Below are positions 1 to 64,000 of a stretch of 64,000 nucleotides of DNA, piece by piece. The notes below the pieces were generated by a model, which was not told the DNA's origin, did not search any database, and saw only the letters and a list, made by a program, of their open reading frames with translations. The stretch spans positions 434,001-498,000 of the forward strand of contig NZ_BMPG01000001.1 in NCBI RefSeq assembly GCF_014647475.1. The letters run 5' to 3'. Positions within the stretch are counted from its first letter, which is position 1, and each line of letters opens with the position of its first letter. This DNA comes from Halocalculus aciditolerans (GTDB taxonomy: Archaea; Halobacteriota; Halobacteria; Halobacteriales; Halobacteriaceae). The position numbers were made by a program, and so were the translations under genes.

Positions 1-813
1 GTCGCCGAGCACGGCGTTTCCGTCCTCGGCGTCGAGCACGCGTTCGAGGGCGTCCCACGTGCCGAGGTCGTCCCAGCCGAACTCGGCGGGGACGCAGGCG
101 ACGCGGTCGGCGCGCTCCATGACGGCGTAGTCGACGCTCACCGACTCGACCGCGCGGAACCCTGCTTCTTCGTCCCCGCGGTCGAGCGCGTCGACGAGCG
201 GTTCGAGCGGCGTCCCCGTCGACTCCGCGACGAACGCGTCGGGCGTCCACGCGAAGATGCCGGCGTTCCAGAGGCAGCCCGCGTCGACGAGGTCCCGGGC
301 GCGCTCCGCGTCGGGTTTCTCCCGGAACGACGCGACCTCGGCGTAGCCGTCGCGTTCCGCGCCGAGTTCGAGGTAGCCGTAGCCGGTCGCGGGGCGGTCC
401 GGCTCGACGCCGACGGTGACGAGCGCGTCCGTCTCGGCGGCGACCTCGCAGGCTCGTTCGGCGGTGCTCGCGAAGTCGCCGTCGACGTGGTGGTCGCTCG
501 GCGTCGCGAACACGACGCAGTCGCCGTGTTTCTCGCGGACGCGGTGGGTCGCGTAGGCGAGCGCAGGCCCGGTGTCTTTTCCTCCGGGTTCGACGAGGAC
601 GGTCGCTTCCGGGACGATGTCGCGCGCCTCGGTGGCGTACGCGTCGCGGGTGACGACGTAGACGTGGTCGGCGAAGGCGACGCGGTCGGCGGTGCGGCGG
701 AGGAGCGAGTCGTCGCCGTCGAGCGCGAGGAACTGCTTCGGGCGGTCCGAGCGACTCGCCGGGTAGAGGCGCGTCCCGGTCCCGCCGGCGAGGAGGACGG
801 CAGCGGTTTCCAT
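1..813 (-). CDS. mannose-1-phosphate guanylyltransferase-type nucleotidyltransferase, 3' end cut by window edge
   Basis: The first 271 codons are visible and the gene runs off the left edge. The N-terminus has the sugar-nucleotidyltransferase signature LLAGGTGTRLYPASR (residues 7-21), followed by PKQFL. Near the edge is GWDDLGTWDAL, equivalent to the GWSDVGSW sugar-binding block of GDP-mannose pyrophosphorylases. The family transfers GMP from GTP to mannose 1-phosphate, giving GDP-mannose for glycan assembly in the cytoplasm. The ATG at 813 is the only start before the nucleotide-binding loop. A glucose-1-phosphate transferase is the alternative, but PKQF favours the mannose type. Confidence 0.85.
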   Translation of the reverse strand, partial: METAAVLLAGGTGTRLYPASRSDRPKQFLALDGDDSLLRRTADRVAFADHVYVVTRDAYATEARDIVPEATVLVEPGGKDTGPALAYATHRVREKHGDCVVFATPSDHHVDGDFASTAERACEVAAETDALVTVGVEPDRPATGYGYLELGAERDGYAEVASFREKPDAERARDLVDAGCLWNAGIFAWTPDAFVAESTGTPLEPLVDALDRGDEEAGFRAVESVSVDYAVMERADRVACVPAEFGWDDLGTWDALERVLDAEDGNAVLGD

Positions 814-900
814 ACCTCCTTCTCCGCGCGCCACGCCGGATAACGGTTACCGCTTTCCGCCGACGTTGCACTCACCGAAGCCGGTGAACCCCGCTCCGCC

Positions 901-1105
901 GTGCTCTCGGCCGTGTCGCTCGCGTTCCTCCCCGCGCCGGAGCCCCTCGTCGCGTTCGTGGTCGCGGCGCTCGCGGTCATCCTCGCGCCCGGCCCGGACA
1001 CGGTCTTCGCTCGCGCAGGGCGCGGGCGGGAGTCGGAACGCCGGCCTCCGCGCCGCGCTCGGCGTCGCCGTCGTCTGCCTCGGCGTCGCCGTCGCCCCCC
1101 ACTGA
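901..1105 (+). pseudogene. LysE/RhtB-type exporter remnant, frameshifted
   Basis: The frame opening with GTG 901 reads VAALAVILAPGPDTVF, the first transmembrane segment and APGPDTxF motif of LysE/RhtB amino-acid exporters. The homology then continues in another frame as RNAGLRAALGVAVVC, the next conserved block, and stops at TGA 1103-1105. A full member is about 200 residues, so this is a short 5' remnant carrying a frameshift near 1005-1020. No product is expected. The family assignment is from motif recognition only. Confidence 0.6.
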
Positions 1106-1208
1106 CGGGCACCGCGAGAAATTCGGGTGACGGCGACGACCAGGCGTTCCAGAGACGGTTCAGGACGCCCGAAAACGCCGTCTTCACTTTCACTACGCCA
1201 TCCGACCC

Positions 1209-1214
1209 TTTATC
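1209..1214 (+). promoter_or_regulatory. TATA element of rpa3
   Basis: TTTATC stands in an otherwise GC-rich stretch 63 nt before the rpa3 ATG. A start about 26 nt downstream would give a leader of roughly 40 nt. Inferred by position and sequence only. Confidence 0.45.
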
Positions 1215-1276
1215 AGTGATGACGCCCAAGCTCCGGTTGTCTCCCACAGGAAACACACGCGGAGACAGACACAACC

Positions 1277-2206
1277 ATGAGCGACATAGAGTCTACCGCT
1301 CGACGGATTCACGAGCAGTTCTCCGACCACCTCGACATCACGGAAGACGACGTCCGGGAGCGCCTGGAGCGTCTCGTCACGGACTACAAGGTCCCGATGG
1401 ACGAAGCGCGCCGCAGCGTCGAGAACCACTACCTCGACGAAGCCGGCCTGGAGCGCGACGAGATCGGCCAGGGCGGCAACGACACCGTTCAGGTCGAGGA
1501 CGTCGACGAACCCGAGCAGTGGGTCGACCTGACGGCGAAAGTCGTCGAACTCTGGGAGCCGCGCAGCGACAGCGTGGCCCAGGTCGGCCTCCTCGGCGAC
1601 CCGACCGGAACCATCAAGTTCACGAAGTGGGCGAAATCCGACCTCGAAACCATCGAGGAGGGGAAGACGTACCGCTTCGGGAACGTCGTCACCGACGAGT
1701 ACCAGGGCCGGTACTCGGTCAAACTCAACCGCACGACCACCATCACGGAGGTCGACGAGGAGTTCGAAGTCGGCGACAACGAGACGGACGTCGAGGGCGC
1801 GCTCGTGGACATGCAGTCCGGGAGCGGGCTCATCAAGCGGTGTCCGGAGGAGGACTGCACCCGCGTGTTGCAGAACGGCCGCTGTAGCGAGCACGGCGAA
1901 GTGGAGGGCGAGTTCGACCTCCGCATCAAGGGCGTGCTCGACGACGGCCGCGAGGTCCACGAGGTCATCTTCGACGAAGAGGCCACCGAGGACCTCACGG
2001 GAATCACCCTGGATGAAGCCCAGCAGATGGCGATGGACGCGCTCGACACGACCGTCGTCGCGGACGAGATGGCGGCGAAGATCCTCGGGAAGTACTATCG
2101 CGTGACGGGGCCGACGTTCGGCCGGTACGTCCTCGCGAACGAGACGGTGGAACTGGACGGTCCGAGCGACGCTGAAGCGGTCCTCATCCGCGCGAGGTCG
2201 ATCTAA
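1277..2206 (+). CDS. rpa3: replication protein A, RPA3-type single-stranded DNA-binding protein
   Basis: The protein has 309 residues and binds and protects single-stranded DNA in replication and repair. An N-terminal helical part (1-65) is followed by an OB-fold (about 75-170; includes VGLLGDPTGTIKFTKWA). A zinc finger C-x4-C-x8-C-x2-H follows at about 188-207 (starts CPEEDC). This one-OB-plus-zinc-finger layout matches haloarchaeal RPA3 (called Rfa3 in Halobacterium). The next gene starts at the base after its stop codon, as in the known rpa3-rpap3 operon, where the two products act together. The ATG at 1277 follows the first stop-free position with conserved sequence. Confidence 0.92.
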   Translation: MSDIESTARRIHEQFSDHLDITEDDVRERLERLVTDYKVPMDEARRSVENHYLDEAGLERDEIGQGGNDTVQVEDVDEPEQWVDLTAKVVELWEPRSDSVAQVGLLGDPTGTIKFTKWAKSDLETIEEGKTYRFGNVVTDEYQGRYSVKLNRTTTITEVDEEFEVGDNETDVEGALVDMQSGSGLIKRCPEEDCTRVLQNGRCSEHGEVEGEFDLRIKGVLDDGREVHEVIFDEEATEDLTGITLDEAQQMAMDALDTTVVADEMAAKILGKYYRVTGPTFGRYVLANETVELDGPSDAEAVLIRARSI

Positions 2207-2818
2207 ATGAGTTCCAATAACGCCCCCATGCGCGAAGTCGCCCGGCGCGTCTTCGCCACCGAGTTCAACGACGCGACGTTCACGTTCAAGGAGTCCGACG
2301 ACGAGCGCGCGCCGCTCTACAGCCTCCTCCCGACCGGCGAGCAGGCGAACCGCGTGTTCATCGTCGGCACGCTCACCGAGACGGAAGACGTCGGCGAGGA
2401 GTCCGAGTACTGGCGCGGCCGCGTCGTCGACCCGACCGGGACGTTCTTCGTCTACGCCGGCCAGTACCAGCCGGAAGCCGCGTCGGCGCTCCGCGACCTC
2501 GACGCGCCCACGTACGTGGCCATCGTCGGGAAACCGCGGACGTACGAGACCGACGACGGCACCGTCAACGTCTCCGTCCGCCCCGAGTCCATCACGGAGG
2601 TCTCCGAGGCGACGCGGGACCGCTGGGTCGTCGAAACCGCCGAACGCACCCTCGACCGCATCGAAGCCTTCGACGAGGAAGGCAACGAGTACGCCGCTCG
2701 CGCTCGCGAGGAGTACGGCGAGAACCTCGCGCCCTACCGCGACGCCGTCGTGCAGGCGCTCGAAGGCATCGAAGGCGAGGGCGACGCGGACGCGGTCACC
2801 AGCGAACCGACCGCGTGA
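2207..2818 (+). CDS. rpap3: RPA3-associated protein (RPAP3/Rfa8 type)
   Basis: The 203-residue protein has one OB-like domain (about 45-125; RVFIVGTLTETEDVGEE, then WRGRVVDPTGTFFVYAG) and an acidic helical C-terminus. In haloarchaea the partner gene of rpa3 encodes such a protein, and the two are needed together for ssDNA binding and damage tolerance. The ATG abuts the rpa3 stop (TAAATG), so translation is probably coupled. The call rests on fold motifs and gene order. Confidence 0.88.
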   Translation: MSSNNAPMREVARRVFATEFNDATFTFKESDDERAPLYSLLPTGEQANRVFIVGTLTETEDVGEESEYWRGRVVDPTGTFFVYAGQYQPEAASALRDLDAPTYVAIVGKPRTYETDDGTVNVSVRPESITEVSEATRDRWVVETAERTLDRIEAFDEEGNEYAARAREEYGENLAPYRDAVVQALEGIEGEGDADAVTSEPTA

Positions 2819-2834
2819 GCGTCTGACTAACGCT

Positions 2835-2841
2835 TAAGTCC
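2835..2841 (+). promoter_or_regulatory. TATA element before the third RPA-operon gene
   Basis: CTTAAGT lies 27-33 nt before ATG 2868, the spacing of leaderless haloarchaeal genes. It suggests the third gene has its own promoter besides read-through from rpa3. Confidence 0.5.
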
Positions 2842-2867
2842 CGGCGGTTGCTACCGCTAGACAACCG

Positions 2868-3311
2868 ATGGGGAACAAGAACAAGACCATCTCCTTCCGC
2901 GTGGGCGAGGAGGCGTTCGAGGACCTCCGCGACATCGCGGAGGAACGCGACCTCTCGCTCTCCGCGCTCTTCCGGGACTACGTGGAGTCGTTCGTCGACC
3001 ACGACGGACAGGTCCGCATCGTCCCCGAGGAGGAGTTCGGCCCGGGCGACGCCGGGGACGCCGACGAGTTCCCGCCGACCGTCGAAGTCCCGAAGAGCTT
3101 CGTCCGCGAGCACGAGCGCCTCGAACTCGAAGCGAAACACCTCCGCGAGCAGCTCGAAGAGCACAAGCAGTACATCACGGCGCTCCGCGAGCAGATGGAG
3201 GCGAGCGAGAGCGTCGACGGTGTCGTGAACCTCGAAGACCTCGACGACGTCGTCCGCCTCGAAGACCTCGACCACGAGGACGACGACGCCCCGAGCTTCC
3301 AGCTGAAGTAG
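2868..3311 (+). CDS. ribbon-helix-helix coiled-coil protein following rpap3
   Basis: The 147-residue protein starts with a ribbon-helix-helix-like segment (KTISFRVGEEAFEDLRDIAE, then LSLSALFRDYVESF; residues 5-45). A long charged coiled coil covers about 85-120. The acidic tail carries two near-identical EDLD units. Halobacterium has a third small gene in its rfa3-rfa8 operon (reported as ral); position and size fit, but the role is unknown. A DNA-binding or oligomerising accessory to RPA is the simplest inference. Confidence 0.75.
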   Translation: MGNKNKTISFRVGEEAFEDLRDIAEERDLSLSALFRDYVESFVDHDGQVRIVPEEEFGPGDAGDADEFPPTVEVPKSFVREHERLELEAKHLREQLEEHKQYITALREQMEASESVDGVVNLEDLDDVVRLEDLDHEDDDAPSFQLK

Positions 3312-3340
3312 CCGTCGTCGTTGTAGTAGTCCCAGTTTTT

Positions 3341-3793
3341 CTACCGCGTGAGTTCGCGCTTCCGCGTGCTCGCGAGGTCCGCGGCGTCCGGCTGGCCGTC
3401 GACGTCGGCGAGCTCCTCGACGGCTTCGAGCGTGCGGACGGCGTCGTCGAGGAACGAGTAGATGTCGCCGGGGTAGGCGTAGAGCATGTAGTCGTCGGTC
3501 ATGACGTCGACGATGGACTCGGGGTCGAGGCCTTGCGCGCGGAGGTCGAGGAGGTAGCGAATGAACTTCCGCTCGGGGTGGCCGCAGTAGGGATTCGTAT
3601 CGCAGCCGCAGTCGAGGAAGTCCTTCGCGAAGTCGAGCACGCGGTCCTGCGTCGCCTCGTTGAGCTGCGAGAGGTCGCCCTGGAAGAGGACGTCGAGCGT
3701 CGCGCCGTGGAACGCGCCCTTCGGGAAGCTCGCGTCGAGCTGGCTGGCGAGCTGCCGGTGGTTCTTCACGTAGATCTTGTCCGTGACGGCCAC
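3341..3793 (-). CDS. DUF5814-like haloarchaeal protein
   Basis: The 150-residue conserved protein is read from GTG 3793 (VAVTDKIYVKNHRQLASQ). An upstream ATG at 3850 adds 19 residues that look non-conserved, so the GTG is preferred. The core includes KGAFHGATLDVLFQGDLSQL, and a C-x-C-x4-C-x2-H cluster (DCGCDTNPYCGHPERK) that could bind a metal ion. I recognise the sequence as a widespread haloarchaeal family that I associate with DUF5814; no function is known to me. It stands alone, convergent with the RPA operon. Confidence 0.7.
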   Translation of the reverse strand: MAVTDKIYVKNHRQLASQLDASFPKGAFHGATLDVLFQGDLSQLNEATQDRVLDFAKDFLDCGCDTNPYCGHPERKFIRYLLDLRAQGLDPESIVDVMTDDYMLYAYPGDIYSFLDDAVRTLEAVEELADVDGQPDAADLASTRKRELTR

Positions 3794-3904
3794 AGTTACC
3801 GTCTCGTAGGGGCGAGCCGCGGAAAAGCGTGTCGAGCGACCCCGACACACACCGCCACCGTGTCGTAACGTATTTCAATTCGACCGGACTACTACTGAAT
3901 GCGT

Positions 3905-3978
3905 GTCCGGGTTGGGGTAGTGGACTATCCTTCGGGCTTGTGGTGCCCGAGACGCGGGTTCAATTCTCGCACCTGGAC
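3905..3978 (+). tRNA. tRNA-His (GUG anticodon)
   Basis: The acceptor stem TCCGGGT/ACCTGGA is preceded by an encoded G(-1) opposite C73, the identity pair of histidine tRNA. The anticodon stem CGGGC/GCCCG holds the loop TTGTGGT (anticodon GTG). The T-arm is GCGGG-TTCAATT-CTCGC. No CCA is encoded. Copies of the 3' end lie just downstream. Confidence 0.93.
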
Positions 3979-4129
3979 CTTCTCTGATCCATCAGTCAGC
4001 GAGCGGCGCGTCGCGTCCGCTCGCTCCGCGTGGATTCGTGTGGTGCGGCCGAGAATTGAACTCGGGAGGTCGCGCGCAGCGTGAGCGAGCACGTCCGACC
4101 AACGTTCAATTCTCGCACCTAGACCTTCT
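3958..4129. repeat. partial copies of the tRNA-His 3' end
   Basis: The 26-nt 3' end of tRNA-His plus flank (3958-3983) recurs at 4104-4129 with one change (G to A in the acceptor stem). Between them, 4049-4065 in opposite orientation is another T-arm (stem CCGAG/CTCGG, loop TTCAATT). GAGAATTGAAC (4051-4061) and GTTCAATTCTC (4104-4114) form an inverted repeat. The 298 bp from 3979 to 4276 contain nothing else I can support. The layout resembles attachment-site scars of tRNA-targeting integrases, but no integrase is present. Confidence 0.7.
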
Positions 4130-4276
4130 TCGAACACGAAACGGGGAGCCGTCGCGCCGTCGGCGTTTCGTTCGTCGACGTCCTCTGAGCCGCGTTGGCT
4201 CGCGTGTCGCTCCCGCACCGACGCGCTCTCGTTCGCCCTCTCTCGGCTCCCGCCGTCTTTGACGGCGAGAGCCGCG

Positions 4277-5401
4277 TTAGTCGAATCGCGCTGGGTCGAA
4301 TCCCGCTATCGGGTGGTCGGTGCGGCCGTCGAGTGCGAGGTCGGCGAGGATTTCGCCGACGACGCTGGTGAACTTGAAGCCGTGGCCGGAGAAGCCGGCG
4401 GCGACGGTGACGCGCTCCGCGTTGGGGAGCGCGCCGAGGACGAAGTCGCGGTCGGGCGTGTTCGTGTAGAGGCAGGTGGCGAGGCCGAGGGTTTCGCCGG
4501 CGGCGTCCGGGATGTAGTCGGTGAGCGCGTCGCGGACGTGGGCTTCGTCTTCGCGAGTGGGTTCGGCGAGGGCGTCGGGGTCGGTTTCCTCGTTTCGGTG
4601 GTGGTGGACGCCGACTTTCATGCCGGGGAGGTCGTGGCGCGGGAAGCCGTAGAGTTCGTTCCCGCCGGTTTCGACCATGAAGACGGGGAACGCGTCGGGC
4701 GTGAAGGCGGCGGGGTCGGTGGGCTGGAACCACCCCATGACCTGGCGTTCGACGGTGAGGTGGTCGGCGAGGCCGGGGCAGAGGTCGGGCGACCACGCGC
4801 CGGCGGCGACGACGAGGTGGTCGGCGGTGTACGTTCCTTTCTCGGTGTCGACGGTGACGCCGGAGTCGTCTTCGCGCCAGGCGGTGACGGCTTCGCGTCC
4901 CTTGATGGTCGCGCCGTTGGCGTGCGCGCGGTCGACGTGCGCGACGATGCTCTGCTCGGGGTCGAGGAAGCCGCCGTCGGGCTGGTAGATGGCGCGCCAG
5001 TCGTCGTCGACCGCGTAGGGGAAGCGGGCTTCGAGGCCGGCGGCGTCGAGATAGTCGTACGCCTTGCCGTGGGCGTCGAGCGCGTCGCGCGCGTCCGGGA
5101 CGAGCCCCTCGTCCGGCGGGCCGACGGTCAGCGAGCCGGTCGTCGTGAGGAGGTCGCGGTCGTGGTCGGCGTCGAGGTCCCGCCAGAGCTCGTACGCGCG
5201 TTCGAGGAGGGGGACGTAGCTCTCGCCTTCGCTGTACGCGTACCGGATGATGCGCGTCGACCCGTGCGAGGACCCCTCGGCGTGCGGAATCCCGTAGCGT
5301 TCGAGGCCGAGTACGTCGACGCCGCGCTCGGCGAGGTGCGCGCAGGCCGCACTCCCCATCCCGCCGACGCCGACGACGATGACATCGTAGTCACTGGGCA
5401 T
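4277..5401 (-). CDS. FAD-dependent sarcosine / N-methyl amino acid oxidase family enzyme
   Basis: The 374-residue flavoenzyme resembles monomeric sarcosine oxidase and N-methyltryptophan oxidase, which oxidise secondary amino acids with oxygen. The dinucleotide-binding loop VGVGGMGSAA lies at 9-18. SSHGSTRIIRYAY (about 44-56) matches the substrate and FAD region. Cys310 in GLATCLYTNTPDRDF lies where this family attaches FAD covalently. Near the C-terminus is GFSGHGFKFTSVVGE. Length is typical. It is a single gene, and the substrate cannot be told from sequence. Confidence 0.85.
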   Translation of the reverse strand: MPSDYDVIVVGVGGMGSAACAHLAERGVDVLGLERYGIPHAEGSSHGSTRIIRYAYSEGESYVPLLERAYELWRDLDADHDRDLLTTTGSLTVGPPDEGLVPDARDALDAHGKAYDYLDAAGLEARFPYAVDDDWRAIYQPDGGFLDPEQSIVAHVDRAHANGATIKGREAVTAWREDDSGVTVDTEKGTYTADHLVVAAGAWSPDLCPGLADHLTVERQVMGWFQPTDPAAFTPDAFPVFMVETGGNELYGFPRHDLPGMKVGVHHHRNEETDPDALAEPTREDEAHVRDALTDYIPDAAGETLGLATCLYTNTPDRDFVLGALPNAERVTVAAGFSGHGFKFTSVVGEILADLALDGRTDHPIAGFDPARFD

Positions 5402-5449
5402 AGCACGCGATTCGCGTCCGAGGAGAAAAAGATTCGTCCGCGCGAGAGT

Positions 5450-6616
5450 TCAGGCGTTCTTGACTCGCGCGGTCGGGGCGTCGTTCTGCCGGCCGCTCGA
5501 CTGGATGATGTCGAACGCGGTCATGAGGTCGGTGCGGGAGATGAGGCCGACGAGTTCGCCGTGGTGGTTCGTGACGATGAGGCGGCCGATGCTCTCCTGC
5601 TGGATGCGTTCGAGGGCGGTCATGGCGTTCTCTTCCTTGTCGATGGTTTTCACGTCTTTCGACATGATGTCCTCGACGGTGTAGGCGTCGCGTTCGACGG
5701 GGTCGACTTCGCGGGCGTCGCCGAGCGTGACCATGCCGACGATTTCGCCGTTCTCGATGACGGGGTAGCCGGTGTGGCGCTCGCGGAACATCCGCTCGGT
5801 GAGGTCGGCGACGCTATCGCTCGGGGAGACGGTCTTTAGTTCCGTGACGGGCGTCATGATGTCGCCGACGGTGACGTCCTCGAAGACGGCGGACATCATC
5901 GTCTGCTGGGCTTCGCTCGCCGCGCCGATGTAGATGAAGAAGGCGATGCCGATGAAGATGAGGTTCCACGCGAGCAGGCCGAGGATGCCGAGGAGGACGG
6001 CGAAGCCCTTCCCGACTTCCGCGGCGATCTGGGTGGCGCGGGCGTACGGCCTGCTGCGGGCGAGGAGCGCGCGGAGGACGCGTCCGCCGTCCATCGGGAA
6101 GCCGGGGAGGAGGTTGAACGCGGCGAGCACGAGGTTCATCAGGGCGAGGTAGCCGACGACGAACTTCGCGAAGGCGACGTCGCCGGGGAGGACGAAGAGG
6201 ACGGCGGCGCAGACGACGCCGATGACGATGGAGACGACGGGTCCGGCGATGGCGATCTGGAACTCCTGCTTCCAGTCTTCGGGCGTGTCGGTGAGGTTCG
6301 CGATGCCGCCGAGGATCCACAGCGTGATGGAGTCGATGGGGTAGCCGTAGTGTTGGGCGACGAGCGAGTGGCCGAGTTCGTGGAGGACGACGCCGGCGAA
6401 GAGGCCGACGGCGGCGACGACGCCGAGGAGCCACGGCGTCGTTCCGGCGGTGAGCGCGCTGGTGTCGAGCGCGACGCCGAACGCGGACTGGATGAGGTCG
6501 GCTTGCGCCGATATCTGACTCCCGATGAGGTAGGCGAACACCGGCAGGATGAGGAGGAACGTGAGGTCGAGTTTGATGGGGATGCCGAAGGCGCTCCCGA
6601 TCTTGAAACTCCGCAT
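5450..6616 (-). CDS. site-2 protease family (M50) membrane metalloprotease with two CBS domains
   Basis: The 388-residue integral membrane protease has HELGH zinc ligands at 79-83 inside a membrane helix and the second motif NLLPGFPMDGGRVLRA (168-183), which supplies the third ligand. Further helices are at about 17-33, 62-77, 120-143, 150-166 and 205-232. Two CBS domains (about 250-375) follow and may sense adenine nucleotides. An alternative upstream start would add low-complexity residues; MRSFKIG (ATG 6616) is the conserved start. Members cleave transmembrane substrates such as anti-regulators; the target is unknown. Confidence 0.88.
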   Translation of the reverse strand: MRSFKIGSAFGIPIKLDLTFLLILPVFAYLIGSQISAQADLIQSAFGVALDTSALTAGTTPWLLGVVAAVGLFAGVVLHELGHSLVAQHYGYPIDSITLWILGGIANLTDTPEDWKQEFQIAIAGPVVSIVIGVVCAAVLFVLPGDVAFAKFVVGYLALMNLVLAAFNLLPGFPMDGGRVLRALLARSRPYARATQIAAEVGKGFAVLLGILGLLAWNLIFIGIAFFIYIGAASEAQQTMMSAVFEDVTVGDIMTPVTELKTVSPSDSVADLTERMFRERHTGYPVIENGEIVGMVTLGDAREVDPVERDAYTVEDIMSKDVKTIDKEENAMTALERIQQESIGRLIVTNHHGELVGLISRTDLMTAFDIIQSSGRQNDAPTARVKNA

Positions 6617-6724
6617 ACGCGTGGCTTGGGGTGTCTCCCGCATAAAGGCCGGTGGCCGCTTGCTCGTCTCGACACGCCGCCTCGCGGGGACAGCTTTACG
6701 CTCCCGCGACGGCGAGGAGAGCGT

Positions 6725-7099
6725 ATGACCGACCAATCGAAACCGGTGATTCGACGCGGCGGCGAGGAGACGTACGACGCCGTCGACGCGGCGGACGGCC
6801 TCTCGAAGGCCGTGCTCGTCGGCCCCGACGACGCCCCGCACTTCGCGATGCGGCGGTTCGTCCTCGAAGCCGGCGGGAGCGCGCCGAAGCACACGAACGA
6901 CGTCGAACACGAACAGTACGTCCTCGAAGGCGAGTACGTCGTCGGTATCGGCGACGAGGAGTACACCGTCTCAGCGGGCGACAGCCTCCTCATCCCCGCG
7001 GGCGTCACGCACTGGTACCGGAACGAGGGCGACGAGGACGGCGCGTTCATCTGCGTCGTCCCGAACGGCGACGACTCGATCCAAGTCGTCGAGGACTAA
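6725..7099 (+). CDS. cupin domain protein
   Basis: A 124-residue single-cupin protein. Motif 1 is SAPKHTNDVEHEQYVLEGEY (about 58-77) with metal-ligand histidines and glutamate; motif 2 is SLLIPAGVTHWYRN (about 93-106) with the final histidine. Such proteins bind a metal and act as enzymes or small-molecule sensors. ATG 6725 is preceded by GGAG. No partner gene suggests the substrate. Confidence 0.8.
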   Translation: MTDQSKPVIRRGGEETYDAVDAADGLSKAVLVGPDDAPHFAMRRFVLEAGGSAPKHTNDVEHEQYVLEGEYVVGIGDEEYTVSAGDSLLIPAGVTHWYRNEGDEDGAFICVVPNGDDSIQVVED

Positions 7100-7134
7100 C
7101 GCCCTCGCCGCCAGCGCTCTTCGCTGCGTACTCG

Positions 7135-7518
7135 TTATTCATCGTCGTCGCCTGGGACCAGCCAGACAATCAGGACGAACGCCCCGAGGACCAGCAGTAT
7201 CGTCGGGGCCGTGGACGCGAGGTCGCTGTGCGCGACGTACGTCAGGTAGAACCACGCGGCGCTGGCCGCGAGGAAGCAGAAGGCGGCCGCGGGCGAACTG
7301 ACGACATCGGTTCCTCGAACGTGCGCGGCGACGTGGTAGGCGGCGAGCACGGGGAGTCCGACGCCGAAGAGGAGGAGTGAAACCGGGCGGGTCCCGGGGA
7401 GGAGTTCGTGCGCAATTCCGGTCGCTAGTACGGCCCAGTGGAGGAGGGTATACGGCGTCAGCACGCGCGCCGTCATCGGCCATCTGTCGTCTCGCTGTCG
7501 TTCATCGGGTCCGTTCAC
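7135..7518 (-). CDS. small multi-span membrane protein, copy 1
   Basis: The 127-residue hydrophobic protein has about four membrane helices (about 22-37, 45-60, 74-92, 100-119) and an acidic C-terminus DDDE. The segments SLLLFGVGLPVLAAYHV and WFYLTYVAHSDL are repeated in the gene at 7748-8065, so the two are paralogues. No known family is recognised. It lies in tail-to-head order with a glycosylase fragment, mirroring copy 2 and the intact glycosylase. Confidence 0.65.
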   Translation of the reverse strand: MNGPDERQRDDRWPMTARVLTPYTLLHWAVLATGIAHELLPGTRPVSLLLFGVGLPVLAAYHVAAHVRGTDVVSSPAAAFCFLAASAAWFYLTYVAHSDLASTAPTILLVLGAFVLIVWLVPGDDDE

Positions 7519-7627
7519 CTCGTCCGACTCTCTGTGTGTTAATTCATTCGTTCTTTCATTTCCGGGTTTTTCGAGTCGTGATACCCGAATCCAGAGTCGT
7601 TACTTCTCGCGCTACCGGACCCCCGTT

Positions 7628-7726
7628 ATGGAAGGCCTCGGCGTCCCCGGGTGTACGAAGTGTGCGGACCCCGTGGAGTCTCGGTCACGAATCGTGAACA
7701 GCGTCGGCCTGCGGACGCCGAGTAGA
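7628..7726 (+). pseudogene. 5' stub of a duplicated uracil-DNA glycosylase gene
   Basis: From ATG 7628 the frame reads MEGLGVPGCTKCADPVESRS and onward, almost identical to the N-terminus of the intact glycosylase at 8554 (MEGLDVAGCTKCADLVESRS). Both copies keep the Cys pair CTKC. Similarity ends after about 33 codons, around 7726. DNA upstream is also alike (gagtcgtta in both). It is a truncated copy without the catalytic motif. Confidence 0.8.
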
Positions 7727-7747
7727 GAGGGTGGTGCGAGCCGGTCG

Positions 7748-8065
7748 TCAGTCTCGAAATCGAGCCGTGCACGCCTTCACTGTGTACGGGAGGAACCGGG
7801 CGACCAACACGACCGCCCCGAGAACGAACAGGCCGCCGGCGACGACGAACGTCCAGTCGCTGTGCGAGACGTACGTCAGGGAGACCCACGCGACGCTCGC
7901 CGCGGCGAAACAGTATCCGGAGACCGGGGACCGAACGAGGTCCGCGTTCAGACGACCGCCGAGCACGTGCACCCCCGCGAGGACAGGGAGACCGGCCCCG
8001 AAGAAGGCGAGACCGACGAGGTGGCTCTCACCGACGAGGAGGTAGACGAGACCGACTCCCATCAC
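7748..8065 (-). CDS. small multi-span membrane protein, copy 2, N-terminus uncertain
   Basis: The product is a paralogue of the gene at 7135: GLAFFGAGLPVLAGVHV and WVSLTYVSHSDW align with that protein. From ATG 8065 it has 105 residues. The reading frame stays open upstream and matches the paralogue further (WYGWLHRIVMG), but no ATG is found before an in-frame TAA near 8120; only a GTG directly before the ATG exists. The start may have been lost or a shorter form may be made. Function unknown. Confidence 0.55.
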   Translation of the reverse strand: MMGVGLVYLLVGESHLVGLAFFGAGLPVLAGVHVLGGRLNADLVRSPVSGYCFAAASVAWVSLTYVSHSDWTFVVAGGLFVLGAVVLVARFLPYTVKACTARFRD

Positions 8066-8137
8066 TATCCTGTGCAGCCAGCCGTACCACGAAGCCGTCG
8101 TATAGTCCCTGATCTGTAGATTCGTGATAATGGAATA

Positions 8138-8323
8138 TTATACTCCTTCCGGCGCTCCTATAGCAATGAGTAATAGGACGAGAATACCAAACAGCACCGT
8201 GATAACTGATCGTGCTTCCGACTTTGTCATCGGCGTTTCTCCAACTATGCGCTCTACGTAGTGGCTTTCCATTGCCGTATCCACACCATCCTCAGAAGCA
8301 TCCTCTAAAGAAGCTACTGCCAT
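8138..8323 (-). CDS. small single-span membrane protein in an AT-rich patch
   Basis: The 61-residue ORF has an acidic soluble N-terminal half and one membrane helix at the C-terminus (VITVLFGILVLLLIAIG). The gene and its flanks (about 8120-8450) are much richer in A and T than their neighbours, with codons to match, which suggests recent acquisition. It splits the duplicated membrane protein/glycosylase unit. No family is recognised. Stretch 8324-8553 holds no gene I can support. Confidence 0.45.
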   Translation of the reverse strand: MAVASLEDASEDGVDTAMESHYVERIVGETPMTKSEARSVITVLFGILVLLLIAIGAPEGV

Positions 8324-8553
8324 GTTGGACCCAGATTCTGTACGGCGGCAGATATCGAAACTAATTCTACATTACGGAGGTAGTCTCTGACCATTAAATA
8401 ACAACCAATTGATTGTTCTGCTTGCTCTTAGTGGTCTGCCCGCTCCTAGCCCGGCAGCTGGTTTCTACGGCTGTTCGACGCACGGAAAGGAGGACAACAC
8501 CGGCCGCCCGCGGATCCCGAGTCGTTAATCCCCGTGCCCCCGAAGCCGCCTGC

Positions 8554-9144
8554 ATGGAGCATATGGAGGGGCTCGACGTCGCCGGGTGTACGAAGTGCGC
8601 AGACCTCGTGGAGTCTCGCTCGCGAATCGTGAACGGCGTCGGCCCTGAGGACGCCGAGGTGGTGTTCGTCGGGGAGGCACCGGGCGCGAACGAGGACGAG
8701 CAGGGCGAGCCGTTCGTCGGGCGCTCCGGGACGGTGCTCGACGACGCGCTCCGCGACGTCGGGCTGGCGCGTGCGGACGTCCGCATCACGAACTGCGTGC
8801 GGTGTCGGCCGCCGGAGAACCGCGACCCGACGAAGGAGGAACTCGCGAACTGCCGGCCGTACCTCGAAGCGGAACTCGAAGCCGTCGACCCCGAAGCCGT
8901 GGTGACGCTCGGGAAAGTCCCCAGCCAGCACCTGCTCGGCCGCGACGTCGCCGTGACCTCGGAGGCGGGGAGCGTGGAAACCGTCACGTTCGGCGACGCG
9001 AAACTCGACGTGCTCGTGTGCGTGCATCCGGCGGCGACGCTCTACGACCGGAGCCAAGAGGAGACGTTCGCGTCGACCATCGAGAAAGCGGCGACGATGG
9101 CGGGCACGGGCGAGAGCGGGCAGTCGACCCTCGGCGACTGGTAG
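8554..9144 (+). CDS. udg: type-4 (iron-sulfur) uracil-DNA glycosylase
   Basis: The 196-residue enzyme removes uracil from DNA to start base excision repair. Motif A is VFVGEAPGANEDEQGEPFVG (38-57). Motif B is HPAATL near 152-157. Cys12, Cys15, Cys84 and Cys100 have the spacing of the 4Fe-4S ligands of family 4. The C-terminus QSTLGDW is as in archaeal homologues. ATG 8563 is a possible alternative start. A 5' fragment of a second copy lies at 7628. Confidence 0.93.
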   Translation: MEHMEGLDVAGCTKCADLVESRSRIVNGVGPEDAEVVFVGEAPGANEDEQGEPFVGRSGTVLDDALRDVGLARADVRITNCVRCRPPENRDPTKEELANCRPYLEAELEAVDPEAVVTLGKVPSQHLLGRDVAVTSEAGSVETVTFGDAKLDVLVCVHPAATLYDRSQEETFASTIEKAATMAGTGESGQSTLGDW

Positions 9145-9160
9145 GGCTGGGCTGGCGCGC

Positions 9161-10180
9161 TCAGGCGTCCTCGCGTGTCCCGCGGCCGAGCCACTTGTTC
9201 AGGTCGCCGAGGCTCCGGATGACGTCGAGGACGCCCTTGCCTTCGGTCTCCCCGGGGCGGAGGCGCGCGCGGATGCGGGAGGACGCGAGCTCGACGGCGA
9301 CGACGATGAAGACGACCATGATGAGGCCGGCGGCGGCCTGTGCGTACGCGCTCTGCGTCCCGAAGTTGATCTTCAACTGGATGTACTGGCCGAGGCCGCC
9401 CGCGCCGACGACGCCGAGGCTGATGGCGGCGCGCGTGTTGATCTCCGCGATGTAGAGCGTCCATGCGATGAACGAGGTCGAGACCTGACTGAGCATCCCG
9501 AAGACGACGGTCTGGGCGCGGGACGCGCCCGTCGAGTTGATGGCTTCGATGGGGCCGTCTTGGATCTCCTCGAGCTCGTCCGTGAAGAGGCGGCCCATGT
9601 TCCCGATGGTGTCGACGGCGATGGCGAGGATAGCGGCTTTCGCGGAGACGCCGAGGAGCGGGATGAAGATGAGGATCCAGACGAGCGCCGGGATGGCGCG
9701 GATCGTGCTCATCGTCCCGCGGAAGACGAAGTTCCACGGGTAGGGCGTCACGCGCTCGCTCCCGAGGATGCCGAAGAAGAGCGCGAGCGGGAAGCCGAGG
9801 ACGGTCCCCGTGAACCCGACGATGACGGTGGTCGCGGCGGCGGCGGTGAGCACGCTCCCGCTCGACGCCTGACTCATGACCCCCGTCACGATGCTGCCGG
9901 GGTGGAGGAGGGAGTACCAGAGTGCGCTGAAGCCGTGGATGCCGTTCTCGCCGGCGTTCTTCGTCGCGAGGGTGAAGTCGACGAAGTCCGGGCGGAGGAA
10001 CGCGCCGACGAACGCCCACCACTGGTCGAACTGGCGGACGACCTCCGCGACGGTGAATCCGACGTAAGTCATGCCGAGCGCGGTGAGCACGAGCACGACG
10101 ACGATGCCGACGACGGTCGCGACGCGCCGGCGGAACTGCGCGCGTTCGAGCGCGTTCCGGACGCGAGTGACGTCGTCCAT
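9161..10180 (-). CDS. phnE: phosphonate/phosphate ABC transporter permease PhnE
   Basis: The 339-residue inner-membrane permease has about six helices and the coupling loop region EEIQDGPIEAINSTGASRAQ that contacts the ATPase. PhnE-type features include the Val-rich first helix (about 21-41) and GTVLGFPLALFFGILGSE. Its ATG directly follows the phnC stop codon (TAG then ATG), so expression is coupled. It forms an importer with the two upstream genes. Confidence 0.9.
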   Translation of the reverse strand: MDDVTRVRNALERAQFRRRVATVVGIVVVLVLTALGMTYVGFTVAEVVRQFDQWWAFVGAFLRPDFVDFTLATKNAGENGIHGFSALWYSLLHPGSIVTGVMSQASSGSVLTAAAATTVIVGFTGTVLGFPLALFFGILGSERVTPYPWNFVFRGTMSTIRAIPALVWILIFIPLLGVSAKAAILAIAVDTIGNMGRLFTDELEEIQDGPIEAINSTGASRAQTVVFGMLSQVSTSFIAWTLYIAEINTRAAISLGVVGAGGLGQYIQLKINFGTQSAYAQAAAGLIMVVFIVVAVELASSRIRARLRPGETEGKGVLDVIRSLGDLNKWLGRGTREDA

Positions 10181-10939
10181 CTAGGCCTCCGCGAGGTGAT
10201 CGGCGGGCGATTCGCTCTCGTCGCTGTCGTAGTAGATGCGGTCGACGACGTCCATCGTGAGGTCGTCGGGGCCGCCGTCGAAGACGACCTCGCCGTCGCG
10301 CAGGCCGATGAAGCGCTCGCCGAACTCGCGGGCAATGTTCACCTGGTGGAGGCTGACGATAGACGTGAGGTCGCGTTCGTCGGCGGCGCGCTTGAGGTAT
10401 CGCATCACTTCCTCGGCGGCCTTCGGGTCGAGGCTCGCGACGGGTTCGTCTGCGAGGAGGAGCGCGGGGTTCTGAGTGAGGGCGCGGGCGATGCCGACGC
10501 GCTGTTGTTGCCCGCCGGACATCGAGCCGACGCGCTGGCTCGCCTCGTCGAGGAGGCCGACGGTGTCGAGCGCCTCGAGCGCCATCTCCTTGTCCGCGTC
10601 GTCGTAGCGCGTGAGGACGCTCGAGAGGAACGACGTCCGGCTGAGCGCGCCGGTGAGCGCGTTTCGGTACGCGCTCATCGACTCGACGAGGTAGTGCATC
10701 TGGAAGACCATCGCGACGTCCGCACGCGTCCCCGTGATCGCCTCGTCGCCGATCGCTATTCCGCCCTCGGTCGGGCTGGTGAGGCCGTTGAGGATGCGGA
10801 GGAGTGTGGACTTCCCCGCGCCCGACGGGCCGAGGAGCACGACGAACTCGCCGTCGGGCACCTCGAACGTCGCGTCGTCGAGGGCCACGGTGTCCTCGCC
10901 GTAGACCTTCCGAACGTGATCCGCGGTTACTTTCGCCAT
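10181..10939 (-). CDS. phnC: phosphonate/phosphate ABC transporter ATP-binding protein PhnC
   Basis: The 252-residue ATPase energises import. Walker A is GPSGAGKS (37-44), the signature is MSGGQQQRVGIARAL, Walker B is LLLADEPVASLDP, and the switch His lies in VSLHQVNIARE. The combination and the gene order phnD-phnC-phnE identify it. It is the middle gene of the operon; the 84-nt gap after phnD carries no strong signal. Confidence 0.92.
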   Translation of the reverse strand: MAKVTADHVRKVYGEDTVALDDATFEVPDGEFVVLLGPSGAGKSTLLRILNGLTSPTEGGIAIGDEAITGTRADVAMVFQMHYLVESMSAYRNALTGALSRTSFLSSVLTRYDDADKEMALEALDTVGLLDEASQRVGSMSGGQQQRVGIARALTQNPALLLADEPVASLDPKAAEEVMRYLKRAADERDLTSIVSLHQVNIAREFGERFIGLRDGEVVFDGGPDDLTMDVVDRIYYDSDESESPADHLAEA

Positions 10940-11023
10940 CGTGAACTGTGTGGTGAGTGGTTCGGGGAACCCGTCAAATCCTTCGGTTTTCGAAGTGAAG
11001 CGTATCCGCGCTCCCGGGAGTGG

Positions 11024-11953
11024 TTAGCTCTTGAAGACGTCTTCGCCGTAGCCGAGTTCGTTCGCCATGTCGATCACCGGCTGGTAGGTGTCGACGCCGC
11101 GCTTTCGCACGCCGTCGAACCAGATGTCGTCCTCCGTGCCCTTCTCGCCGTCCTCGCCGTAGTACATCGAGTCGGGCGCAGTCGTGAAGGCCTCGGTGAT
11201 CTTCGTCTTCTCCTCGTCGGAGAGCGTCGGGCTGACGATGAGCGGGGCGCGCGGGATGTTCTTCCGCGTGTCGAGTTCGCGGACGCCGTCGACGTACTCG
11301 CTGTCCTCGCCGCGGACGATGAAGTAGCCGACGCCGGCGGCGTCCGCCTGGTCGTTGAGGAGCGCCTGCTTCGCGCTGGCGTGACTCGACCAGTTCGGCG
11401 TGAAGTCGGCGCCCTTCTCGCTTCCCGGGGAGTCGGGAATCGAGAGGCCGGCCTGCTTTAGCATGTAGAGCGGGTAGAGGGAGCCGGACGCGGAGAGCGC
11501 GTCGGCGAGCGCGACCGTCTTCCCCTCGAGGTCGGAGAGCCGTTCGATGTCGGAGTCCTCCCGCGTGACGATGACGCTCCGGTACGTCCAGGAGCCGTAG
11601 GCGTGCCGCTGGAGGATGATGTCGGCCTTGTCCGTGTTCACGCCGAGCGCGGCGGCGAACGGCCCCGTCTCGGCGACGTCCGCGGTGCCCGAGTTCATCG
11701 CGGTGAGCGTCGCGGAGTAGTTCGCCGCGTACTTCGCGTCCACCGTGTCGACGCTGTCGATGTACGAGTTCAGCCGCTCCTTGACGGGCTGATACTGCGC
11801 CATCATCTGATCCTGCGGCTCCGTCGGAGACATGAGGAACTTGATCTTCCCGTCACCGTACGCCTGCTCGCCGAAGTTCCCGATACAACCGGCCGTGAGG
11901 CCGAGCGCACCGGCCGCGCCAGCCGACTTGAGGAAGGTACGCCGTTGGACCAT
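11024..11953 (-). CDS. phnD: phosphonate/phosphate ABC transporter substrate-binding protein PhnD
   Basis: The 309-residue binding protein starts with a Tat-type signal (RRTFLK) and a lipobox ending LTAGC, so it is exported folded and lipid-anchored outside the membrane. The mature part has the PhnD motif AETGPFAAALGVN, and SWTYRSVIVTREDSDI. It delivers phosphonate, phosphite or phosphate to PhnCE; the ligand cannot be decided from sequence. It is the first gene of the operon, with a TATA element just upstream. Confidence 0.9.
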   Translation of the reverse strand: MVQRRTFLKSAGAAGALGLTAGCIGNFGEQAYGDGKIKFLMSPTEPQDQMMAQYQPVKERLNSYIDSVDTVDAKYAANYSATLTAMNSGTADVAETGPFAAALGVNTDKADIILQRHAYGSWTYRSVIVTREDSDIERLSDLEGKTVALADALSASGSLYPLYMLKQAGLSIPDSPGSEKGADFTPNWSSHASAKQALLNDQADAAGVGYFIVRGEDSEYVDGVRELDTRKNIPRAPLIVSPTLSDEEKTKITEAFTTAPDSMYYGEDGEKGTEDDIWFDGVRKRGVDTYQPVIDMANELGYGEDVFKS

Positions 11954-11984
11954 TGGATTCGTCTCACAGATTCGACAGACGCCC

Positions 11985-11990
11985 GATAAA
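11985..11990 (-). promoter_or_regulatory. TATA element of phnD; AT-rich divergent intergenic region
   Basis: On the minus strand TTTATC lies about 32-37 nt before the phnD ATG, giving a very short leader. The adjoining 11999-12033 is strikingly AT-rich (several TATA-like words on both strands) and is the likely control region between phnD and hisH. No phosphate-box repeat is evident. Confidence 0.5.
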
Positions 11991-12112
11991 TGTTTCTATC
12001 GTGAATAAATAGGGGTATATATTTCTATTAATACCCACGTTCCTGTCGTGGCCGTCCGGCCTCCGCCGCGTGGAGGGAAAACCACTTGCCGCCTTCCCTC
12101 AACTAAGCACGT

Positions 12113-12808
12113 ATGAGTACGCACGCGACCCGGACGGCCGAGGACGCCGACGCGGACGCGGCCGTCGTCGTCGTCGACTACGGCCTCGGGAACCTCCGGA
12201 GCGTCGTCCGCGGCCTCGAACGCGCCGGCGCGACCGTCGCCGTCACCGACGACCCCGACGAACTCGCGACCGCCGACGGCGTCGTCCTCCCCGGCGTCGG
12301 CGCATTCTCCGAGGGGATGGAGAACGCCGGGCCCTTCCGCGACGCCATCCACGACGCCGCCGACGCCGGCACGCCCGTCTTCGGCATCTGCCTCGGCATG
12401 CAGATGCTCTTAGACGAGAGCGAGGAGTCCGACGGCGCGGGCATGGGTGACGCCTCCGGCCTCGGCCTCGTCCCCGGCCGCAACGTCCGCTTCAGCGAGG
12501 AGCAAACCGTCCCGCACATGGGCTGGAACGAACTCCGCGTCGAACGCGACCACCCGCTCGTCACCGGCGTCGACGGCGGCTCCGGTGGCTCCGTCGACGG
12601 CGAGTTCGCCTACTTCGTCCACTCCTACTACGCCGTCCCGGACGACGACGAGCACGTCGTCGCCACCACCGACTACGGCACCGAGTTCGCCAGCATCGTC
12701 GCGAACTCCGAGGGCAACGTCTTCGGCACCCAGTTCCACCCCGAGAAATCCGGCGAGACGGGCCTGACCATCCTCCGGAACTTCGTCGACATCTGCGCCC
12801 AGCCGTAG
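12113..12808 (+). CDS. hisH: imidazole glycerol phosphate synthase glutaminase subunit HisH
   Basis: The 231-residue class I amidotransferase releases ammonia from glutamine for HisF in histidine synthesis. The nucleophile is Cys93 in GICLGMQML; His209 and Glu211 lie in GTQFHPEKSG. VDYGLGNLRSV (21-31) is the conserved start. About 17 acidic, Ala-rich residues precede it and are longer than usual. hisF is not adjacent; haloarchaeal his genes are commonly scattered. Confidence 0.95.
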   Translation: MSTHATRTAEDADADAAVVVVDYGLGNLRSVVRGLERAGATVAVTDDPDELATADGVVLPGVGAFSEGMENAGPFRDAIHDAADAGTPVFGICLGMQMLLDESEESDGAGMGDASGLGLVPGRNVRFSEEQTVPHMGWNELRVERDHPLVTGVDGGSGGSVDGEFAYFVHSYYAVPDDDEHVVATTDYGTEFASIVANSEGNVFGTQFHPEKSGETGLTILRNFVDICAQP

Positions 12809-12875
12809 GCTCCGGGGCTCTCGCTCGACTCCGGTGAGCAGCTATCGCGGGCATCGTCACCGAATCACCGCGCTA

Positions 12876-12953
12876 CCGCCGCTCTCCGGCGGGTTCGCGG
12901 CGATTCCGGCGGTCCGTTTCGCGGTGGCTCCGGCGGTCCGTCTCGCCGTGGCG
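12876..12953. repeat. short imperfect tandem repeat upstream of the metallo-hydrolase gene
   Basis: Three units of about 24 bp follow one another, each beginning tccggcgg and ending in a tcgc-type word (second and third units are about 90% identical). The tract ends some 35 bp before ATG 12988 and lies over the expected promoter. Confidence 0.55.
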
Positions 12954-12987
12954 AACGTTTTTGCGCGCGGCGCGCGCCACTCTTTGT

Positions 12988-13893
12988 ATGGCAATCGGCG
13001 ACGTCTTCGGGGTCGAATCGTTGGACGACGTGCACTACGTCGACACGGGCATGTACGACGTCGCGGAGTACGGCGCGGTCTACGTCGTGGACGCGGAGCG
13101 CCCCGCAGTCGTCGACACGGGCGTCGGGACGAACTACGAGCGCATCCTCGACGCGATCGAGGAAGTGGGGCTCGCCGTGGAGGACATCGAGGCGATTCTG
13201 GTGACGCACGTCCACCTCGACCACGCGGGCGGCGCGGGCTTCCTCGCCGCCGAGACGGGCGCGGACGTCTACGTCCACGAAATCGGCGGCCGCCACCTCG
13301 TGGACCCGAGCGCACTGGTTCAGGGGACGAAGCGCGCGGTCGGCGACCAGTGGCAGTTCTACGTCGAGCCGAAACCCGTCCCCGAGGACCAGGTCGTCGA
13401 GGTCTCGGGCGGCGACAGCGTCGACCTGGGCGACCGGACGATGGACGTCGTGCACGTCCCGGGCCACGCGCCCCACCAGGTCGCGTACCACGACCGGCGC
13501 GCGAACGCGGTGTACGTCGCGGACGCCGCGGGCATCTGGATTCCCGCGGAGGAGCGCGTGCGGGAGACGAGTCCGCCCTCCGACTTCGACCTCGAGCAGT
13601 GCCTCGACGACGTCGAGACGCTCCGCGGCCTCGACGCCGACGTGCTCTGCTACCCGCACTTCGGGCCGGTCGACGACACGAGCGTCCTCGACGACTACGA
13701 GGACGTGCTCACTGACTGGGTGGAGCGCGTCGCCGCGAAGCGCGCGGAACTCGAAGACGACGAGGCGGTCGTCGAGTACTTCGCCGAGCACAACGACGTC
13801 GAGGGCGTCTGGGACGACCTGAAGGCGCGCGAGGAGACCGCGATGAACGTCCGCGGCGTCCTCCTCTCCCTCGATAGACAGGAGGAACGATGA
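12988..13893 (+). CDS. metallo-beta-lactamase fold hydrolase (MBL family)
   Basis: The 301-residue enzyme carries THVHLDHAGG (73-82, two-metal site), HVPGHAPHQVAY and VADAAGIWIPAE, with a final His in CYPHFGP. Gene overlap is ATGA with the acyl-CoA ligase downstream, so the two are co-translated. This suggests a thioesterase or glyoxalase-type role on an acyl or lactone substrate, but that is inference. ATG 12988 is preferred over an upstream frame that begins in low-complexity sequence. Confidence 0.82.
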   Translation: MAIGDVFGVESLDDVHYVDTGMYDVAEYGAVYVVDAERPAVVDTGVGTNYERILDAIEEVGLAVEDIEAILVTHVHLDHAGGAGFLAAETGADVYVHEIGGRHLVDPSALVQGTKRAVGDQWQFYVEPKPVPEDQVVEVSGGDSVDLGDRTMDVVHVPGHAPHQVAYHDRRANAVYVADAAGIWIPAEERVRETSPPSDFDLEQCLDDVETLRGLDADVLCYPHFGPVDDTSVLDDYEDVLTDWVERVAAKRAELEDDEAVVEYFAEHNDVEGVWDDLKAREETAMNVRGVLLSLDRQEER

Positions 13894-15848
13894 CCGACCG
13901 ACGCGCGCTCGAACGCGACGCCTACGAGGACGAACCGACGGACACGACGCTCTACGGCCTCCTCGCGAACGCCGCCGACGAGTTCCCCGACCGGCCCGCC
14001 GCCGGCATCAAGGGCGGCGTCTACGACCGCTCGCTCGACCCGCTCCCCGGCCCGGCTGACGGCGAGTACGCCGACTTCTCCTATCGCGAGTTCCACGGCG
14101 TCGTCCGCCGGCTCGCCGCCGGCTTCCGCGACCTCGGCGTCCGCCCCGGCGACCGCGTCGCCGTCTTCGCGCACACCCGCGTCGAGTGGGCGCTCTGTGA
14201 CTTCGCGCTCCTCGCCGCCGGCGCGACCGTCGTCACCATCTACCCCTCCTCCTCGACGAAACAGGTCGCTCACCTCCTCTCGGACAGCGGCGCGACCGTC
14301 GCCGTCGCCGAGAACGACGCGCTCGCGGACCGCGTCGCCGACACCGACTTCGACGGGACGACCGTGACGATGGACGCCCGCCCCGCGCCCGAGCGCGACG
14401 CGGCGGACGCGGAGACCGACCCGACGGACACAGAGACCGACCCGACCGCGCCGACACCGGCGTCGGGCGTGCGGACGCTCGGCGACGTCTACGACCGCGG
14501 CGAGCGCGACCCCGACCTCCCCGGCGTCAACCCCCGCAGCGTCGCCACCATCATCTACACCTCCGGGACGACCGGCCGGCCGAAGGGCGTCGAACTCACC
14601 CACCGGAACATCGTCGCGAACGTCGCGCAGTGCCGCGCGCGGTTCGCCGCGAGCGACGAGGGCGGCGTCGACGAAACCTCGGTGCAGCTCTCCTTCCTCC
14701 CGCTCAGCCACGTCTTCGAGCGCACCGCCGGCCACTTCCTCATGTTCGCCTCCGGCGCGCACGTCTGCTACGCGGAGTCCGCGGACACCCTCCGCGAGGA
14801 CTTCGGCCTCGTGAACCCGACGACGGTGACGAGCGTCCCGCGCGTCTACGAGAAACTCTACGACACCGCCCGCAAGCAAGCCACCGACTCCGACGTCCGC
14901 CAGCGCATCTTCGACTGGGCCGTCGACGTCGCCCGCGCCTACTTCTACGCCGACGCGCCCGGCCTCGCCCTCCGCGCGAAACACGCCGTCGCCGACCGCC
15001 TCGTCTACGCGAAAATCCGCGACGCCATCGGCGGGAACCTCGAGTTCGCCATCTCCGGCGGCGGCAGCCTCGACCCCGACCTCGCCGCGCTCTACCACGG
15101 CATGGGCGTCTCCATCCTCGAAGGATACGGCCTCACCGAGACCAGCCCCGTCCTCGCCGTGAACCCCATCGACGACCCCCAGGTCGGCACCGTCGGCCCC
15201 GCCGTCGTCGACACCGAACTGAAAGTCGACCCCGCCGCCGCCACCGAAGAACAACGCGTCGACGCCGACGGCGAGGCCGGCGAACTCCTCGCCCGCGGCC
15301 CCCAGGTCTTCGCCGGCTACCGCGGCCTCCCCGAGGAGACCGAACTCGCCTTTACCAGCGAGGGCTTCTTCCGCACCGGCGACGTCGTCGACATCCACCC
15401 CGACGGCTACGTCGAGTTCCTCGAACGCGCCAAACAACTCCTCAAACTCTCCACCGGCAAGATGGTGCCCCCCGGCCCCATCGAGGACGCCTTCTCCACG
15501 AGCAACCTCGTCGAACAAGCCCTCGTCATCGGCGACGGCCACAAGTTCGTCGCCGCGCTCCTCGTCCCCAGCTACGACGGCCTCCAGCGCCGCGCCGACC
15601 GCGAAGGCGTCGACCTCCCCGAAGCCCCCGCCGACGTCTGCCGCGACGACACCGTCCGCGCGTGGATCGCCGACGACGTCGACACCGTCAACGAGGACTT
15701 CGAGCGGTTCGAACGCATCAAGAAATTCACCCTCGTCCCCGAGGAGTTCACCGAAGCGAACGGCCTCCTCACCCCCACCATGAAGAAGAAACGCCGCGAG
15801 ATACTCGCCAAATACGGCGACGAAATCGACGCGATATACGACGCGTAA
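13890..15848 (+). CDS. long-chain acyl-CoA synthetase (AMP-forming)
   Basis: The 652-residue enzyme of the ANL family activates fatty acids to acyl-CoA through an acyl-adenylate. The P-loop IIYTSGTTGRPKGVELTHRN lies near 221-240; the adenine motif is YGLTETSP (about 413); the hinge motif is GYVEFLERAKQLLKLSTGK with catalytic Lys near 530. KGGVYDRSLDPLPGP at 35-50 and an acidic insert near 160-195 are unusual. It overlaps the upstream MBL gene by 4 nt. Confidence 0.9.
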   Translation: MTDRRALERDAYEDEPTDTTLYGLLANAADEFPDRPAAGIKGGVYDRSLDPLPGPADGEYADFSYREFHGVVRRLAAGFRDLGVRPGDRVAVFAHTRVEWALCDFALLAAGATVVTIYPSSSTKQVAHLLSDSGATVAVAENDALADRVADTDFDGTTVTMDARPAPERDAADAETDPTDTETDPTAPTPASGVRTLGDVYDRGERDPDLPGVNPRSVATIIYTSGTTGRPKGVELTHRNIVANVAQCRARFAASDEGGVDETSVQLSFLPLSHVFERTAGHFLMFASGAHVCYAESADTLREDFGLVNPTTVTSVPRVYEKLYDTARKQATDSDVRQRIFDWAVDVARAYFYADAPGLALRAKHAVADRLVYAKIRDAIGGNLEFAISGGGSLDPDLAALYHGMGVSILEGYGLTETSPVLAVNPIDDPQVGTVGPAVVDTELKVDPAAATEEQRVDADGEAGELLARGPQVFAGYRGLPEETELAFTSEGFFRTGDVVDIHPDGYVEFLERAKQLLKLSTGKMVPPGPIEDAFSTSNLVEQALVIGDGHKFVAALLVPSYDGLQRRADREGVDLPEAPADVCRDDTVRAWIADDVDTVNEDFERFERIKKFTLVPEEFTEANGLLTPTMKKKRREILAKYGDEIDAIYDA

Positions 15849-15919
15849 GCCGCGCATAGACCGAACACCACGGCCGGGGACCGCGCGAGGCCGCCGTGAC
15901 CGCCGCCGTCTCCCACGCA

Positions 15920-15925
15920 TTTATC
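15920..15925 (+). promoter_or_regulatory. TATA element fixing a leaderless GTG start
   Basis: TTTATC lies 26-31 nt before GTG 15951, the spacing for transcription that starts at the first codon. This supports GTG as the true start of the antiporter. Confidence 0.55.
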
Positions 15926-15950
15926 CTCCCTCCGTTCGAAGCGCCGGGCA

Positions 15951-17804
15951 GTGTCGGGCTCAGAACTCATCCCGTTGGTGGCGACGATCGTCGGCTTGGG
16001 CGTCGTCGCCCAGGTGCTCGCGGATAAGTACCGCGTGCCGAGCGTGCTCTTTCTCCTGCTCGCCGGGATTCTCGCCGGGCCCGAAGTCGCTGGGCTCGTG
16101 GACCCCGAGGCGTTCGGGAACGCGCTCTCGGCCATCGTCGGCCTGTCGGTCGCGATTATCGTCTTCGAGGGCGCGTTCCACCTGAAGCTCTCGAAGCTCC
16201 GACAGTCGCCACAGGAGACGCTGCGGCTCGTGACTGTCGGCGCGGTGCTCTCGCTCGTCGCGACCGCCGCCGTCGTCCACGTGCTCCTCGGCGCGCCGCT
16301 CGACCTCTCCTTCCTCATCGGCGCGCTCCTCGTCGCCACCGGACCGACGGTCATCACGCCGATTCTCGAAGTCGTTCCCGTGCGCGACCGCGTGAGCGCC
16401 GCGCTCGAAACGGAAGGCGTCGTGAACGACGTGACGGCCGCGATTCTCGCCGTCATCGCGTTCGAGGTCGTCCACGGCGGGTCGACGTCGATTCGCGGCG
16501 TCATCATCGAGTTCTCGACGCGCCTCGGCGTCGGCATCGCGGTCGGCCTCGTCCTCGCCGGCGTCGTCTGGTACGTCCTCAACCACATCGACCTCTCGGC
16601 GGGAGGCGCGCCGCAGAACGCCCGGATGATCGTTCTCGCCAGCGCGCTCGTCGCGTACGGCGCGGCCGACTGGATGCTCTCCGAAGCCGGCATCGCCGCC
16701 GTCGCGACCGCCGGCATCGTCCTCGGGAACGCCAACCTCCCCTACGAGGAGGACATCGAGTCGTTCAAGGGCGACATCACGCTCATCGTCCTCTCCTTCG
16801 TCTTCGTCACGCTCGCCGCGCTCCTCTCCATCGACGACCTGCTGCGACTCGGCATCGCCGGCCTCCTCATCGCCGTCCTCGTCGCCGTCGTCATCCGCCC
16901 CATCGTCGTCTACCTCTCCACCACCGGGAACCGCTTCACCTTCTCGGAGCGCGCGTTCATGAGCGCGGTCGCCCCCCGCGGCATCATTCCGGCGTCCGTC
17001 GCGACGCTCTTCGCCGTCCAGCTCCAGTCCAGCCAGCCGGCAGCAGCGAACACTCTCGTCGGCGTGGTCTTCCTCGTCATCGTCTTCACCGTCGTCTTAG
17101 AGGGTGGGCCCGCCAGACAGATTGCGGAATTCCTCGACGTCATACCAATGCGTGTCATCATCATCGGCGGCGGCACCGTCGGTCGCGAGCTCGCAGAGCG
17201 CCTCGAAGACCGCGGTGAGAACGTCGTCATCATCGAACGGGAGAAGAGCATGGTCGAAGTAGCGCGGAACGAGGGCTTCACCGTCCACGAAGGCGACGGG
17301 ACAGATACCGAGGTCCTCCGGTCGGCGGGCGCGGAGAACGCGAAGATCATGGTCGCCGCGACGGGCGACGACGACGCGAACCTCCTCGTCAGCCAGCTCG
17401 CCGACACCAAATTCGACGTGGAGACCATCATCGCGCGGGCGAACAACCCCGACAACGTCGCCGCGTTCGAAGACCTCGGCGTCCGCACCGTCTCCTCCGC
17501 GATGGCGACCGCGTGGGGCATCGACAACCTCATCGAGCGCCCCGCGCTCGCCACGTGGATGACGGAGCTCGGCCGCTCCGGCGACGTCCAGGAGATCGCC
17601 ATCACGAACGACGACGTCGTCGGCCTCACCGTCGCCGACCTCGACGAGCGCCTCCCCGGCGGCGTCATCGTCGCCCTCGTCGGCCGCGGCGGCGAGACGA
17701 ACGTCCCCGACCCCGAGTTCACCCTCCAGAAGGACGACCACCTCACCCTGCTCGGCCGCCGCGACGCCGTCCACGAAGCCCTCGAGATGTGCCGCGGCGA
17801 CTGA
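15951..17804 (+). CDS. cation/proton antiporter with C-terminal TrkA-N and TrkA-C domains
   Basis: The 617-residue protein has a CPA-type antiporter membrane domain of about 12 helices (residues 5-390) and a cytoplasmic RCK-type regulator. VATGPTVITPILEVVPVRDR and LETEGVVNDVTAAI are antiporter core motifs; ALETEGVVND holds the ion-site acid. TrkA-N starts at about 400 with VIIIGGGTVGRELAERL, a nucleotide-binding fold, and the TrkA-C ends at 617. It should exchange Na+ or K+ for H+ under nucleotide control. Confidence 0.88.
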   Translation: MSGSELIPLVATIVGLGVVAQVLADKYRVPSVLFLLLAGILAGPEVAGLVDPEAFGNALSAIVGLSVAIIVFEGAFHLKLSKLRQSPQETLRLVTVGAVLSLVATAAVVHVLLGAPLDLSFLIGALLVATGPTVITPILEVVPVRDRVSAALETEGVVNDVTAAILAVIAFEVVHGGSTSIRGVIIEFSTRLGVGIAVGLVLAGVVWYVLNHIDLSAGGAPQNARMIVLASALVAYGAADWMLSEAGIAAVATAGIVLGNANLPYEEDIESFKGDITLIVLSFVFVTLAALLSIDDLLRLGIAGLLIAVLVAVVIRPIVVYLSTTGNRFTFSERAFMSAVAPRGIIPASVATLFAVQLQSSQPAAANTLVGVVFLVIVFTVVLEGGPARQIAEFLDVIPMRVIIIGGGTVGRELAERLEDRGENVVIIEREKSMVEVARNEGFTVHEGDGTDTEVLRSAGAENAKIMVAATGDDDANLLVSQLADTKFDVETIIARANNPDNVAAFEDLGVRTVSSAMATAWGIDNLIERPALATWMTELGRSGDVQEIAITNDDVVGLTVADLDERLPGGVIVALVGRGGETNVPDPEFTLQKDDHLTLLGRRDAVHEALEMCRGD

Positions 17805-18022
17805 CCGGGCACGCGAACCACTCCTCGACCCACTGCGGTCCTCGACCGACACTTCTCGTCTCGTCCCCTCGTCGCGCACTTTTCGGTCACTCTGGTTCTC
17901 GTCGCGCACGGCCGCTCACGACGTAGCGACATCTGCACCGAGTGCGACGGCGGCTTCGCTGACCACGTCGGTCGGCATTCCGCGAAAAAACGGGAGGACG
18001 GCGCGCTTCGCGCGCCGAGAGT

Positions 18023-18174
18023 TACGCGTTCTCGAACGTGATGGCCGCGCCCTGCCGGCGAGGACTCTTTGTCTCGGTCGCCGACGCGGTGCGTCGGCTC
18101 CCTCGCAAAATCTCCACCAAAAACTGAGAGTGGAAGCGTCTACGCGTTCTCGAACGTGATGGCCGCGCCCTGCC
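18023..18174. repeat. 34-bp direct repeat of the thiolase 3' end
   Basis: The stretch 18141-18174, the last codons and stop of the thiolase gene, is repeated exactly at 18023-18056, including an in-frame stop. The 84 bp between them are unrelated and contain no gene. Beside it, gcgcgcttcgcgcgc (18001-18015) is a perfect palindrome-like hairpin. The intergenic region 17805-18139 otherwise shows nothing. Confidence 0.85.
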
Positions 18175-19282
18175 CGAAGCCGACGCAGAGTGTCGCGAGG
18201 CCCTTGTCGACGTCGCGCTTCTGCATCTCGTGGATGAGCGTGACGGGGAGGCGCGCGCCGGACGCGCCGAGCGGGTGGCCGATGGAGATTGCGCCGCCGT
18301 TGACGTTGTACTGGTCGTCCGGAATGCCGAGTTCGCGCTGCGCGTAGAGCGTCTGGGAGGCGAACGCCTCGTTCAGCTCGACGAGGTCGAACTCCTCGAT
18401 GTCTTCGCCCGTGCGTTCGAGGAGGCCTTTCGTCGCGGGGACCGGGCCGATACCCATGACGGTCGGGTCGACGCCCGCGACGTTGTTGTCGCCGATGTAT
18501 GCGAGCTTCTCTAGGTCGTTCTCGTCGGCGAACGCCTCGCTCGTGATGAGGAGGCAGGACGCGCCGTCCGAGATCTGACTGGAGTTCCCGGCCGTCACGT
18601 CGCCGTCGCTCTTGAACGCCGGCGGGAGGCTCTGGAGCGTCTCGAAGTCCGTGCTCCGGCGGATGCCCTCGTCTTCCTCGACGACCCCGTCGTCTGTTTC
18701 GATGGGGAGGATTTCGTCGTCGAAGCGCCCGGAGTCCGTGGCTTCGGCGGCGCGTTCGTGGCTCCGCACGGCGTAGCGGTCCATCTCCTCTCGACTGACG
18801 TCGTACTCCTCGGCGACCTTCTCAGCGGTCATCCCCATGGAGAGTTCGGGGACGTTGTAGAGGTCCGAGAGCCCCGGGTGGACGGACTCGTAGCCGCCCT
18901 CCATCGGTACCCGGGACATGTTCTCGACGCCGCCGGCGACGATGACGTCGCGCTGGCCGGCGTGGATGGCGTCGCTCGCCGAAATCACGGCCTGCATCGA
19001 GGACGCACACCACCGGTTGATGGTGGTCGCGGGGACGCTCTCGCCGAGGTCGGAGAGGAGCGCGATGATGCGCGCCAGGTTGTTGTCCTGCTCGCCGCGC
19101 TGCTGCGCGCAGCCCCACATCAGGTCGTCGACGTCCTCGCTCCCGAGACCGGTCTCGTCGAGGACGTGGTTGATGAGGGGGACGGAGAGGTCTTCGGAGC
19201 GCGTGTCGGCGAAGACGCCGCCGCCCTTGCCTTGCGGTGTTCGAACGGCTCGGACGACGACGGGCGTGGTGTCGCTACCCAT
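18140..19282 (-). CDS. thiolase (acetyl-CoA C-acyltransferase)
   Basis: The 380-residue thiolase condenses or cleaves acyl-CoA with CoA. The nucleophile Cys lies in INRWCASSMQAV (about 83-94), the catalytic His in ISIGHPLGASGARL, and the C-terminal Cys in LATLCVGFGQGAA. Start MGSD (ATG 19282) sits 26 nt from a TATA element, and the longer frame upstream is not conserved. Direction (degradation or acetoacetyl-CoA supply) cannot be decided. Confidence 0.92.
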   Translation of the reverse strand: MGSDTTPVVVRAVRTPQGKGGGVFADTRSEDLSVPLINHVLDETGLGSEDVDDLMWGCAQQRGEQDNNLARIIALLSDLGESVPATTINRWCASSMQAVISASDAIHAGQRDVIVAGGVENMSRVPMEGGYESVHPGLSDLYNVPELSMGMTAEKVAEEYDVSREEMDRYAVRSHERAAEATDSGRFDDEILPIETDDGVVEEDEGIRRSTDFETLQSLPPAFKSDGDVTAGNSSQISDGASCLLITSEAFADENDLEKLAYIGDNNVAGVDPTVMGIGPVPATKGLLERTGEDIEEFDLVELNEAFASQTLYAQRELGIPDDQYNVNGGAISIGHPLGASGARLPVTLIHEMQKRDVDKGLATLCVGFGQGAAITFENA

Positions 19283-19307
19283 ACCACTCTCTCTGACCTC
19301 CCGCACC

Positions 19308-19313
19308 TTAAAT
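19308..19313 (-). promoter_or_regulatory. TATA element of the thiolase gene
   Basis: ATTTAA on the minus strand is 26-31 nt before ATG 19282, indicating a leaderless transcript and supporting that start. Confidence 0.55.
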
Positions 19314-19494
19314 CCGGGAGAACCAGCACCGCGTTCCTCTCCGTTTGTTGGTCGAAACGGAAAAAACGGAAACAGTGGTAATCAAATCTCTTCTTCGGGG
19401 AACGCCGCTAACGGACCGAGCGTCGCGGCCGTCGTCGCCGCGCTCCGAGCAGGGGAACGAAAAAGCCCTTTAGCGGCGGCCCTGACTTCCCGGC

Positions 19495-21153
19495 ATGGAC
19501 TCGCGTCGGCTCCGCCGCCCGCTCCCCGTCCTCCTCGCCGTCGCCGCCCTCGGCCTCGCCGCCCGCCTCTTCCGCCTCGGCGACCGCGTCGCCCACCAGG
19601 ACGAGGGCCGCGTCGGCGACTGGATCCTCCACTACATGCAGACGGGCGAGTGGCAGTACAACGCCATCATCCACGGTCCCTTCCTCCCCCACGTGAACGG
19701 CGTCGTCTTCTCCCACCTCGGCCCGAGCGACGTCACCGCGCGCCTCGTCGTCGCCGTCGTCGGCGCGCTCCTCCCGCTCGTCGCCCTCCTCTTCCGCGAC
19801 CGCCTCCGGGAGCGCGAAGTGCTGTTCACCGGCGTCTTCCTCGCCATCAACCCCGTCTTCGTCTACTACTCGCGGTTCATGCGGAACGACCTCCTCCTCG
19901 CCGCGTTCGCGCTCGCCGCCGTCGGGTTCGGCCTGCGAGCCGTCGACCGCGACGTCCGCTACGTCTACCCCGCGGCCGCCGCGCTCGCGCTCGCCTTCAC
20001 GACGAAGGAGAACGCCCTCCTCTATCCCGTCGCGTGGCTCGGCGCGCTCGCGCTCTGCGTCGACTGGCGGCTCTTCCGGAGCGCCGTCAGGAGCGAGGAC
20101 CCGCTCGCCGAACTCCGCGACCTCGCCGTCGGGACCGTGCGCCCGCTCGCCGCCGTCCTCCACCATCTCGTCGCCGCGTTCGCCCTCTTCGCCGTCATCT
20201 TCGTCGCGTTCTACGCCCCGAAACCCGACCTCTACGTCGCGCTCGGCGACCCCGGCCAACTCCCCGGCGTGCTCTCCGCCGCCACCGTCGGCGTCTGGCA
20301 CGAGTTCCAGACGTGGACGAGCTCGGGGATGCACCAACACAGCTTCGTCGCCTACCTCGGACGACTCGGGAACATCCTCGTCGGCGGCGCGTTCACGCTC
20401 ACCGTGCTCGCCGTCCTCGGCACGCTCCACGAGCGCTACCGCGGCGACGGCCGGGACGTCGTCGCCTTCACCGCCGCCTGGGGCTTCGCCTCCGTCTTCG
20501 GCTACGTCGCCATCACCGACCTGATGGCGGGGTGGACGGCGCTCCACATTCTCGTCGCGCTCGCCGTCCCCGCCGGTGTCGGCGCGGCCCGCCTCCTCGA
20601 CTGGCACGACGCCGCGCGCGACGCCGACGAATCCGTTCTCGCCGCCGCCGCCATCGCGCTCCTCGTCGGCGGCCTCGCGCTCTCCGGCGGCCTCGCCGCC
20701 GAAACCTCCTACGTCACCGAGCAGAGCCCGGACAACCCCCTCGTCCAGTACGCCCAGCCCTCCGGAGAGATGAAACCCGTCCTCCACGACGTCGAGACCA
20801 TCAGCGAGCGCACCGACGGCGTGGACGTCACGTTCTACGGCGGCGAGTTCTACGCGCCGAACGACACGAAGCGGGCGTACGGCCCCGACTCACCCGGCTG
20901 GTTCGCGCGGCTCCCGCTCCCCTGGTACTTCGACAGCTACGGCGCGAACGTCTCCAGCACCACGACGACGAGCGACCTCGAAGACGCGCCGCCCGTCGTC
21001 ATCACGCTCGCACAGAACGAGGAGAAAGTCGGCGACGCCCTCCCCGGCTACTGGCACGCGACCTACCAGGGCTACCTCTGGGACCGCCCGCTCGTCTTCT
21101 ACGTCGACTACTCGCGGTACCCCGACCTCGAACCGCCCGCGACGGATTCATAG
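19495..21153 (+). CDS. agl23: flippase activity-associated protein Agl23 (TIGR03663 type)
   Basis: The 552-residue polytopic membrane protein has about 10-12 helices and the family's N-terminal motif HQDEGRVGDWILHYMQTGEW. That Asp/Glu-bearing first extracellular loop is typical of lipid-linked glycosyltransferases (GT39/GT83-like). It also has FVYYSRFMRNDLLL. In haloarchaea Agl23-type genes are associated with N-glycan lipid carriers; the exact reaction is unsettled. The soluble C-terminus (about 400-552) faces outside. Confidence 0.82.
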   Translation: MDSRRLRRPLPVLLAVAALGLAARLFRLGDRVAHQDEGRVGDWILHYMQTGEWQYNAIIHGPFLPHVNGVVFSHLGPSDVTARLVVAVVGALLPLVALLFRDRLREREVLFTGVFLAINPVFVYYSRFMRNDLLLAAFALAAVGFGLRAVDRDVRYVYPAAAALALAFTTKENALLYPVAWLGALALCVDWRLFRSAVRSEDPLAELRDLAVGTVRPLAAVLHHLVAAFALFAVIFVAFYAPKPDLYVALGDPGQLPGVLSAATVGVWHEFQTWTSSGMHQHSFVAYLGRLGNILVGGAFTLTVLAVLGTLHERYRGDGRDVVAFTAAWGFASVFGYVAITDLMAGWTALHILVALAVPAGVGAARLLDWHDAARDADESVLAAAAIALLVGGLALSGGLAAETSYVTEQSPDNPLVQYAQPSGEMKPVLHDVETISERTDGVDVTFYGGEFYAPNDTKRAYGPDSPGWFARLPLPWYFDSYGANVSSTTTTSDLEDAPPVVITLAQNEEKVGDALPGYWHATYQGYLWDRPLVFYVDYSRYPDLEPPATDS

Positions 21154-21203
21154 GGTTTCGGGGTTCGACGGGCTTAAACGCCGGCGTCGGCTAGTTGGAG
21201 GGA

Positions 21204-22517
21204 ATGAGCGATAGGGCCCTCGACGTCGTGGAGTTCCTGCTGACGGCGCGTATCTACGAGCGGGACACCGACCTCGACGAGAACGACCTCCCCCCGATGA
21301 CGCGGGGTGCGCTCTGGGACGACGACGGCGTGCCGCGACCGACGACGCCGAGCGAGGACAACGCTCGCGCGGCGACCGGCGTGAGCGACCCCTGGGACGC
21401 CGTGAAGAGCCTGATGTTCACCGACCGGGACTCCTTCTCCGGGCGGCTGAAACTCATCGACGACGACATGGCGCTCGACTGGTTCGAGGACCACGTCGAC
21501 GAGGGCCGGGTGTTCGACAACCCGGCGCTCGCGTCCGTCGTCGACGGCGTCGACTACGAGGCGGCGCGGCAGGCGAACCGACCCGTCCAGGCGGACCCGC
21601 AGTGGATAGACAGCCTCCTCGAGGAGTACTTCGACGAGGAGGACGAGGAGATGCTGGACCTCGTCGAGGTCCAAGCGCCCGCGGAACTCCAGATCACCCT
21701 CGACGACCTCGTGCTCACGGAGGAGCAGGAAGCCGAAGTCGGCAAGGTCGGGAAGGCCATCGAGCACCGCGACTACCTCGCGAAAGTCGGGCTGCACGAG
21801 ATCGGGAAGCTCCTGTTCGTCGGGCCGCCCGGCACGGGGAAGACGAGCACGGCGCGCGGGCTCGCCCACCAGCTCGACCTCCCGTTCGTCGAGGTGAAAC
21901 TCTCGATGATCACGAGCCAGTACCTCGGGGAGACGGCGAAAAACGTCGATAAGGTCTTCGAGGTGGCGCGGCGGCTCTCGCCGTGCATCCTCTTCATCGA
22001 CGAGTTCGACTTCGTGGCGAAGACCCGGACGTCGGACGAGCACGCGGCCATCAAGCGCGCGGTGAACACGCTCCTCAAGTCCATCGACGAGATCAGCCTC
22101 GTACGCGACGACGTGCTCCTCATCGGCGCGACGAACCACCCCGACGAGCTCGACGCCGCGGTCTGGCGGCGGTTCGACGAGATTCTCGCGTTCCCCGAAC
22201 CCGACCGCGGGATGCGCGCGGACATCCTCCGCCTCGTCACGCACGACATGGACATCGAGGACTTCGACCCCGAGGCCGTCGCCGCGGAGACGACGGGGCT
22301 GACGGGGAGCGACCTCCGGCTCGTCCTCCGCGAAGCCGTCCTCGACGCCCTCCTCGAGGACCGCACGACGCTCACGCAGGCGGACCTGATGAACGCGGTC
22401 CAATCCTTCGACGACCGCGACCACCTCCGGAACCTCGACACGCTCGAAGACGCCCTGCAGGCCGACGACACCGACAGCGACGGCGACCACGACCACGACC
22501 ACAGTCACAATCACTAA
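21204..22517 (+). CDS. AAA family ATPase with histidine-rich C-terminus
   Basis: The 437-residue protein has an N-terminal helical domain (1-150) and one AAA module. Walker A is FVGPPGTGKTSTARG (about 203-217), Walker B CILFIDEFDF (about 261), sensor 1 LLIGATNHPDE, and arginine finger RRF. It ends HDHDHSHNH, a possible metal-binding tail. A GGAGG lies 4 nt before ATG 21204, which outranks the TTG at 21195. Related archaeal proteins are Cdc48/FtsH-like unfoldases without a protease domain; partner unknown. Confidence 0.83.
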   Translation: MSDRALDVVEFLLTARIYERDTDLDENDLPPMTRGALWDDDGVPRPTTPSEDNARAATGVSDPWDAVKSLMFTDRDSFSGRLKLIDDDMALDWFEDHVDEGRVFDNPALASVVDGVDYEAARQANRPVQADPQWIDSLLEEYFDEEDEEMLDLVEVQAPAELQITLDDLVLTEEQEAEVGKVGKAIEHRDYLAKVGLHEIGKLLFVGPPGTGKTSTARGLAHQLDLPFVEVKLSMITSQYLGETAKNVDKVFEVARRLSPCILFIDEFDFVAKTRTSDEHAAIKRAVNTLLKSIDEISLVRDDVLLIGATNHPDELDAAVWRRFDEILAFPEPDRGMRADILRLVTHDMDIEDFDPEAVAAETTGLTGSDLRLVLREAVLDALLEDRTTLTQADLMNAVQSFDDRDHLRNLDTLEDALQADDTDSDGDHDHDHSHNH

Positions 22518-22522
22518 CCGCG

Positions 22523-23344
22523 ATGCGCGTCACACTCCTCGGGACGGGCGACACGACCGGGACGCCGACGCCCGGGTGTGACTGCGACACCTGTACTGCG
22601 GCGCGCGAACGCGGCGTCGAACGCACTCGCTTTTCGGTGTACGTCGAGAGCGAGAGCGGCGAGACGCTCCTCCTCGACGCGTCGCCGGACCTCCGCCACC
22701 AGCTCCTCCGCGAGGGGCTCGCGCCGCCGGACGCCGCCGTCATCACGCACATCCACTTCGACCACCTCGACGGCCTCGGGAACGCCTACCGGCTCGTCGA
22801 CGCCCTCCCCGTTTTCGCGGCGGACGAGACTGACCCCGAGACGGGCGAGAGCGTCGCGGAGACGGTCGCGCGGAAGTACGACTACCTCGACGCGCTCGAC
22901 GTCCGGCCCGTCGCGCCCGGCGAGACGTTCCGCGTGAGCGGCCTCGACGTCACGCTCGTCCCCGTCGTCCACCCGCCCCTCGCGTGTTACGGCGTCGTCG
23001 TCGAAGACCCCGAAACGGGCGGAAAACTCGCGGTCACGGGCGACACGAACTACGCGATTCCGGACGCCTCCCGGGACGCCCTCCGCGGCGCGGACCTCCT
23101 CCTCGCCGACGCCATCGTCCCGGCGAGCCTCGCACCCCACCACCCGCTCGGCGGCGACCACCGCGACGCCGACGGCGTGCCGCGGACGTTCGGCACGAAA
23201 CACATGACGCGAGAGGGCGCGCTCGCGCTCGCCGACGAACTCGACGCCGCGAACGCGCGATTCGTCCACCTCGCCCACTACTACCCCGCCGACGAAGCGT
23301 TCGCCGACCCGCTCGCCGTCGACGGCGAGACCTACGACCTCTGA
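22523..23344 (+). CDS. MBL-fold phosphodiesterase, PhnP-like
   Basis: The 273-residue hydrolase begins MRVTLLGTGDTTGTPTPGC and has a CDCDTC cluster (about 20-25) as in PhnP-type enzymes, then THIHFDHLDGLG for two metals, LACYGVVVEDPE, AVTGDTNYA and HLAHYY. PhnP cleaves cyclic ribosyl phosphates, and related members act on nucleotides or RNA ends. It starts 5 nt after the AAA gene stop and is probably co-transcribed with it. Confidence 0.8.
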   Translation: MRVTLLGTGDTTGTPTPGCDCDTCTAARERGVERTRFSVYVESESGETLLLDASPDLRHQLLREGLAPPDAAVITHIHFDHLDGLGNAYRLVDALPVFAADETDPETGESVAETVARKYDYLDALDVRPVAPGETFRVSGLDVTLVPVVHPPLACYGVVVEDPETGGKLAVTGDTNYAIPDASRDALRGADLLLADAIVPASLAPHHPLGGDHRDADGVPRTFGTKHMTREGALALADELDAANARFVHLAHYYPADEAFADPLAVDGETYDL

Positions 23345-23397
23345 GGCGTCGGCCTCGGAGACACAGGTTTTTCGCGGCGGCCGAACGACCACGACGT

Positions 23398-23943
23398 ATG
23401 CCCGGCCCCGTCTTCCTCCGCGGCGACGACGTGACGCTCCGACCGCCCGAACGCGAGGACGTCCCGTTCATCGCGCGCTGCATGAACGATTCGCGCGTGT
23501 GGCGGCCCGCGCTCGACGTGAACCCGACGAACGAAGCGCAGGCGACGGAGTTCTTCGAGACCGTGCTCTCGAACGAGTCGGACGTGCACGTGCTCGCGTG
23601 CGAGGGCGGCGACCCCCTCGGAATCCTCTCCCTCTCGACCTCGCAGTACGGCCCGGACGAGACGTCGCGCGCTCGCTCCGCCGAACTCGCGTACTGGTTC
23701 GCGCCCGACCACCACGGCGCGGGGTACGCGGGCGACGCCGCGCGCGAACTCGTCCGGTACGCCTTCGAGGACCGGAACCTCCGCCGCCTCGAAGCCGACA
23801 TCGGGGCGTTCAACGACGCCTCCGTCGGCCTCGTCGAATCGCTCGGGTTCGAACGCGAAGGCGTCCGGCGCGAAGCCATGTGGTACGACGGCGACTACCG
23901 CGACGCCTACGTCTACGGGCTCCTCCGGAGCGACTGGCGGTAG
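23398..23943 (+). CDS. GNAT acetyltransferase, RimJ/RimL type
   Basis: The 181-residue protein carries the acetyl-CoA loop FAPDHHGAGYAGDAARELV and the domain ending GLVESLGFEREGVRREAMWYDGDYRDAYVYGLL, characteristic of RimJ/RimL-like acetyltransferases. Some acetylate ribosomal protein N-termini, others antibiotics or amino sugars. Substrate unknown. Confidence 0.85.
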   Translation: MPGPVFLRGDDVTLRPPEREDVPFIARCMNDSRVWRPALDVNPTNEAQATEFFETVLSNESDVHVLACEGGDPLGILSLSTSQYGPDETSRARSAELAYWFAPDHHGAGYAGDAARELVRYAFEDRNLRRLEADIGAFNDASVGLVESLGFEREGVRREAMWYDGDYRDAYVYGLLRSDWR

Positions 23944-23962
23944 AACGGGAGCGGGACTCGCG

Positions 23963-24412
23963 TTATTCGACGTCGAGCTCGTCGACGCTCGGCTCGAGCG
24001 GGAGGTCGGCTTCCGTGAACTCCCACTCGAAGCCGTAGGCGTCCTCGACGTGCGTGCTCTCCGCGTTCTGCGTGACGGTCGCGTCGAGGTCGGCGGCGCG
24101 CTCGCGGATGTCGATGCGTTCCGCCATCCCGACGTCGAGCGCGATGCGGCGGACGTGGCCCGGCTCCTGTGGCTCTTCGGCGGCCGTGAGTTCGAGGTGG
24201 AGGGAGTCGCGGCCGACGACGCTCAACGACGGGTCGACGCCCGCGTCCGCGGCGTCGCCCCAGTCCCAGCCGCCGGGGAGCGTGCCGAAGTCGCCGTCGC
24301 GGCTCCCCTCGCGGAAGTGCACGTCGAGGTCGAAGAGCGACGCGTAGTACGATTCGGCCGCCGGGACGTCGGGGACGGCGAGCGTCACGTGATGGAGTCC
24401 TGCGAGTGTCAT
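23963..24412 (-). CDS. VOC (glyoxalase/dioxygenase superfamily) protein
   Basis: The 149-residue protein starts GLHHVTLAVPDVPAAESYY, the first beta-alpha-beta-beta-beta unit of the VOC fold, with metal-ligand His near 7 and Glu near 83 (LHLELTAAEE). The second unit ends in DAYGFEWEFTEAD. Such proteins bind a divalent metal and act on small substrates; the reaction is unknown. It is convergent with the GNAT gene. Confidence 0.8.
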   Translation of the reverse strand: MTLAGLHHVTLAVPDVPAAESYYASLFDLDVHFREGSRDGDFGTLPGGWDWGDAADAGVDPSLSVVGRDSLHLELTAAEEPQEPGHVRRIALDVGMAERIDIRERAADLDATVTQNAESTHVEDAYGFEWEFTEADLPLEPSVDELDVE

Positions 24413-24462
24413 TAGGGGCGTGCACGCGGTCTGTTTATTTGAGCCTTCGGAAGGCGGGAAGG

Positions 24463-25467
24463 TTACTCCGTCCACCGGTCCAGCCGCGATTGCGTGCGCG
24501 TCCGCACCGCTGGCGTCGGATTCCAGGGGGTCGCCGCGGCGCGTTCCGCGTCGAGGTCGGGGTGTTGGGTTTCGGAGGCGTCGTGGCCCGGGCAGTCCGG
24601 CCCGCACTCGCTCGCCGCGTCCACGAGTCGGTCCTTCCACGCGCAGTACGGGAGCGCCGACGCCGACCCCGACGCCGCGCGCTCGACCTCGGCGCAGTCC
24701 GGGAAGCCGTACGTCCGCCACCCCTTCCCGTACGCGCGCTCCGCGAGCCGCCTTCGGGCCCGCGCCTTCGCCGCGCCGTCGACGGTTTCGATGGCCGTCT
24801 CCGTCGGCCGCTCGTCGAGAACCTCGACGCCCGCTCCCGCGGTGTCGAGCGGCGTCGCCTCCCGAACCACCTCGACGGCTTCCTCGGCGTCTTCGCCGCC
24901 GGCCGCGAGCGCGTCGGCGTCGACGCGCGCCACGCCGACCGCGTCCGGGATGCGATTCAGGTGCGCGCCCGTCACGTAGGACTCGGTCGCCAGCCAGACC
25001 TCGTCGAGGAGGCCGAGCGCCACGTCGTGGCGGAGCTGGAAGGCGAGGTCGCCCGGCCGCCCGAGGTCGGGTTTGTTCTCGACGCCCACGAGGTCGCCGA
25101 ACCACTCTCCCGGGTAGCGCGCGACCCGCCGCACGACGGCCTCCCCGCCCTTCCGCTCCAGTTCGAGGTAGCCGACGTCGGCGGCGCGCTCGGCGACCCG
25201 TCGCGCGCGCTCCGGCGGCCCCGGAACCGCGTCCGTCACCGGCGTCCACTCGCCCACGCCGGCGTCGGATTCAATCGCCGCCAGCGGTATCTCTCCCGGC
25301 GGCAACCGCGTCCGCGCGTCGAACTCGGGGCCGGGACGCACGAGCAGCACGTCCAGAATACGGTTCCCGCGTCCTTCGACCGAGGTCCCGAGCTGCCGCG
25401 CGACGACTCCTTCCTCGCGGTCTTCGAGCCACCCACAGAGCCGCAGTTCGAACGCGAACTCCCGCAC
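24463..25467 (-). CDS. DUF5787-like protein, possible nuclease fold
   Basis: The 334-residue haloarchaeal protein starts REFAFELRLCGWLE. GVENKPDL (about 126-133) gives an E-x-K pair, followed by FQLRHDVALGLLDEVWLATE, an arrangement resembling PD-(D/E)xK nuclease cores. The C-terminus has Cys residues in YGFPDCAEVE, LPYCAWKD and SECGPDCPG, a likely iron-sulfur or zinc site as in AddB/Cas4-like nucleases. I associate it with DUF5787; the nuclease idea is inference. Confidence 0.65.
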   Translation of the reverse strand: MREFAFELRLCGWLEDREEGVVARQLGTSVEGRGNRILDVLLVRPGPEFDARTRLPPGEIPLAAIESDAGVGEWTPVTDAVPGPPERARRVAERAADVGYLELERKGGEAVVRRVARYPGEWFGDLVGVENKPDLGRPGDLAFQLRHDVALGLLDEVWLATESYVTGAHLNRIPDAVGVARVDADALAAGGEDAEEAVEVVREATPLDTAGAGVEVLDERPTETAIETVDGAAKARARRRLAERAYGKGWRTYGFPDCAEVERAASGSASALPYCAWKDRLVDAASECGPDCPGHDASETQHPDLDAERAAATPWNPTPAVRTRTQSRLDRWTE

Positions 25468-25553
25468 GATACCCCTCCTTGGACTCGCCGTCGTTAAGCG
25501 TCTTCGCCGACGCCGCCGACACCTTCATCCGCCCTCGCGATAGAGTTACGCGC

Positions 25554-26042
25554 GTGACAAGTGGTGTCGCGCCCGACGCGCCGCGGGAGACGCAGACGCT
25601 CCACCTCTCCGCGTCGAAACTCCGCTCGCTCCGCGAGTGGGCGGTCGAGGGGACGGGCGTCACCGCCGCGGCGCGCGTCCGCGACGCACAGGGCCGGCTC
25701 GCGCTCGTCTGGAACCGCTGGTCGGACGACTGGATACTCCCCGGCGGCGGCGTCGAACCCGACGAGACCCCGCGGGAGGCAGCGCGCCGCGAAGTCCGCG
25801 AGGAGACCGGCCTCGACGCGACTATCGAGCACCCGCTCGTCGTCCTCGACCAGACCTACGTCGACGACGACGGCGACGAATGGTTCACCGGCGAGTACGT
25901 CGTTTATGCCGCTCACGCCAGCGGCCCCGTCGGCGACCCGGCCTCGCTCGGCGTCCACGACGCCGAAATCCGCGCCGCACGCTGGTTCGACGACCTCCCC
26001 GAAGACCTCCACGACGGCGACCTCCTCCGCCCCTACCTCTAA
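25554..26042 (+). CDS. NUDIX hydrolase
   Basis: The 162-residue protein has a full NUDIX box, GGGVEPDETPREAARREV then REETGLDA (about 65-88). It probably hydrolyses a nucleoside diphosphate derivative. The N-terminal part (1-40) has ASKLRSLREWAVEGTGVTAA, seen in haloarchaeal NUDIX proteins. GTG 25554 is the best start; upstream the frame is non-conserved and overlaps the divergent gene's promoter. Confidence 0.82.
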   Translation: MTSGVAPDAPRETQTLHLSASKLRSLREWAVEGTGVTAAARVRDAQGRLALVWNRWSDDWILPGGGVEPDETPREAARREVREETGLDATIEHPLVVLDQTYVDDDGDEWFTGEYVVYAAHASGPVGDPASLGVHDAEIRAARWFDDLPEDLHDGDLLRPYL

Positions 26043-26061
26043 ACGAGACATCCACCTGTGA

Positions 26062-26275
26062 GCATTCGCGACCCGAGTGGCTCGATAGAGCCTCAACGAA
26101 GGTATGTCGGGCGTTCGCGGGCCGAGCGGCTCGTCAGAGCCCGGAAGGCCCGCGATTCACTCGCCGCATAGCGGCGAGGCCCCGAACCCCACCGTAGGTG
26201 GGGTGACGGGGCTTTTGGTCGAGCTTTTACAGCGCGCGGCCGGAGGCCGCGCCCAGTAAAAGGTCGAAGCGAAGG
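26062..26275 (+). ncRNA. structured intergenic element A (candidate RNA)
   Basis: Element A contains the first-module hairpin: outer stem CGCGGGCC (26116-26123)/GGCCCGCG (26147-26154), internal loops GAGC and CGGAA, inner stem GGCTC/GAGCC. A degenerate half copy lies at 26075-26092. Then come ATTCAC, a hairpin (26160-26178), a longer GC hairpin, CTTTTGGTC and a terminal hairpin CTTTTAC (26224-26230)/GTAAAAG (26256-26262). The same order occurs at 29.5 and 58.3 kb. Whether it is transcribed is unknown. Confidence 0.5.
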
Positions 26276-26317
26276 GGTTAACTGGGTCTCGGGGCGAAAT
26301 TCACCCAAGATTACTCA

Positions 26318-27559
26318 ATGGCAGGAAATCATCGACAACCGGAGGTGAACATCGGGCTGGTCGGTCACGTTGACCACGGGAAGACGACGCTCGTGCGTGC
26401 GCTGTCGGGCGAGTGGACGGACCAGCACTCCGAGGAGATGAAGCGCGGCATCTCCATCCGTCTCGGGTACGCGGACGCGACGCTCCGGAAGTGCCCGGAG
26501 TGCGAGGAGCCGGAGGCGTTCACGGTCGAGGAGCGGTGTCCGGAGCACGACGTCGAGACGGAGGTGCTTCGCACGGTCTCGTTCGTGGACGCGCCGGGTC
26601 ACGAGACGCTGATGGCGACGATGCTCGCCGGGGCGTCCCTGATGGACGGCGCGGTGCTCGTCATCGGGGCGAACGAGCCGGTGCCGCAGCCACAGACAGA
26701 GGAGCACCTGATGGCGCTCGACATCATCGGCATCGAGAACATCGTCATCGCGCAGAACAAGGTCGACCTCGTCGACGCCGAGGAGGCGCAGCGGAACTAC
26801 GAGGAGATCCAGGAGTTCGTCGAGGGCACTGTCGCCGAGGACGCGCCGGTCGTCCCGGTGAGCGCGGAGCAGGAGATCAACCTCGACCTCGTCATCGACG
26901 CGCTGCAGCGGGAGATTCCGACGCCGGAGCGCGACCCCGACGTCGACCCGCGGATGTACGTCGCGCGCTCGTTCGACATCAACCGCCCGGGGACGACCTG
27001 GGAGGACCTCAACGGCGGCGTCGTCGGCGGGAGTCTCGTGCAGGGCGAACTCTCCGTGGACGACGACCTCGAAATCCGCCCGGGCCGCGAGGTCGACGAG
27101 GAGGGGCAGACGGAGTGGCGGTCGGTCGAGACGAACGTGCGCTCCATCCAGGCGGGCGGCGAGATGGTGGAGGACGCGAGCCCCGGCGGGCTCCTCGGCG
27201 TCGGCACGGGGCTCGACCCGTCGCTGACGAAGGGCGACGCGCTCGCCGGCCAGGTCGCCGGCCACCCGGACGCCCTCCCCCCGGTCTGGAACGACTTCAC
27301 GATGCAGGTCGACCTCTTAGAGCGCCTCGTCGGCGCGGAAGAGGGCGAGCAGGTGGAGGACATCTCGACCGGCGAACCCCTCATGCTCACGGTCGGGACG
27401 GCGACGACCGTCGGCGCGGTCACGTCCGCGCGCTCCGGCGAGTGTGAAGTCCAACTGAAACGCCCGGTCTGCGCGCCCGAGGGCGCGAAGATCGCGATCA
27501 ACCGCCGCGTCGGCGCGCGCTGGCGGCTCATCGGCGTCGGCACGCTCGGCGCGGAATAG
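26318..27559 (+). CDS. eif2g: translation initiation factor aIF2 subunit gamma
   Basis: The 413-residue GTPase carries initiator tRNA to the ribosome as part of aIF2. G1 is [17 protein letters not shown] (about 12-28), the zinc knuckle C-x2-C plus C-P-E-H lies at about 60-78, G3 is DAPGHE and G4 is AQNKVDLV. It heads the conserved archaeal information-processing cluster. The ATG follows a T/A-rich stretch (gggttaact) that may be its promoter. Confidence 0.97.
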
Positions 27560-27937
27560 ATGAAGGTCGCCATGGACGCCAGCGCGCTCATGATGCCCGT
27601 CGAAGTGGGCGTCAGGGTGTTCGACGAGCTCGACCGGGAACTCCCCGACTACGAGCCCGTCGCGCCCGCCGCGGTCCGCCGGGAGCTCCGGAACCTCTCG
27701 GCGGGCGCGGGGCGGGAGGCGACGGCGGCGTCCGTGGCGCTCGACCTGGCGGATCGGTGCGAGACGGTGGAGACGGAGCATTCACACGGCGACGACGCCC
27801 TCGTCGCGCTCGCGAACGCGGGCCGCGTGGACGCCGTCGCGACGAACGACGCCCCGCTGCGCGAACGCCTGCTGGACGCGGGCGTTGAAGTAATGCATTT
27901 ACGGGGCCGGAGTAAACTCACACGCACTTACCCATAA
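27560..27937 (+). CDS. PIN domain ribonuclease-like protein (FCF1/UTP24-like)
   Basis: The 125-residue PIN protein begins MKVAMDASALMMPVEVGV with the first acidic residue, has HGDDALVALANAG with the second acidic patch and AVATNDAPLRERLL with the third. Its position directly after eif2g is conserved in archaea, which suggests rRNA or tRNA processing rather than a toxin. The start abuts the eif2g stop, and its own stop overlaps the next ATG by one base. Confidence 0.87.
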   Translation: MKVAMDASALMMPVEVGVRVFDELDRELPDYEPVAPAAVRRELRNLSAGAGREATAASVALDLADRCETVETEHSHGDDALVALANAGRVDAVATNDAPLRERLLDAGVEVMHLRGRSKLTRTYP

Positions 27938-28500
27938 TGTACAAGCGAGCGAGGCTGAAGGACACGATCGAGGTACCCCCGCGGCATCTGGCAGACGTCA
28001 CGCCGGACCTGGTGAAACGACTCCTGCAGGACAAACTGGAGGGCCGGATGGACGAGGAGGTCGGAAGCATCGTCACGGTCACGGACGTCCACGACATCGG
28101 CGACGGCGCGGTCCTCCCGAACCGACCTGGTGTGTACTACGAGGCGGAGTTCGACGCCGTCACGTACGACCCGGAGATGCAGGAGGTCGTCGACGGCGAG
28201 GTCGTCGAAGTCGTGAACTTCGGGGCGTTCGTCGGCATCGGCCCCGTCGACGGACTCCTCCACGTGAGCCAGATTTCGGACGAATACCTGGCGTTCGACG
28301 AGGAGAACCAGCAGCTGGCGTCCCGCGAGTCGAATCAGATTCTCGGCACGGGGGACGCGGTGCGGACGCGCATCGTCACGAAGAGCATCGACGAGCGCAA
28401 CCCCCGGGAGTCGAAGATCGGGCTGACGGCGAAACAGCCGGGATTAGGGAAGCACGGGTGGCTGCGCGCGAAACACGAAGAAGAGCAGGAGGCTGAATAG
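27937..28500 (+). CDS. rpo7: RNA polymerase subunit Rpo7 (E')
   Basis: The 187-residue protein is the archaeal counterpart of Rpb7 and forms the stalk with Rpo4. The N-terminal RNP-like domain (1-80; DTIEVPPRHLADVTPDLVKR) precedes an S1/OB domain (82-165; GEVVEVVNFGAFVGIGPVDG), which binds the emerging RNA. It overlaps the PIN stop and the next gene by one base each (TAATG and TAGTG). Confidence 0.96.
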   Translation: MYKRARLKDTIEVPPRHLADVTPDLVKRLLQDKLEGRMDEEVGSIVTVTDVHDIGDGAVLPNRPGVYYEAEFDAVTYDPEMQEVVDGEVVEVVNFGAFVGIGPVDGLLHVSQISDEYLAFDEENQQLASRESNQILGTGDAVRTRIVTKSIDERNPRESKIGLTAKQPGLGKHGWLRAKHEEEQEAE

Positions 28501-28697
28501 TGGCGTCGAACCGCCTCGCCTGCCACGACTGCCACCGCATCGTCGAGCCCGACGAGGAGGTCTGCCCGTTCTGCGGGTCGAACTCGCTCACGGAGGACTG
28601 GGCGGGCTACGTCGTCATCACGCACCCCGCGGAGTCCGAAATCGCGGAGAAGATGGAGGTCTCGGAAGCGGGCGAGTACGCGCTGAAGGTCCGCTAG
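28500..28697 (+). CDS. spt4: transcription elongation factor Spt4 (formerly RNA polymerase E'')
   Basis: The 65-residue zinc protein has C-x2-C (CHDC) and C-x2-C (CPFC) in its first 26 residues and the Spt4 core GYVVITHPAESEIAEKM. It binds Spt5 and promotes processive elongation. The start is GTG 28500, overlapping the rpo7 stop by one base; translation is likely coupled. Confidence 0.95.
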   Translation: MASNRLACHDCHRIVEPDEEVCPFCGSNSLTEDWAGYVVITHPAESEIAEKMEVSEAGEYALKVR

Positions 28698-28701
28698 CGC
28701 C

Positions 28702-29238
28702 GTGAAGCCCGCTGCGACCCTGCCGAAGGAGGCGCGCGCGTCCTTCAAAGACCCCGTCGGCCCGGTCTTCACGGACGCGACCGAACTCCTCGCGGACGCC
28801 GGTTCGTTCACTATCGCGGTCGGCGACGTCGTCACCTACCACCTCACTCGGGCGGGCGCGCCGCCCGCGGTCGCGGTCGTCGACGGCCGCACGGAGCGCG
28901 AAGCCGTCGACGACGACGTCCTCGAGGGGCTGCCGGACGCCGACACCGACGTCCACGTCGCGAGCGACCCTGGCACCGTCTCCGAGGAGCTACTGGACGC
29001 GCTCGTCGCCGCCATCGACCGCGCGCCGACGAACACGACGCTCGTGATGGTGGACGGCGAAGAAGATCTAGCGACGGTTCCCGCCGTGCTCGCCGCGCCC
29101 GTCGACGCGACGGTCGTCTACGGGCAGCCGGGCGAGGGGATGGTGCGCGCGAACGTCACCAGCCGCCTCAAAGAGCAGATGCGCGACCTCGCCGCGGAGT
29201 TAGAGACGACGGACGCGTTCTGGGCCGCGCTCGAGTAA
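28702..29238 (+). CDS. GTP-dependent dephospho-CoA kinase (DUF359)
   Basis: The 178-residue enzyme makes the last step of archaeal CoA synthesis, phosphorylating dephospho-CoA with GTP. The family motifs are FTIAVGDVVTYHL, VVDGRTEREAV and MVDGEEDLATVPAVL, and its conserved position after spt4 supports the call. The start is GTG 28702, 4 nt after spt4. It ends the transcription-linked block; a small gene follows in opposite direction. Confidence 0.9.
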   Translation: MKPAATLPKEARASFKDPVGPVFTDATELLADAGSFTIAVGDVVTYHLTRAGAPPAVAVVDGRTEREAVDDDVLEGLPDADTDVHVASDPGTVSEELLDALVAAIDRAPTNTTLVMVDGEEDLATVPAVLAAPVDATVVYGQPGEGMVRANVTSRLKEQMRDLAAELETTDAFWAALE

Positions 29239-29256
29239 TCGCCTCCTCGCGTTCTC

Positions 29257-29460
29257 CTACTCGCTCTCGAGGTTCGAGCGTCGCCGCTCTTGGACTCTCG
29301 CCGCGCGCGACGCGAACCACGCCAGCACGACGATTGTGAGTCCAACGACGGCGACCGCCCACGCCGTGAACGACCCGTCTGCCGACCCGCTGCGGAGGAA
29401 TATCGCGAACAGAAGCAGCGCGAGACCGATTCGCTGTATCGTCGCCGCCTTCGGGGACAT
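29257..29460 (-). CDS. small two-span membrane protein
   Basis: The 67-residue protein has two helices (about 9-24 LALLLFAIFLRSG and 30-50 VAVVGLTIVVLAWFAS), and a basic-acidic tail RRRSNLESE. It interrupts the conserved cluster on the opposite strand. No family is recognised; ORF quality (hydrophobic helices, ATG start) supports a real gene. Confidence 0.55.
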   Translation of the reverse strand: MSPKAATIQRIGLALLLFAIFLRSGSADGSFTAWAVAVVGLTIVVLAWFASRAARVQERRRSNLESE

Positions 29461-29537
29461 ACCGGGACGTTACGCCGCCCACGCAAAAACGTGTGTCAAG
29501 ACCGGCGGCCTCACTGCCTATCGACCGTTGCGGGAGT

Positions 29538-29795
29538 CTCTCGCGAGCACTCGGCGACCGAGTGGTCCGTCAGGACCCGGAATCGCGCGAGAGCAAGCTC
29601 TCGCTGAGTCACACTCACTCCCTACGGGAGTTCGCGTGACGGCCGCCGGTTCGCTCGCCGCGGAGTCCGCGTGAGTGAAGCGAACGCGGGCAAGTCGGAG
29701 TGGGCTCCGACCGAGGTTGGGTGACGGGGCGTTTGGTCGAGCTTTTGCCGAGCGGGGGCGTCCAGAGGGCACCTCCCGCAGAGTAAAAAGGTCGT
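29538..29795 (+). ncRNA. structured intergenic element B (candidate RNA, fullest copy)
   Basis: Element B has three modules. Module 1 (29554-29586): GAGT and CGGAA loops around stem GGTCC/GGACC, outer stem GCGA/TCGC. Module 2: CCGCGT (29667-29672)/ACGCGG (29684-29689), GCAAG, then TCGGAG (29695-29700)/CTCCGA (29705-29710). Module 3: TTTGGTCGAG, then CTTTT/AAAAG around a GC-rich stem (29742-29790). It fills the 29461-29842 intergenic gap and contains no ORF I trust. Confidence 0.5.
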
Positions 29796-29802
29796 TCGTA
29801 AT

Positions 29803-29810
29803 CCTTTTAC
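29803..29810 (+). promoter_or_regulatory. TATA element of rps24e
   Basis: CCTTTTAC ends 33 nt before ATG 29843 and would give a leader of about 8 nt. A second AT word, TTATATA at 29824-29830, is too close to the ATG to serve as TATA box for this start. Confidence 0.45.
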
Positions 29811-29842
29811 GCCGATGCGCGCGTTATATAGGACAACTAGCC

Positions 29843-30160
29843 ATGGAAATCGACATCATCTCGGAGGAGGACAATCCCCTCCTTCACCGGACGCAGGTCC
29901 AGTTCGAAATCACGCACGAGGAAGCGACGCCTTCCCGTCTCTCCGTCCGCGACAGCCTCGCGGCGGCGCTCGACAAGAACTCGGACGAGGTCGTCGTCCA
30001 CTCCGTCGATACGAAGTTCGGGATGCGGAAGTCCGTCGGGTACGCGAAAGTCTACGAGTCCGCCGCCGTCGCCACCGACGTCGAGCAGGACTACATGCTG
30101 GAGCGGAACAAGATCGAAGCCGAGGCCGGCGAGGCCGCGGAAGCGGAGGGCGAGGAGTAA
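29843..30160 (+). CDS. rps24e: ribosomal protein eS24
   Basis: The 105-residue small-subunit protein begins [20 protein letters not shown], with the eS24 core [16 protein letters not shown] and [20 protein letters not shown]. Typical acidic Glu/Ala-rich tail. Its TAA overlaps the ATG of rps27ae by one base. The pairing with eS31-like S27ae and Kae1 is conserved in archaea. Confidence 0.97.
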
Positions 30161-30291
30161 TGCCGCGCTCCGACTACTACGACGACGGCGAAATCTCGAA
30201 GGAGCAGTGTCCGCGCTGCGGCGACACCTTCCTCGCGGACCACGCCGACCGCCAGCACTGCGGGAAGTGCGGATACACCGAGTGGAAGTAA
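30160..30291 (+). CDS. rps27ae: ribosomal protein S27ae (eS31)
   Basis: The 43-residue zinc ribbon protein of the small subunit has C-x2-C (CPRC) and C-x2-C (CGKC) and ends GYTEWK. There is no ubiquitin-like extension, as usual in archaea. It overlaps the rps24e stop by one base; kae1 follows after 10 nt. Confidence 0.97.
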
Positions 30292-30301
30292 CGCGGTACT
30301 G

Positions 30302-31891
30302 ATGCGGGTACTCGGCGTCGAAGGGACGGCGTGGTGTGCGAGCGCCGCGGTGTTCGACGCGGACGCCGATTCGGTCGACATTTTTTCGGAGGCGTACGAG
30401 CCGGCGAGCGGCGGCATCCATCCGCGCGAGGCCGCCGAGCACATGCGCGAGCACGTCCCCCAGGTCGTCGAGCGCGCGCTCGACAGCGCGGACGGCCCGG
30501 TCGACGCGGTGGCGTTCTCGCGCGGCCCCGGACTCGGGCCGTGTCTGCGCATCGCGGGGACGGCGGCGCGCGCGCTCGCGCAGTCGCTCGACGTCCCGCT
30601 CGTCGGCGTGAACCACATGGTCGCGCATCTCGAAATCGGCCGGCACCGCTCGGGCTTCGACTCCCCCGTCTGTCTGAACGCGTCGGGGGCGAACGCGCAC
30701 GTCCTCGGCTACCACGGCGGCCGGTACCGGGTGCTGGGTGAGACGATGGACACGGGGATCGGGAACGCCCTCGATAAGTTCACGCGGCACGTCGGCTGGA
30801 GCCACCCCGGCGGGCCGAAAGTCGAGGAGCACGCGAAAGACGGCGAGTACGTCGAGTTCCCGTACGTCGTGAAGGGGATGGATTTCTCCTTCTCGGGCAT
30901 CATGAGCGCGGCGAAGCAGGCGTACGACGACGGCGAACCGGTAGAGAACGTCTGCTGTGGGTTGCAGGAGACGACGTTCGCGATGCTGACGGAGGTGGCG
31001 GAGCGCGCGCTCAGCCTCTCCGGCCGCGACGAACTCGTCCTGGGTGGCGGTGTCGGGCAGAACGCCCGGCTGCGGGAGATGCTCGCGGAGATGTGCGAGG
31101 CGCGCGACGCGAAGTTCTACGCGCCCGAACCGCGCTTCCTCCGGGACAACGCCGGGATGATTGCGGTGCTCGGCGCGAAGATGGCGGCCGCCGGCGACAC
31201 GCTCGACGTCGAGGACTCCGGCGTGGACTCGGACTTCCGGCCCGACGAAGTTCCGGTGACGTGGCGGGACGACGAGGACCTCTTCGTCGCCGTCGACGAG
31301 CGCGGCGACGTGAAGGGCGCGGAGGCGACCGTCACCTTCGACGACGACCGCGTGCGGAAGGCGCGCGCGTCGAAACCGTACCGCCACCCCGAACTCGACG
31401 AGACGCTCCGCCGCGAGCGAACGCGGCAGGAAGCCCGGCTCACGAGCGCCGCGCGCCGCGACGGCGTCCCCACGCCCGTCGTCTTCGACGTCGACGTCCA
31501 CGGACACACCCTCGAACTCGAACGCGTCGGCGACCGCGACCTCCGCGACGCCCTCACGAGCGAGCACGTCGCCTCGCTCGGCCGGCACCTCGCCGCCCTC
31601 CACGACGCCGACATCGTCCACGGCGACCCAACCACGCGGAACGCCCGCGTCACAGACGGGGGGCGCGTGATTGCGATCGACTTCGGCCTCGGCTTCACGA
31701 GCCACGAGGTCGAGGATTACGCGATGGACCTCCACGTCTTCGAGCAGTCGCTCGCCGGAACCGCCGCGGACGCCGACGTCCTCCGGCAGGCGTTCGAAGC
31801 CGCGTACGCCGAAGACGGCGACGCTGAAGTCCTCGACCGGCTCCGCGACATCGAGGGCCGCGGCCGCTACGGCGGCACCGTCAGGGACTGA
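30302..31891 (+). CDS. kae1-bud32: fused Kae1-Bud32: tRNA threonylcarbamoyltransferase and KEOPS kinase
   Basis: The 529-residue bifunctional protein makes t6A at position 37 of ANN-decoding tRNAs. Kae1 (1-325) has the metal ligands in NHMVAHLEIGRH (about 103-114) and VLGGGVGQNARL. Bud32 (about 340-529) is an atypical kinase with HGDPTTRNARV as catalytic loop and VIAIDFGLGF. The fusion is common in Euryarchaeota. Cgi121 and Pcc1 are not adjacent. Confidence 0.96.
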   Translation: MRVLGVEGTAWCASAAVFDADADSVDIFSEAYEPASGGIHPREAAEHMREHVPQVVERALDSADGPVDAVAFSRGPGLGPCLRIAGTAARALAQSLDVPLVGVNHMVAHLEIGRHRSGFDSPVCLNASGANAHVLGYHGGRYRVLGETMDTGIGNALDKFTRHVGWSHPGGPKVEEHAKDGEYVEFPYVVKGMDFSFSGIMSAAKQAYDDGEPVENVCCGLQETTFAMLTEVAERALSLSGRDELVLGGGVGQNARLREMLAEMCEARDAKFYAPEPRFLRDNAGMIAVLGAKMAAAGDTLDVEDSGVDSDFRPDEVPVTWRDDEDLFVAVDERGDVKGAEATVTFDDDRVRKARASKPYRHPELDETLRRERTRQEARLTSAARRDGVPTPVVFDVDVHGHTLELERVGDRDLRDALTSEHVASLGRHLAALHDADIVHGDPTTRNARVTDGGRVIAIDFGLGFTSHEVEDYAMDLHVFEQSLAGTAADADVLRQAFEAAYAEDGDAEVLDRLRDIEGRGRYGGTVRD

Positions 31892-31945
31892 GGCGGGCGG
31901 CCCGTTCCCCAAACTGTTTTCCTTGGTTCCGTCGTAGGTGTCGGT

Positions 31946-32218
31946 ATGTCCGACAAGCCGACGACCGGCGAACTGTTCGGTGTCCCGTACAACTTCGAAC
32001 GCCCCTCCATCAGTCGGATGCTGGAGTCCTACTGGCAGCCCGGCGAGGGGATGCTCGTCGAGAAACCGTTCGGCATCGGCTACACGCTCAACCTCGCGAA
32101 CTGGCGGTCCTGGGTCGTCCTCGCCGTCGCCGGCGTGCTCTACTACCAGGCCCAGCAGTCCGGCGACGAGGACTTCGGCGACGCCGCCGAGGACGCCGTC
32201 GAAGTCGTCGTCGACTAA
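31946..32218 (+). CDS. DUF5808-like small membrane protein
   Basis: The 90-residue protein has the motif GELFGVPYNFERPSISRM (8-25), then FGIGYTLNLANWRSWVVL, with one membrane helix at about 53-66 and an acidic tail. The LFG-PYNF / GxGYTxN pattern is one I link with DUF5808. Function unknown. Confidence 0.72.
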   Translation: MSDKPTTGELFGVPYNFERPSISRMLESYWQPGEGMLVEKPFGIGYTLNLANWRSWVVLAVAGVLYYQAQQSGDEDFGDAAEDAVEVVVD

Positions 32219-32287
32219 TCTCTTTCTCCCGTTTCGCCGTCGCATCCGAATCCGAACGCTCTTTCCGCACGGCCGTTATCCGGGGGT

Positions 32288-32845
32288 ATGGAGCGCACCG
32301 TCCGATTCGTCACGACGAACGCGGGGAAGGTCGCGGAAGCCGAGGAGTATCTCTCGGGGCTCGCGGACGTCGACCAGTACGATTACGACTACGTGGAGGT
32401 GCAAAGCGACAGCCTCGCGGAGATCGCGGCGTCCGGCGCGGAGGAAGCCTACGAGGCCGCGCCGGGCGACGATCCCGTCATCGTCGACGACGCCGGCCTG
32501 TTCGTGAAGGAACTGGAGGGGTTCCCGGGACCGTATTCGGCGTACGTCGAGGACACGCTCGGCGTCGAGCGCGTCTGGAAGCTCGGTGAGTCGCTCGACA
32601 ACCGCCGCGCGGCGTTCCGGTGCGCCGTCGCGTACACGGACGGCGACGCCACGGAGACGTTCTCCGGGGCGGTGCAGGGGCAGCTAGTCGCGCCGCGCGG
32701 CGACGGCGGGTTCGGCTACGACCCCATCTTCGAGCACGACGGGAAGACGTTCGCGGAGATGGGGACGGCGGAGAAGAACGCGCTCAGCCACCGCGGGCGC
32801 GCGCTGGCGAAGCTCGCGGACTGGCTCGCAGAGGAGAACGAGTAA
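32288..32845 (+). CDS. XTP/dITP diphosphatase (HAM1/RdgB family)
   Basis: The 185-residue house-cleaning enzyme hydrolyses deaminated purine nucleotides. It opens VRFVTTNAGKVAEAEEYL, has PVIVDDAGLFVKELEGFPG (metal and substrate loop), and GGFGYDPIFEHDGKTFAEM with SHRGRALAKL. Length and motifs are complete. It follows the KEOPS gene, a common archaeal neighbour. Confidence 0.95.
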   Translation: MERTVRFVTTNAGKVAEAEEYLSGLADVDQYDYDYVEVQSDSLAEIAASGAEEAYEAAPGDDPVIVDDAGLFVKELEGFPGPYSAYVEDTLGVERVWKLGESLDNRRAAFRCAVAYTDGDATETFSGAVQGQLVAPRGDGGFGYDPIFEHDGKTFAEMGTAEKNALSHRGRALAKLADWLAEENE

Positions 32846-32849
32846 GCAG

Positions 32850-33107
32850 GGTTCGCGAGAGGTCGCAGGCTCGTTTTCGACGGCTCCGAAAGCTCGATCC
32901 GCTCCCCGACGCGCCGTCTGCGCGGCACATCCGCTCGCTCGTTCCTTCCTCACGGATAGTGGCCGGCAGGCCGACGCCTCAGGTCGCCATGGCGGGACGT
33001 ACGTCGTCCCGCTCGCTCTCACTCGCCCTCAGTCGGAGGCAAGCTCCTCCTTGCCCACACTCGCTTTGCTCGCGTGGACTCCGGCCCTCGCGAGAACCCC
33101 TTTCGAT
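32850..33107 (-). ncRNA. structured intergenic element E (candidate RNA, partial)
   Basis: On the minus strand 33107-33030 has module 2: GGAGTCC, stem CCACGC (33077-33072)/GTGTGG (33060-33055; one G-U pair), GGGCAAG, then GGAGG/CCTCC around AGCTTG. Modules 1 and 3 are not clear. Downstream on the same strand, GATCGAGCTTTC may be a degraded terminal hairpin. The rest of 32846-33195 holds no gene; GGGGTGAC (33143-33150)/GTCACCCC (33165-33172) is a separate hairpin. Confidence 0.35.
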
Positions 33108-33195
33108 TCCCCGCCCGTATCGAGTGCGTCGCTGGCTGCGGAGGGGTGACTACCCCGTTCTGCTGTCACCCCGTCGACTGTCCGCGACTCTCGTT

Positions 33196-33660
33196 TCAGG
33201 CGCGCGGGTCGCGGTCCGGACCGGGGTAGGGGTTCTCGTGGAGGGCTTCGTAGAGGGAGTCGGGGTCGAGGAGGCGCGCGAACGCGTCCGGTGTCTTGAT
33301 GCTCGTCTCGACGCGGGGTTTGAGCGTCGCGTTCGTTTCTATGGAGGTGAGGCGGCCGTCGGTCGTGAGGAGGTGGGCGGCGTCGCCGCGGTAGGCGGCG
33401 GCGAGCGCCGGACGGTCGCCCGCCGGCTGGTCGACGAGCGTGGCGAGGTCTTCGATGCGCGCGCGCCAGTCGGCGGCGAGAGCGTCGTCGCCGAGGCGTT
33501 CGATGACGGCTTCGGCGTCGTCGAGGAGTTCGGGCGTGGCGACGAGCGTCAGCCAGTCGTGTGCGCGAATCGCGTCGAGGACCTCGCGGGCGGACCCATC
33601 GAGAAAGAGGTCGGCGGCGAGCACGTCCGCGTCCGCGACGATGCGCGCGGTGTCAGTCAT
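33196..33660 (-). CDS. PIN-like haloarchaeal protein (DUF7384-like)
   Basis: The 154-residue protein has the PIN-like spacing of acidic residues: RIVADADVLAADLF (6-19), VIERLGDDALAADW, and GDAAHLLTTDGRL (91-103). I associate it with DUF7384. It is the last gene of a minus-strand run: its ATG lies 8 nt inside the 35-codon gene, which in turn overlaps the transporter ATPase. It may be a toxin-like or processing nuclease; function is inferred only. Confidence 0.62.
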   Translation of the reverse strand: MTDTARIVADADVLAADLFLDGSAREVLDAIRAHDWLTLVATPELLDDAEAVIERLGDDALAADWRARIEDLATLVDQPAGDRPALAAAYRGDAAHLLTTDGRLTSIETNATLKPRVETSIKTPDAFARLLDPDSLYEALHENPYPGPDRDPRA

Positions 33661-33760
33661 CGCGGACCTCCGCGAGCGCCGCCGTGACGTCGTCGAGCGA
33701 GACGTCGTATTCGCTCGCGCGTTCGAACAACTCCGCCCACGAGGACTGCGGGTCGCTCAT
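33653..33760 (-). CDS. 35-residue partner protein upstream of the PIN-like gene
   Basis: MSDPQSSWAELFERASEYDV continues with SLDDVTAALAEVRDD. ATG 33760 overlaps the ATPase stop (ATGA) and the end overlaps the PIN-like gene by 8 nt. Its WAELFERA and VSLDDVTAALAE segments look like two short helices. The tight overlaps suggest it is translated with its neighbours. An antitoxin-like role is possible but unproven. Confidence 0.55.
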   Translation of the reverse strand: MSDPQSSWAELFERASEYDVSLDDVTAALAEVRDD

Positions 33761-34770
33761 ACCTCCGCTTCGCCCTCCTCCGGTTTGGCCCTGTCCCTCG
33801 GGACGTGGAGCGCGCCGGCGGCGAAGGAGACGGAAACGCGCTCCCCGCCGGGCGGTTCGGCCGCGAAGGCGTCGAGGCGCGTTCCGGCGTCGTCGAGCGC
33901 GACCGTCACGCGGTACGCGGCGTCCTCGCGAACGACGCGCTCCACGGCCGCGGACAGCACACCCGATTCACCGGCGTCCGCGCTGGCCGGGTCGAGCGTG
34001 ACGTGCTCGGGGCGGACGACGACGCGTTCGCCAGCGGGGAGCCTCGCTGTCACGGCGTCGGGGAGGGAATCTCGGGTGAGGACGTTCGCGCCGGTGAAGC
34101 GCGCGACGAACGCGGAGCCCGGGCGCTCGAATATCTCGTCGGGGGTTCCGACCTGTTGGAGCTCCCCGCCGTGCATGACGGCGACGCGGTCGCCGAGCGC
34201 GCGTGCGGTCGTCCGGTCGTGCGTGACGTACACGGCGGTTTCGCCGTCGAGGACGTCGAGGAGGACGCGGCGGAGCGCGTCGCGCGTCGGCGCGTCGAGC
34301 GCGGAGAGCGGTTCGTCGAGGAGGAAGACGTCGGGGCGGACGGCGAGCGCGCGGGCGAGCGCGACCCGCTGGGACTCCCCGCCGGAGAGCGTGTCGGGCG
34401 AGCGTTCTGCGAGGTCGGCGACGCCGAGCGCGTCGAGCACGTCGTCGGCATCCCGCGGGTTCTCGTGGTATCTCGCGCCGAACGCGACGTTCTCCGCGAC
34501 GGTCATGTGCTCGAAGAGCGCGTAGTTCTGGAAGACCATCCCCGTTCCTCGTTCTTCCGGCGGGGCGTCGACGAGGTCGACGCCGTCGAGGCGCACGTGT
34601 CCGTCGGCGTCGTGGAAGCCCGCGACGAGTTCGAGGAGGAGGGACTTCCCGGACCCCGACGGGCCGAGCACGACGAGCGTCTCCCCGCGCTCGACGGTGA
34701 GGTCGGCGGTGACGGTGAACGCTTCGTCGGCGTCGGTGAACGTCCCCGTGACGTCGACGTCGAGGGTCAC
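33757..34770 (-). CDS. wtpC: tungstate/molybdate ABC transporter ATP-binding protein
   Basis: The 337-residue ATPase has Walker A GPSGSGKS (about 38-45), signature LSGGESQRVALARAL, Walker B VFLLDEPLSALD and a C-terminal TOBE-like domain (about 225-330). The GTG start (34770) overlaps the permease stop (GTGA), so translation is coupled. A sulfate/thiosulfate importer is the alternative; the binding protein favours W/Mo. Confidence 0.85.
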   Translation of the reverse strand: MTLDVDVTGTFTDADEAFTVTADLTVERGETLVVLGPSGSGKSLLLELVAGFHDADGHVRLDGVDLVDAPPEERGTGMVFQNYALFEHMTVAENVAFGARYHENPRDADDVLDALGVADLAERSPDTLSGGESQRVALARALAVRPDVFLLDEPLSALDAPTRDALRRVLLDVLDGETAVYVTHDRTTARALGDRVAVMHGGELQQVGTPDEIFERPGSAFVARFTGANVLTRDSLPDAVTARLPAGERVVVRPEHVTLDPASADAGESGVLSAAVERVVREDAAYRVTVALDDAGTRLDAFAAEPPGGERVSVSFAAGALHVPRDRAKPEEGEAEV

Positions 34771-35738
34771 GTCGACCACGCTCCGCGCGTCCCGGTGAGG
34801 GTTCTGACGGCGAGGAAGACGACGACGCAGACGCAGAGCAGGAGGACGGCGACCGAGACGGCCGACTCGAAGTTCACGTCGAGCTGGCGCACGACGAACA
34901 CGGAGCCGAACATCCCCTGGACGCGCTCGCCGGCGGGCGGGTAGAAGAAGGAGACGTTGTAGGCGACGACGGCGACCGCGCCGTACTCGGAGACGGCGCG
35001 CGCCCACGAGAGCACCGCGCCGGAGACGAGCCCGCGGAGCGCCAGCGGGAGCGTCACCCGCCGGAACGTCTCGACCCTGTTTGCCCCGAGCGAGCGCGCG
35101 GCCCGCTCGACGTTCTCGTCGACGGCTTCGAACCCCTCGCGCGCGCCGTTCACCATGTAGGGCGCGGAGACGAACGCGAGCGCGAGCACGAGCCCCGGCA
35201 TCGCCCCGAGGACGGGCACCGTGGGGAAGGCGTGCCCGCTCCCGAAGGCGAGGAGGACGGCGAGCCCGGCGACGGAGTGCGGGACGACGAGCGGGAGGTC
35301 GACGAGCGCGGCGACGACGGCCTGCCCGCGGAACCCCCGGCGGAGGAGGAGCGCGAGCGGGACGCCGAGGACGAACGCGAGCAGCGTGGCGAGCAGCGGG
35401 GCGTAGACGGAGAGGTAGAGCGTCCGCAGGACCGCGGGGTCGGTGGCGTTCGAGAGAATCGCGGCGGGCGACGTGAAGGTGACGAGCGCGGCGAGCGGGT
35501 AGGCGAGCGCGACGACGAGCGCGCCGCCGAGGAGCGCGGCGGCGACGCCGAACGCGCCCCGGTTCGTCCGCCAGCCGAGCACGCCCGCGCTCGCGACGGC
35601 GAAGACGACGTACCACGTCGGCCGGTCGAGGACGGTGGCGACGGTGAACGCCGCGAGCTGGACGCCGGCGACGGCGAGGACGAGCACGCGCGCGTCGAGG
35701 CGGCCCGCCGACCGCGCGCCCGCGAACGCCCCCGCCAT
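34767..35738 (-). CDS. wtpB: tungstate/molybdate ABC transporter permease
   Basis: The 323-residue permease has an N-terminal extension with about three helices (residues 14-85) before the ModB/WtpB-like core. DLPLVVPHSVAGLAVLLAF and FEAVDENVERAARSLGANRV (ATPase-contact loop) are typical. The start overlaps the binding-protein stop by one base (TGATG). The extra N-terminal helices are longer than most WtpB proteins. Confidence 0.85.
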   Translation of the reverse strand: MAGAFAGARSAGRLDARVLVLAVAGVQLAAFTVATVLDRPTWYVVFAVASAGVLGWRTNRGAFGVAAALLGGALVVALAYPLAALVTFTSPAAILSNATDPAVLRTLYLSVYAPLLATLLAFVLGVPLALLLRRGFRGQAVVAALVDLPLVVPHSVAGLAVLLAFGSGHAFPTVPVLGAMPGLVLALAFVSAPYMVNGAREGFEAVDENVERAARSLGANRVETFRRVTLPLALRGLVSGAVLSWARAVSEYGAVAVVAYNVSFFYPPAGERVQGMFGSVFVVRQLDVNFESAVSVAVLLLCVCVVVFLAVRTLTGTRGAWST

Positions 35739-36817
35739 CAGAGCGCCATCGGGCCGAGCGACGACTCGACTGACGCGTGCGCCAGCACGCGGTCGGGGAC
35801 GGCGTCGGCGTGCGATTCGGGGACGACGGCCGCGTCGAGCGCCACGAAGCCGTTCGCGTCGAGCGCGCTCTGGCCGTCGCCGAGCAGGTATTCGACCCAC
35901 CGCGCCCCCCACTCGGGGTGTTCGGCGGTGCTCGGCACAGTGACGCCGTAGGCGATGGGGGAGCCGGTGTAGGTCGTTCCGCCGGCGTCGACGCTCGCCT
36001 TCGCGTAGTGTTCGGCGTACGCGCTCGTCGCCTTCGAGAGGTCGACTTCCGGCTGGAGGTCGACCGTCTGCACGCCGTGGCTCTCGCCGGCGGACTCGTA
36101 CCCCCACGCGTAGTCGAGCTTCCCCGAGCGCAGCTGCCCGATGAGGTCAACCTCGTCGCTCGACGGATTCGTCGCGTTCGCCTTCATCGCGTCCCGCGCC
36201 GCCTCGTCGTAGAGCGCGTCGCCCTCGAAGGGAATCGCGCCGAGGTCCATCGCCATCAGCGACCGGTAGCCGTTCGGGTCGACGGCCGGGTCGGAGTGGC
36301 CCACGGTGACGTCCTCTCTGGCGAGCACGTCCCACCACGTGTCGGGCCCGAACTCGTCGGCGTACTTCGAATCCTCCGTGTACGCGAGCGTCATCGCGTT
36401 CGTCGCGACGATGGCGTACCAGTCGCCGTAGTCGGGGAGGAGGTCGTCGCGGAGCAGGCGGAAGTCGGCGACGGCGAGGACGTCCGCCGCGCGGTGGGGC
36501 GGCTGCGTCACCTTCTTCGTCGACCGAACCGACCCCGCGGACTCCTGCGTGACGCGCGCGTCGTACGCGCTCGTGAAACCCGCTTCGAGGTCGTCGAACG
36601 CCACCGTGAGGCTCCCCGCGTGGAAGACCGTCACCGCCCCCGTCCCGCCGGCGCTCGTCACATCCGTCGCGCTCGTCGAATCCGTCGTGTCCGCGCCGTC
36701 AGTCGCAGTCTCGGTCGCCCCGCCACTCGCGCTCCCGCCGGTGCAGCCGGCGAGCCCGAGCGCCGCCGCACCGCCGGCGGTCGCGAGGAACGCTCGCCGA
36801 GACCGTTGTTCCGACAT
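35738..36817 (-). CDS. wtpA: tungstate/molybdate-binding lipoprotein
   Basis: The 359-residue extracellular binding protein starts MSEQRSRRAFLATAG, a Tat signal, with lipobox LAGC (about 26-29) and a Ser/Thr/Asp linker to 60. VTVFHAGSLTVAFDDLE matches ModA/WtpA first strand and oxyanion-binding Ser; DPAVDPNGYRSLMAM also fits. It is the first gene of wtpABC, followed by the 35-residue and PIN-like genes. ATG 36817 precedes the twin arginines. Confidence 0.88.
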   Translation of the reverse strand: MSEQRSRRAFLATAGGAAALGLAGCTGGSASGGATETATDGADTTDSTSATDVTSAGGTGAVTVFHAGSLTVAFDDLEAGFTSAYDARVTQESAGSVRSTKKVTQPPHRAADVLAVADFRLLRDDLLPDYGDWYAIVATNAMTLAYTEDSKYADEFGPDTWWDVLAREDVTVGHSDPAVDPNGYRSLMAMDLGAIPFEGDALYDEAARDAMKANATNPSSDEVDLIGQLRSGKLDYAWGYESAGESHGVQTVDLQPEVDLSKATSAYAEHYAKASVDAGGTTYTGSPIAYGVTVPSTAEHPEWGARWVEYLLGDGQSALDANGFVALDAAVVPESHADAVPDRVLAHASVESSLGPMAL

Positions 36818-36881
36818 AGGTACATCGATATTCTGCGGCCTGCGACATAACGGTTTTGCAGGCGCGCGCCCACGTTCGGGT

Positions 36882-37562
36882 ATGGACGCCGGGTTCGACG
36901 CGCGCCTCCGAAGCTCGGGCGTCGCCTTCGACGACCGCGACGCGACGCTCCTCCGCGCCATCGACAGCCACGGCTCGCTCTCCGGCGCGGCCGACGCCCT
37001 CGGCCGCTCCTACGCCCGCTCCCACACCCGCCTCACCGAACTGGAGGACGCCTTCGGGTCACTCGTCGAGCGCACCCGCGGCGGCGCGGACGGCGGCGGC
37101 AGCCGCCTCACCGAGAACGCCCGCGACCTCCTCGCGCGCTTCGACCGCCTCCAGGCCGGCTACCACGCCATCGCCACCGTCCGCGAAGCCGTCCTCCACG
37201 GCACCGTCGCCTCCCGCGACGGCGAACTCGGCGTCGTCGAAACAGGGGCAGGGAGCGTCCGCGCGCTCGTCCCCCCGGACGCCGAGTCGGTGACGCTCTC
37301 CGTCCGCGCCGACGCCGTCACCCTCCACGCCCCCGACGACTCACCCGAACCTGACGCCACCAGCGCCCGCAACCGATTCCCCGCCACTGTCACCGCCGTC
37401 GACCGCGGCGAAGCCGTCGTCGCCGTCACCCTCGACTGCGGCGGCGAAACCCTCTACGCCCTCGTCACCGCCGACAGCGCCGACCGCCTCGACCTCGCCG
37501 CCGGCGTCGACGTCGTCGCGAGCTTCAAAGCCACCGCCACTCACGCGACCCGCGCCGAATAA
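36882..37562 (+). CDS. ModE-like regulator with molybdate/tungstate-binding (TOBE) domain
   Basis: The 226-residue protein has an N-terminal winged helix like ModE/LysR (LRAIDSHGSLSGAADALGRS at about 28-47; RLTELEDAFGSLVER) and a C-terminal TOBE/Mop-type domain (about 140-220; TSARNRFPATVTAVDRGEAV). It is divergent from wtpA with 64 bp between, so it probably controls the importer according to oxyanion level. TATA and operator are not obvious in the gap. Confidence 0.88.
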   Translation: MDAGFDARLRSSGVAFDDRDATLLRAIDSHGSLSGAADALGRSYARSHTRLTELEDAFGSLVERTRGGADGGGSRLTENARDLLARFDRLQAGYHAIATVREAVLHGTVASRDGELGVVETGAGSVRALVPPDAESVTLSVRADAVTLHAPDDSPEPDATSARNRFPATVTAVDRGEAVVAVTLDCGGETLYALVTADSADRLDLAAGVDVVASFKATATHATRAE

Positions 37563-37798
37563 CCGAAAGAACGAGTCAGTTTGTTTCCTGAATTGAGGCG
37601 CTAAGGCCCCTTCCTCAACGAGCGACTGAAGGGCGCGAGTAGGGAGGGGATACAGCGTTGACGAGACGCTCCGCGTCTCGTCCGCACACGAGAGTTTTGC
37701 TCTCGTGAACGCCGCACGGTTCTCAAACACATTCGACACTCGGCCCACAGGCCCACGCAATCGCAACTGTTTAGTACGCATTTTGCATAATTTATTGT

Positions 37799-37921
37799 GT
37801 GGCAACGCGCAAGACCATCTCTATCCGCGACGACCAAGAGGAGTGGATTCAGGAAAATCACCTGAGTCTGTCCTCGTTCGTCCAAGAGAAGCTTGACGAA
37901 CTCATCGAAGAACGCTCGTGA
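37799..37921 (+). CDS. 40-residue RHH-like protein overlapping tnpB
   Basis: From GTG 37799 the frame gives VATRKTISIRDDQEEWIQEN and HLSLSSFVQEKLDELIEE, a ribbon-helix-helix pattern (KTISIRDD strand, two helices). Its TGA overlaps the tnpB GTG by 4 bases. Similar small ORFs precede tnpB in haloarchaeal elements. It probably binds DNA and could regulate tnpB; this is inferred. Confidence 0.72.
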   Translation: MATRKTISIRDDQEEWIQENHLSLSSFVQEKLDELIEERS

Positions 37922-39198
37922 ACTACAACTACAGGTATCGACTCCGACCGTCCGACGCTCTCGCAGAACAGTTAGCGTGGACTGTCGATACCTGTAGGCA
38001 GGTCTACAACCACTTCCTTCACCGGCTCAACCGTACCGACGATACTTCGGCATACAGTGAACAGAAGCTTCTGCCGAGTCTCAAAAAGTGGTGGAACGAC
38101 CTGCAAAGCGTTCACTCGAAAGTCCTTCAGAAAGTCGTACAACGCCTGTACGACAACCTCTCGACGCTTCGTGGTCGTAAAGAGAACGGCTACCGCGTCG
38201 GCCAACTCAAGTGGAAGGCACCGGGCGAGTACCGTAGTTTCACCTACAGTCAATCCGGCTTCAAGCTCAAGAACACGACCGGTCGGACGCGACTGTGGCT
38301 CTCGAAACTCGGAGAAATCCCGCTCACCTTCCACCGCGACCTCCCTGACGACGCCGAAATCAAGACTGTCACCGTCAAGCAGGAACTGACCGGCAAATGG
38401 TACGCTATCCTCGGTGTCGAAACCCCCGACGACCCGCCGGAGAAACCGGAGAATCCCGAGAAGTGCGTCGGTATCGACGTAGGTATCTTGAAGTACGCCC
38501 ACGACACAGACGGCACGGCAGTCGAATCCCTCGACCTCTCTGACGAGCGCGAGCAGTTGGAACGCGCACAGCGCGACCTCTCGCGGAAGGAACACGGTTC
38601 CGCGAATTGGGAGAAACAGCGCCGCGTCGTGGCCGAACGCCACGCTGAGTTGAAGAACAAGCGGCGTGACTTCCTCCACAAGCTCTCGAACTACTACGCA
38701 CGGGAGTACGACCTCGTGGCCGTGGAGGATTTGGACGCGAAGGGTTTGGTCGAACTGCCGGGCAACTCGCGGAATCGAGCGGGTGCGGCGTGGGGGACGT
38801 TCCTGCGGATGGTCGAATACAAGTGCGAACGCGAAGGAACGTATTTCGTCGCCGTGAATCCGCGTGGAACAACAAAAGAGTGTGCGGCCTGCGGTGTTTC
38901 GACGGAGAAGCCGCTGTGGGTCCGTGAACACTCCTGTCCTGCCTGCGGGTTTGAGGCGGATAGAGACGCGAACGCGGCGTGGAACATCCTTTCTCGCGGT
39001 ATCAAGAAGCGGTTAGGAGCGGGACGCTCCGAATCAACGTCCCCAGAAATCGAAGATTTCTGGTGTGCGAACGAATCGCAGAGCGATTCGTTAACGCCTG
39101 TGGAGACTGCGCTCCCTGTGTCCTCCGTGGTGGATGCAAAGCGCGTCGTGGAAACAGGAAGCCCCACCCTCAAGCGCGAGCCGTCAGGCGAGCGGTAG
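37918..39198 (+). CDS. tnpB: TnpB RNA-guided endonuclease, apparently intact
   Basis: The 426-residue protein has the RuvC-like residues Asp187 (GIDVGILKYA), Glu270 (VAVEDLD) and Asp350 (DRDANAAWN), and the zinc ribbon Cys322, Cys325, Cys340, Cys343. TnpB uses a right-end RNA to cut DNA next to a short element-adjacent motif. The C-terminal tail (about 360-426) is typical of haloarchaeal members. GTG 37918 is the start. Its guide RNA would cover the end of the gene and the right-end hairpin. Confidence 0.92.
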   Translation: MNYNYRYRLRPSDALAEQLAWTVDTCRQVYNHFLHRLNRTDDTSAYSEQKLLPSLKKWWNDLQSVHSKVLQKVVQRLYDNLSTLRGRKENGYRVGQLKWKAPGEYRSFTYSQSGFKLKNTTGRTRLWLSKLGEIPLTFHRDLPDDAEIKTVTVKQELTGKWYAILGVETPDDPPEKPENPEKCVGIDVGILKYAHDTDGTAVESLDLSDEREQLERAQRDLSRKEHGSANWEKQRRVVAERHAELKNKRRDFLHKLSNYYAREYDLVAVEDLDAKGLVELPGNSRNRAGAAWGTFLRMVEYKCEREGTYFVAVNPRGTTKECAACGVSTEKPLWVREHSCPACGFEADRDANAAWNILSRGIKKRLGAGRSESTSPEIEDFWCANESQSDSLTPVETALPVSSVVDAKRVVETGSPTLKREPSGER

Positions 39199-39225
39199 GG
39201 TGGGGTAGTTCACTCGTCGGTGTTT
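39080..39225 (+). ncRNA. predicted TnpB guide (omega) RNA region
   Basis: By analogy with known TnpB elements, the scaffold lies over the last part of tnpB and ends at the right end, with guide sequence from the flank beyond about 39207. The right-end hairpin CCCCACCCT/AGGGTGGGG is visible. Limits are approximate and no transcript evidence is available. Confidence 0.35.
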
Positions 39226-39500
39226 CTGGTTCGCCACCAACGGACGCCGAGGGCGGTGGCGGCGACGAGGCTGACGATAGCGACGGCGTCGAGGGCGACG
39301 TCGAGCGCGCCGGTCGTGTAGTCGCCGAGTCGGTTGAGGCTGTAGGCGAACCAGACGAGGGAGACGGCGGCCCAGCCGTCGGTCGCGCGGCGGGTGCGCG
39401 TGCCGATGCGGTAGCGGTAGAGCGTGCCGGCGAGGATGAGCGCCCACGCGAGCGCGAGCGCGGCGTCGATTCCCCACGGCGGGAGGCCGAAGACCGCCAT
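39210..39500 (-). CDS. small three-span membrane protein downstream of the DapA-like gene
   Basis: The 96-residue hydrophobic protein has helices at about 10-26, 43-54 and 66-84 and a basic tail. ATG 39500 directly follows the TAG of the aldolase gene, so it is in the same operon. Function unknown; the TnpB element inserted just beyond its end. Confidence 0.6.
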   Translation of the reverse strand: MAVFGLPPWGIDAALALAWALILAGTLYRYRIGTRTRRATDGWAAVSLVWFAYSLNRLGDYTTGALDVALDAVAIVSLVAATALGVRWWRTRNTDE

Positions 39501-40367
39501 CTAGGGGAGGGCGGCGTCGACGAGGGTTTCGACGCGCTTCGTCGCGTCCGCGCCGAGGGGGCGGAAGGGCCTGCGGACGTGGCCGGCGGGCGCGTCCCGG
39601 TAGCGCATCGCGGCCTTCAGTCCGGGGACGCCGTACTCGCTCGTGACGGCGCGGTTCAAGTCGACGAGCCGGCTGTTCAGCTGGCGGGCTTCCTCGTCCT
39701 TTCCGGCGCGGTGGAGTTCGTATATCTCCTTCACGCGCTCCGGGACGACGTTCCCGAGCGCCATGATGCCGCCGTCCGCGCCGGCGTCGAGCGCGGGCGC
39801 GAACACGCTCCCCGACCCCGTGAACAGCTCGAACTCGGGGGCGTAGTCGCGCTCGCGCTGGAGCGTTTCGAGGTCGCCCGAGGAGTCCTTCATCCCGACG
39901 ACGTTCTCGTGCTCGGCGAGCGACTCCACCGTCCGCGGGTCGAGTTTCACGTTCGTGTACGCCGGCACGCTGTAGAGGTAGACCGGCGCGGACACCGCGT
40001 CCGCGACGTCCCGGTAGTACGCCGCGAGCGACGACTCGTCGTGCGTGTAGTAGAACGGCGTGACGACGAGCACGCCGTCCGCGCCCGCTTCGGCCGCGCG
40101 CTCCGACTGCTCGACGGTCGCCTTGAACCCCGGATGCCCCGTCCCCGCGAGCACCGCCACGCCGTCCGGCGCGGCGTCCACCACGGTCTCGATGACGCGA
40201 GCGCGCTCGTCGGCGGTCAGTAACTCCGCCTCGCTGTTCGACCCGCAGGGCACCAGGAAGTCGATACCGCGCTCCGTCACCCACTCCGTCACCGCCGCGA
40301 GCGCGTCGACATCCAGTTCGCCCGACTCGTCGAACGGCGTCGCCAGCGGCACACCAGTCCCGTTCAT
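39501..40367 (-). CDS. DapA/NAL-type aldolase family (dihydrodipicolinate synthase-like)
   Basis: The 288-residue TIM-barrel lyase has the Schiff-base Lys160 in ENVVGMKDSSGD, the catalytic Tyr in VYLYSVP (130-132) and the pocket CGSNSEAELLTADER (GSNSE rather than GTTGE of true DapA). The family cleaves or forms 2-keto acids. The changed pocket suggests a sugar-acid or keto-acid aldolase rather than lysine biosynthesis. GTTATAGT at 40392-40399 is a fitting TATA element for ATG 40367. Confidence 0.8.
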   Translation of the reverse strand: MNGTGVPLATPFDESGELDVDALAAVTEWVTERGIDFLVPCGSNSEAELLTADERARVIETVVDAAPDGVAVLAGTGHPGFKATVEQSERAAEAGADGVLVVTPFYYTHDESSLAAYYRDVADAVSAPVYLYSVPAYTNVKLDPRTVESLAEHENVVGMKDSSGDLETLQRERDYAPEFELFTGSGSVFAPALDAGADGGIMALGNVVPERVKEIYELHRAGKDEEARQLNSRLVDLNRAVTSEYGVPGLKAAMRYRDAPAGHVRRPFRPLGADATKRVETLVDAALP

Positions 40368-40578
40368 ACCCGGGAACTCACTCCCCGAACAGTTATAGTA
40401 TCCTTTGTCTCTCCGACTCACGTCAGACAGACGCAAGCGCCGATTTCGAGGCGCACACGTCCGTCTGACGAACTTTTACTTACCTCCGGCTCTACCCCGA
40501 GAGTGGGTACGCACCAGACTGCTGTTTCGTTCCCATCCACTCGCGTACCCTATTCCCCACACGCTCTTCACGCCCCGA

Positions 40579-40613
40579 GAGCGACCGCCACCGCGCTCCC
40601 GACGCGGTCGCTC
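40579..40613. repeat. intergenic inverted repeat
   Basis: GAGCGACCGC (40579-40588) and GCGGTCGCTC (40604-40613) form a 10-bp stem with a 15-nt loop. It lies in the 40368-40702 gap between the aldolase and tRNA-Thr genes, which shows no other feature. Role unknown. Confidence 0.6.
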
Positions 40614-40702
40614 CCGCTCTTCACGGACGAATCGCTCTGACTTCGCTCCACTCCGTTTTCGACGTCGACGGCGTCGCGACTACGAGGCGTGAGAACGGGA
40701 GA

Positions 40703-40774
40703 AGCCTAGGCCGGAATTTGAATCCGGGGTCTCGTCCTTACCAAGGACGCGCTTTACCGCTAAGCTACCCAGGC
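40703..40774 (-). tRNA. tRNA-Thr (GGU anticodon)
   Basis: On the minus strand the acceptor stem GCCTGGG/CCTAGGC is followed by the D-arm, the anticodon stem CGTCC/GGACG with loop TTGGTAA (anticodon GGT), T-arm CCGGA-TTCAAAT-TCCGG and discriminator T, correct for archaeal threonine tRNA. CCA is not encoded. Confidence 0.95.
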
Positions 40775-40817
40775 GCGCATTCTCTGGTAGTCGGAGTATG
40801 TCTTTATGCGTTTCGAT

Positions 40818-41456
40818 TCAGGGGTCAGTCGCAGAGGGCTTGGCGGTGTCGGCGGGGGTGATGGTGCGGCGCATCACGTCGACGACGTTCTCGGGGAGGG
40901 CGTCCGCGGCGGGCGGGAGCGGGCGGCCGGTGGCGCGGGCGAGGCCGGCGGTGTACTGCTTGAGGGCGAGCGGCGTGGTGCGGTCGGCGGCGCTCGCGCC
41001 GGCTTCCGCGGCGAGTTCGAAGACGGTGACTTCGAGCGTGGCGTCGTCGCTGCCGGAGTGCTCGCGGCCGAACGTCCGCACGACGTCGACGGCGGCGGCG
41101 GACGCTTCGGTCTCGGCGAGGAGCCGGAAGCCCTTGGCGACGAGGACGTCCGCGGCGACGACGTCGAGGTCGGCGGGGAGGTCTTCGGACTCGTCCTCGG
41201 TCACCCACGGCTCGTCGAGGACGAGGTCACGCGTCAGCCGGAGGCCCTCGTAGACGAGCTGGACGCCGGCGGCGCGCTCTGCGAGCTCCGCGCTGACGCC
41301 GGTGACGCCGCAGGCGCGCGCGGCGAACAGCGTGAGGGCACCGGGCGTCATCGACGCCGAGTCGAGTCGGTCGTCGATGGCACGTCGAAGGGCTGGGGGG
41401 GAGACGTCCGAAACCGCGTTTCGAGCGGCTGTACGGGCCCGTTCGGCCTCTTCCAT
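40818..41456 (-). CDS. haloarchaeal helical protein (DUF7114-like)
   Basis: The 212-residue mainly helical protein begins MEEAERARTAARNAVSDVSP. Its segment AGVQLVYEGLRLTRDL resembles the helix that bears the first aspartate region in polyprenyl synthases, but the DDxxD motif is missing. I associate the family with DUF7114. ATG 41456 is preferred over longer frames of low-complexity sequence. Divergent from the enoyl-CoA hydratase gene, with 60 bp between starts. Confidence 0.65.
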   Translation of the reverse strand: MEEAERARTAARNAVSDVSPPALRRAIDDRLDSASMTPGALTLFAARACGVTGVSAELAERAAGVQLVYEGLRLTRDLVLDEPWVTEDESEDLPADLDVVAADVLVAKGFRLLAETEASAAAVDVVRTFGREHSGSDDATLEVTVFELAAEAGASAADRTTPLALKQYTAGLARATGRPLPPAADALPENVVDVMRRTITPADTAKPSATDP

Positions 41457-41516
41457 TGCCCACTTTTTGGGCTGGGAACGGCAAAGACCTTTGGAAACCC
41501 CGTGCGAGAGAGCGGT

Positions 41517-42197
41517 GTGATTCGGACGCGCCGCGACGGCGACGTGCTGGCAGTGACGCTCGACCGACCGGACCGCCGGAACGCGCTGACACCCGACGCG
41601 CTCGCCGACCTCGAACGCGTCGTCACGGACGCGGACGCGCCCGTCGCGTTCCTCTCGGGCGCGGGGTCGGCGTTCTGCGCTGGCGCGGACCTCGGCGTCG
41701 TCCGCGGCCTCCGCGGCGACCCCGACGCGGCCGACGCGTTCGCGCGCCGCGGTCAGCGGACGATGAACGCTATCGAGGACTCCGATTCGGTCGTCGTCGC
41801 CGGCGTCGACGGCCCGGCGCGAGGCGGCGGCGTGGAACTTGTCCTCGCCTGCGACGTCGCGGTCGCCGCGCCGAACGCGTCGTTCGCGGAGACCGGCGCG
41901 CGCATCGGCCTGTTCGGCGCGTGGGGCGGCACGCGCCGCCTCCCGCTCGCGGTCGGCGCGACCGCCGCCCGCGACCTCTCCTTCTCCGCGCGGACTATCG
42001 ACGCCGCCGAAGCCCGCGATCTCGGCCTCGTCACGCGCGTCGTCGACGACCCGCGAACGGTCGCCCACGACATCGCCGAGAACGACCCGGCCGCGCTCAG
42101 CGAACTCGGCACGCTCCTCCGGGACACGACGGACCGCGCGGCGAGCGACGACGCCGAAGCCGCCGCGTTCGCGCGCCTGCTCGCAGAACCCGAGTAA
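41517..42197 (+). CDS. enoyl-CoA hydratase/isomerase family protein
   Basis: The 226-residue crotonase-fold enzyme has the oxyanion-hole segments FLSGAGSAFCAGADLGVV and GVDGPARGGGVELVLACDVA. The Glu in RGGGVE and the GAWGGTRRLPLAVGA segment are present. It is shorter than the usual 255-265 residues, mostly at the C-terminus. The start is GTG 41517. A CoA-substrate hydratase or isomerase; exact substrate unknown. Confidence 0.85.
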   Translation: MIRTRRDGDVLAVTLDRPDRRNALTPDALADLERVVTDADAPVAFLSGAGSAFCAGADLGVVRGLRGDPDAADAFARRGQRTMNAIEDSDSVVVAGVDGPARGGGVELVLACDVAVAAPNASFAETGARIGLFGAWGGTRRLPLAVGATAARDLSFSARTIDAAEARDLGLVTRVVDDPRTVAHDIAENDPAALSELGTLLRDTTDRAASDDAEAAAFARLLAEPE

Positions 42198-42203
42198 GTC
42201 GAG

Positions 42204-43082
42204 TTAGAAGAGGGGGTCGGGCGCGGGCGGGACCTGGCGTTTGTGCTCGCTCTTCGCGTGGAGGTCGGCGACGTGCTCGACGTTCTCCAGCGTCGTGTCG
42301 GCGATGCGCGCCGTCGCCTCCGCCGGCACGTGCCCGTCGATGTGCAACGCGATGATCGCGTCGAGCGTGTCGTAATCCATCCCGATCTCTTCTTCGTCCG
42401 TTTGGCCGGCCCAGAGGCCCGCTGTCGGCGTCTTCGTCACGAACTCCTCGCGGACGCCGAGGTCGCGCGCGAGCTGGCGGACCTGCTGTTTGTAGAGGTT
42501 CCCGATCGGATGGCAGTCCACCGCGCCGTCCCCGTACTTCGTGAAGTAGCCGATGGCGGCCTCCGTCCGGTTCCCCGTACCGAGCACCATCGCGCCCTGG
42601 TGGTTCGCAACCAGATAGTTCACGACCGCGCGGGTCCGCGCCCGAGCGTTCCCCACCGCGAGCCGGTCGTCCTCCGCCTCCGGGAACGTGTCCAGCAGCG
42701 TGTTCACGAACGGATTGATCTCCACGACGTCGAAGGAGATACCGAGGTCCTCTGCGAGCACCTCCGCGTCGCTCATGTTCTCTTCTGTCGACACTGCCCC
42801 CGGCATCACGAGCCCGTGGACGTTCTCCGCGCCGAGCGCCTCCACCGCCAGCGACGCCGTCGACGACGAATCGATGCCGCCCGAGAGCCCCAGCACGACC
42901 TCGTCGACGCCCGCCGCGTCCGTCTGCTCCCGGATGAACGACACGAGGTGGTCGCGCACGTCCGCGAGCTCGTCCTCCGAGAACCGGAGGTCCACCGGCT
43001 CAATCTGACCCGGCTCGACGGACGGATCCGTTTCAATCTGACCCGGTTCGGCAGACGGGTCCGTTTCAGTATCCTTCGTCAT
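42204..43082 (-). CDS. nadE: NAD+ synthetase
   Basis: The 292-residue enzyme converts deamido-NAD to NAD with ATP and ammonia. The P-loop is GLSGGIDSSSTASLAVEAL; GTGNRTEAAIGYFTKYGDGA is the NAD-synthetase motif. There is no glutaminase domain, so it uses ammonia. The N-terminus (6-29) carries a duplicated DPSxEPGQIE unit in front of the conserved part, which is unusual. Start ATG 43082 is preferred to GTG 43085. Confidence 0.94.
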   Translation of the reverse strand: MTKDTETDPSAEPGQIETDPSVEPGQIEPVDLRFSEDELADVRDHLVSFIREQTDAAGVDEVVLGLSGGIDSSSTASLAVEALGAENVHGLVMPGAVSTEENMSDAEVLAEDLGISFDVVEINPFVNTLLDTFPEAEDDRLAVGNARARTRAVVNYLVANHQGAMVLGTGNRTEAAIGYFTKYGDGAVDCHPIGNLYKQQVRQLARDLGVREEFVTKTPTAGLWAGQTDEEEIGMDYDTLDAIIALHIDGHVPAEATARIADTTLENVEHVADLHAKSEHKRQVPPAPDPLF

Positions 43083-43198
43083 CACCGGCGATTCGCCCGC
43101 CGCCGACTAAAAGCCACTCGCCACCCCGGAGTTTCCGGACGAACGTCCACCTCGAAGCGCTACGTTCAAGTGCCGCCGTCGGATACTTTCAGACGCGA

Positions 43199-43269
43199 GC
43201 ACCGGTGGTCTAGTGGCAGGACATGAGCTTCCCAAGCTCATAGCCCGGGTTCAACTCCCGGTCGGTGCA
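43199..43269 (+). tRNA. tRNA-Gly (CCC anticodon)
   Basis: Acceptor GCACCGG/TCGGTGC, anticodon stem TGAGC/GCTCA with loop TTCCCAA (anticodon CCC), T-arm CCGGG-TTCAACT-CCCGG, discriminator A. CCA is not encoded. A copy of its 3' end lies 94 bp downstream. Confidence 0.95.
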
Positions 43270-43363
43270 TTTTCTGCCCGAACGCAGTGAGGGTGAAAAT
43301 CCTCTCGGGAGTGAATCAGGGAGCAGCTCTGCTGCGACCGTGGTTCAACTCCCGGTCGGTGCA
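43248..43363. repeat. direct repeat of the tRNA-Gly 3' end
   Basis: The last 22 nt of tRNA-Gly (43248-43269) are repeated exactly at 43342-43363, spaced by 94 bp. The 72 bp between contain no gene. This is the second tRNA in the window with such a scar. Confidence 0.85.
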
Positions 43364-43404
43364 CTTCTACTGCGAGCGAACGTGTTGAGCGAATGCGTTC
43401 GCTT

Positions 43405-43640
43405 CTAGTCGCTGTAGTCGCCGTCGCCGATGACGTCGACGTGCCGTCGGGGTGGAGTTCGAGTCGGTCGGGGGCCGGCGAGGAGGGGCCGGCGAGGGGT
43501 GCGACGGCGACCGTCGCCGCGAGGAGCAGGCGTGTTCGCCGCGTGTCGAGCGCCGTCTCCCCTCCGAGGTGGGTCGCGTGCGCGATGAGCGTGCGGTCCG
43601 TGGCGCGTCGGTCAAATCGGCGTTTGAGTCTGGGGTGGGT
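43405..43640 (-). pseudogene. frameshifted remnant of an unidentified gene
   Basis: On the minus strand one frame reads TDRTLIAHATHLGGETALDT, RLLLAATVAVAPLAGP and DRLELHPDG. The sequence then continues sensibly only in another frame as HVDVIGDGDYSD and a TAG at 43407-43405. One base missing near 43441 (a G in GGGC) would explain it. No start codon is found at the 5' side. The rest of 43408-43990 holds no other gene I can support. Confidence 0.5.
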
Positions 43641-43966
43641 TGATGCCGTTCGCCGGCTAAGTCGTGAGTGCGCAGCGCGCGCACTTGCTTCGGCCCTCCC
43701 GACGGCTTTGCCGTCTGACTCTTCTCTCGCGGTTCTGTCGTTCGGTTCGTTTAGCGGCGCTCGTCGCGTCTTTCGCCTCGTGTCCGCTCCCTGAAATCGA
43801 ACGCCAAACTTGAAGGCCCTTGGATCTCAAGGCTGCGTTGGGTTTTGGTGGTTCCGACGTGAACCCCAACCCAATCCCCCTGGGTGAGGCGTTTTCCCCC
43901 TGCCTCGCCCTTCCCCCCTTCGAGACTGTCCGGACCCCGCTAGCGCCGGGTGTGTCGCCGCGACAC

Positions 43967-43970
43967 TTTT
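43967..43970 (+). promoter_or_regulatory. TATA-like element for a leaderless GTG start
   Basis: ACTTTTGC centres 27 nt before GTG 43996 and supports that codon over the ATG-like start at 43969, which would lie upstream of the transcript start. Confidence 0.35.
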
Positions 43971-43995
43971 GCCGGCGGCGGCGGTCCACTCACTC

Positions 43996-44406
43996 GTGTC
44001 GTCTCCCAGTGCTGCCGCGCAGTCGTTCACCGTCGACGAGCACGCGGCCGTCATCGCAGCCATCGACCGGTGTGCGGACGCGGTCGTCGAATCCTGGGAC
44101 GCCGCGTCGGTCACGGACGGCGCGGCGGTCGTCGGCCCGCTCCGCGCGTGCCTCGCCGAACACGGCGTCCTCGACGCGCTGACAGCCGTGCTGGCTGACG
44201 CGGTGGAAGCCGCGGGATACACGCTGCGTGCGACCCCGGTCGCCGCGCCGCCCTACGTCGTCGTGACGAGCCGCGGCCCCGTCTGCCGCGCCACCGTCGC
44301 CGACGGCCGCCTCCTCCTGCGCTTTCGGGCGTTCGAACTGACCGACGAGAACGAGTACGTGCGCGGTCGCTCGGGCGACGCGATGCTCGACGTCGACCTC
44401 GTTTAG
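43996..44406 (+). CDS. conserved haloarchaeal protein (DUF7988-like)
   Basis: From GTG 43996 the 136-residue protein has an N-terminal helical half (about 15-75; AIDRCADAVVESWDAAS) and a beta-rich half with VAAPPYVVVTSRGPVCRATV and GRLLLRFRAFEL. I link this pattern to a haloarchaeal family of unknown function (DUF7988). Its end overlaps the 3' end of the convergent acyltransferase gene by 4 nt. Confidence 0.6.
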   Translation: MSSPSAAAQSFTVDEHAAVIAAIDRCADAVVESWDAASVTDGAAVVGPLRACLAEHGVLDALTAVLADAVEAAGYTLRATPVAAPPYVVVTSRGPVCRATVADGRLLLRFRAFELTDENEYVRGRSGDAMLDVDLV

Positions 44407-45287
44407 GAGCGGCCGAACTCGTCGAAGACGTCGACGTCGTCGGGGACGGTGCTGTCGAGTTTCCGCTCGGCCTTGCGGTCGCGGTCGCCGGCGTCGAGCG
44501 GCACCGCGTCGTCCTCGAACCCGGGCTTCACGCGAACGCTCTTCGCGGGCGACCCGACCGCGACGTGGTGTGCGGGCACGTCCTCCTGTGCGATGGCGCG
44601 CGCGCCGACGATGCTGTTCCGCCCGATCCGCACGCCGGCTCGGACCATCGCGCCCTGCGTGACGCGCGCGTCGTCCTCCACGATAGTGTGGAAGTTCTCC
44701 ACCGCGGTCTGGTCGACGATGTCGTGGTCGTGCGTGTAGACGTGCGCGTTGTCGCTGATGGAGACGCGGTCGCCGACGGTGAGCTTCCCGCGGTCGTCTA
44801 AGTGGACGCCGTCGTGGATGACGACGTTGTCGCCCAGCTCGATGTTGTGTCCGTAGGTCATCGAGATACCCTTGAACAGCCGGAGGTTGTCGCCGGCGTC
44901 CGCGAAGAGGTGGTTCGCGAGCATCTGCCGGAAGCGCAGCGCGAACTCGATGTTGTCCGCGAGCGGCGTGTCGTCGAACTGCCGCCACAGCCACTGGAGC
45001 GGCTTCGACGCCGCGAACGCCTCTTCGTCTTTCTCCGCGTAGTACTCGGACTCCAGCGTGGCGTTCCGCGGGTTGTAGTTCCGGAACCGCGCCTCCTCGG
45101 CGCGCGACACCGACGCGCCGTTCTTCCACGCCTCGAACGCGTCCCGGTCACCGTTCAAATCCACGAGAACGTCCTCGACGACCGCCGCCGTGTCCTCGTC
45201 GCCGGCGAGCCGGTCGTCCACCGTCTCGACGAACCCTCGGAGCGTCGTCTCCGCGTCCGCTGGCAGTGAGACGTGTCGCTTAGTCAT
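44403..45287 (-). CDS. hexapeptide-repeat acyltransferase-like protein
   Basis: The 294-residue protein has an N-terminal helical domain (1-125) and a left-handed beta-helix (about 135-245) with repeats such as IELGDNVVIHDGVHLDD and VGDRVSISDNAHVYTHDHDI. THDHD and VGSPAKSVR are typical of maltose/galactoside-type O-acetyltransferases. Substrate unknown. ATG 45287 begins the conserved N-terminus; the acidic C-terminus DVFDEFGRS is short. Confidence 0.82.
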   Translation of the reverse strand: MTKRHVSLPADAETTLRGFVETVDDRLAGDEDTAAVVEDVLVDLNGDRDAFEAWKNGASVSRAEEARFRNYNPRNATLESEYYAEKDEEAFAASKPLQWLWRQFDDTPLADNIEFALRFRQMLANHLFADAGDNLRLFKGISMTYGHNIELGDNVVIHDGVHLDDRGKLTVGDRVSISDNAHVYTHDHDIVDQTAVENFHTIVEDDARVTQGAMVRAGVRIGRNSIVGARAIAQEDVPAHHVAVGSPAKSVRVKPGFEDDAVPLDAGDRDRKAERKLDSTVPDDVDVFDEFGRS

Positions 45288-45389
45288 ACCCCGAGAATTC
45301 CACGCGCCCGCCCATAGGGGTTTCCGTCCACGACTTTCCCGCCGCTTCGGCCACACAGCTTCTTGTGCCCGGCCACCGCACGTCCACGT

Positions 45390-45677
45390 ATGGCCGACGA
45401 CGACGTCTTCGAGAACGTCCCCGACGTCGGGGAGGACCTCGCCCGCGCCGAGCAACGCCTCACCGTTCGCGTCGAACGCCGCACCTACAACAAACCCGTC
45501 ACCGTCGTCGAGGGCTTCGATCCCGACGCCGTCGACGTCAGAGACATCGGCACCCAGCTGAAGAAGCGACTCGGAGCCGGCGGCACGGTGAAAGACACCA
45601 GCGTCGAAGTCCAGGGCGACCACGAAGACCGCGTCCGCGACATCCTCACCGAGATGGGCTTCGCGGTCGAAGACTGA
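45390..45677 (+). CDS. SUI1 family translation initiation factor (aIF1-like)
   Basis: The 95-residue protein has the SUI1/eIF1 fold: RRTYNKPVTVVEGFDPDAVD, QLKKRLGAGGTVKDTSVEVQ, and VRDILTEMGF. aIF1 controls start-codon selection on the small subunit. ATG 45390 gives the standard N-terminus; a longer frame is not conserved. Confidence 0.93.
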   Translation: MADDDVFENVPDVGEDLARAEQRLTVRVERRTYNKPVTVVEGFDPDAVDVRDIGTQLKKRLGAGGTVKDTSVEVQGDHEDRVRDILTEMGFAVED

Positions 45678-45783
45678 CCCGCCGAGGACTCCTCAATCGG
45701 ACGGCTGCCTATCGGGCGACGACCGCCCGGGCTCACGAGTCGCGACTGCTCCTTCGCCTTCCCGGAGTGCTCGCTCCTCGCTC

Positions 45784-45870
45784 CGTTGTACGGGCGACCC
45801 CCGAGTCGCCCGTACGGCAAGCGGGACGCACGGCGTCCCGCTCTGCTCGTCGCTCCGAACCGCGTGGCTC
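45784..45870. repeat. paired intergenic hairpins
   Basis: GTACGGGCGAC (45789-45799)/GTCGCCCGTAC (45805-45815), then GGCAAG and GCGGGACGC/GCGTCCCGC. The hairpin-GGCAAG-hairpin order resembles module 2 of elements B, D and E but loops differ. The 45678-45938 gap has further near-repeats of the word tcgctccgaaccgcg and no gene. Confidence 0.4.
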
Positions 45871-45938
45871 GCGGCTTCGCCGCTCGCTTCTCCGTGGTTC
45901 TCGCTCGGCCGCCCGTGGCGGCCTCGCTCCGAACCGCG

Positions 45939-46277
45939 TTACTCCTGCCAGTCTGGGTTCGCCCGCGGCGGGCTGAAGATGTCGACGCCGAGGACGGGGT
46001 CGTCGCCTTCGTTGACGACGCCGTGGGATTCGCCGCCGGGGATGACGTAGGACTCCTCGCTCGCGACGACGTGCTCTTCGCCGTCGACGCGGAAGGTGAG
46101 CGCGCCCTCGTAGATCCAGCCGGCTTGCTCGTGGGGGTGGTCGTGGGCGGGGACTTCCGCGCCGGATTCGATGTGGAAGTACTGGACGCTCATCTCGTCG
46201 CCGACGGCGAGCTGGGCGAGGTGGACGCCGGGGACGGCTTCGACGATTTCGACTTCCGAGAGGTCGACGGTCTCCAT
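45939..46277 (-). CDS. cupin domain protein
   Basis: A 112-residue single-cupin protein: motif 1 EVPAHDHPHEQAGWIYEG (His and Glu metal ligands, about 41-58), motif 2 SYVIPGGESHGVVNEGDD. Function unknown, possibly a metal-dependent isomerase or regulator. No operon partner. Confidence 0.82.
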   Translation of the reverse strand: METVDLSEVEIVEAVPGVHLAQLAVGDEMSVQYFHIESGAEVPAHDHPHEQAGWIYEGALTFRVDGEEHVVASEESYVIPGGESHGVVNEGDDPVLGVDIFSPPRANPDWQE

Positions 46278-46376
46278 ACTCGCGTATCTCCCTCGTCGGG
46301 CTTAGGCGTGTGGGAGGAGGTAACGCGCTCGCGGTGCGGGACGAAGGTTGAAACGCGAGGAGGGCGGAGTTCGGGT

Positions 46377-46901
46377 ATGTACGCGGTCGTCGGATGCCGG
46401 GAGTGCAGTAACCTCTGGGTCGTCGAGGGGCGGCCGAAGACCACGCAGTGTCCGCGCTGCGGGCACCGGCGGGCGTGGGAGAAGCTGAAGAAGTTCGTGA
46501 CGACGGAGGACAAAGCGCACGCGGTGGAGGTCCGCGCGTCGATGCTGGCGAACCGCTCCGGGCACGGCGAGGCGTTCGCGGAGATGGACTCTTTCGACGC
46601 GCTCGAATCGCAGGCGGAGGAGGCCGTAGTGAGTGACGACGAGTACCTGGAGGGCTCCGGGCTCGACGCCGACGCGGTCGCGGTAGCTGGGGAGCGCGCT
46701 GGCTCGGGCGGCGGCGGGTCGCGCAGTCGGACGGAGACCGTGAAGGACGCGGTCCGCGAGCTCGACGAGCCGACGGCTGACGCCGTCGCCGCCTACTGCG
46801 AGGAACATGGCGTCGACGGCGGGTGGGCGCGCGAAGCCCTCGAACGGTTCGCGCGCCGCGGCGAGATGACCGAATCCCGCGGCGTCTACCGCGTCCTCTG
46901 A
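46377..46901 (+). CDS. zinc-ribbon/winged-helix haloarchaeal protein (DUF5817-like)
   Basis: The 174-residue protein starts MYAVVGCRECSNLWVVEG with C-x2-C and later CPRCGHRRAWEKLKKF, a zinc ribbon at 7-31. A helical middle part and a glycine/serine linker (about 108-118) precede a C-terminal winged-helix-like domain (REALERFARRGEMTESRGVY). I recall this as DUF5817. A nucleic-acid-binding role is inferred. Confidence 0.72.
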   Translation: MYAVVGCRECSNLWVVEGRPKTTQCPRCGHRRAWEKLKKFVTTEDKAHAVEVRASMLANRSGHGEAFAEMDSFDALESQAEEAVVSDDEYLEGSGLDADAVAVAGERAGSGGGGSRSRTETVKDAVRELDEPTADAVAAYCEEHGVDGGWAREALERFARRGEMTESRGVYRVL

Positions 46902-46902
46902 C

Positions 46903-47043
46903 TCAGCCGCCGAGCGCCTGCCAGAGCGTCACGGCGAGGACGATGATGGTGAGGACGAGTTTCATCACGCGGAGCGCGCGGACCACGGGATCGCGGTCCG
47001 GGTTCTGTGGGGGTCTGCCGCCGTCGAGCGGGAGTTGACGCAT
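46903..47043 (-). CDS. 46-residue single-span membrane protein
   Basis: MRQLPLDGGRPPQNPDRDPV begins the protein and MKLVLTIIVLAVTLWQALGG ends it. One C-terminal membrane helix after a polar proline-rich start. It is convergent with the zinc-ribbon gene, 1 bp beyond its stop codon. Function unknown. Confidence 0.55.
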   Translation of the reverse strand: MRQLPLDGGRPPQNPDRDPVVRALRVMKLVLTIIVLAVTLWQALGG

Positions 47044-47182
47044 AGCCGGACGTTCTACCCAGTTTCTGGTAAACCTCGGCCACGCGCGGAGTGAAAGTGA
47101 AAGTGGAGTGCGGGACGGGGGCTTTCAGAAACGGCGTCGGAATGAGGCTCGTCACCGCCGGCTCCACCCCGAAACGACGGGT

Positions 47183-48397
47183 CTAGCGGCCGAGGTCCTG
47201 GTGGGCGCTGGAGAGGTGGCGGGAGGCGAGGGCGGAGAGGAGGCTGAGTTCGCCCGCGAGCGCCCCAGTGGTAATACATTCGGCGAGGGCGTCGGCGTTG
47301 CTGCCGGCGGGGTCGCCGCCGCCCGCGTAGCCGAGGACGTCGAGGCCCTCGGACTGCGTGGGGAGTTTGGTGCCGCCGCCGACGGTCCCGACCTCCAGAG
47401 AAGCGATGGAGACGGAGCAGTAGAGGTCGCCGTCCTCGGTGACGTCGGCGGTCGTGATGGCGTTCGCGCCTTCGACGACCTGGGCCTCGTCCTGGCCGGT
47501 GGCGAGGAACATGGCGGCGACGACGTTGGCGACGTGGGCGTTGAACCCGAGGCTCGCGGCTTTCGCGGAGCCGACGAGGTTCTTCCGCGTGTTGAGCTCG
47601 GCGACGGCTTCCGGGGTGGTGTGGAGCCGGTCTTCGACGACGTCGCGGGGGACGGTGACGTCGGCGGTGACGGAGCGCCCGCGGCCCTCGACGGCGTTGA
47701 CGGCGGCGGGTTTCTTGTCCGCGCAGAGGTTGCCGGAGAGCGCGACGAGCGAGGCGTCGGTGTGTTCCTCGACGACGTCGCAGGCCTCGCCGGTCGCGAT
47801 GGTGGCCATGTTCATCCCCATCGCGTCCTTGGTGTCGTAGCGGAAGCGGAGGTAGACGGAGTTCCCGACGACGTACGGCGTGACGTCGAGGAGCTCGCCG
47901 TGACTCGTCGTCGCCTCGGCGGCCTCGCGGAGTTCCTCCTCGTTGTCGCGCACCCAGGAGACGAGGGCTTCGGCCTCGACGACGTCGGCGACGCGGAAGA
48001 CCGGCGCGCGCGTCATCCCGGACTTCGTCACTCTCGCGCTCGCCCCGCCGGCGGCGTTCAGAACGCTGCAGCCCCGGTTCACGGACGCGAGGAGCGCGCC
48101 CTCGGTCGTCGCGATCGGGAGGTAGTGGTCGCCCTCTGCGGCCGCGCCGTTCACCGTGACGGGGCCGGCGACGCCCATCGGCACCTGAATCGCGCCGACC
48201 ATGTTCTCGATGGCGGACTCCGCGGCGGTCGCCGGGAACGTGTACGAGCCGACTTCGTCGAGGCTCGCGCCGGACTGTGCTTCGACGAGGCGGCGGCGGA
48301 CCGCGGTCGCCGTGTCCGCGTCCACGTGGTCTTCGAGCTCGTGCAGTCGGAGGTCACCGTCGCGCACCCGGTCGGCAAGGTCCGAAACCTCGGTCAT
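47183..48397 (-). CDS. hmgA: hydroxymethylglutaryl-CoA reductase
   Basis: The 404-residue enzyme reduces HMG-CoA to mevalonate with NADPH for archaeal lipids. The motifs are ENMVGAIQVPMGVAGP, TTEGALLASVNRGC (catalytic Glu), DAMGMNMATIATGEAC (NADPH and Lys/Asp region), ALSGNLCADKKPAAVN and SLEVGTVGGGTKLPTQ. This is the class I type. It is monocistronic, and ATG 48397 lies at leaderless distance from TTTAG. Confidence 0.96.
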   Translation of the reverse strand: MTEVSDLADRVRDGDLRLHELEDHVDADTATAVRRRLVEAQSGASLDEVGSYTFPATAAESAIENMVGAIQVPMGVAGPVTVNGAAAEGDHYLPIATTEGALLASVNRGCSVLNAAGGASARVTKSGMTRAPVFRVADVVEAEALVSWVRDNEEELREAAEATTSHGELLDVTPYVVGNSVYLRFRYDTKDAMGMNMATIATGEACDVVEEHTDASLVALSGNLCADKKPAAVNAVEGRGRSVTADVTVPRDVVEDRLHTTPEAVAELNTRKNLVGSAKAASLGFNAHVANVVAAMFLATGQDEAQVVEGANAITTADVTEDGDLYCSVSIASLEVGTVGGGTKLPTQSEGLDVLGYAGGGDPAGSNADALAECITTGALAGELSLLSALASRHLSSAHQDLGR

Positions 48398-48422
48398 ACC
48401 GCACCGTCCGCGGCCGACGTCC

Positions 48423-48427
48423 CTAAA
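48423..48427 (-). promoter_or_regulatory. TATA element of hmgA
   Basis: GTTTAGG on the minus strand is 26-30 nt before ATG 48397, so the transcript is likely leaderless. Confidence 0.5.
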
Positions 48428-48487
48428 CCTCCCCGTTTCTCGTCCGCCGGCCGCCACCCGTATACTCCCGTCCCGCGAACGGCGCGT

Positions 48488-48859
48488 ATGGCTCTCCTGT
48501 CGCGTCTCGCCCGCGTCGGCGTCTGCTTCGCCCTCACCGCCTTCCTCGTGATGCCGGTCGCCGCCACCGTCTCCGTCGGCACGACCACCCGCCTCCTCTC
48601 CTACACCTCCCTCCTCGCCTTCGTCGCGCTCCCCGCCGCCGTCGCCCTCGCCGAAGGCTTCGACGCGCCGACGCCGCGCGTCTGGCGGACGCTCCTCGTC
48701 TTCGTCGCCGCCGGCCTCGCGTTCGGCGTCGCCGGCACCGCCCTCCTCAACGCCGTCGCCGTCACCGGCCGCGCCCGCGACGCCCTCGTTCTCGCGCCCG
48801 CCTACGCCCTCACCTACCTCATCGGGTGGCGCGCCTGGACTCCCGAACCACTCGCCTGA
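48488..48859 (+). CDS. four-span membrane protein
   Basis: The 123-residue hydrophobic protein has helices at about 8-28, 38-55, 66-89 and 99-114. No motif links it to a known family. Divergent from hmgA with 90 bp between. Function unknown. Confidence 0.6.
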   Translation: MALLSRLARVGVCFALTAFLVMPVAATVSVGTTTRLLSYTSLLAFVALPAAVALAEGFDAPTPRVWRTLLVFVAAGLAFGVAGTALLNAVAVTGRARDALVLAPAYALTYLIGWRAWTPEPLA

Positions 48860-48904
48860 CCGAGTCGCCGGCGCTGCGCGCGACGGCCCGCCGCATCCCG
48901 GAGG

Positions 48905-48910
48905 TTTATC
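48905..48910 (+). promoter_or_regulatory. TATA element of the amidohydrolase gene
   Basis: TTTATC is 26-31 nt before ATG 48936, pointing to a leaderless transcript and fixing this start. Confidence 0.5.
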
Positions 48911-48935
48911 CTCGCGCCCCGCCCTCGACTCCACT

Positions 48936-50450
48936 ATGACCGCTCCAGCGGACCGCGTCTTCCTCGACGGCGAGGTCCACACGCTCGGCACGCCCGACAA
49001 GACCTACGAAGCCGTCGCGGTGCGCGACGGCCGCGTCGTCCGCCTCGCAGACACCTACGAGGTCGAGTTCCTCGTCGGCGCGGAAACAGAGGTCATCGAC
49101 CTCGACGGCCGCGTCCTCCTCCCCGGCTTCGTCGACGCGCACGTCCACATGACGACCGTCGGCCAGCACGCCGTCCACGCCGACCTCCGCGGCGCGGAGA
49201 GCCTCGACGACGCCCTCGCGCGCCTCAGAGAGCGCGCCCGCCACGCCGACGAGTGGATCCTCGGCTACGGCTTCGACGAGTCCACGTGGCCCGACGGCCG
49301 CATCCTCACCAGCGACGACCTCGACGGCGTCTCCACCGACCGCCCCGTCGTCGCCTTCCGCGAGGACCTCCACACCGCCGCCGTGAACTCCGTCGTCCTC
49401 GACGAGTACGGGAACGAGATGCCGGACGCCGACGTCCGCGAGAACGGCGTCATCGTCGAGGACGCCGTCAACGTCGTCACCGAACGCGTCGAACCAAACC
49501 GGACGGAAGCGAGGGAGCTCCTCCGCGAAGCCCAGCGCGAAGCCCACAGTCGGGGCATCACCGCCGTCCACGACATGGTGCGGAAGAGCCGCGCGCCCGC
49601 CGCCTACCGCGCGCTCGACGCCGCCGGCGACCTCAGGCTCCGCGTCCGCCTCAACTACTGGGCGGACCACCTCGACGCCGTCCGCGAACTCGGCCTCGCC
49701 ACGAACTGGGGGAGCGAGAACCTCCGCGTCGGCGCGATCAAATCCTTCACTGACGGGAGTCTCGGCGGCCACACCGCGAAGCTCTCCTTCGACTACGCCG
49801 ACGCCGACGGCGAGCGCGGCACGTGGGTCGTCGACCCCGAGGAGCTCGACGAGATCGTTCAGGAAGCCGACCGACAGGGCCTCCAGGTGACCGCGCACGC
49901 CATCGGCGACGAGGCCGTCGACGCCGTCCTCGACGCCTACGAAGCCACCGAAAACCCAGGGAAGAGCCGCCACCGCATCGAGCACGCCGAACTCGCCTCG
50001 GACGACGCCATCGAGCGCATGGCCGACCTCGGCGTCGTCGCCTCGATGCAGCCGAACTTCCTCAAGTGGTCGCATCCGGGTGGGCTCTACGACGACCGCA
50101 TCGGCGCGGAGCGCCGCGACACCCACAACCGCTACCCCGCCTATCTCGACGCGGGCGTTCCGCTCGCCTTCGGCAGCGACTCGATGCCTCTCGACCCTCT
50201 CCTCGGCGTCCACGAAGCCACCCACCCGCCCGAGGAGACCCAGGAACTCAGTGTGACAGAAGCTCTCCGCGCCTACACGTCTGGCGCGGCCTACGCCGGC
50301 TTCGACGAGGACCGCATGGGCACCATCGAGGAGGGCTACCTCGCGGACTTCGTCGCCCTCGACCGCTCCCCCTGGGACGTCGACGACATCGAACACGTCC
50401 CCGTCGCCTTCACCGTCGTCGACGGCGACATCGTCTACGACGCCCGCTAG
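48936..50450 (+). CDS. amidohydrolase superfamily (YtcJ-like)
   Basis: The 504-residue TIM-barrel hydrolase has VLLPGFVDAHVHMTTVGQ (metal ligands HVH at about 70), GFDESTWPDG, the carbamylated-Lys region GAIKSFTDGSLGGHTAKL, VTAHAIGDEAVD and RIEHAELASDDAI, with FGSDSMPLDPLLGVHEAT. The YtcJ branch has unknown or varied amide substrates. Complete length. Confidence 0.87.
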   Translation: MTAPADRVFLDGEVHTLGTPDKTYEAVAVRDGRVVRLADTYEVEFLVGAETEVIDLDGRVLLPGFVDAHVHMTTVGQHAVHADLRGAESLDDALARLRERARHADEWILGYGFDESTWPDGRILTSDDLDGVSTDRPVVAFREDLHTAAVNSVVLDEYGNEMPDADVRENGVIVEDAVNVVTERVEPNRTEARELLREAQREAHSRGITAVHDMVRKSRAPAAYRALDAAGDLRLRVRLNYWADHLDAVRELGLATNWGSENLRVGAIKSFTDGSLGGHTAKLSFDYADADGERGTWVVDPEELDEIVQEADRQGLQVTAHAIGDEAVDAVLDAYEATENPGKSRHRIEHAELASDDAIERMADLGVVASMQPNFLKWSHPGGLYDDRIGAERRDTHNRYPAYLDAGVPLAFGSDSMPLDPLLGVHEATHPPEETQELSVTEALRAYTSGAAYAGFDEDRMGTIEEGYLADFVALDRSPWDVDDIEHVPVAFTVVDGDIVYDAR

Positions 50451-50515
50451 GAGTCGGTTTGCGTCGCTCGGTCGGAACCGACACCGTGTCCAACAGAGTG
50501 GTGACGGCGAGCGGA

Positions 50516-51742
50516 TTAGCTGTCGCCGTTGATGATGTCGGCGACGCGCTGGCGGTCGAAGAGCTGTTCCTCCTCGGGGATCTCGGGGTAGTCCTCGCCG
50601 TCGACGTATCCGGGCCACTCGCCGAGCTGTTCGGGGTAGAGCTGCTTGGCGGTCATCTCCAGCTGGAAGAGGTTCGCTATCGGCCCCTGGTATCTGACGC
50701 CCTGTGCGTAGATGCGGTCGTTCTTCGCCGCCGAAATCGTCCGCCCGACCGGGTCGTCCTGGAACCGCTTTTTCGTCTCCGCGATGCTGTAGCTCGACGC
50801 GAACCGGAACAGCGCGAGGATGACGTCCGGGTCCGCTTCTGCCATCGCCTCCATATCGACCTGGGCGTTCCGCTCGAAGTTCATGTCGGCGAACGCATCA
50901 ACCGCACCGAGCGGACGAGTGTTTGCAGCGAGGAATCCGGGCGCGTTCAGGTGGAAGACACCGATATGATTCTCCGTCGGAAAGGTGAGCGCGACCGACG
51001 GTCGCTCGTCCTTCGGCGGGCGTTTTTCTTCCACCGTCGAAAGCAGCCGCTGGTGTTCCTCGTAGAGGGCCCGATAGTTCTCTTTTGCCTGAAACACCTC
51101 GGCCACCTTCTCGAAAATGTCCCACAACGAGTAGTACTGGTACCCATCGGCCCACTGCTTCGGTGGCGTCGAATGGGTGTTGCTGAAGTAGTTCCCGAAC
51201 CACGGTGCAATCTGTTGACGGATCTCTTCGACGTCCGCCTGATCGAGAGAGTCCAACGTCGTGGCGTAGGCTGGATCGGTCAAGTGAACGTCGCTATCGA
51301 GCTCGTAGAACCCCTCTTTTCCGAGCCCCCACGAGTCTTGCAGGTTCTGCCAGTCGAACGAGACACCGTCGAGTCGAGCGTAGAAGTGGTTCAGTAACGT
51401 GCCGTGGTACTCGGGGAAGTAGATCGAGTTGATGGCGTCACTACGGCCGGCCGCAACCGCCATGTCGGCCGTGTTCGGCAGACCAGTGTACACGTTCGCT
51501 GGAGGTGCGTCGAACTCGACCGTTCCAACCGGCGACATCGTCACCGAGTATGACCGTTCGTCGGAAGCGGTCGACTCCGTCGTTTCGGTCTGCGACGACG
51601 TCGCCGGCGACGATGTCGTGCCGGTGTCGGCGGTATCGTTTGTGCTTGAACACCCCGCGAGGAGGCCGCCGCCGACGACTGTGCCGCCGTACTTCACGTA
51701 GTCTCTGCGCGTCGGCGCTTCGTGACTGCTTTCTCGCACCAT
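50516..51742 (-). CDS. iron-compound ABC transporter substrate-binding lipoprotein
   Basis: The 408-residue binding protein has a Tat signal (TRRDYVKYGG), lipobox GGGLLAGC and a Ser/Thr linker. The BtuF/FhuD-type fold is suggested by VGTVEFDAPPANVYTGLPNT and MEAMAEADPDVILALF, with a long internal helix region. An iron-box-like palindrome lies at its start. The gene is less GC-rich than its neighbours. No permease or ATPase gene is adjacent. Iron-siderophore capture is inferred. Confidence 0.8.
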   Translation of the reverse strand: MVRESSHEAPTRRDYVKYGGTVVGGGLLAGCSSTNDTADTGTTSSPATSSQTETTESTASDERSYSVTMSPVGTVEFDAPPANVYTGLPNTADMAVAAGRSDAINSIYFPEYHGTLLNHFYARLDGVSFDWQNLQDSWGLGKEGFYELDSDVHLTDPAYATTLDSLDQADVEEIRQQIAPWFGNYFSNTHSTPPKQWADGYQYYSLWDIFEKVAEVFQAKENYRALYEEHQRLLSTVEEKRPPKDERPSVALTFPTENHIGVFHLNAPGFLAANTRPLGAVDAFADMNFERNAQVDMEAMAEADPDVILALFRFASSYSIAETKKRFQDDPVGRTISAAKNDRIYAQGVRYQGPIANLFQLEMTAKQLYPEQLGEWPGYVDGEDYPEIPEEEQLFDRQRVADIINGDS

Positions 51743-51746
51743 GTGT

Positions 51747-51762
51747 TTTAGGCTAACCTAAA
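51747..51762. promoter_or_regulatory. DtxR/SirR-type iron box
   Basis: TTTAGGCTAACCTAAA is a near-perfect palindrome of the iron-repressor class (TTAGG...CCTAA). It ends 5 nt before ATG 51742 (minus) and overlaps the expected start of transcription, so an iron-loaded DtxR-family repressor would block transcription. Confidence 0.75.
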
Positions 51763-51901
51763 CGACCTTCACTCTTGCGCGCTTCTGTCAACACGAGCTC
51801 ATAAACTCCTCGCAGAACGATCGGGGGATGATTTCAAACCACCTCCCATCGTAGTCGGACCGGCCGAAGACGGCGGTTGTCTCGGTCGCGACCGGTCGGT
51901 C

Positions 51902-53452
51902 CTACCGTAGGAGGCTCTCGCCGGTCATCTCCGCGGGGACGTCGACGTCGGCGAGGTCGAGGAGGGTAGGGGCGACGTCGCGGAGCGCGCGGTCGTCGCG
52001 GATGCGTTTGCCGTCGCCGGTCCCGTCTGGCGCGAGGTAGACGCAGGGGACGGGATTGAGCGTGTGCGCGGTGTGGGGGTCTTCCGGCGTGCCCATGTCG
52101 TCGGCGTTCCCGTGGTCGGCGGTGACGACGGTGTTCGCGCCGGCGTCGGCGAGCGCGGGGAGCAGGCGGCCGAGCTGCTCGTCGACCGCCTCCACGGCGT
52201 CGACGGCGGCGTCGAAATCGCCGGTGTGGCCGACCATGTCCGCGTTCGCGTAGTTCAGCACCACGAAGTCGGGGTCCTCGCTCTCGACGACGTCGATGGC
52301 GGTGTCCGTGACCTCGCGCGCGCTCATCGCCGGCTGTTCGTCGTAGGTCTCGACGTCCGGGCTGTCGACGATTCGGCGGATTTCGCCGTCGAACTCCGTC
52401 TCCCGCCCGCCGTTGAAGAAGTACGTCACGTGCGCGTACTTCTCGGACTCCGCGAGGCGGAGCTGCGTGAGGCCGGCGTCCGCGAGCACCGCACCCGTCA
52501 CGTGCTTCGGTTCGCGCGGCGGGAAGGCCACGGGCAGGTCGAACGTCTCGTCGTACGACGTCATGGTCGTCACCGCGACGTCGGGCGGCGTCGTCTCGAA
52601 CGACCACTCGGGGTCGATGTCCGCGAGCATTCGGACGAGCTGGCGCGCGCGGTCCGCGCGGAAGTTGAAGAACACGACGCTGTCCCCGTCCGAGAGGCGG
52701 TCGCCGCCGCGCACGATGGTGGGTTCGACGAACTCGTCCGTCTCGCCGCGCTCGTAGGACTCTCGGACCGCTTCGTGCGCGGACTCCGCGCGATGCAGCC
52801 CGTTCCGCTTCACGATGGCGTCGTAGGCCTGCTTCGTCCGCTCCCAGTTCTGGTCTCTGTCCATCGCGTAGTACCGCCCGCAGACCGTCGCGACGTCGCC
52901 CGTGTCGTAGTTCTCCACGACTTCCTCCAGCGCGTAGAGGTAGTCTTCGCCGCCCGTCGGCGAGGTGTCGCGACCGTCCGTGAAGGCGTGCGTCGACGCC
53001 GGGACGCCGTAGTCCGCCGCGGCCTCGATGAGCGCGTGCAGGTGCTCGTGGTCCGAGTGGACGCCGCCGTCGGAGACGAGCCCCATGAAGTGGACGCGCC
53101 CCCCGCGCTCGGCGGCGTAGTCGAACGCCCCGCGGACTGCGGGGTTCTCGCGGAGTTCGTCGTCCGCGATGGCGTCCTCGATGCGCGTGTACTCTTGGTT
53201 CACGACGCGGCCCGCGCCGAGCGTGAGGTGGCCGACCTCCGAGTTCCCCATCTGTCCGCGCGGGAGGCCGACGTCGCGCCCGCTCGTCCGCAGCTGGCCG
53301 AACGCGCCCGCGTCCGCGTACCGCTCGAAGTTCGGCGTTTCGGCCGCCGTCACCGCGTTCCGCCCCCGCGCGGGGTTCGTCGGTGGGTCCGCCCGCCGCG
53401 GGTCGTCGTCCCCCAGCCCCCAGCCGTCCAGAATGACGAGTGCGCTCTTCAT
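51902..53452 (-). CDS. gpmI: cofactor-independent phosphoglycerate mutase
   Basis: The 516-residue enzyme interconverts 3- and 2-phosphoglycerate using two Mn ions. Asp9 (VILDGWGLG) and Ser71 in GQMGNSEVGH form a metal site with the nucleophile; ADHGNADDMGTPEDPHTAHT near the end supplies further ligands. A polar insert lies at about 15-34. Single gene. The stretch 51763-51901 shows nothing. Confidence 0.95.
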   Translation of the reverse strand: MKSALVILDGWGLGDDDPRRADPPTNPARGRNAVTAAETPNFERYADAGAFGQLRTSGRDVGLPRGQMGNSEVGHLTLGAGRVVNQEYTRIEDAIADDELRENPAVRGAFDYAAERGGRVHFMGLVSDGGVHSDHEHLHALIEAAADYGVPASTHAFTDGRDTSPTGGEDYLYALEEVVENYDTGDVATVCGRYYAMDRDQNWERTKQAYDAIVKRNGLHRAESAHEAVRESYERGETDEFVEPTIVRGGDRLSDGDSVVFFNFRADRARQLVRMLADIDPEWSFETTPPDVAVTTMTSYDETFDLPVAFPPREPKHVTGAVLADAGLTQLRLAESEKYAHVTYFFNGGRETEFDGEIRRIVDSPDVETYDEQPAMSAREVTDTAIDVVESEDPDFVVLNYANADMVGHTGDFDAAVDAVEAVDEQLGRLLPALADAGANTVVTADHGNADDMGTPEDPHTAHTLNPVPCVYLAPDGTGDGKRIRDDRALRDVAPTLLDLADVDVPAEMTGESLLR

Positions 53453-53577
53453 CTACTCCACCCTGCGGCGCGCCCGGCCAAGAGGTTTCTCACTCGAACG
53501 GCCATTCGCCGTCCGAGAACCTTCCCGTCGCCGCGAAACGCGCAGGAGTTTTGGCGGCGCGAGACCCACGATGGGGC

Positions 53578-54810
53578 GTGACGCTCGACCCCGTCCACTT
53601 CGACGGCATCTCGGGACTCGTCTCCCGCATCAGCCACGACATCGACGAGGCGGAACACCGCAGCGAGGCGATGCGCGCCTGGGAGTCCTTCCTCGACCCG
53701 CTCGTCGTGGACGGGGACCGCGTGCTCGAACCTCTCGACGACCTCGCGCGGTACGCCGTCGACGTCGAAACCGCCGGCGTGCAGGACGCCGCGTTCGACG
53801 CCGTCCACGGCCTCGACTCCGGGACCGTGAACCCCCGCGCGTTCAAGAACGGCATCGTCCTCGACGTCGCGCAGGCCGCGCTCGCCGTCCACCCGAGCGA
53901 CGTCGACACCCACCGCGCCCGCACGGTCATCGCCACCGTCCACACGAACGACGACTCCGTCCGCCTCCAGAGCGACGACTGGCAGCGACGCGACGAGGGC
54001 TACTGGCGCGGCCGCATCTTCCGCGCGCCGAACGTCGAACGCGACGAGGAAGCCGTCGTCCACGCCCTCTCCCTCTACCTCGCCGAATCCACGCACGCGC
54101 TCGACCACGCCAGCGAGGTCTCCGACCTCCTCGTCCTCGACGGCCCGCTCTACCCGAAAATCGTCATGAACTGGCTCTCCGACCGCCGCGAGCTCGCCGC
54201 CCTCCTCGAAAAAGACCTCGTGCGCGACGTCGTCCGAAACTACCTCGAACTCGTCGAGGTCTTCGCCGAGCGCGACGTCCCGCTCTGCGGGTTCGTGAAG
54301 ACCCTCGGGTCGCGCGGCGTCGTCTCGACGCTCCGCGAGAAGACCCACGCCCCGTGGACGGACGACGCCGCGTTCTTCACGCAAGTCCTCGAACGCCGCG
54401 ACGCCGACGGCGACCGCGTCACCGACGACCTCACCTACACCAACTGGTTCGTCTCCAGGGTCGGTATCGACTACGAGTTCTCCGACCTCGGCGACGCCCT
54501 CGGCCTCGACCTCGACCTCGACCGCGAAGCCTACGAAGTCGCGTTCTTCGTCGTCTACGACCCCCGGACCGACACCGCGTTCAAAGTCGAACTCCCCCGC
54601 GTCTTCGCCGACGACCCCGACGTCCGCGAACGCGTCACCCGTCAGGTCGTCTCCGACGTCGCCGCGACCGCCGGCCCGCCGCTCGCCGTCAAGAAGGCCG
54701 ACGAACTCGCGCGCATCGGCGCGGCCGAGAAGAACGAACTCGTCTCCGCGATGGAGACCGCCCTCGACAGCGAGTACCGACGACCGCATAACGAAGACCG
54801 GTGGGGGTAA
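53578..54810 (+). CDS. nurA: NurA 5'-3' nuclease domain protein
   Basis: The 410-residue protein matches haloarchaeal NurA: VNPRAFKNGIVLDVAQAALA, SDLLVLDGPLYPKIV (metal-binding Asp), DVPLCGFVKTLGSRGVV, and VELPRVFADDP near the end. NurA resects DNA ends with the HerA translocase, encoded 720 bp downstream with one opposite-strand gene between. GTG 53578 opens the conserved frame; the nearby ATG 53571 is out of frame. Confidence 0.85.
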   Translation: MTLDPVHFDGISGLVSRISHDIDEAEHRSEAMRAWESFLDPLVVDGDRVLEPLDDLARYAVDVETAGVQDAAFDAVHGLDSGTVNPRAFKNGIVLDVAQAALAVHPSDVDTHRARTVIATVHTNDDSVRLQSDDWQRRDEGYWRGRIFRAPNVERDEEAVVHALSLYLAESTHALDHASEVSDLLVLDGPLYPKIVMNWLSDRRELAALLEKDLVRDVVRNYLELVEVFAERDVPLCGFVKTLGSRGVVSTLREKTHAPWTDDAAFFTQVLERRDADGDRVTDDLTYTNWFVSRVGIDYEFSDLGDALGLDLDLDREAYEVAFFVVYDPRTDTAFKVELPRVFADDPDVRERVTRQVVSDVAATAGPPLAVKKADELARIGAAEKNELVSAMETALDSEYRRPHNEDRWG

Positions 54811-54845
54811 CGCGGTCGTCGCTTCAGGGCGACGACCGCGGAAAG

Positions 54846-55029
54846 GCGAGCGGGAGCGACCCGTGGGAGCGACACGCGAGCTACGTGGTTCGGACCGAAC
54901 GACCGAAGGGAGTGAGGGAGAACCACGAGAACACGAGCGATAGCGACCCGTGAGCGACACGCGAGTAACGCTGTCCGGAAGGAGCGCGGTTCGGACTGAA
55001 CGACCGAGCGAGTGAGAACCACGAAGACG
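54846..55029. repeat. imperfect tandem repeat with hairpins between nurA and herA
   Basis: Two units of about 90 bp follow each other (54846-54932 and 54934-55029). Each has gcgaccc-gtg-agcgacacgcgag, then GGTTCGGAC-GAACGACCGA and a closing GAACCACGA that pairs with the GTGGTTC/GCGGTTC at the start of the hairpin. Just upstream a perfect hairpin GCGGTCGTCGC (54812-54822)/GCGACGACCGC (54829-54839) may terminate nurA. No gene lies in 54811-55099. Confidence 0.6.
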
Positions 55030-55099
55030 CGAACGGGGAGCGGGGCGGTTCGCGGGTCTGGGGGCGGCGGGCGGGGACCGGAGGGAGCCGCGGTGGTGG

Positions 55100-55435
55100 T
55101 TATGGTTCGATGGTGCGTTCGACGGTGACGTCGACGTCGGTTTCGGGGATGCCGATGCGGGCGAACTGGAGGCGGACGTGGTCGCGGGCGGCGTCGATGG
55201 CTTGGTCGCGGGTGTCGAAGCCGCGGGGCATGGGGGTTTCGAAGGCGACGTGGACGTCGGTGCCGGCGATTTCTTGGACGAGACCGCCGCTTTCGACCTC
55301 GTAGAATTCGTCGCAGACCCAGACGTAGGGGGCGTCCTCGTCGGGTGCGCCCTTGAAGGAGGGCGCGTCTTCGCCGCGTTCGTAGACCGTTCCGGTGAGC
55401 GTGGTTCCTCCGGCGGACCCTTGCACCTGTAGCAT
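55100..55435 (-). CDS. conserved haloarchaeal protein (DUF7113-like)
   Basis: The 111-residue protein begins MLQVQGSAGGTTLTGTVYER and has PYVWVCDEFYEVESGGLVQE and HVAFETPMPRGFDTRDQAID. I associate this with a haloarchaeal family of unknown function. It is divergent from herA, with 98 bp between starts. The nurA-this-herA arrangement may be more than chance. Confidence 0.65.
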   Translation of the reverse strand: MLQVQGSAGGTTLTGTVYERGEDAPSFKGAPDEDAPYVWVCDEFYEVESGGLVQEIAGTDVHVAFETPMPRGFDTRDQAIDAARDHVRLQFARIGIPETDVDVTVERTIEP

Positions 55436-55533
55436 GGGCGAGTCTACGCTGTCACCGGGTAAAAGGTGTGTGACCGCGGCGCACGCGGCGGGACCGGGAA
55501 GACCTTTACCGCCTCGCGCCCAGTGCGATAGAT

Positions 55534-57393
55534 ATGACTGACCTCGGGGATTTCTCGCTCGACGACGATTCGGCGGAGCCGAGCGGCGAGGCGGGCGATT
55601 CTACCAGTGGTGAGGCGGCGGCGAGCGCGTCGTCGTCGAGTGATGCCGCGAGCGCGTCGTCGTCGAGTGATGCGGGGAGTGCGGAGGGGTTCGAGCGGCC
55701 GGAGTACGTCGACGGCGGGGGGGATCGGGGCGTGGGGACGCTCGCGGTGAGCGAGGGCTTGCGTATCGATGAGGATAGCGGGGAGACGGCGCTGCGGGCG
55801 TACGTGACGGCGGGGAACCGGGAGGAGATTCGACTGGGGACCTATCTGCTCGCGCCGTATCCGGGCGGTGAGTCGCTGTTCGCGCGGATTACGGGGTTGG
55901 AGTACGCGCAGGCGTTCCGGAGCGACGACGCGACGGAGATTCACGCGCGCCGCGCGATGCGTTCGGACGGTATCGAGGAGTCGGACTACAAGTTCATCGC
56001 GGACTTGGAGCCGCTGGCGGTGCTCTACCGGGACGACGGGGAGCTGAAGCGGCGGATGCCGGACCGCGTGCCGAAGCCCGAAACGGTCGTGGAGCACGCG
56101 GACGACCGGGAGGCCATCAAGACCGGGTTGAAGATGCCGGAGGACGGCGTCTTCGTGGGCCACCTCGCGGTCGGCGGGGAGAAGGTGACGACGGCGGCGA
56201 CGCCGCCGACCATCGACTACCGCGTGAAAGACGACTACACCGATGGGGATCCGCTCGTCTTCCGCCATACGCTCGTGGCGGGCGGGACGGGGTCGGGGAA
56301 GACGCACACGACGAAGAACATTCTCAGACAGTATCTCCACCCGGACCGGACGTACGAGACGGGCGACGGCCGGGAGCGCCGGATGGCGGTCGTGCAGTTC
56401 GACCCGCAGGACGAGTACGCGCAGATGCACGACGACAACCCGGACGCCGACCGGGAGAACGCGCGCTCGTGGGAGGCACAAGGGCTCGCGCACGGCGGAC
56501 ACGGCGACACGAAGGCCTTCGTGCCGGCGTTCGGGAACGCCACCTATGCGGCGAGCCACCACCGCGCCGAGCAGGTCGAGTTCACCATCCCCTTCTCGAT
56601 GGTCCGCAGCCGGCCGTGGCTCGCGGCGTCGTCGGGCCTGAACGACAACCAGTACGGCGCGCTCACCCTCCTCCTCGACCGGTTCTTCCGGCAGTACGGG
56701 AACGCGGGGACCTACGACGAGTTCACGTCCTTCCTCGACGACCCCGCGCTGAAGGAGGAGCTGGACGAATCGGGCCGTGTCCACGAAGCGACCTACGAGG
56801 CCGTGATGCGCCGGGTGAACGGCATGCCGTCGGGCGTCTTCGACCAGGACGCGCGCGCCATCACCGACCTCGTGCACGACTTCGTCCGACCCGGCGGGCT
56901 GAGCGTCGTCCCGACCTACCACGTCTCGAACTCCCGGGCGGCCGAAACCATCGTGCTCGCGCTGTCGAGCCTCCTCGTCGACCAGAAGCTCTCGAACGAC
57001 CCCGACTTCGACCGCATCAAGGAGACGCCGCTTCTTCTCGGGATGGACGAAGCGCACAACTTCCTCGCCGACACCGACAGCGTTCAGGGCCGCCAAGTGG
57101 TCGGCAAATTCACGGAAGCCGCGAAACAGGGCCGGAAAGAACGCCTCGGGCTCTTCCTCGTCACGCAGGACCCACAGGACATCGCCGACCCGGTCTTCAA
57201 GCAGGTGAACACTACGGTCGTCCTCAACCTCGGCGACGAGGACGCCATCAAATCCGTGAACATCCCCAGCAACCTCGAAGGCAAAGTCCCCTACATGGAG
57301 AAGGGCCAGATGGTCGTCTACTCGCCCGACAACTCCGAGCCGGTCGAAGTCATCGGCCTCCCCACCTGCCTCACCCGCCACGGTCGCGACTGA
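55534..57393 (+). CDS. herA: HerA-type DNA translocase/helicase
   Basis: The 619-residue hexameric ATPase moves DNA ends to NurA for resection. Walker A GGTGSGKTHT lies near 250, Walker B LLLGMDEAHNFLAD near 500, and LFLVTQDPQDIAD carries sensor residues. A HerA N-terminal barrel is at about 90-215. The first 55 residues are disordered, acidic and serine-rich, with SASSSSDA repeated. The C-terminal brace is present. Length is typical for the haloarchaeal form. Confidence 0.9.
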   Translation: MTDLGDFSLDDDSAEPSGEAGDSTSGEAAASASSSSDAASASSSSDAGSAEGFERPEYVDGGGDRGVGTLAVSEGLRIDEDSGETALRAYVTAGNREEIRLGTYLLAPYPGGESLFARITGLEYAQAFRSDDATEIHARRAMRSDGIEESDYKFIADLEPLAVLYRDDGELKRRMPDRVPKPETVVEHADDREAIKTGLKMPEDGVFVGHLAVGGEKVTTAATPPTIDYRVKDDYTDGDPLVFRHTLVAGGTGSGKTHTTKNILRQYLHPDRTYETGDGRERRMAVVQFDPQDEYAQMHDDNPDADRENARSWEAQGLAHGGHGDTKAFVPAFGNATYAASHHRAEQVEFTIPFSMVRSRPWLAASSGLNDNQYGALTLLLDRFFRQYGNAGTYDEFTSFLDDPALKEELDESGRVHEATYEAVMRRVNGMPSGVFDQDARAITDLVHDFVRPGGLSVVPTYHVSNSRAAETIVLALSSLLVDQKLSNDPDFDRIKETPLLLGMDEAHNFLADTDSVQGRQVVGKFTEAAKQGRKERLGLFLVTQDPQDIADPVFKQVNTTVVLNLGDEDAIKSVNIPSNLEGKVPYMEKGQMVVYSPDNSEPVEVIGLPTCLTRHGRD

Positions 57394-57493
57394 CACCGCC
57401 GACGGCGAGACGAGCGCCGAACCGTCCGAGCTCCCGTCGACGACGTCGGACGACCCGAACCGACTCCGCGGCCGCGCCGCGAAGCGGCCCCCA

Positions 57494-57500
57494 CTTTTAC
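57494..57500 (+). promoter_or_regulatory. TATA element of the usp gene
   Basis: CTTTTAC lies 26-32 nt before ATG 57526; the transcript is probably leaderless. Confidence 0.5.
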
Positions 57501-57525
57501 TACCGGTCCGGGAGAACTCCGAAAT

Positions 57526-57951
57526 ATGGCAGGAGTACTCGTTCCCATCGACAGCAGCGAACAGTCGACCGACGCGCTCGAATACGCTCTCGAAGAGCTC
57601 CAGAGCGACGACATCACCCTCATCCACATCATCGACCCCATCGAAGCCGGCTACACCGCGCAGGCCACCGTCCCCGGCTACTCCGAAGAGTGGTACGAGC
57701 AGGCCCAGGCAGAGGCCGAAACCCTCTTCGACTCCGCGCAGGAGCTCGCCGACGACTACGACGTCGACCTCAAGACCGCCACCGAAGTCGGCCGACCGTC
57801 TCGAACCATCGTCGACTACGCCGAGGAGAACGACTTCGACCACATCGTCATGGGCAGCCACGGCCGCAGCGGCGTCTCCCGTATCCTCCTCGGCAGCGTC
57901 GCCGAAGCCGTCGTCCGCCGCTCCCCCGTCCCCGTCACCATCGTTCGATAG
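57526..57951 (+). CDS. universal stress protein (UspA family)
   Basis: The 141-residue protein starts GVLVPIDSSEQSTDALEYAL, has an acidic middle helix and ends with the ATP-binding signature GSHGRSGVSRILLGSVAEAV (G-x2-G-x9-G-S) and VTIVR. Binds ATP in this class. A stress-linked, not further defined role. Confidence 0.92.
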   Translation: MAGVLVPIDSSEQSTDALEYALEELQSDDITLIHIIDPIEAGYTAQATVPGYSEEWYEQAQAEAETLFDSAQELADDYDVDLKTATEVGRPSRTIVDYAEENDFDHIVMGSHGRSGVSRILLGSVAEAVVRRSPVPVTIVR

Positions 57952-58300
57952 GACCTTTTACGCTGCGGCGCGCTTCGCGCGCCTCGGTAAAAGCTCCACC
58001 ATTACCGGAACGCAAAGCGTTCCGGTTAGCAGTCGGATTCCGTCGGAATCCGACGACACTGCGGGAAATCTTTGATTTCCCGCCGTTCAGCCAGAAACCG
58101 GAGGTTTCTGGCGACAAAAGCACTCCTCCTTCACTTCGTGCCTGACGGCACTCCGTTCAGTCGTCGGCCCGCGCTCACATTCGTTCGCGCGGTGAACCGC
58201 TTCGCTCGGGCTCTGGGCGGGATCTCCGGTCCCGCTTGCCCGCACTCGCCTGCGGCTCGCGCGGACTCCGAGCCACTCGGGTCGCGAACGCTACTCGGAC
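57951..58300 (-). ncRNA. structured intergenic element D (candidate RNA, minus strand)
   Basis: On the minus strand element D has GTTCGCGACCCGAGTGGCTC, module 2 (CCGCGC/GTGCGG with a G-U pair at 58264-58240; GCAAG; GCGGGA/TCCCGC), GGTTCAC, further hairpins (58.02-58.17 kb), and a terminal hairpin (CTTTTAC/GTAAAAG at 57993-57955). It is back to back with element C. It extends to the base after the usp stop codon, so it may also end usp transcripts. Confidence 0.45.
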
Positions 58301-58320
58301 TCTACTGTAACCACGATTAG

Positions 58321-58498
58321 CGTCCGGCGACCGAGCGGGTCGAAGACCCCGGAAGGTCGCCGGTTCACAGTGCGCTTTGCGCGCTGGCCAACGAGTGACT
58401 AACGCGGCGCGAAGCGCCGCGGCTGGAACGAGGAGGCTTTTGGTCCAGATTTTTATCGAGCGGGGCGCGTCGCGCCCCGCTCGCAATAAAAAGGTGGG
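58321..58498 (+). ncRNA. structured intergenic element C (candidate RNA)
   Basis: Module 1: outer stem CCGGCGACC (58324-58332)/GGTCGCCGG (58355-58363), loops GAGC and CGGAA, inner stem GGGTC/GACCC. Then GGTTCAC, a hairpin (58369-58385), GCGGCGC/GCGCCGC (58404-58420), GGCTTTTGGTCC, and a terminal 13-bp palindrome CGAGCGGGGCGCG/CGCGCCCCGCTCG (58457-58483) flanked by TTTTTAT and ATAAAAA. It abuts the 3' end of the RAM gene. Confidence 0.5.
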
Positions 58499-58500
58499 TT

Positions 58501-58731
58501 CTAGTCCATCGAGATGTAGGTCTCGGTGTCTTCGACGCCGGCGATGCGTTGGATGGAGTCGGCGGCGATGTCCTTGACGTGTTTGGGGGTGTCGACGCGG
58601 ACTTTGGCGATGAGGTCGACGTCGCCGGCGACGACGTGGGCGTCGGCGACGCCGTCGATGGCGAGGATTTCGTCGAGCAGTCGGTCGGCTTCGCCGGTGT
58701 TGGCTTTGATGAGGACGTACGCGGTCACCAT
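58501..58731 (-). CDS. stand-alone RAM (Lrp/AsnC ligand-binding) domain protein, copy 1
   Basis: The 76-residue protein consists only of the RAM fold: AYVLIKANTGEADRLLDEIL, GVADAHVVAGDVDLIAKV, and GVEDTETYISMD. It lacks the HTH, so it may bind an amino acid or adenosine compound and another protein. Its ATG is 2 nt after the TrkA gene stop; they are one operon. Confidence 0.85.
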   Translation of the reverse strand: MVTAYVLIKANTGEADRLLDEILAIDGVADAHVVAGDVDLIAKVRVDTPKHVKDIAADSIQRIAGVEDTETYISMD

Positions 58732-58733
58732 GG

Positions 58734-59399
58734 TTAGTCACCTCCGCCGCCGACGAGGATGTGGCGGACGTCGTTGAGCGCGTCGAATTCGGCGAGGACG
58801 GTGATGCGGTCGCCGAGCTCTAGGGTGTCGTCGGGGAGCGGGAGGCCGAGGTCGCCGTTCTTCTTCCCGAAGGCGAGGACGCGGGCGCGAGCGGGGAGTT
58901 CGAGTTCGCTGACGGTGTAGCCGTTCATGGGGGCGTCGTCGGTGACGGTGAACTGGACGACTTGGAGGTTCTCGGCGAGGTCGGCGATGGCGGTGACGTT
59001 CCCGCCGAGGAGGGCGTTCTTCGCGCCGATTGCGCCGAGGCGTTCGGGGTAGACGATTTCGTCGACTTCGTCGGCGTATTTGCGGTAGATCTGTTCGCGG
59101 TAGTCTTCGTCGATGCGGAGGACGGTGCGGCAGTCGTGGGCTTTGGCGACCATGCAGGCGGCGAAGTTGACGTTGAGGTCGCCGGTGAGCGCGCCGACGG
59201 CGTCGGCGTCGTCGAGCGCGGCGCGTTCGAGGGCGTCCTCGCTCGCGCCGTCGCCGGCGATGACGTCGAACCCTTCGGTTTCGGCGCGTTCGACTTTCTC
59301 GTCGTCGTTGTCGACGACTGTGACGTCGTGTCCTTCGTTCTTGAGGACGCGCGCGGTCCGGCTCCCCACGCGTCCGGCGCCGATGATGACGAATCGCAT
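58734..59399 (-). CDS. TrkA family K+ channel/transport regulator (TrkA-N and TrkA-C)
   Basis: The 221-residue protein has the TrkA-N nucleotide-binding fold (1-135; FVIIGAGRVGSRTARVLKNEG; DNDDEKVE) and TrkA-C (about 140-220; GYTVSELELPARARVLAFGK). It senses NAD(H)/ATP and gates K+ uptake in the family; no transporter gene is adjacent here. Start at ATG 59399, with RAM genes on both sides. Confidence 0.88.
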   Translation of the reverse strand: MRFVIIGAGRVGSRTARVLKNEGHDVTVVDNDDEKVERAETEGFDVIAGDGASEDALERAALDDADAVGALTGDLNVNFAACMVAKAHDCRTVLRIDEDYREQIYRKYADEVDEIVYPERLGAIGAKNALLGGNVTAIADLAENLQVVQFTVTDDAPMNGYTVSELELPARARVLAFGKKNGDLGLPLPDDTLELGDRITVLAEFDALNDVRHILVGGGGD

Positions 59400-59486
59400 A
59401 TGGTGGTGTTCGCCTCCCGCGATAATAAATAGTGAGGGGTGGTGGCACGGGGCAAGACCTTTGCTGGCCGGCGGCGAAGCTCGGGT

Positions 59487-59720
59487 ATGGTTCACGCGGT
59501 CATCATGGTGAAAACGGAAGCCGGGGAGTCGGAGGCCGTACTGGAGCGCGTCCTCGAACTGGAGGCGGTGACGGAGGCGCACATCGTGGCGGGCGCGTGG
59601 GACATCATCGCGGAGACGGACGCCGCGGAGATGCAGGGCCTCGTCCGCGCGTCCTCGTCGGGGATTCAGCAGATACGCGGCGTGAGGGACACGAAGACGT
59701 ACATCTCGATGTCCGCGTAG
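59487..59720 (+). CDS. stand-alone RAM domain protein, copy 2
   Basis: The 77-residue protein, MVHAVIMVKTEAGESEAVLE with HIVAGAWDIIAETDA and GVRDTKTYISMSA, resembles the one at 58501 (both end TYISM) and lacks an HTH. It is divergent from the TrkA gene, 87 bp away. The shared TrkA context suggests a common signalling role in ion transport. Confidence 0.85.
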   Translation: MVHAVIMVKTEAGESEAVLERVLELEAVTEAHIVAGAWDIIAETDAAEMQGLVRASSSGIQQIRGVRDTKTYISMSA

Positions 59721-59729
59721 CTTCCCCGT

Positions 59730-60320
59730 TCAGTCGTCGCCGAGCACGCGGCCGAGGACGTCTTCCACGCGGTCGAGGACGTCCTCGGGGGGTCGGGTGG
59801 CGTCGATGCGGACGAAGCGTCCGGGCCGCATCGAGATGAGCTCCTCGTAGTTCGCTTGTACCTCGCTGAGGAACTTCGTCTGCTCGAACTTGTTGGTCGC
59901 GCCGGCGCGCGCCGCGCCCGTCTCCGGCGGGACGTCGAAGTAGAGCGTGACGTCGGGTTCGCGCGTGAAGGGCTGGTGGACGCCGCGGATGTACTCCATG
60001 GGGCGTTTGAGTTCGCCGTCGAGGCTCGCGGCCTGGTAGGCGTAGCGGGAGTCGGAGTAGCGGTCGGAGACGACGACGTCGCCGTCGGCGAGCGCGGGGC
60101 GAACCGTTCGAGAGAGGTGGTCGGCGTGGTCGGCGGTGTAGAGGAAGAGTTCGGCGAGCGGGTCGGCGTCGGGTTCGCCGATGGAGCGCCGGACGGCGTC
60201 GCCGTACCACGACCCCGTGGGTTCGCGGGTGAACGTCCAGCCGTCGTCTCGGGTGGCGCGGAGCGCCTCCCACACCGTCGTCTTCCCGCTGCCGTCCAGG
60301 CCCTCCAGCGTCACGAGCAT
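59730..60320 (-). CDS. tmk: thymidylate kinase
   Basis: The 196-residue enzyme phosphorylates dTMP. P-loop [12 protein letters not shown] (5-16), the DRY-like motif [14 protein letters not shown], and a lid region [13 protein letters not shown] 60320 directly precedes the P-loop region. Overlap with the neighbour is none; 9 bp from the RAM gene stop. Confidence 0.93.
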
Positions 60321-60365
60321 ACCTTCGCTTTTCACGCGCTCTGTTTGTAGGCTTCGAAGCCCCCG

Positions 60366-60854
60366 TCAGTGGATGTAGCGCGAGGAGTGGACGGGGAGGT
60401 CGTCGTCGAAGGTCGCGGCGTCGGCGTCGTTCACGCGGACGGTGAGGACGGGGACGGTCGCGTTCCCGACGACGGCTTCGGCGACGCTCCCGACGACGCG
60501 CACGCCGTCGCCAGTCTCCCCGTGCGTGCCCATGGCGACGAGGTCGATGCCGGCTTCCTCGATGTAGTCGAGGATGGCGTCGGCGGGCACGCCTTCGCGG
60601 ACGGCGGTGACGACCTCGACGCCGGCGTCTTCGCCGACGGATTCGACGAACTCCAGCGCCTCCTCGCCGGCCTCGACGAGGAGGTCGTGCACCTGCGTCC
60701 GCGTCGGCTCCGGGAGGATGGCGTACGCGCGGACGTCGACGACGTAGAGCGCGTGCAGCGTCGCGTCGTGGCCGTCGGCTTGGTGGACGGCGTGGCGAAT
60801 CGCGCTCGCCATTCCGAGACTCCCGTCGGTCGGCAAGAGGACGTCACTGTACAT
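60366..60854 (-). CDS. universal stress protein (UspA family)
   Basis: A 162-residue Usp protein: DVLLPTDGSLGMASAIRHAV, then LVAMGTHGETGDGVRVVGSVAEAVV with the G-x2-G pattern partly altered (THGETGDG), and VPVLTVRVND. The C-terminal tail of about 20 residues is extra. Whether it still binds ATP is uncertain because of the altered loop. Confidence 0.88.
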   Translation of the reverse strand: MYSDVLLPTDGSLGMASAIRHAVHQADGHDATLHALYVVDVRAYAILPEPTRTQVHDLLVEAGEEALEFVESVGEDAGVEVVTAVREGVPADAILDYIEEAGIDLVAMGTHGETGDGVRVVGSVAEAVVGNATVPVLTVRVNDADAATFDDDLPVHSSRYIH

Positions 60855-60965
60855 GCTGTGCGAAACGCACACGGGGCGGTTAGGCGTTCGGGTCGTCGGT
60901 CGCGGCTTCGCGCACCCGACGAGTCAGGGCCTAGGTTTACCCTCTCGGCCGGCGAGGGAGTACGT

Positions 60966-61850
60966 ATGCAGGTACTCGTAGTCGGCGGGACGGGCTTCAT
61001 CGGGCAGGCGACGTGCCGCGCGCTCGTCGACGCCGGACACGACGTGGCGGCGTTCGCGCGGAACCCCGCGGAGGCCGACCTCCCCGCGTCCGTCGAGCGG
61101 GTCGCGGGCGACGTTCGGAACGCCGACGACGTCGTCGCGGCCGTCGAGGGCCGGGACGCCGTCTACAACCTCGTGGCGCTCAGCCCGCTGTTCAAGCCGA
61201 GCGGCGGCTACGACCAGCACTTCGCGGTCCACGTCGGCGGGACGGAGAACGTCGTCGCCGCCTGCGAGAAACACGACGTCGACCGGCTCGTGCAGATGAG
61301 CGCGCTCGGCGCGGACCCCGACGGCGACACGGCGTACATCGCGTCGAAGGGGCGGGCCGAAGAGGTGGTCGCGGAGGGCGACGTCCCGTGGACGGTGATT
61401 CGGCCGTCCGTCGTCTTCGGCGAGGGCGGGGAGTTCGTCTCCTTCGTGAAACGCCTGACGACGCCGTACGTCACGGCGCTCCCGGGCGGCGGGAAGACGC
61501 GGTTCCAGCCCATCTGGGTGGAGGACATCGCGGGCGTCCTCGCGGACGCACTCGACGCTCGACACGAGGGCGGGGTTTATGAACTCGGCGGGCCCGAGGT
61601 TCTGACGCTCGCCGACGTCACGCGCCTCGTCTACGAGGCGGAGGGGAAGTCGGTGACGGTGCTGTCCGTCCCGATGCCGCTCGCGGCGGTCGGCCTCGAA
61701 ATCGCGGGGTCCGTGCCGTTCCTGCCGTTCGGCGGGGACCAGGCGCGCTCGCTCCGCATGGACAACACGGTCACGGAGAACGACGTCACCGCGTTCGACC
61801 GGGACGTCGACGACCTGCGCACGCTCGCGGACTACCTCCAGAGTATATAA
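60966..61850 (+). CDS. NAD(P)-binding complex I NDUFA9-type reductase
   Basis: The 294-residue Rossmann-fold protein, an atypical short-chain dehydrogenase. VLVVGGTGFIGQATCRALV is the nucleotide loop, VYNLVALSPLF and YIASKGRAEEVVA (YxxxK) follow, and TRFQPIWVEDIA is typical of NDUFA9/NmrA-like proteins. It could be a quinone-linked oxidoreductase or structural; substrate unknown. Confidence 0.85.
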   Translation: MQVLVVGGTGFIGQATCRALVDAGHDVAAFARNPAEADLPASVERVAGDVRNADDVVAAVEGRDAVYNLVALSPLFKPSGGYDQHFAVHVGGTENVVAACEKHDVDRLVQMSALGADPDGDTAYIASKGRAEEVVAEGDVPWTVIRPSVVFGEGGEFVSFVKRLTTPYVTALPGGGKTRFQPIWVEDIAGVLADALDARHEGGVYELGGPEVLTLADVTRLVYEAEGKSVTVLSVPMPLAAVGLEIAGSVPFLPFGGDQARSLRMDNTVTENDVTAFDRDVDDLRTLADYLQSI

Positions 61851-61959
61851 GCGGCCCGACGAAACGGTCTTGTCGCCTTCGTGGCGACGCGGGTAGAAGG
61901 CTCGAATCGCTCGAAATCGGCGGAAAAGCCTATTCCGTCTGACGCGTGGCATCAGAAGG

Positions 61960-61965
61960 TTTATG
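61960..61965 (+). promoter_or_regulatory. TATA element of cetZ
   Basis: TTTATG is 38-43 nt before ATG 62003, allowing a leader of about 15 nt. Confidence 0.5.
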
Positions 61966-62002
61966 CCCGTGATTGCACTGTCTTTGCCTAACGACGAGCA
62001 TC

Positions 62003-63184
62003 ATGAAACTCGCAATGATCGGGTTCGGCCAGGCGGGTGGGAAGATACTCGATAAGTTCATCGAGTACGACAAACGGACGAACGCCGGCATCGTTCGCTC
62101 CGCTGTCGCCGTCAACACCGCTAAGGCCGACCTCATGGGCCTCGAACACGTCCCCGAATCGAACCGCGTCCTCATCGGGCAGTCCCGCGTCAAGGGCCAC
62201 GGCGTCGGCGCGGACAACGAGCTCGGCGCGGAAATCGCCGAGGAAGACATCGACGAAGTCCAGGGGGCCATCGACAACATCCCCGTGCACGAAGTCGACG
62301 CCTTCCTCGTTCTCGCGGGGCTCGGCGGCGGGACGGGGTCCGGCGGCTCACCGGTCGTCGCGAAACACCTCAAGCGCATCTACACCGAACCCGTCTACGG
62401 GCTCGGCGTCCTCCCCGGCGGCGACGAGGGCGGCATCTACACGCTGAACGCCGCGCGCTCCTTCCAGACGTTCGTCCGCGAGGTCGACAACCTCCTCGTC
62501 TTCGACAACGACGCCTGGCGGAAGACCGGCGAATCGGTCCAGGGCGGCTACGACGAGATCAACGAGGAGATCGTCACGCGCTTCGGCATCCTCTTCGGCG
62601 CGGGCGAAGTCGACGAGGGCGGCGACGTCGCCGAATCCGTCGTCGACTCCTCGGAGATTATCAACACGCTCGCCGGGGGCGGCGTCTCCACCGTCGGCTA
62701 CGCGGCCGAGACGGTCGAGAACGAGTCCTCGTCCGGCGGCCTCCTCTCGAAGTTCACGGGCGGCGGGCAGAAACAGCCCGAGGACACCGCGAACACGACG
62801 AACCGAATCACGAGCCTCGTTCGGAAGGCGGCGCTCGGCCGCCTCACGCTCCCCTGTGAGATCGACGGCGCGGAGCGCGCGCTCCTCGTCACCGCGGGCC
62901 CGCCCGCCTTCCTGAATCGGAAAGGCATCGAGCGCGGGCGGAAGTGGCTCGAGGAGCAGACCGGCTCGATGGAGGTCCGCGGCGGCGACTACCCCGTCCC
63001 CGGCTCGGACCGCGTCGCCGCCGTCGTGCTCCTCTCCGGCGTGACGAACGTCCCCCGCATCAAGGAGCTCCAGCAGATCGCGATCGAGGCGCAAGAGAAC
63101 ATCGACGAGATCCGCCAGGAGTCCGAAGATAACTTGCAGAACCTCGTCGAAGACGACGACGATGAACTTGAACCGCTCTTCTAA
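62003..63184 (+). CDS. cetZ: CetZ family tubulin-like GTPase
   Basis: The 393-residue protein is a haloarchaeal tubulin/FtsZ superfamily member that controls cell shape. It starts MKLAMIGFGQAGGKILDKFI, has the GTP loop LGGGTGSG (107-114), VLPGGDEGG, NDAWRKTGESVQGGYDEIN, and an acidic tail ending DDDDELEPLF as in CetZ proteins. The 3' end overlaps the next gene by 23 nt. Confidence 0.93.
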   Translation: MKLAMIGFGQAGGKILDKFIEYDKRTNAGIVRSAVAVNTAKADLMGLEHVPESNRVLIGQSRVKGHGVGADNELGAEIAEEDIDEVQGAIDNIPVHEVDAFLVLAGLGGGTGSGGSPVVAKHLKRIYTEPVYGLGVLPGGDEGGIYTLNAARSFQTFVREVDNLLVFDNDAWRKTGESVQGGYDEINEEIVTRFGILFGAGEVDEGGDVAESVVDSSEIINTLAGGGVSTVGYAAETVENESSSGGLLSKFTGGGQKQPEDTANTTNRITSLVRKAALGRLTLPCEIDGAERALLVTAGPPAFLNRKGIERGRKWLEEQTGSMEVRGGDYPVPGSDRVAAVVLLSGVTNVPRIKELQQIAIEAQENIDEIRQESEDNLQNLVEDDDDELEPLF

Positions 63185-63950
63185 AGCGCTTTTCGTCCTC
63201 GTCGTCGTCGCCGTCGCCGCCGTCGCGCCGGCGGTCGCAGCGCCGACGGTGACCGGCGACGTACCGGACAGCGCGAAGGTCGGCGCACAGCAGGACGTCA
63301 CGTTCACCGTGCCGAGCGACGGGCTCTACTCGGACTACGACCAGTGGACGCTCGGCGGGCAGACGGAGCTGACGAACGTCTCCTGGACGGTGACCGCGTA
63401 CGACAACACGGACACGAAAATCGACCAGCAGACGTACACGGGCCAGTCCTTCGAGTACCAGGTCCGGTCCGACGAGGGCGTCAGCAAGCTGACGGTGCGC
63501 CTGCAGGGCGCGACGCCGGCGGTCGAGCAGTACCAGTACGAGCCGGCGCAGTCCTTCACGTTCGCGACGTTCACGCAGAGCCAGCAGGGCGGGTCGTCGA
63601 CCGTGCTGAAGGCGTGGCAGGACGTCCGGCCGTACACCGAGCAGTCCCAGGAGGCCCGGAACGCGATTGAGGCCGCCGAGCAGTCCATCAGCGACGCGCA
63701 GGCCGCGGGCGCTGACACGGGCGAGGCCGAACAGCTCGTCGGGAACGCCGTCAACGCGTACAACAAGGGCAACTTCGACAACGCCATCGACCTCGCGAAC
63801 CAGGCCGAGCAGAACGCCGAGAGCGCCCAGCAGTCGAACCAGCTGCTCACCTACGCGCTCATCGGCGTCGGCGTGCTCGTCCTGCTCGGCGTCGTCGTCG
63901 GCGGCGTCTGGTACTACCGGCAGAACCAGGGACCGAGCCAGCCGTTCTGA
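63162..63950 (+). CDS. secreted, C-terminally membrane-anchored protein after cetZ
   Basis: The 262-residue protein has a signal peptide (1-27; FVLVVVAVAAVAPAVAA), a beta-rich domain (about 30-135), a helical coiled-coil-like segment rich in Gln/Ala/Glu (about 160-228) and a membrane anchor (about 233-251) with a short positive tail. ATG 63162 lies 23 nt inside cetZ, so translation is probably coupled. Function unknown; a surface role linked to cell shape is possible. Confidence 0.75.
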   Translation: MNLNRSSKALFVLVVVAVAAVAPAVAAPTVTGDVPDSAKVGAQQDVTFTVPSDGLYSDYDQWTLGGQTELTNVSWTVTAYDNTDTKIDQQTYTGQSFEYQVRSDEGVSKLTVRLQGATPAVEQYQYEPAQSFTFATFTQSQQGGSSTVLKAWQDVRPYTEQSQEARNAIEAAEQSISDAQAAGADTGEAEQLVGNAVNAYNKGNFDNAIDLANQAEQNAESAQQSNQLLTYALIGVGVLVLLGVVVGGVWYYRQNQGPSQPF

Positions 63951-64000
63951 GGCGTGCGAACCCTCGTCCCTTTCGGTCCCAGTAACCCGCTCACCCGCCT

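Follow-up and report, generated by a model that had tools for sequence, protein, structure and literature searches.

What is the hairpin-rich segment that lies between the genes for dephospho-CoA kinase and rps24e, and why does it recur? The segment is part of the window, the whole stretch of 64,000 nucleotides that was analysed (G000:C1:434001-498000 of a 3.38 Mb genome, here called the own genome). The original prediction had described three structured modules in a fixed order and had taken them for a structured RNA or a palindromic mobile element, not for random GC hairpins. We identify the segment as one copy of a cassette of the Halobacteriales that is dispersed, non-coding and oriented and consists of two palindromes, here called A and T.

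The cassette upstream of rps24e

The copy upstream of rps24e spans 29545-29796 with all parts on the plus strand, and is one member of a dispersed cassette family with fixed module order. Its A hairpin starts with the 5' arm and core (GAGCACTCGGCGACC-GAGTGG-TCCGTCAGGA-CCCGGAA, 29545-29582; cmsearch with covariance model R1 found the core at 29560-29582) and ends with the 3' arm GGCCGCCGGT (29641-29650), the pairing partner of which is CGGCGACC. What had been noticed as GAGT/CGGAA loops is the internal loop of this hairpin, conserved as GAGY/CGGWA. Nested in the 3' side of A is the M unit, a double hairpin (GCGAGAGC-AA-GCTCTCGC, then GTCAC..GTGAC; 29583-29640) that splits the CGGAA and GGCCGCC halves of A. 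It is followed by the C unit, also a double hairpin (CCGCGTGAGTGAAGCGAACGCGG-GCAAG-TCGGAGTGGGCTCCGA, 29661-29711; the second module of the original prediction), by a linker hairpin of which only the right arm is left (GGTTGGGTGACGGGG, 29712-29728; the left arm was lost here, as judged from comparison with loci L008, L009 and L118) and by the T hairpin (GCGTTTGGTCGAGCTTTTGCC..GTAAAAAGGTCG, 29729-29796; 65.2 bits in cmsearch with model R2). The outer stem of this T hairpin is CGA/TCG with a G.G mismatch, equivalent to C.C on the other strand. The three predicted modules are therefore A, C and T in the predicted order, and a fourth part, the M unit, had been missed.

The T end directly adjoins a promoter-like sequence of rps24e (TCGTAATCCTTTTACG, 29796-29811(+)) that is conserved in haloarchaea as TCGAAATCCTTTTACG (upstream regions of 80 rps24e loci). 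The rps24e coding sequence (29843-30160(+); closest named matches include Halarchaeum and Halorubrum) begins with an ATG at 29843, 46 nt beyond the T end. As read from the sequence, the gap also houses a small minus-strand ORF that starts near 29460; the element is thus flanked by two divergent start codons. The position in the gap was predicted correctly; a recent splitting of the gene cluster is contradicted by a diverged copy that four Halarchaeum genomes have at the corresponding position (L038, L048, L052, L124), and a weaker T-like copy is found at this site in another family (L116). Compared with dinucleotide shuffles, the window copy folds with a z of -3.2 as RNA and -3.3 as DNA.

The modules recur in the window, as predicted. 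A second cassette at 26110-26268(+) consists of A at 26110-26163 and T at 26211-26268, its T end being 49 nt upstream of an ORF at 26318 (aIF2-gamma by sequence reading). Two convergent genes each have their own cassette, placed back to back within 57949-58499: that of a UspA-like gene (57526-57951) extends over 57949-58292(-), with T at 57949-58001(-) flush with the stop codon and A at 58189-58292(-), while that of an AsnC/Lrp-like gene extends over 58319-58499(+), with A at 58319-58371 and T at 58436-58499, again flush with the stop codon. The C unit is present again at 33032-33083 and inside the loop of the A hairpin that spans 58189-58292. At 18060-18124(-), 15 nt past the stop codon of an ORF at 18140-19306(-), there is a weak T-type hairpin with no A.

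Distribution, fixed order and covariation

In the own genome, blastn with the segment gave 49 partial matches, and the covariance models (R1 for A and R2 for T) gave 35 A and 45 T hairpins at E<=0.01, numbers far beyond chance. They make up about 40 cassettes of roughly 150-270 nt, flanked by the A and T palindromes and with no coding capacity; 40 of the 41 A hairpins are accompanied by a T, on the same strand and at a distance of 38-189 nt. On the window plus strand, the order in the own-genome copies is A hairpin, small B hairpin, linker hairpin, the conserved sequence GCTTTTRGTnnAGCTTTT and T hairpin.

The search of related genomes by covariance model, which had been proposed with the original prediction, detected A in 24 of 26 and T in all 26 genomes of the family, with all 7 genera represented. 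In an order-wide sample, A is present in 34 of 116 genomes at E<=0.001; outside the family, copies are usually few and most of the loci fetched keep the A-then-T order. Model E-values reach 1e-15, and such searches favour copies that retain the modelled pairs. Searches for the A core in viral contigs and for the cassette in phage records were negative. At gathering and permissive thresholds alike, Rfam 15 recognises only tRNAs in the window, and three cassette loci gave no match up to E=1. Searches of the open literature, which largely excludes subscription papers, returned no description of this cassette.

The consensus of A is YCGGCGACC-GAGY-GGTCC-loop-GGACC-CGGWA-GGTCGCCGR. Its stems vary (CGGCGACC/GGTCGCCG, CGCGAACC/GGTTCGCG, CGCGGCCC/GGGCCGCG and others) and the internal loop is constant. 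Among 29 seeds, 96% of the cells pair, a percentage that is biased as the seeds were chosen with a minimum of pairing; however, this choice does not explain the two-sided changes, which affect 10 of 14 pairs (73 cells). None of 500 shuffles reached this covariation, and sliding the partner by one column lowered the score from 0.479 to 0.100 or less. The T hairpin has TTTT..AAAA arms with a conserved C.C mismatch, retained in 37 of 39 alignable copies, and ends in AAAAGGTnn on the window plus strand. In these 39 copies, 113 of 117 pairs of the outer stem are formed, compared with 75.8 +/- 4.8 after swapping arms among loci (at most 94 in any of 10,000 permutations). The two observations that could have overturned the original prediction were an absence of further copies with the same module order and pairings that do not covary; the searches revealed the opposite on both counts.

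Placement at stop codons and promoters

A gene ends, or starts, at T, and the cassette, when followed in the T-to-A direction, is oriented away from it. Of the 129 T hairpins of four genomes, each from a different genus, 97 are at a gene 3' end, and 92 of these 97 are between -4 and +3 nt from the stop codon (by the model boundary). For comparison, TTTT in the first 14 nt behind the stop codon is seen for just 2 of the 55 genes of the window, and one of the two is a cassette. Most of the remaining T hairpins of the own genome have their end 36-49 nt upstream of a start codon, where they border the promoter on its upstream side; about a fifth of the own cassettes abut promoters in this way. The original prediction was right about the intergenic position and had overlooked that cassettes start at stop codons or promoter edges. 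A preference for certain stop codons as insertion target (avoidance of TGA) was considered and rejected: TGA is the stop codon in 19 of 97 cases, not significantly different from the background of 13 of 55. The tagged genes, identified from readings of their C-termini, include FtsZ, thermosome, SRP54, aIF2-beta, RadA and aCPSF1, and several are housekeeping genes.

In most own copies a T4-T6 tract follows the stop codon by a few nucleotides, and the palindrome provides each strand with T4-T6 at the boundary of the gene. Genome G007 has 40 T hairpins and only 8 A hairpins, indicating that T alone can mark gene ends. Downstream of A, in gene-sense direction, T is enriched in a step at 10-15 nt in the own copies (46% T). 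This step is just moderate and TTTT occurs within 40 nt in only 6-13% of copies; a simple terminator behind A was rejected.

The current understanding of archaeal termination in vivo centres on T tracts and aCPSF1. The cassette is probably a stop signal for the transcription machinery, and we regard a dispersing palindromic element that acts as a transcription boundary as the best reading, with a probability of roughly one half. The data show the family and its order, orientation, stop-codon placement, covariation, and conserved and variable sites; termination, mobility and retention by selection are what we infer. The family would most likely owe its spread to mobility as a small palindromic element, and its retention to sites where it is useful as a transcription boundary. 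With T4-T6 in either strand, placed precisely at the stop codon or immediately behind the promoter, the T palindrome would halt RNA polymerase that leaves the gene, that runs divergently from the promoter or that arrives by read-through from the opposite side. The A hairpin, with the T-rich stretch behind it, and the linker hairpins may serve as back-up stops. The window cassette, whose T abuts the rps24e promoter, would insulate the divergent starts of the small ORF, read as a membrane protein, and of rps24e from one another. A transcription boundary accounts for both placements, at stop codons and behind promoters.

Termination at T stretches in Haloferax, with values of 95% for T5C and, less efficiently, 59% for a hairpin (PMC7237163), agrees with this reading. 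Against it, the T4 of the cassette is shorter than the tested T5C. Also, a terminator has no obvious need for the internal mismatches that are conserved in A and T, which look more like features for recognition by a protein. The folding energies count against it too, as T is slightly more stable on the A-to-T strand and A is indifferent to strand, and neither a transposase partner nor an exact empty site was found. The conserved mismatches and the dispersal both point to a mobile origin.

Turnover between genomes and nested units

For 14 of the 29 tagged genes of the own genome, the orthologue is tagged too in one or more of three other genera; less than one gene would be expected by chance (for about 68 tagged genes and an assumed 2,500 genes per genome). 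At the stop codon of a PAC2-family gene, the cassette is present in G000, G004, G010, G023, G025, G028 and G007, degenerate in G001 and not seen in the congeners G027, G030, G032 and G033 or in the four genomes of the genus Halarchaeum; at the aCPSF1 stop codon it is present only in G000 and G021 among the family genomes read, with the gene end not resolved in a few genomes. The gene tagged here (L146; G000:C2:795279-796175) encodes the archaeal termination nuclease itself. Presence and absence vary at the same stop codons among congeners, and the flanks of the cassette align too poorly to define an empty site. The close congeners G004 and G010 differ at the PAC2 site in the inner A stem, GGTCC/GGACC in one and GGGTC/GACCC in the other, with alignable flanks: judged from these sequences, the changes are compensated in situ at one orthologous site. 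In G104, G059 and G040, which belong to other families, copies that are nearly identical and end sharply are embedded in unrelated flanks, indicating recent dispersal in these genomes. At loci L232-L234/L246 the ends are sharp, with no obvious repeat or duplication as judged from occupied sites.

M (58 nt in the window) and C (51 nt) each consist of two hairpins in a row; they are nested double-hairpin units, and the window copy is a composite. M, which sits in the apical loop of A in L006, is found in L002-L004, L006, L111 (from another genus) and L123. Elsewhere, C occupies the loop of the linker hairpin (L005, L112), a loop that is empty in the counterparts L008, L009, L117 and L118. More double-hairpin units, for example TTCACGAGACGC..GCGTCTCGTGA plus ACCAGAAATC..GATTTCTGGT, are in cassette loops or linkers of L018, L030/L161, L129, L149 and L154 and look like separate families of small nested units. 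On G000:C5, two identical 112-nt copies of A plus M (15601-15712 and 16847-16958) are 1.2 kb apart with similar outer flanks, which suggests a local duplication. A further sequence, tgtacgcccggaacactaccgggcgag...ctactagtagg...cggtgg, adjoins cassettes in several genera (L235, L248, L249, L250, L123, L129, L134), flanking them on both sides in L235, L249 and L250; it has no match in Rfam.

All this could also be explained by a PATE- or MITE-like element that has no function for its host, with the mismatched palindromes A and T as hairpins for a transposase supplied in trans and with the location at gene ends reflecting insertion preference plus selection against insertions elsewhere. We consider this possible, at a probability clearly below that of a boundary element. 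Near-terminal palindromes in fixed orientation, small units nested in palindromes as SMR-A is in PATEs (PMC3119063), near-identical dispersed copies in G104, presence or absence at stop codons, almost pure Watson-Crick pairing and an A without strand asymmetry are all consistent with it. However, the own genome has no Y1 transposase (Y1_Tnp, PF01797), and A is absent from the ends of its 8 TnpB (PF07282) loci, where the only match of the A model is weak, lies inside a coding gene and is attributed to chance; an origin from IS605 was thus negative in this genome. Sites that are orthologous between genera and changes that are compensated in situ require a reason for retention, and placement within 4 nt of any of three stop codons has no sequence-specific target. 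One of the 8 TnpB-like genes is in the window, at 38791-38988(+). The mobile half of the original prediction agrees with the species-dependent presence at stop codons, the near-identical copies in another genome and the nested units; a transposase partner and an exact empty site were not found.

A bolder version, which we hold only tentatively, is that a mobile palindromic element is delivered to, or kept at, stop codons within a few nucleotides and gives genes a ready-made bidirectional terminator, its outer stem using bases of the host's stop-codon region; haloarchaeal gene ends would then be written by a transposable cassette.

Strand test

An RNA function predicts asymmetry between the strands. 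Among the cells of the pairing test there are 1052 Watson-Crick pairs, 22 G.T and only 10 A.C; G.T is rare. The folding energies of A are equal on both strands, and T folds slightly better on the A-to-T strand, opposite to the gene-sense strand. A structured 3'-UTR RNA that protects or regulates the mRNA (by stability, release of a small RNA or a site for an RNA-binding protein) and does not end transcription would fit a cassette that begins at the stop codon and follows the direction of the gene, with conserved internal loops and several housekeeping genes among those tagged. Nevertheless, the strand data, the lack of an Rfam match and the fifth of own cassettes that are at promoters instead make it improbable, and the proposal of a structured RNA as such is not upheld. 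Since the strand test does not favour a gene-sense RNA, and given the evidence for a boundary and for a mobile origin, a boundary element of mobile origin is held most likely, ahead of a purely mobile PATE-like element and, last, of a 3'-UTR RNA. Chance GC-rich hairpins have a negligible probability: short palindromes are common in high-GC genomes and the single-sequence folding z is only about -3, but the E-values, the copies in all 7 genera, the covariation and the fixed order refute this explanation and strongly support the original prediction on this point.

If the cassette marks gene ends to the nucleotide across a haloarchaeal family, this would show that terminators can be dispersed in the form of repeats, and the orthologous sites that have or lack a cassette are a ready test set for a role as terminator. 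The family is also a clear case of small double-hairpin units nesting within palindromes, and the covariance model can be used to annotate hundreds of unannotated intergenic elements.

Relation to known elements

The closest known kinds appear to be the haloarchaeal PATE and SMR elements and, by analogy, the BIMEs. PATEs are palindrome-associated transposable elements of Haloquadratum walsbyi, related to IS605 and free of a transposase, terminal inverted repeats and target duplication, with SMR-A inserted in their palindromes (PMC3119063). Like the cassette, PATEs are short, non-coding and oriented, have palindromes near both ends and many copies, and are present or absent between relatives. 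In contrast to PATEs, the palindromes of the cassette keep internal loops and covarying stems, one end is at stop codons or promoters, genera share copies, and no IS605-type transposon with cassette ends was found in the own genome. As this transposon link was looked for and not found there, we do not claim membership in the PATEs. M and C resemble SMR-A in being small hairpin units within the palindromes of a larger element; SMR-A is about 110 bp long with prominent terminal inverted repeats (PMC3119063), whereas M and C are double hairpins of ~50-60 nt with no established terminal inverted repeats. The T-stretch and hairpin terminators of haloarchaea (PMC7237163) share the T tract after the gene and the hairpins near 3' ends, but in the cassette this tract forms part of a conserved palindrome, which itself belongs to a dispersed repeat family.

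The REP/BIME elements of enterobacteria are composite intergenic palindromes downstream of genes and can act as terminators or mRNA stabilisers. The cassette may be compared with them in being intergenic and composite and in lying downstream of genes. It differs in that the RAYT-type Y1 transposase (PF01797) is absent from the own genome, and in that it starts at the stop codon itself, with strictly fixed order and orientation.
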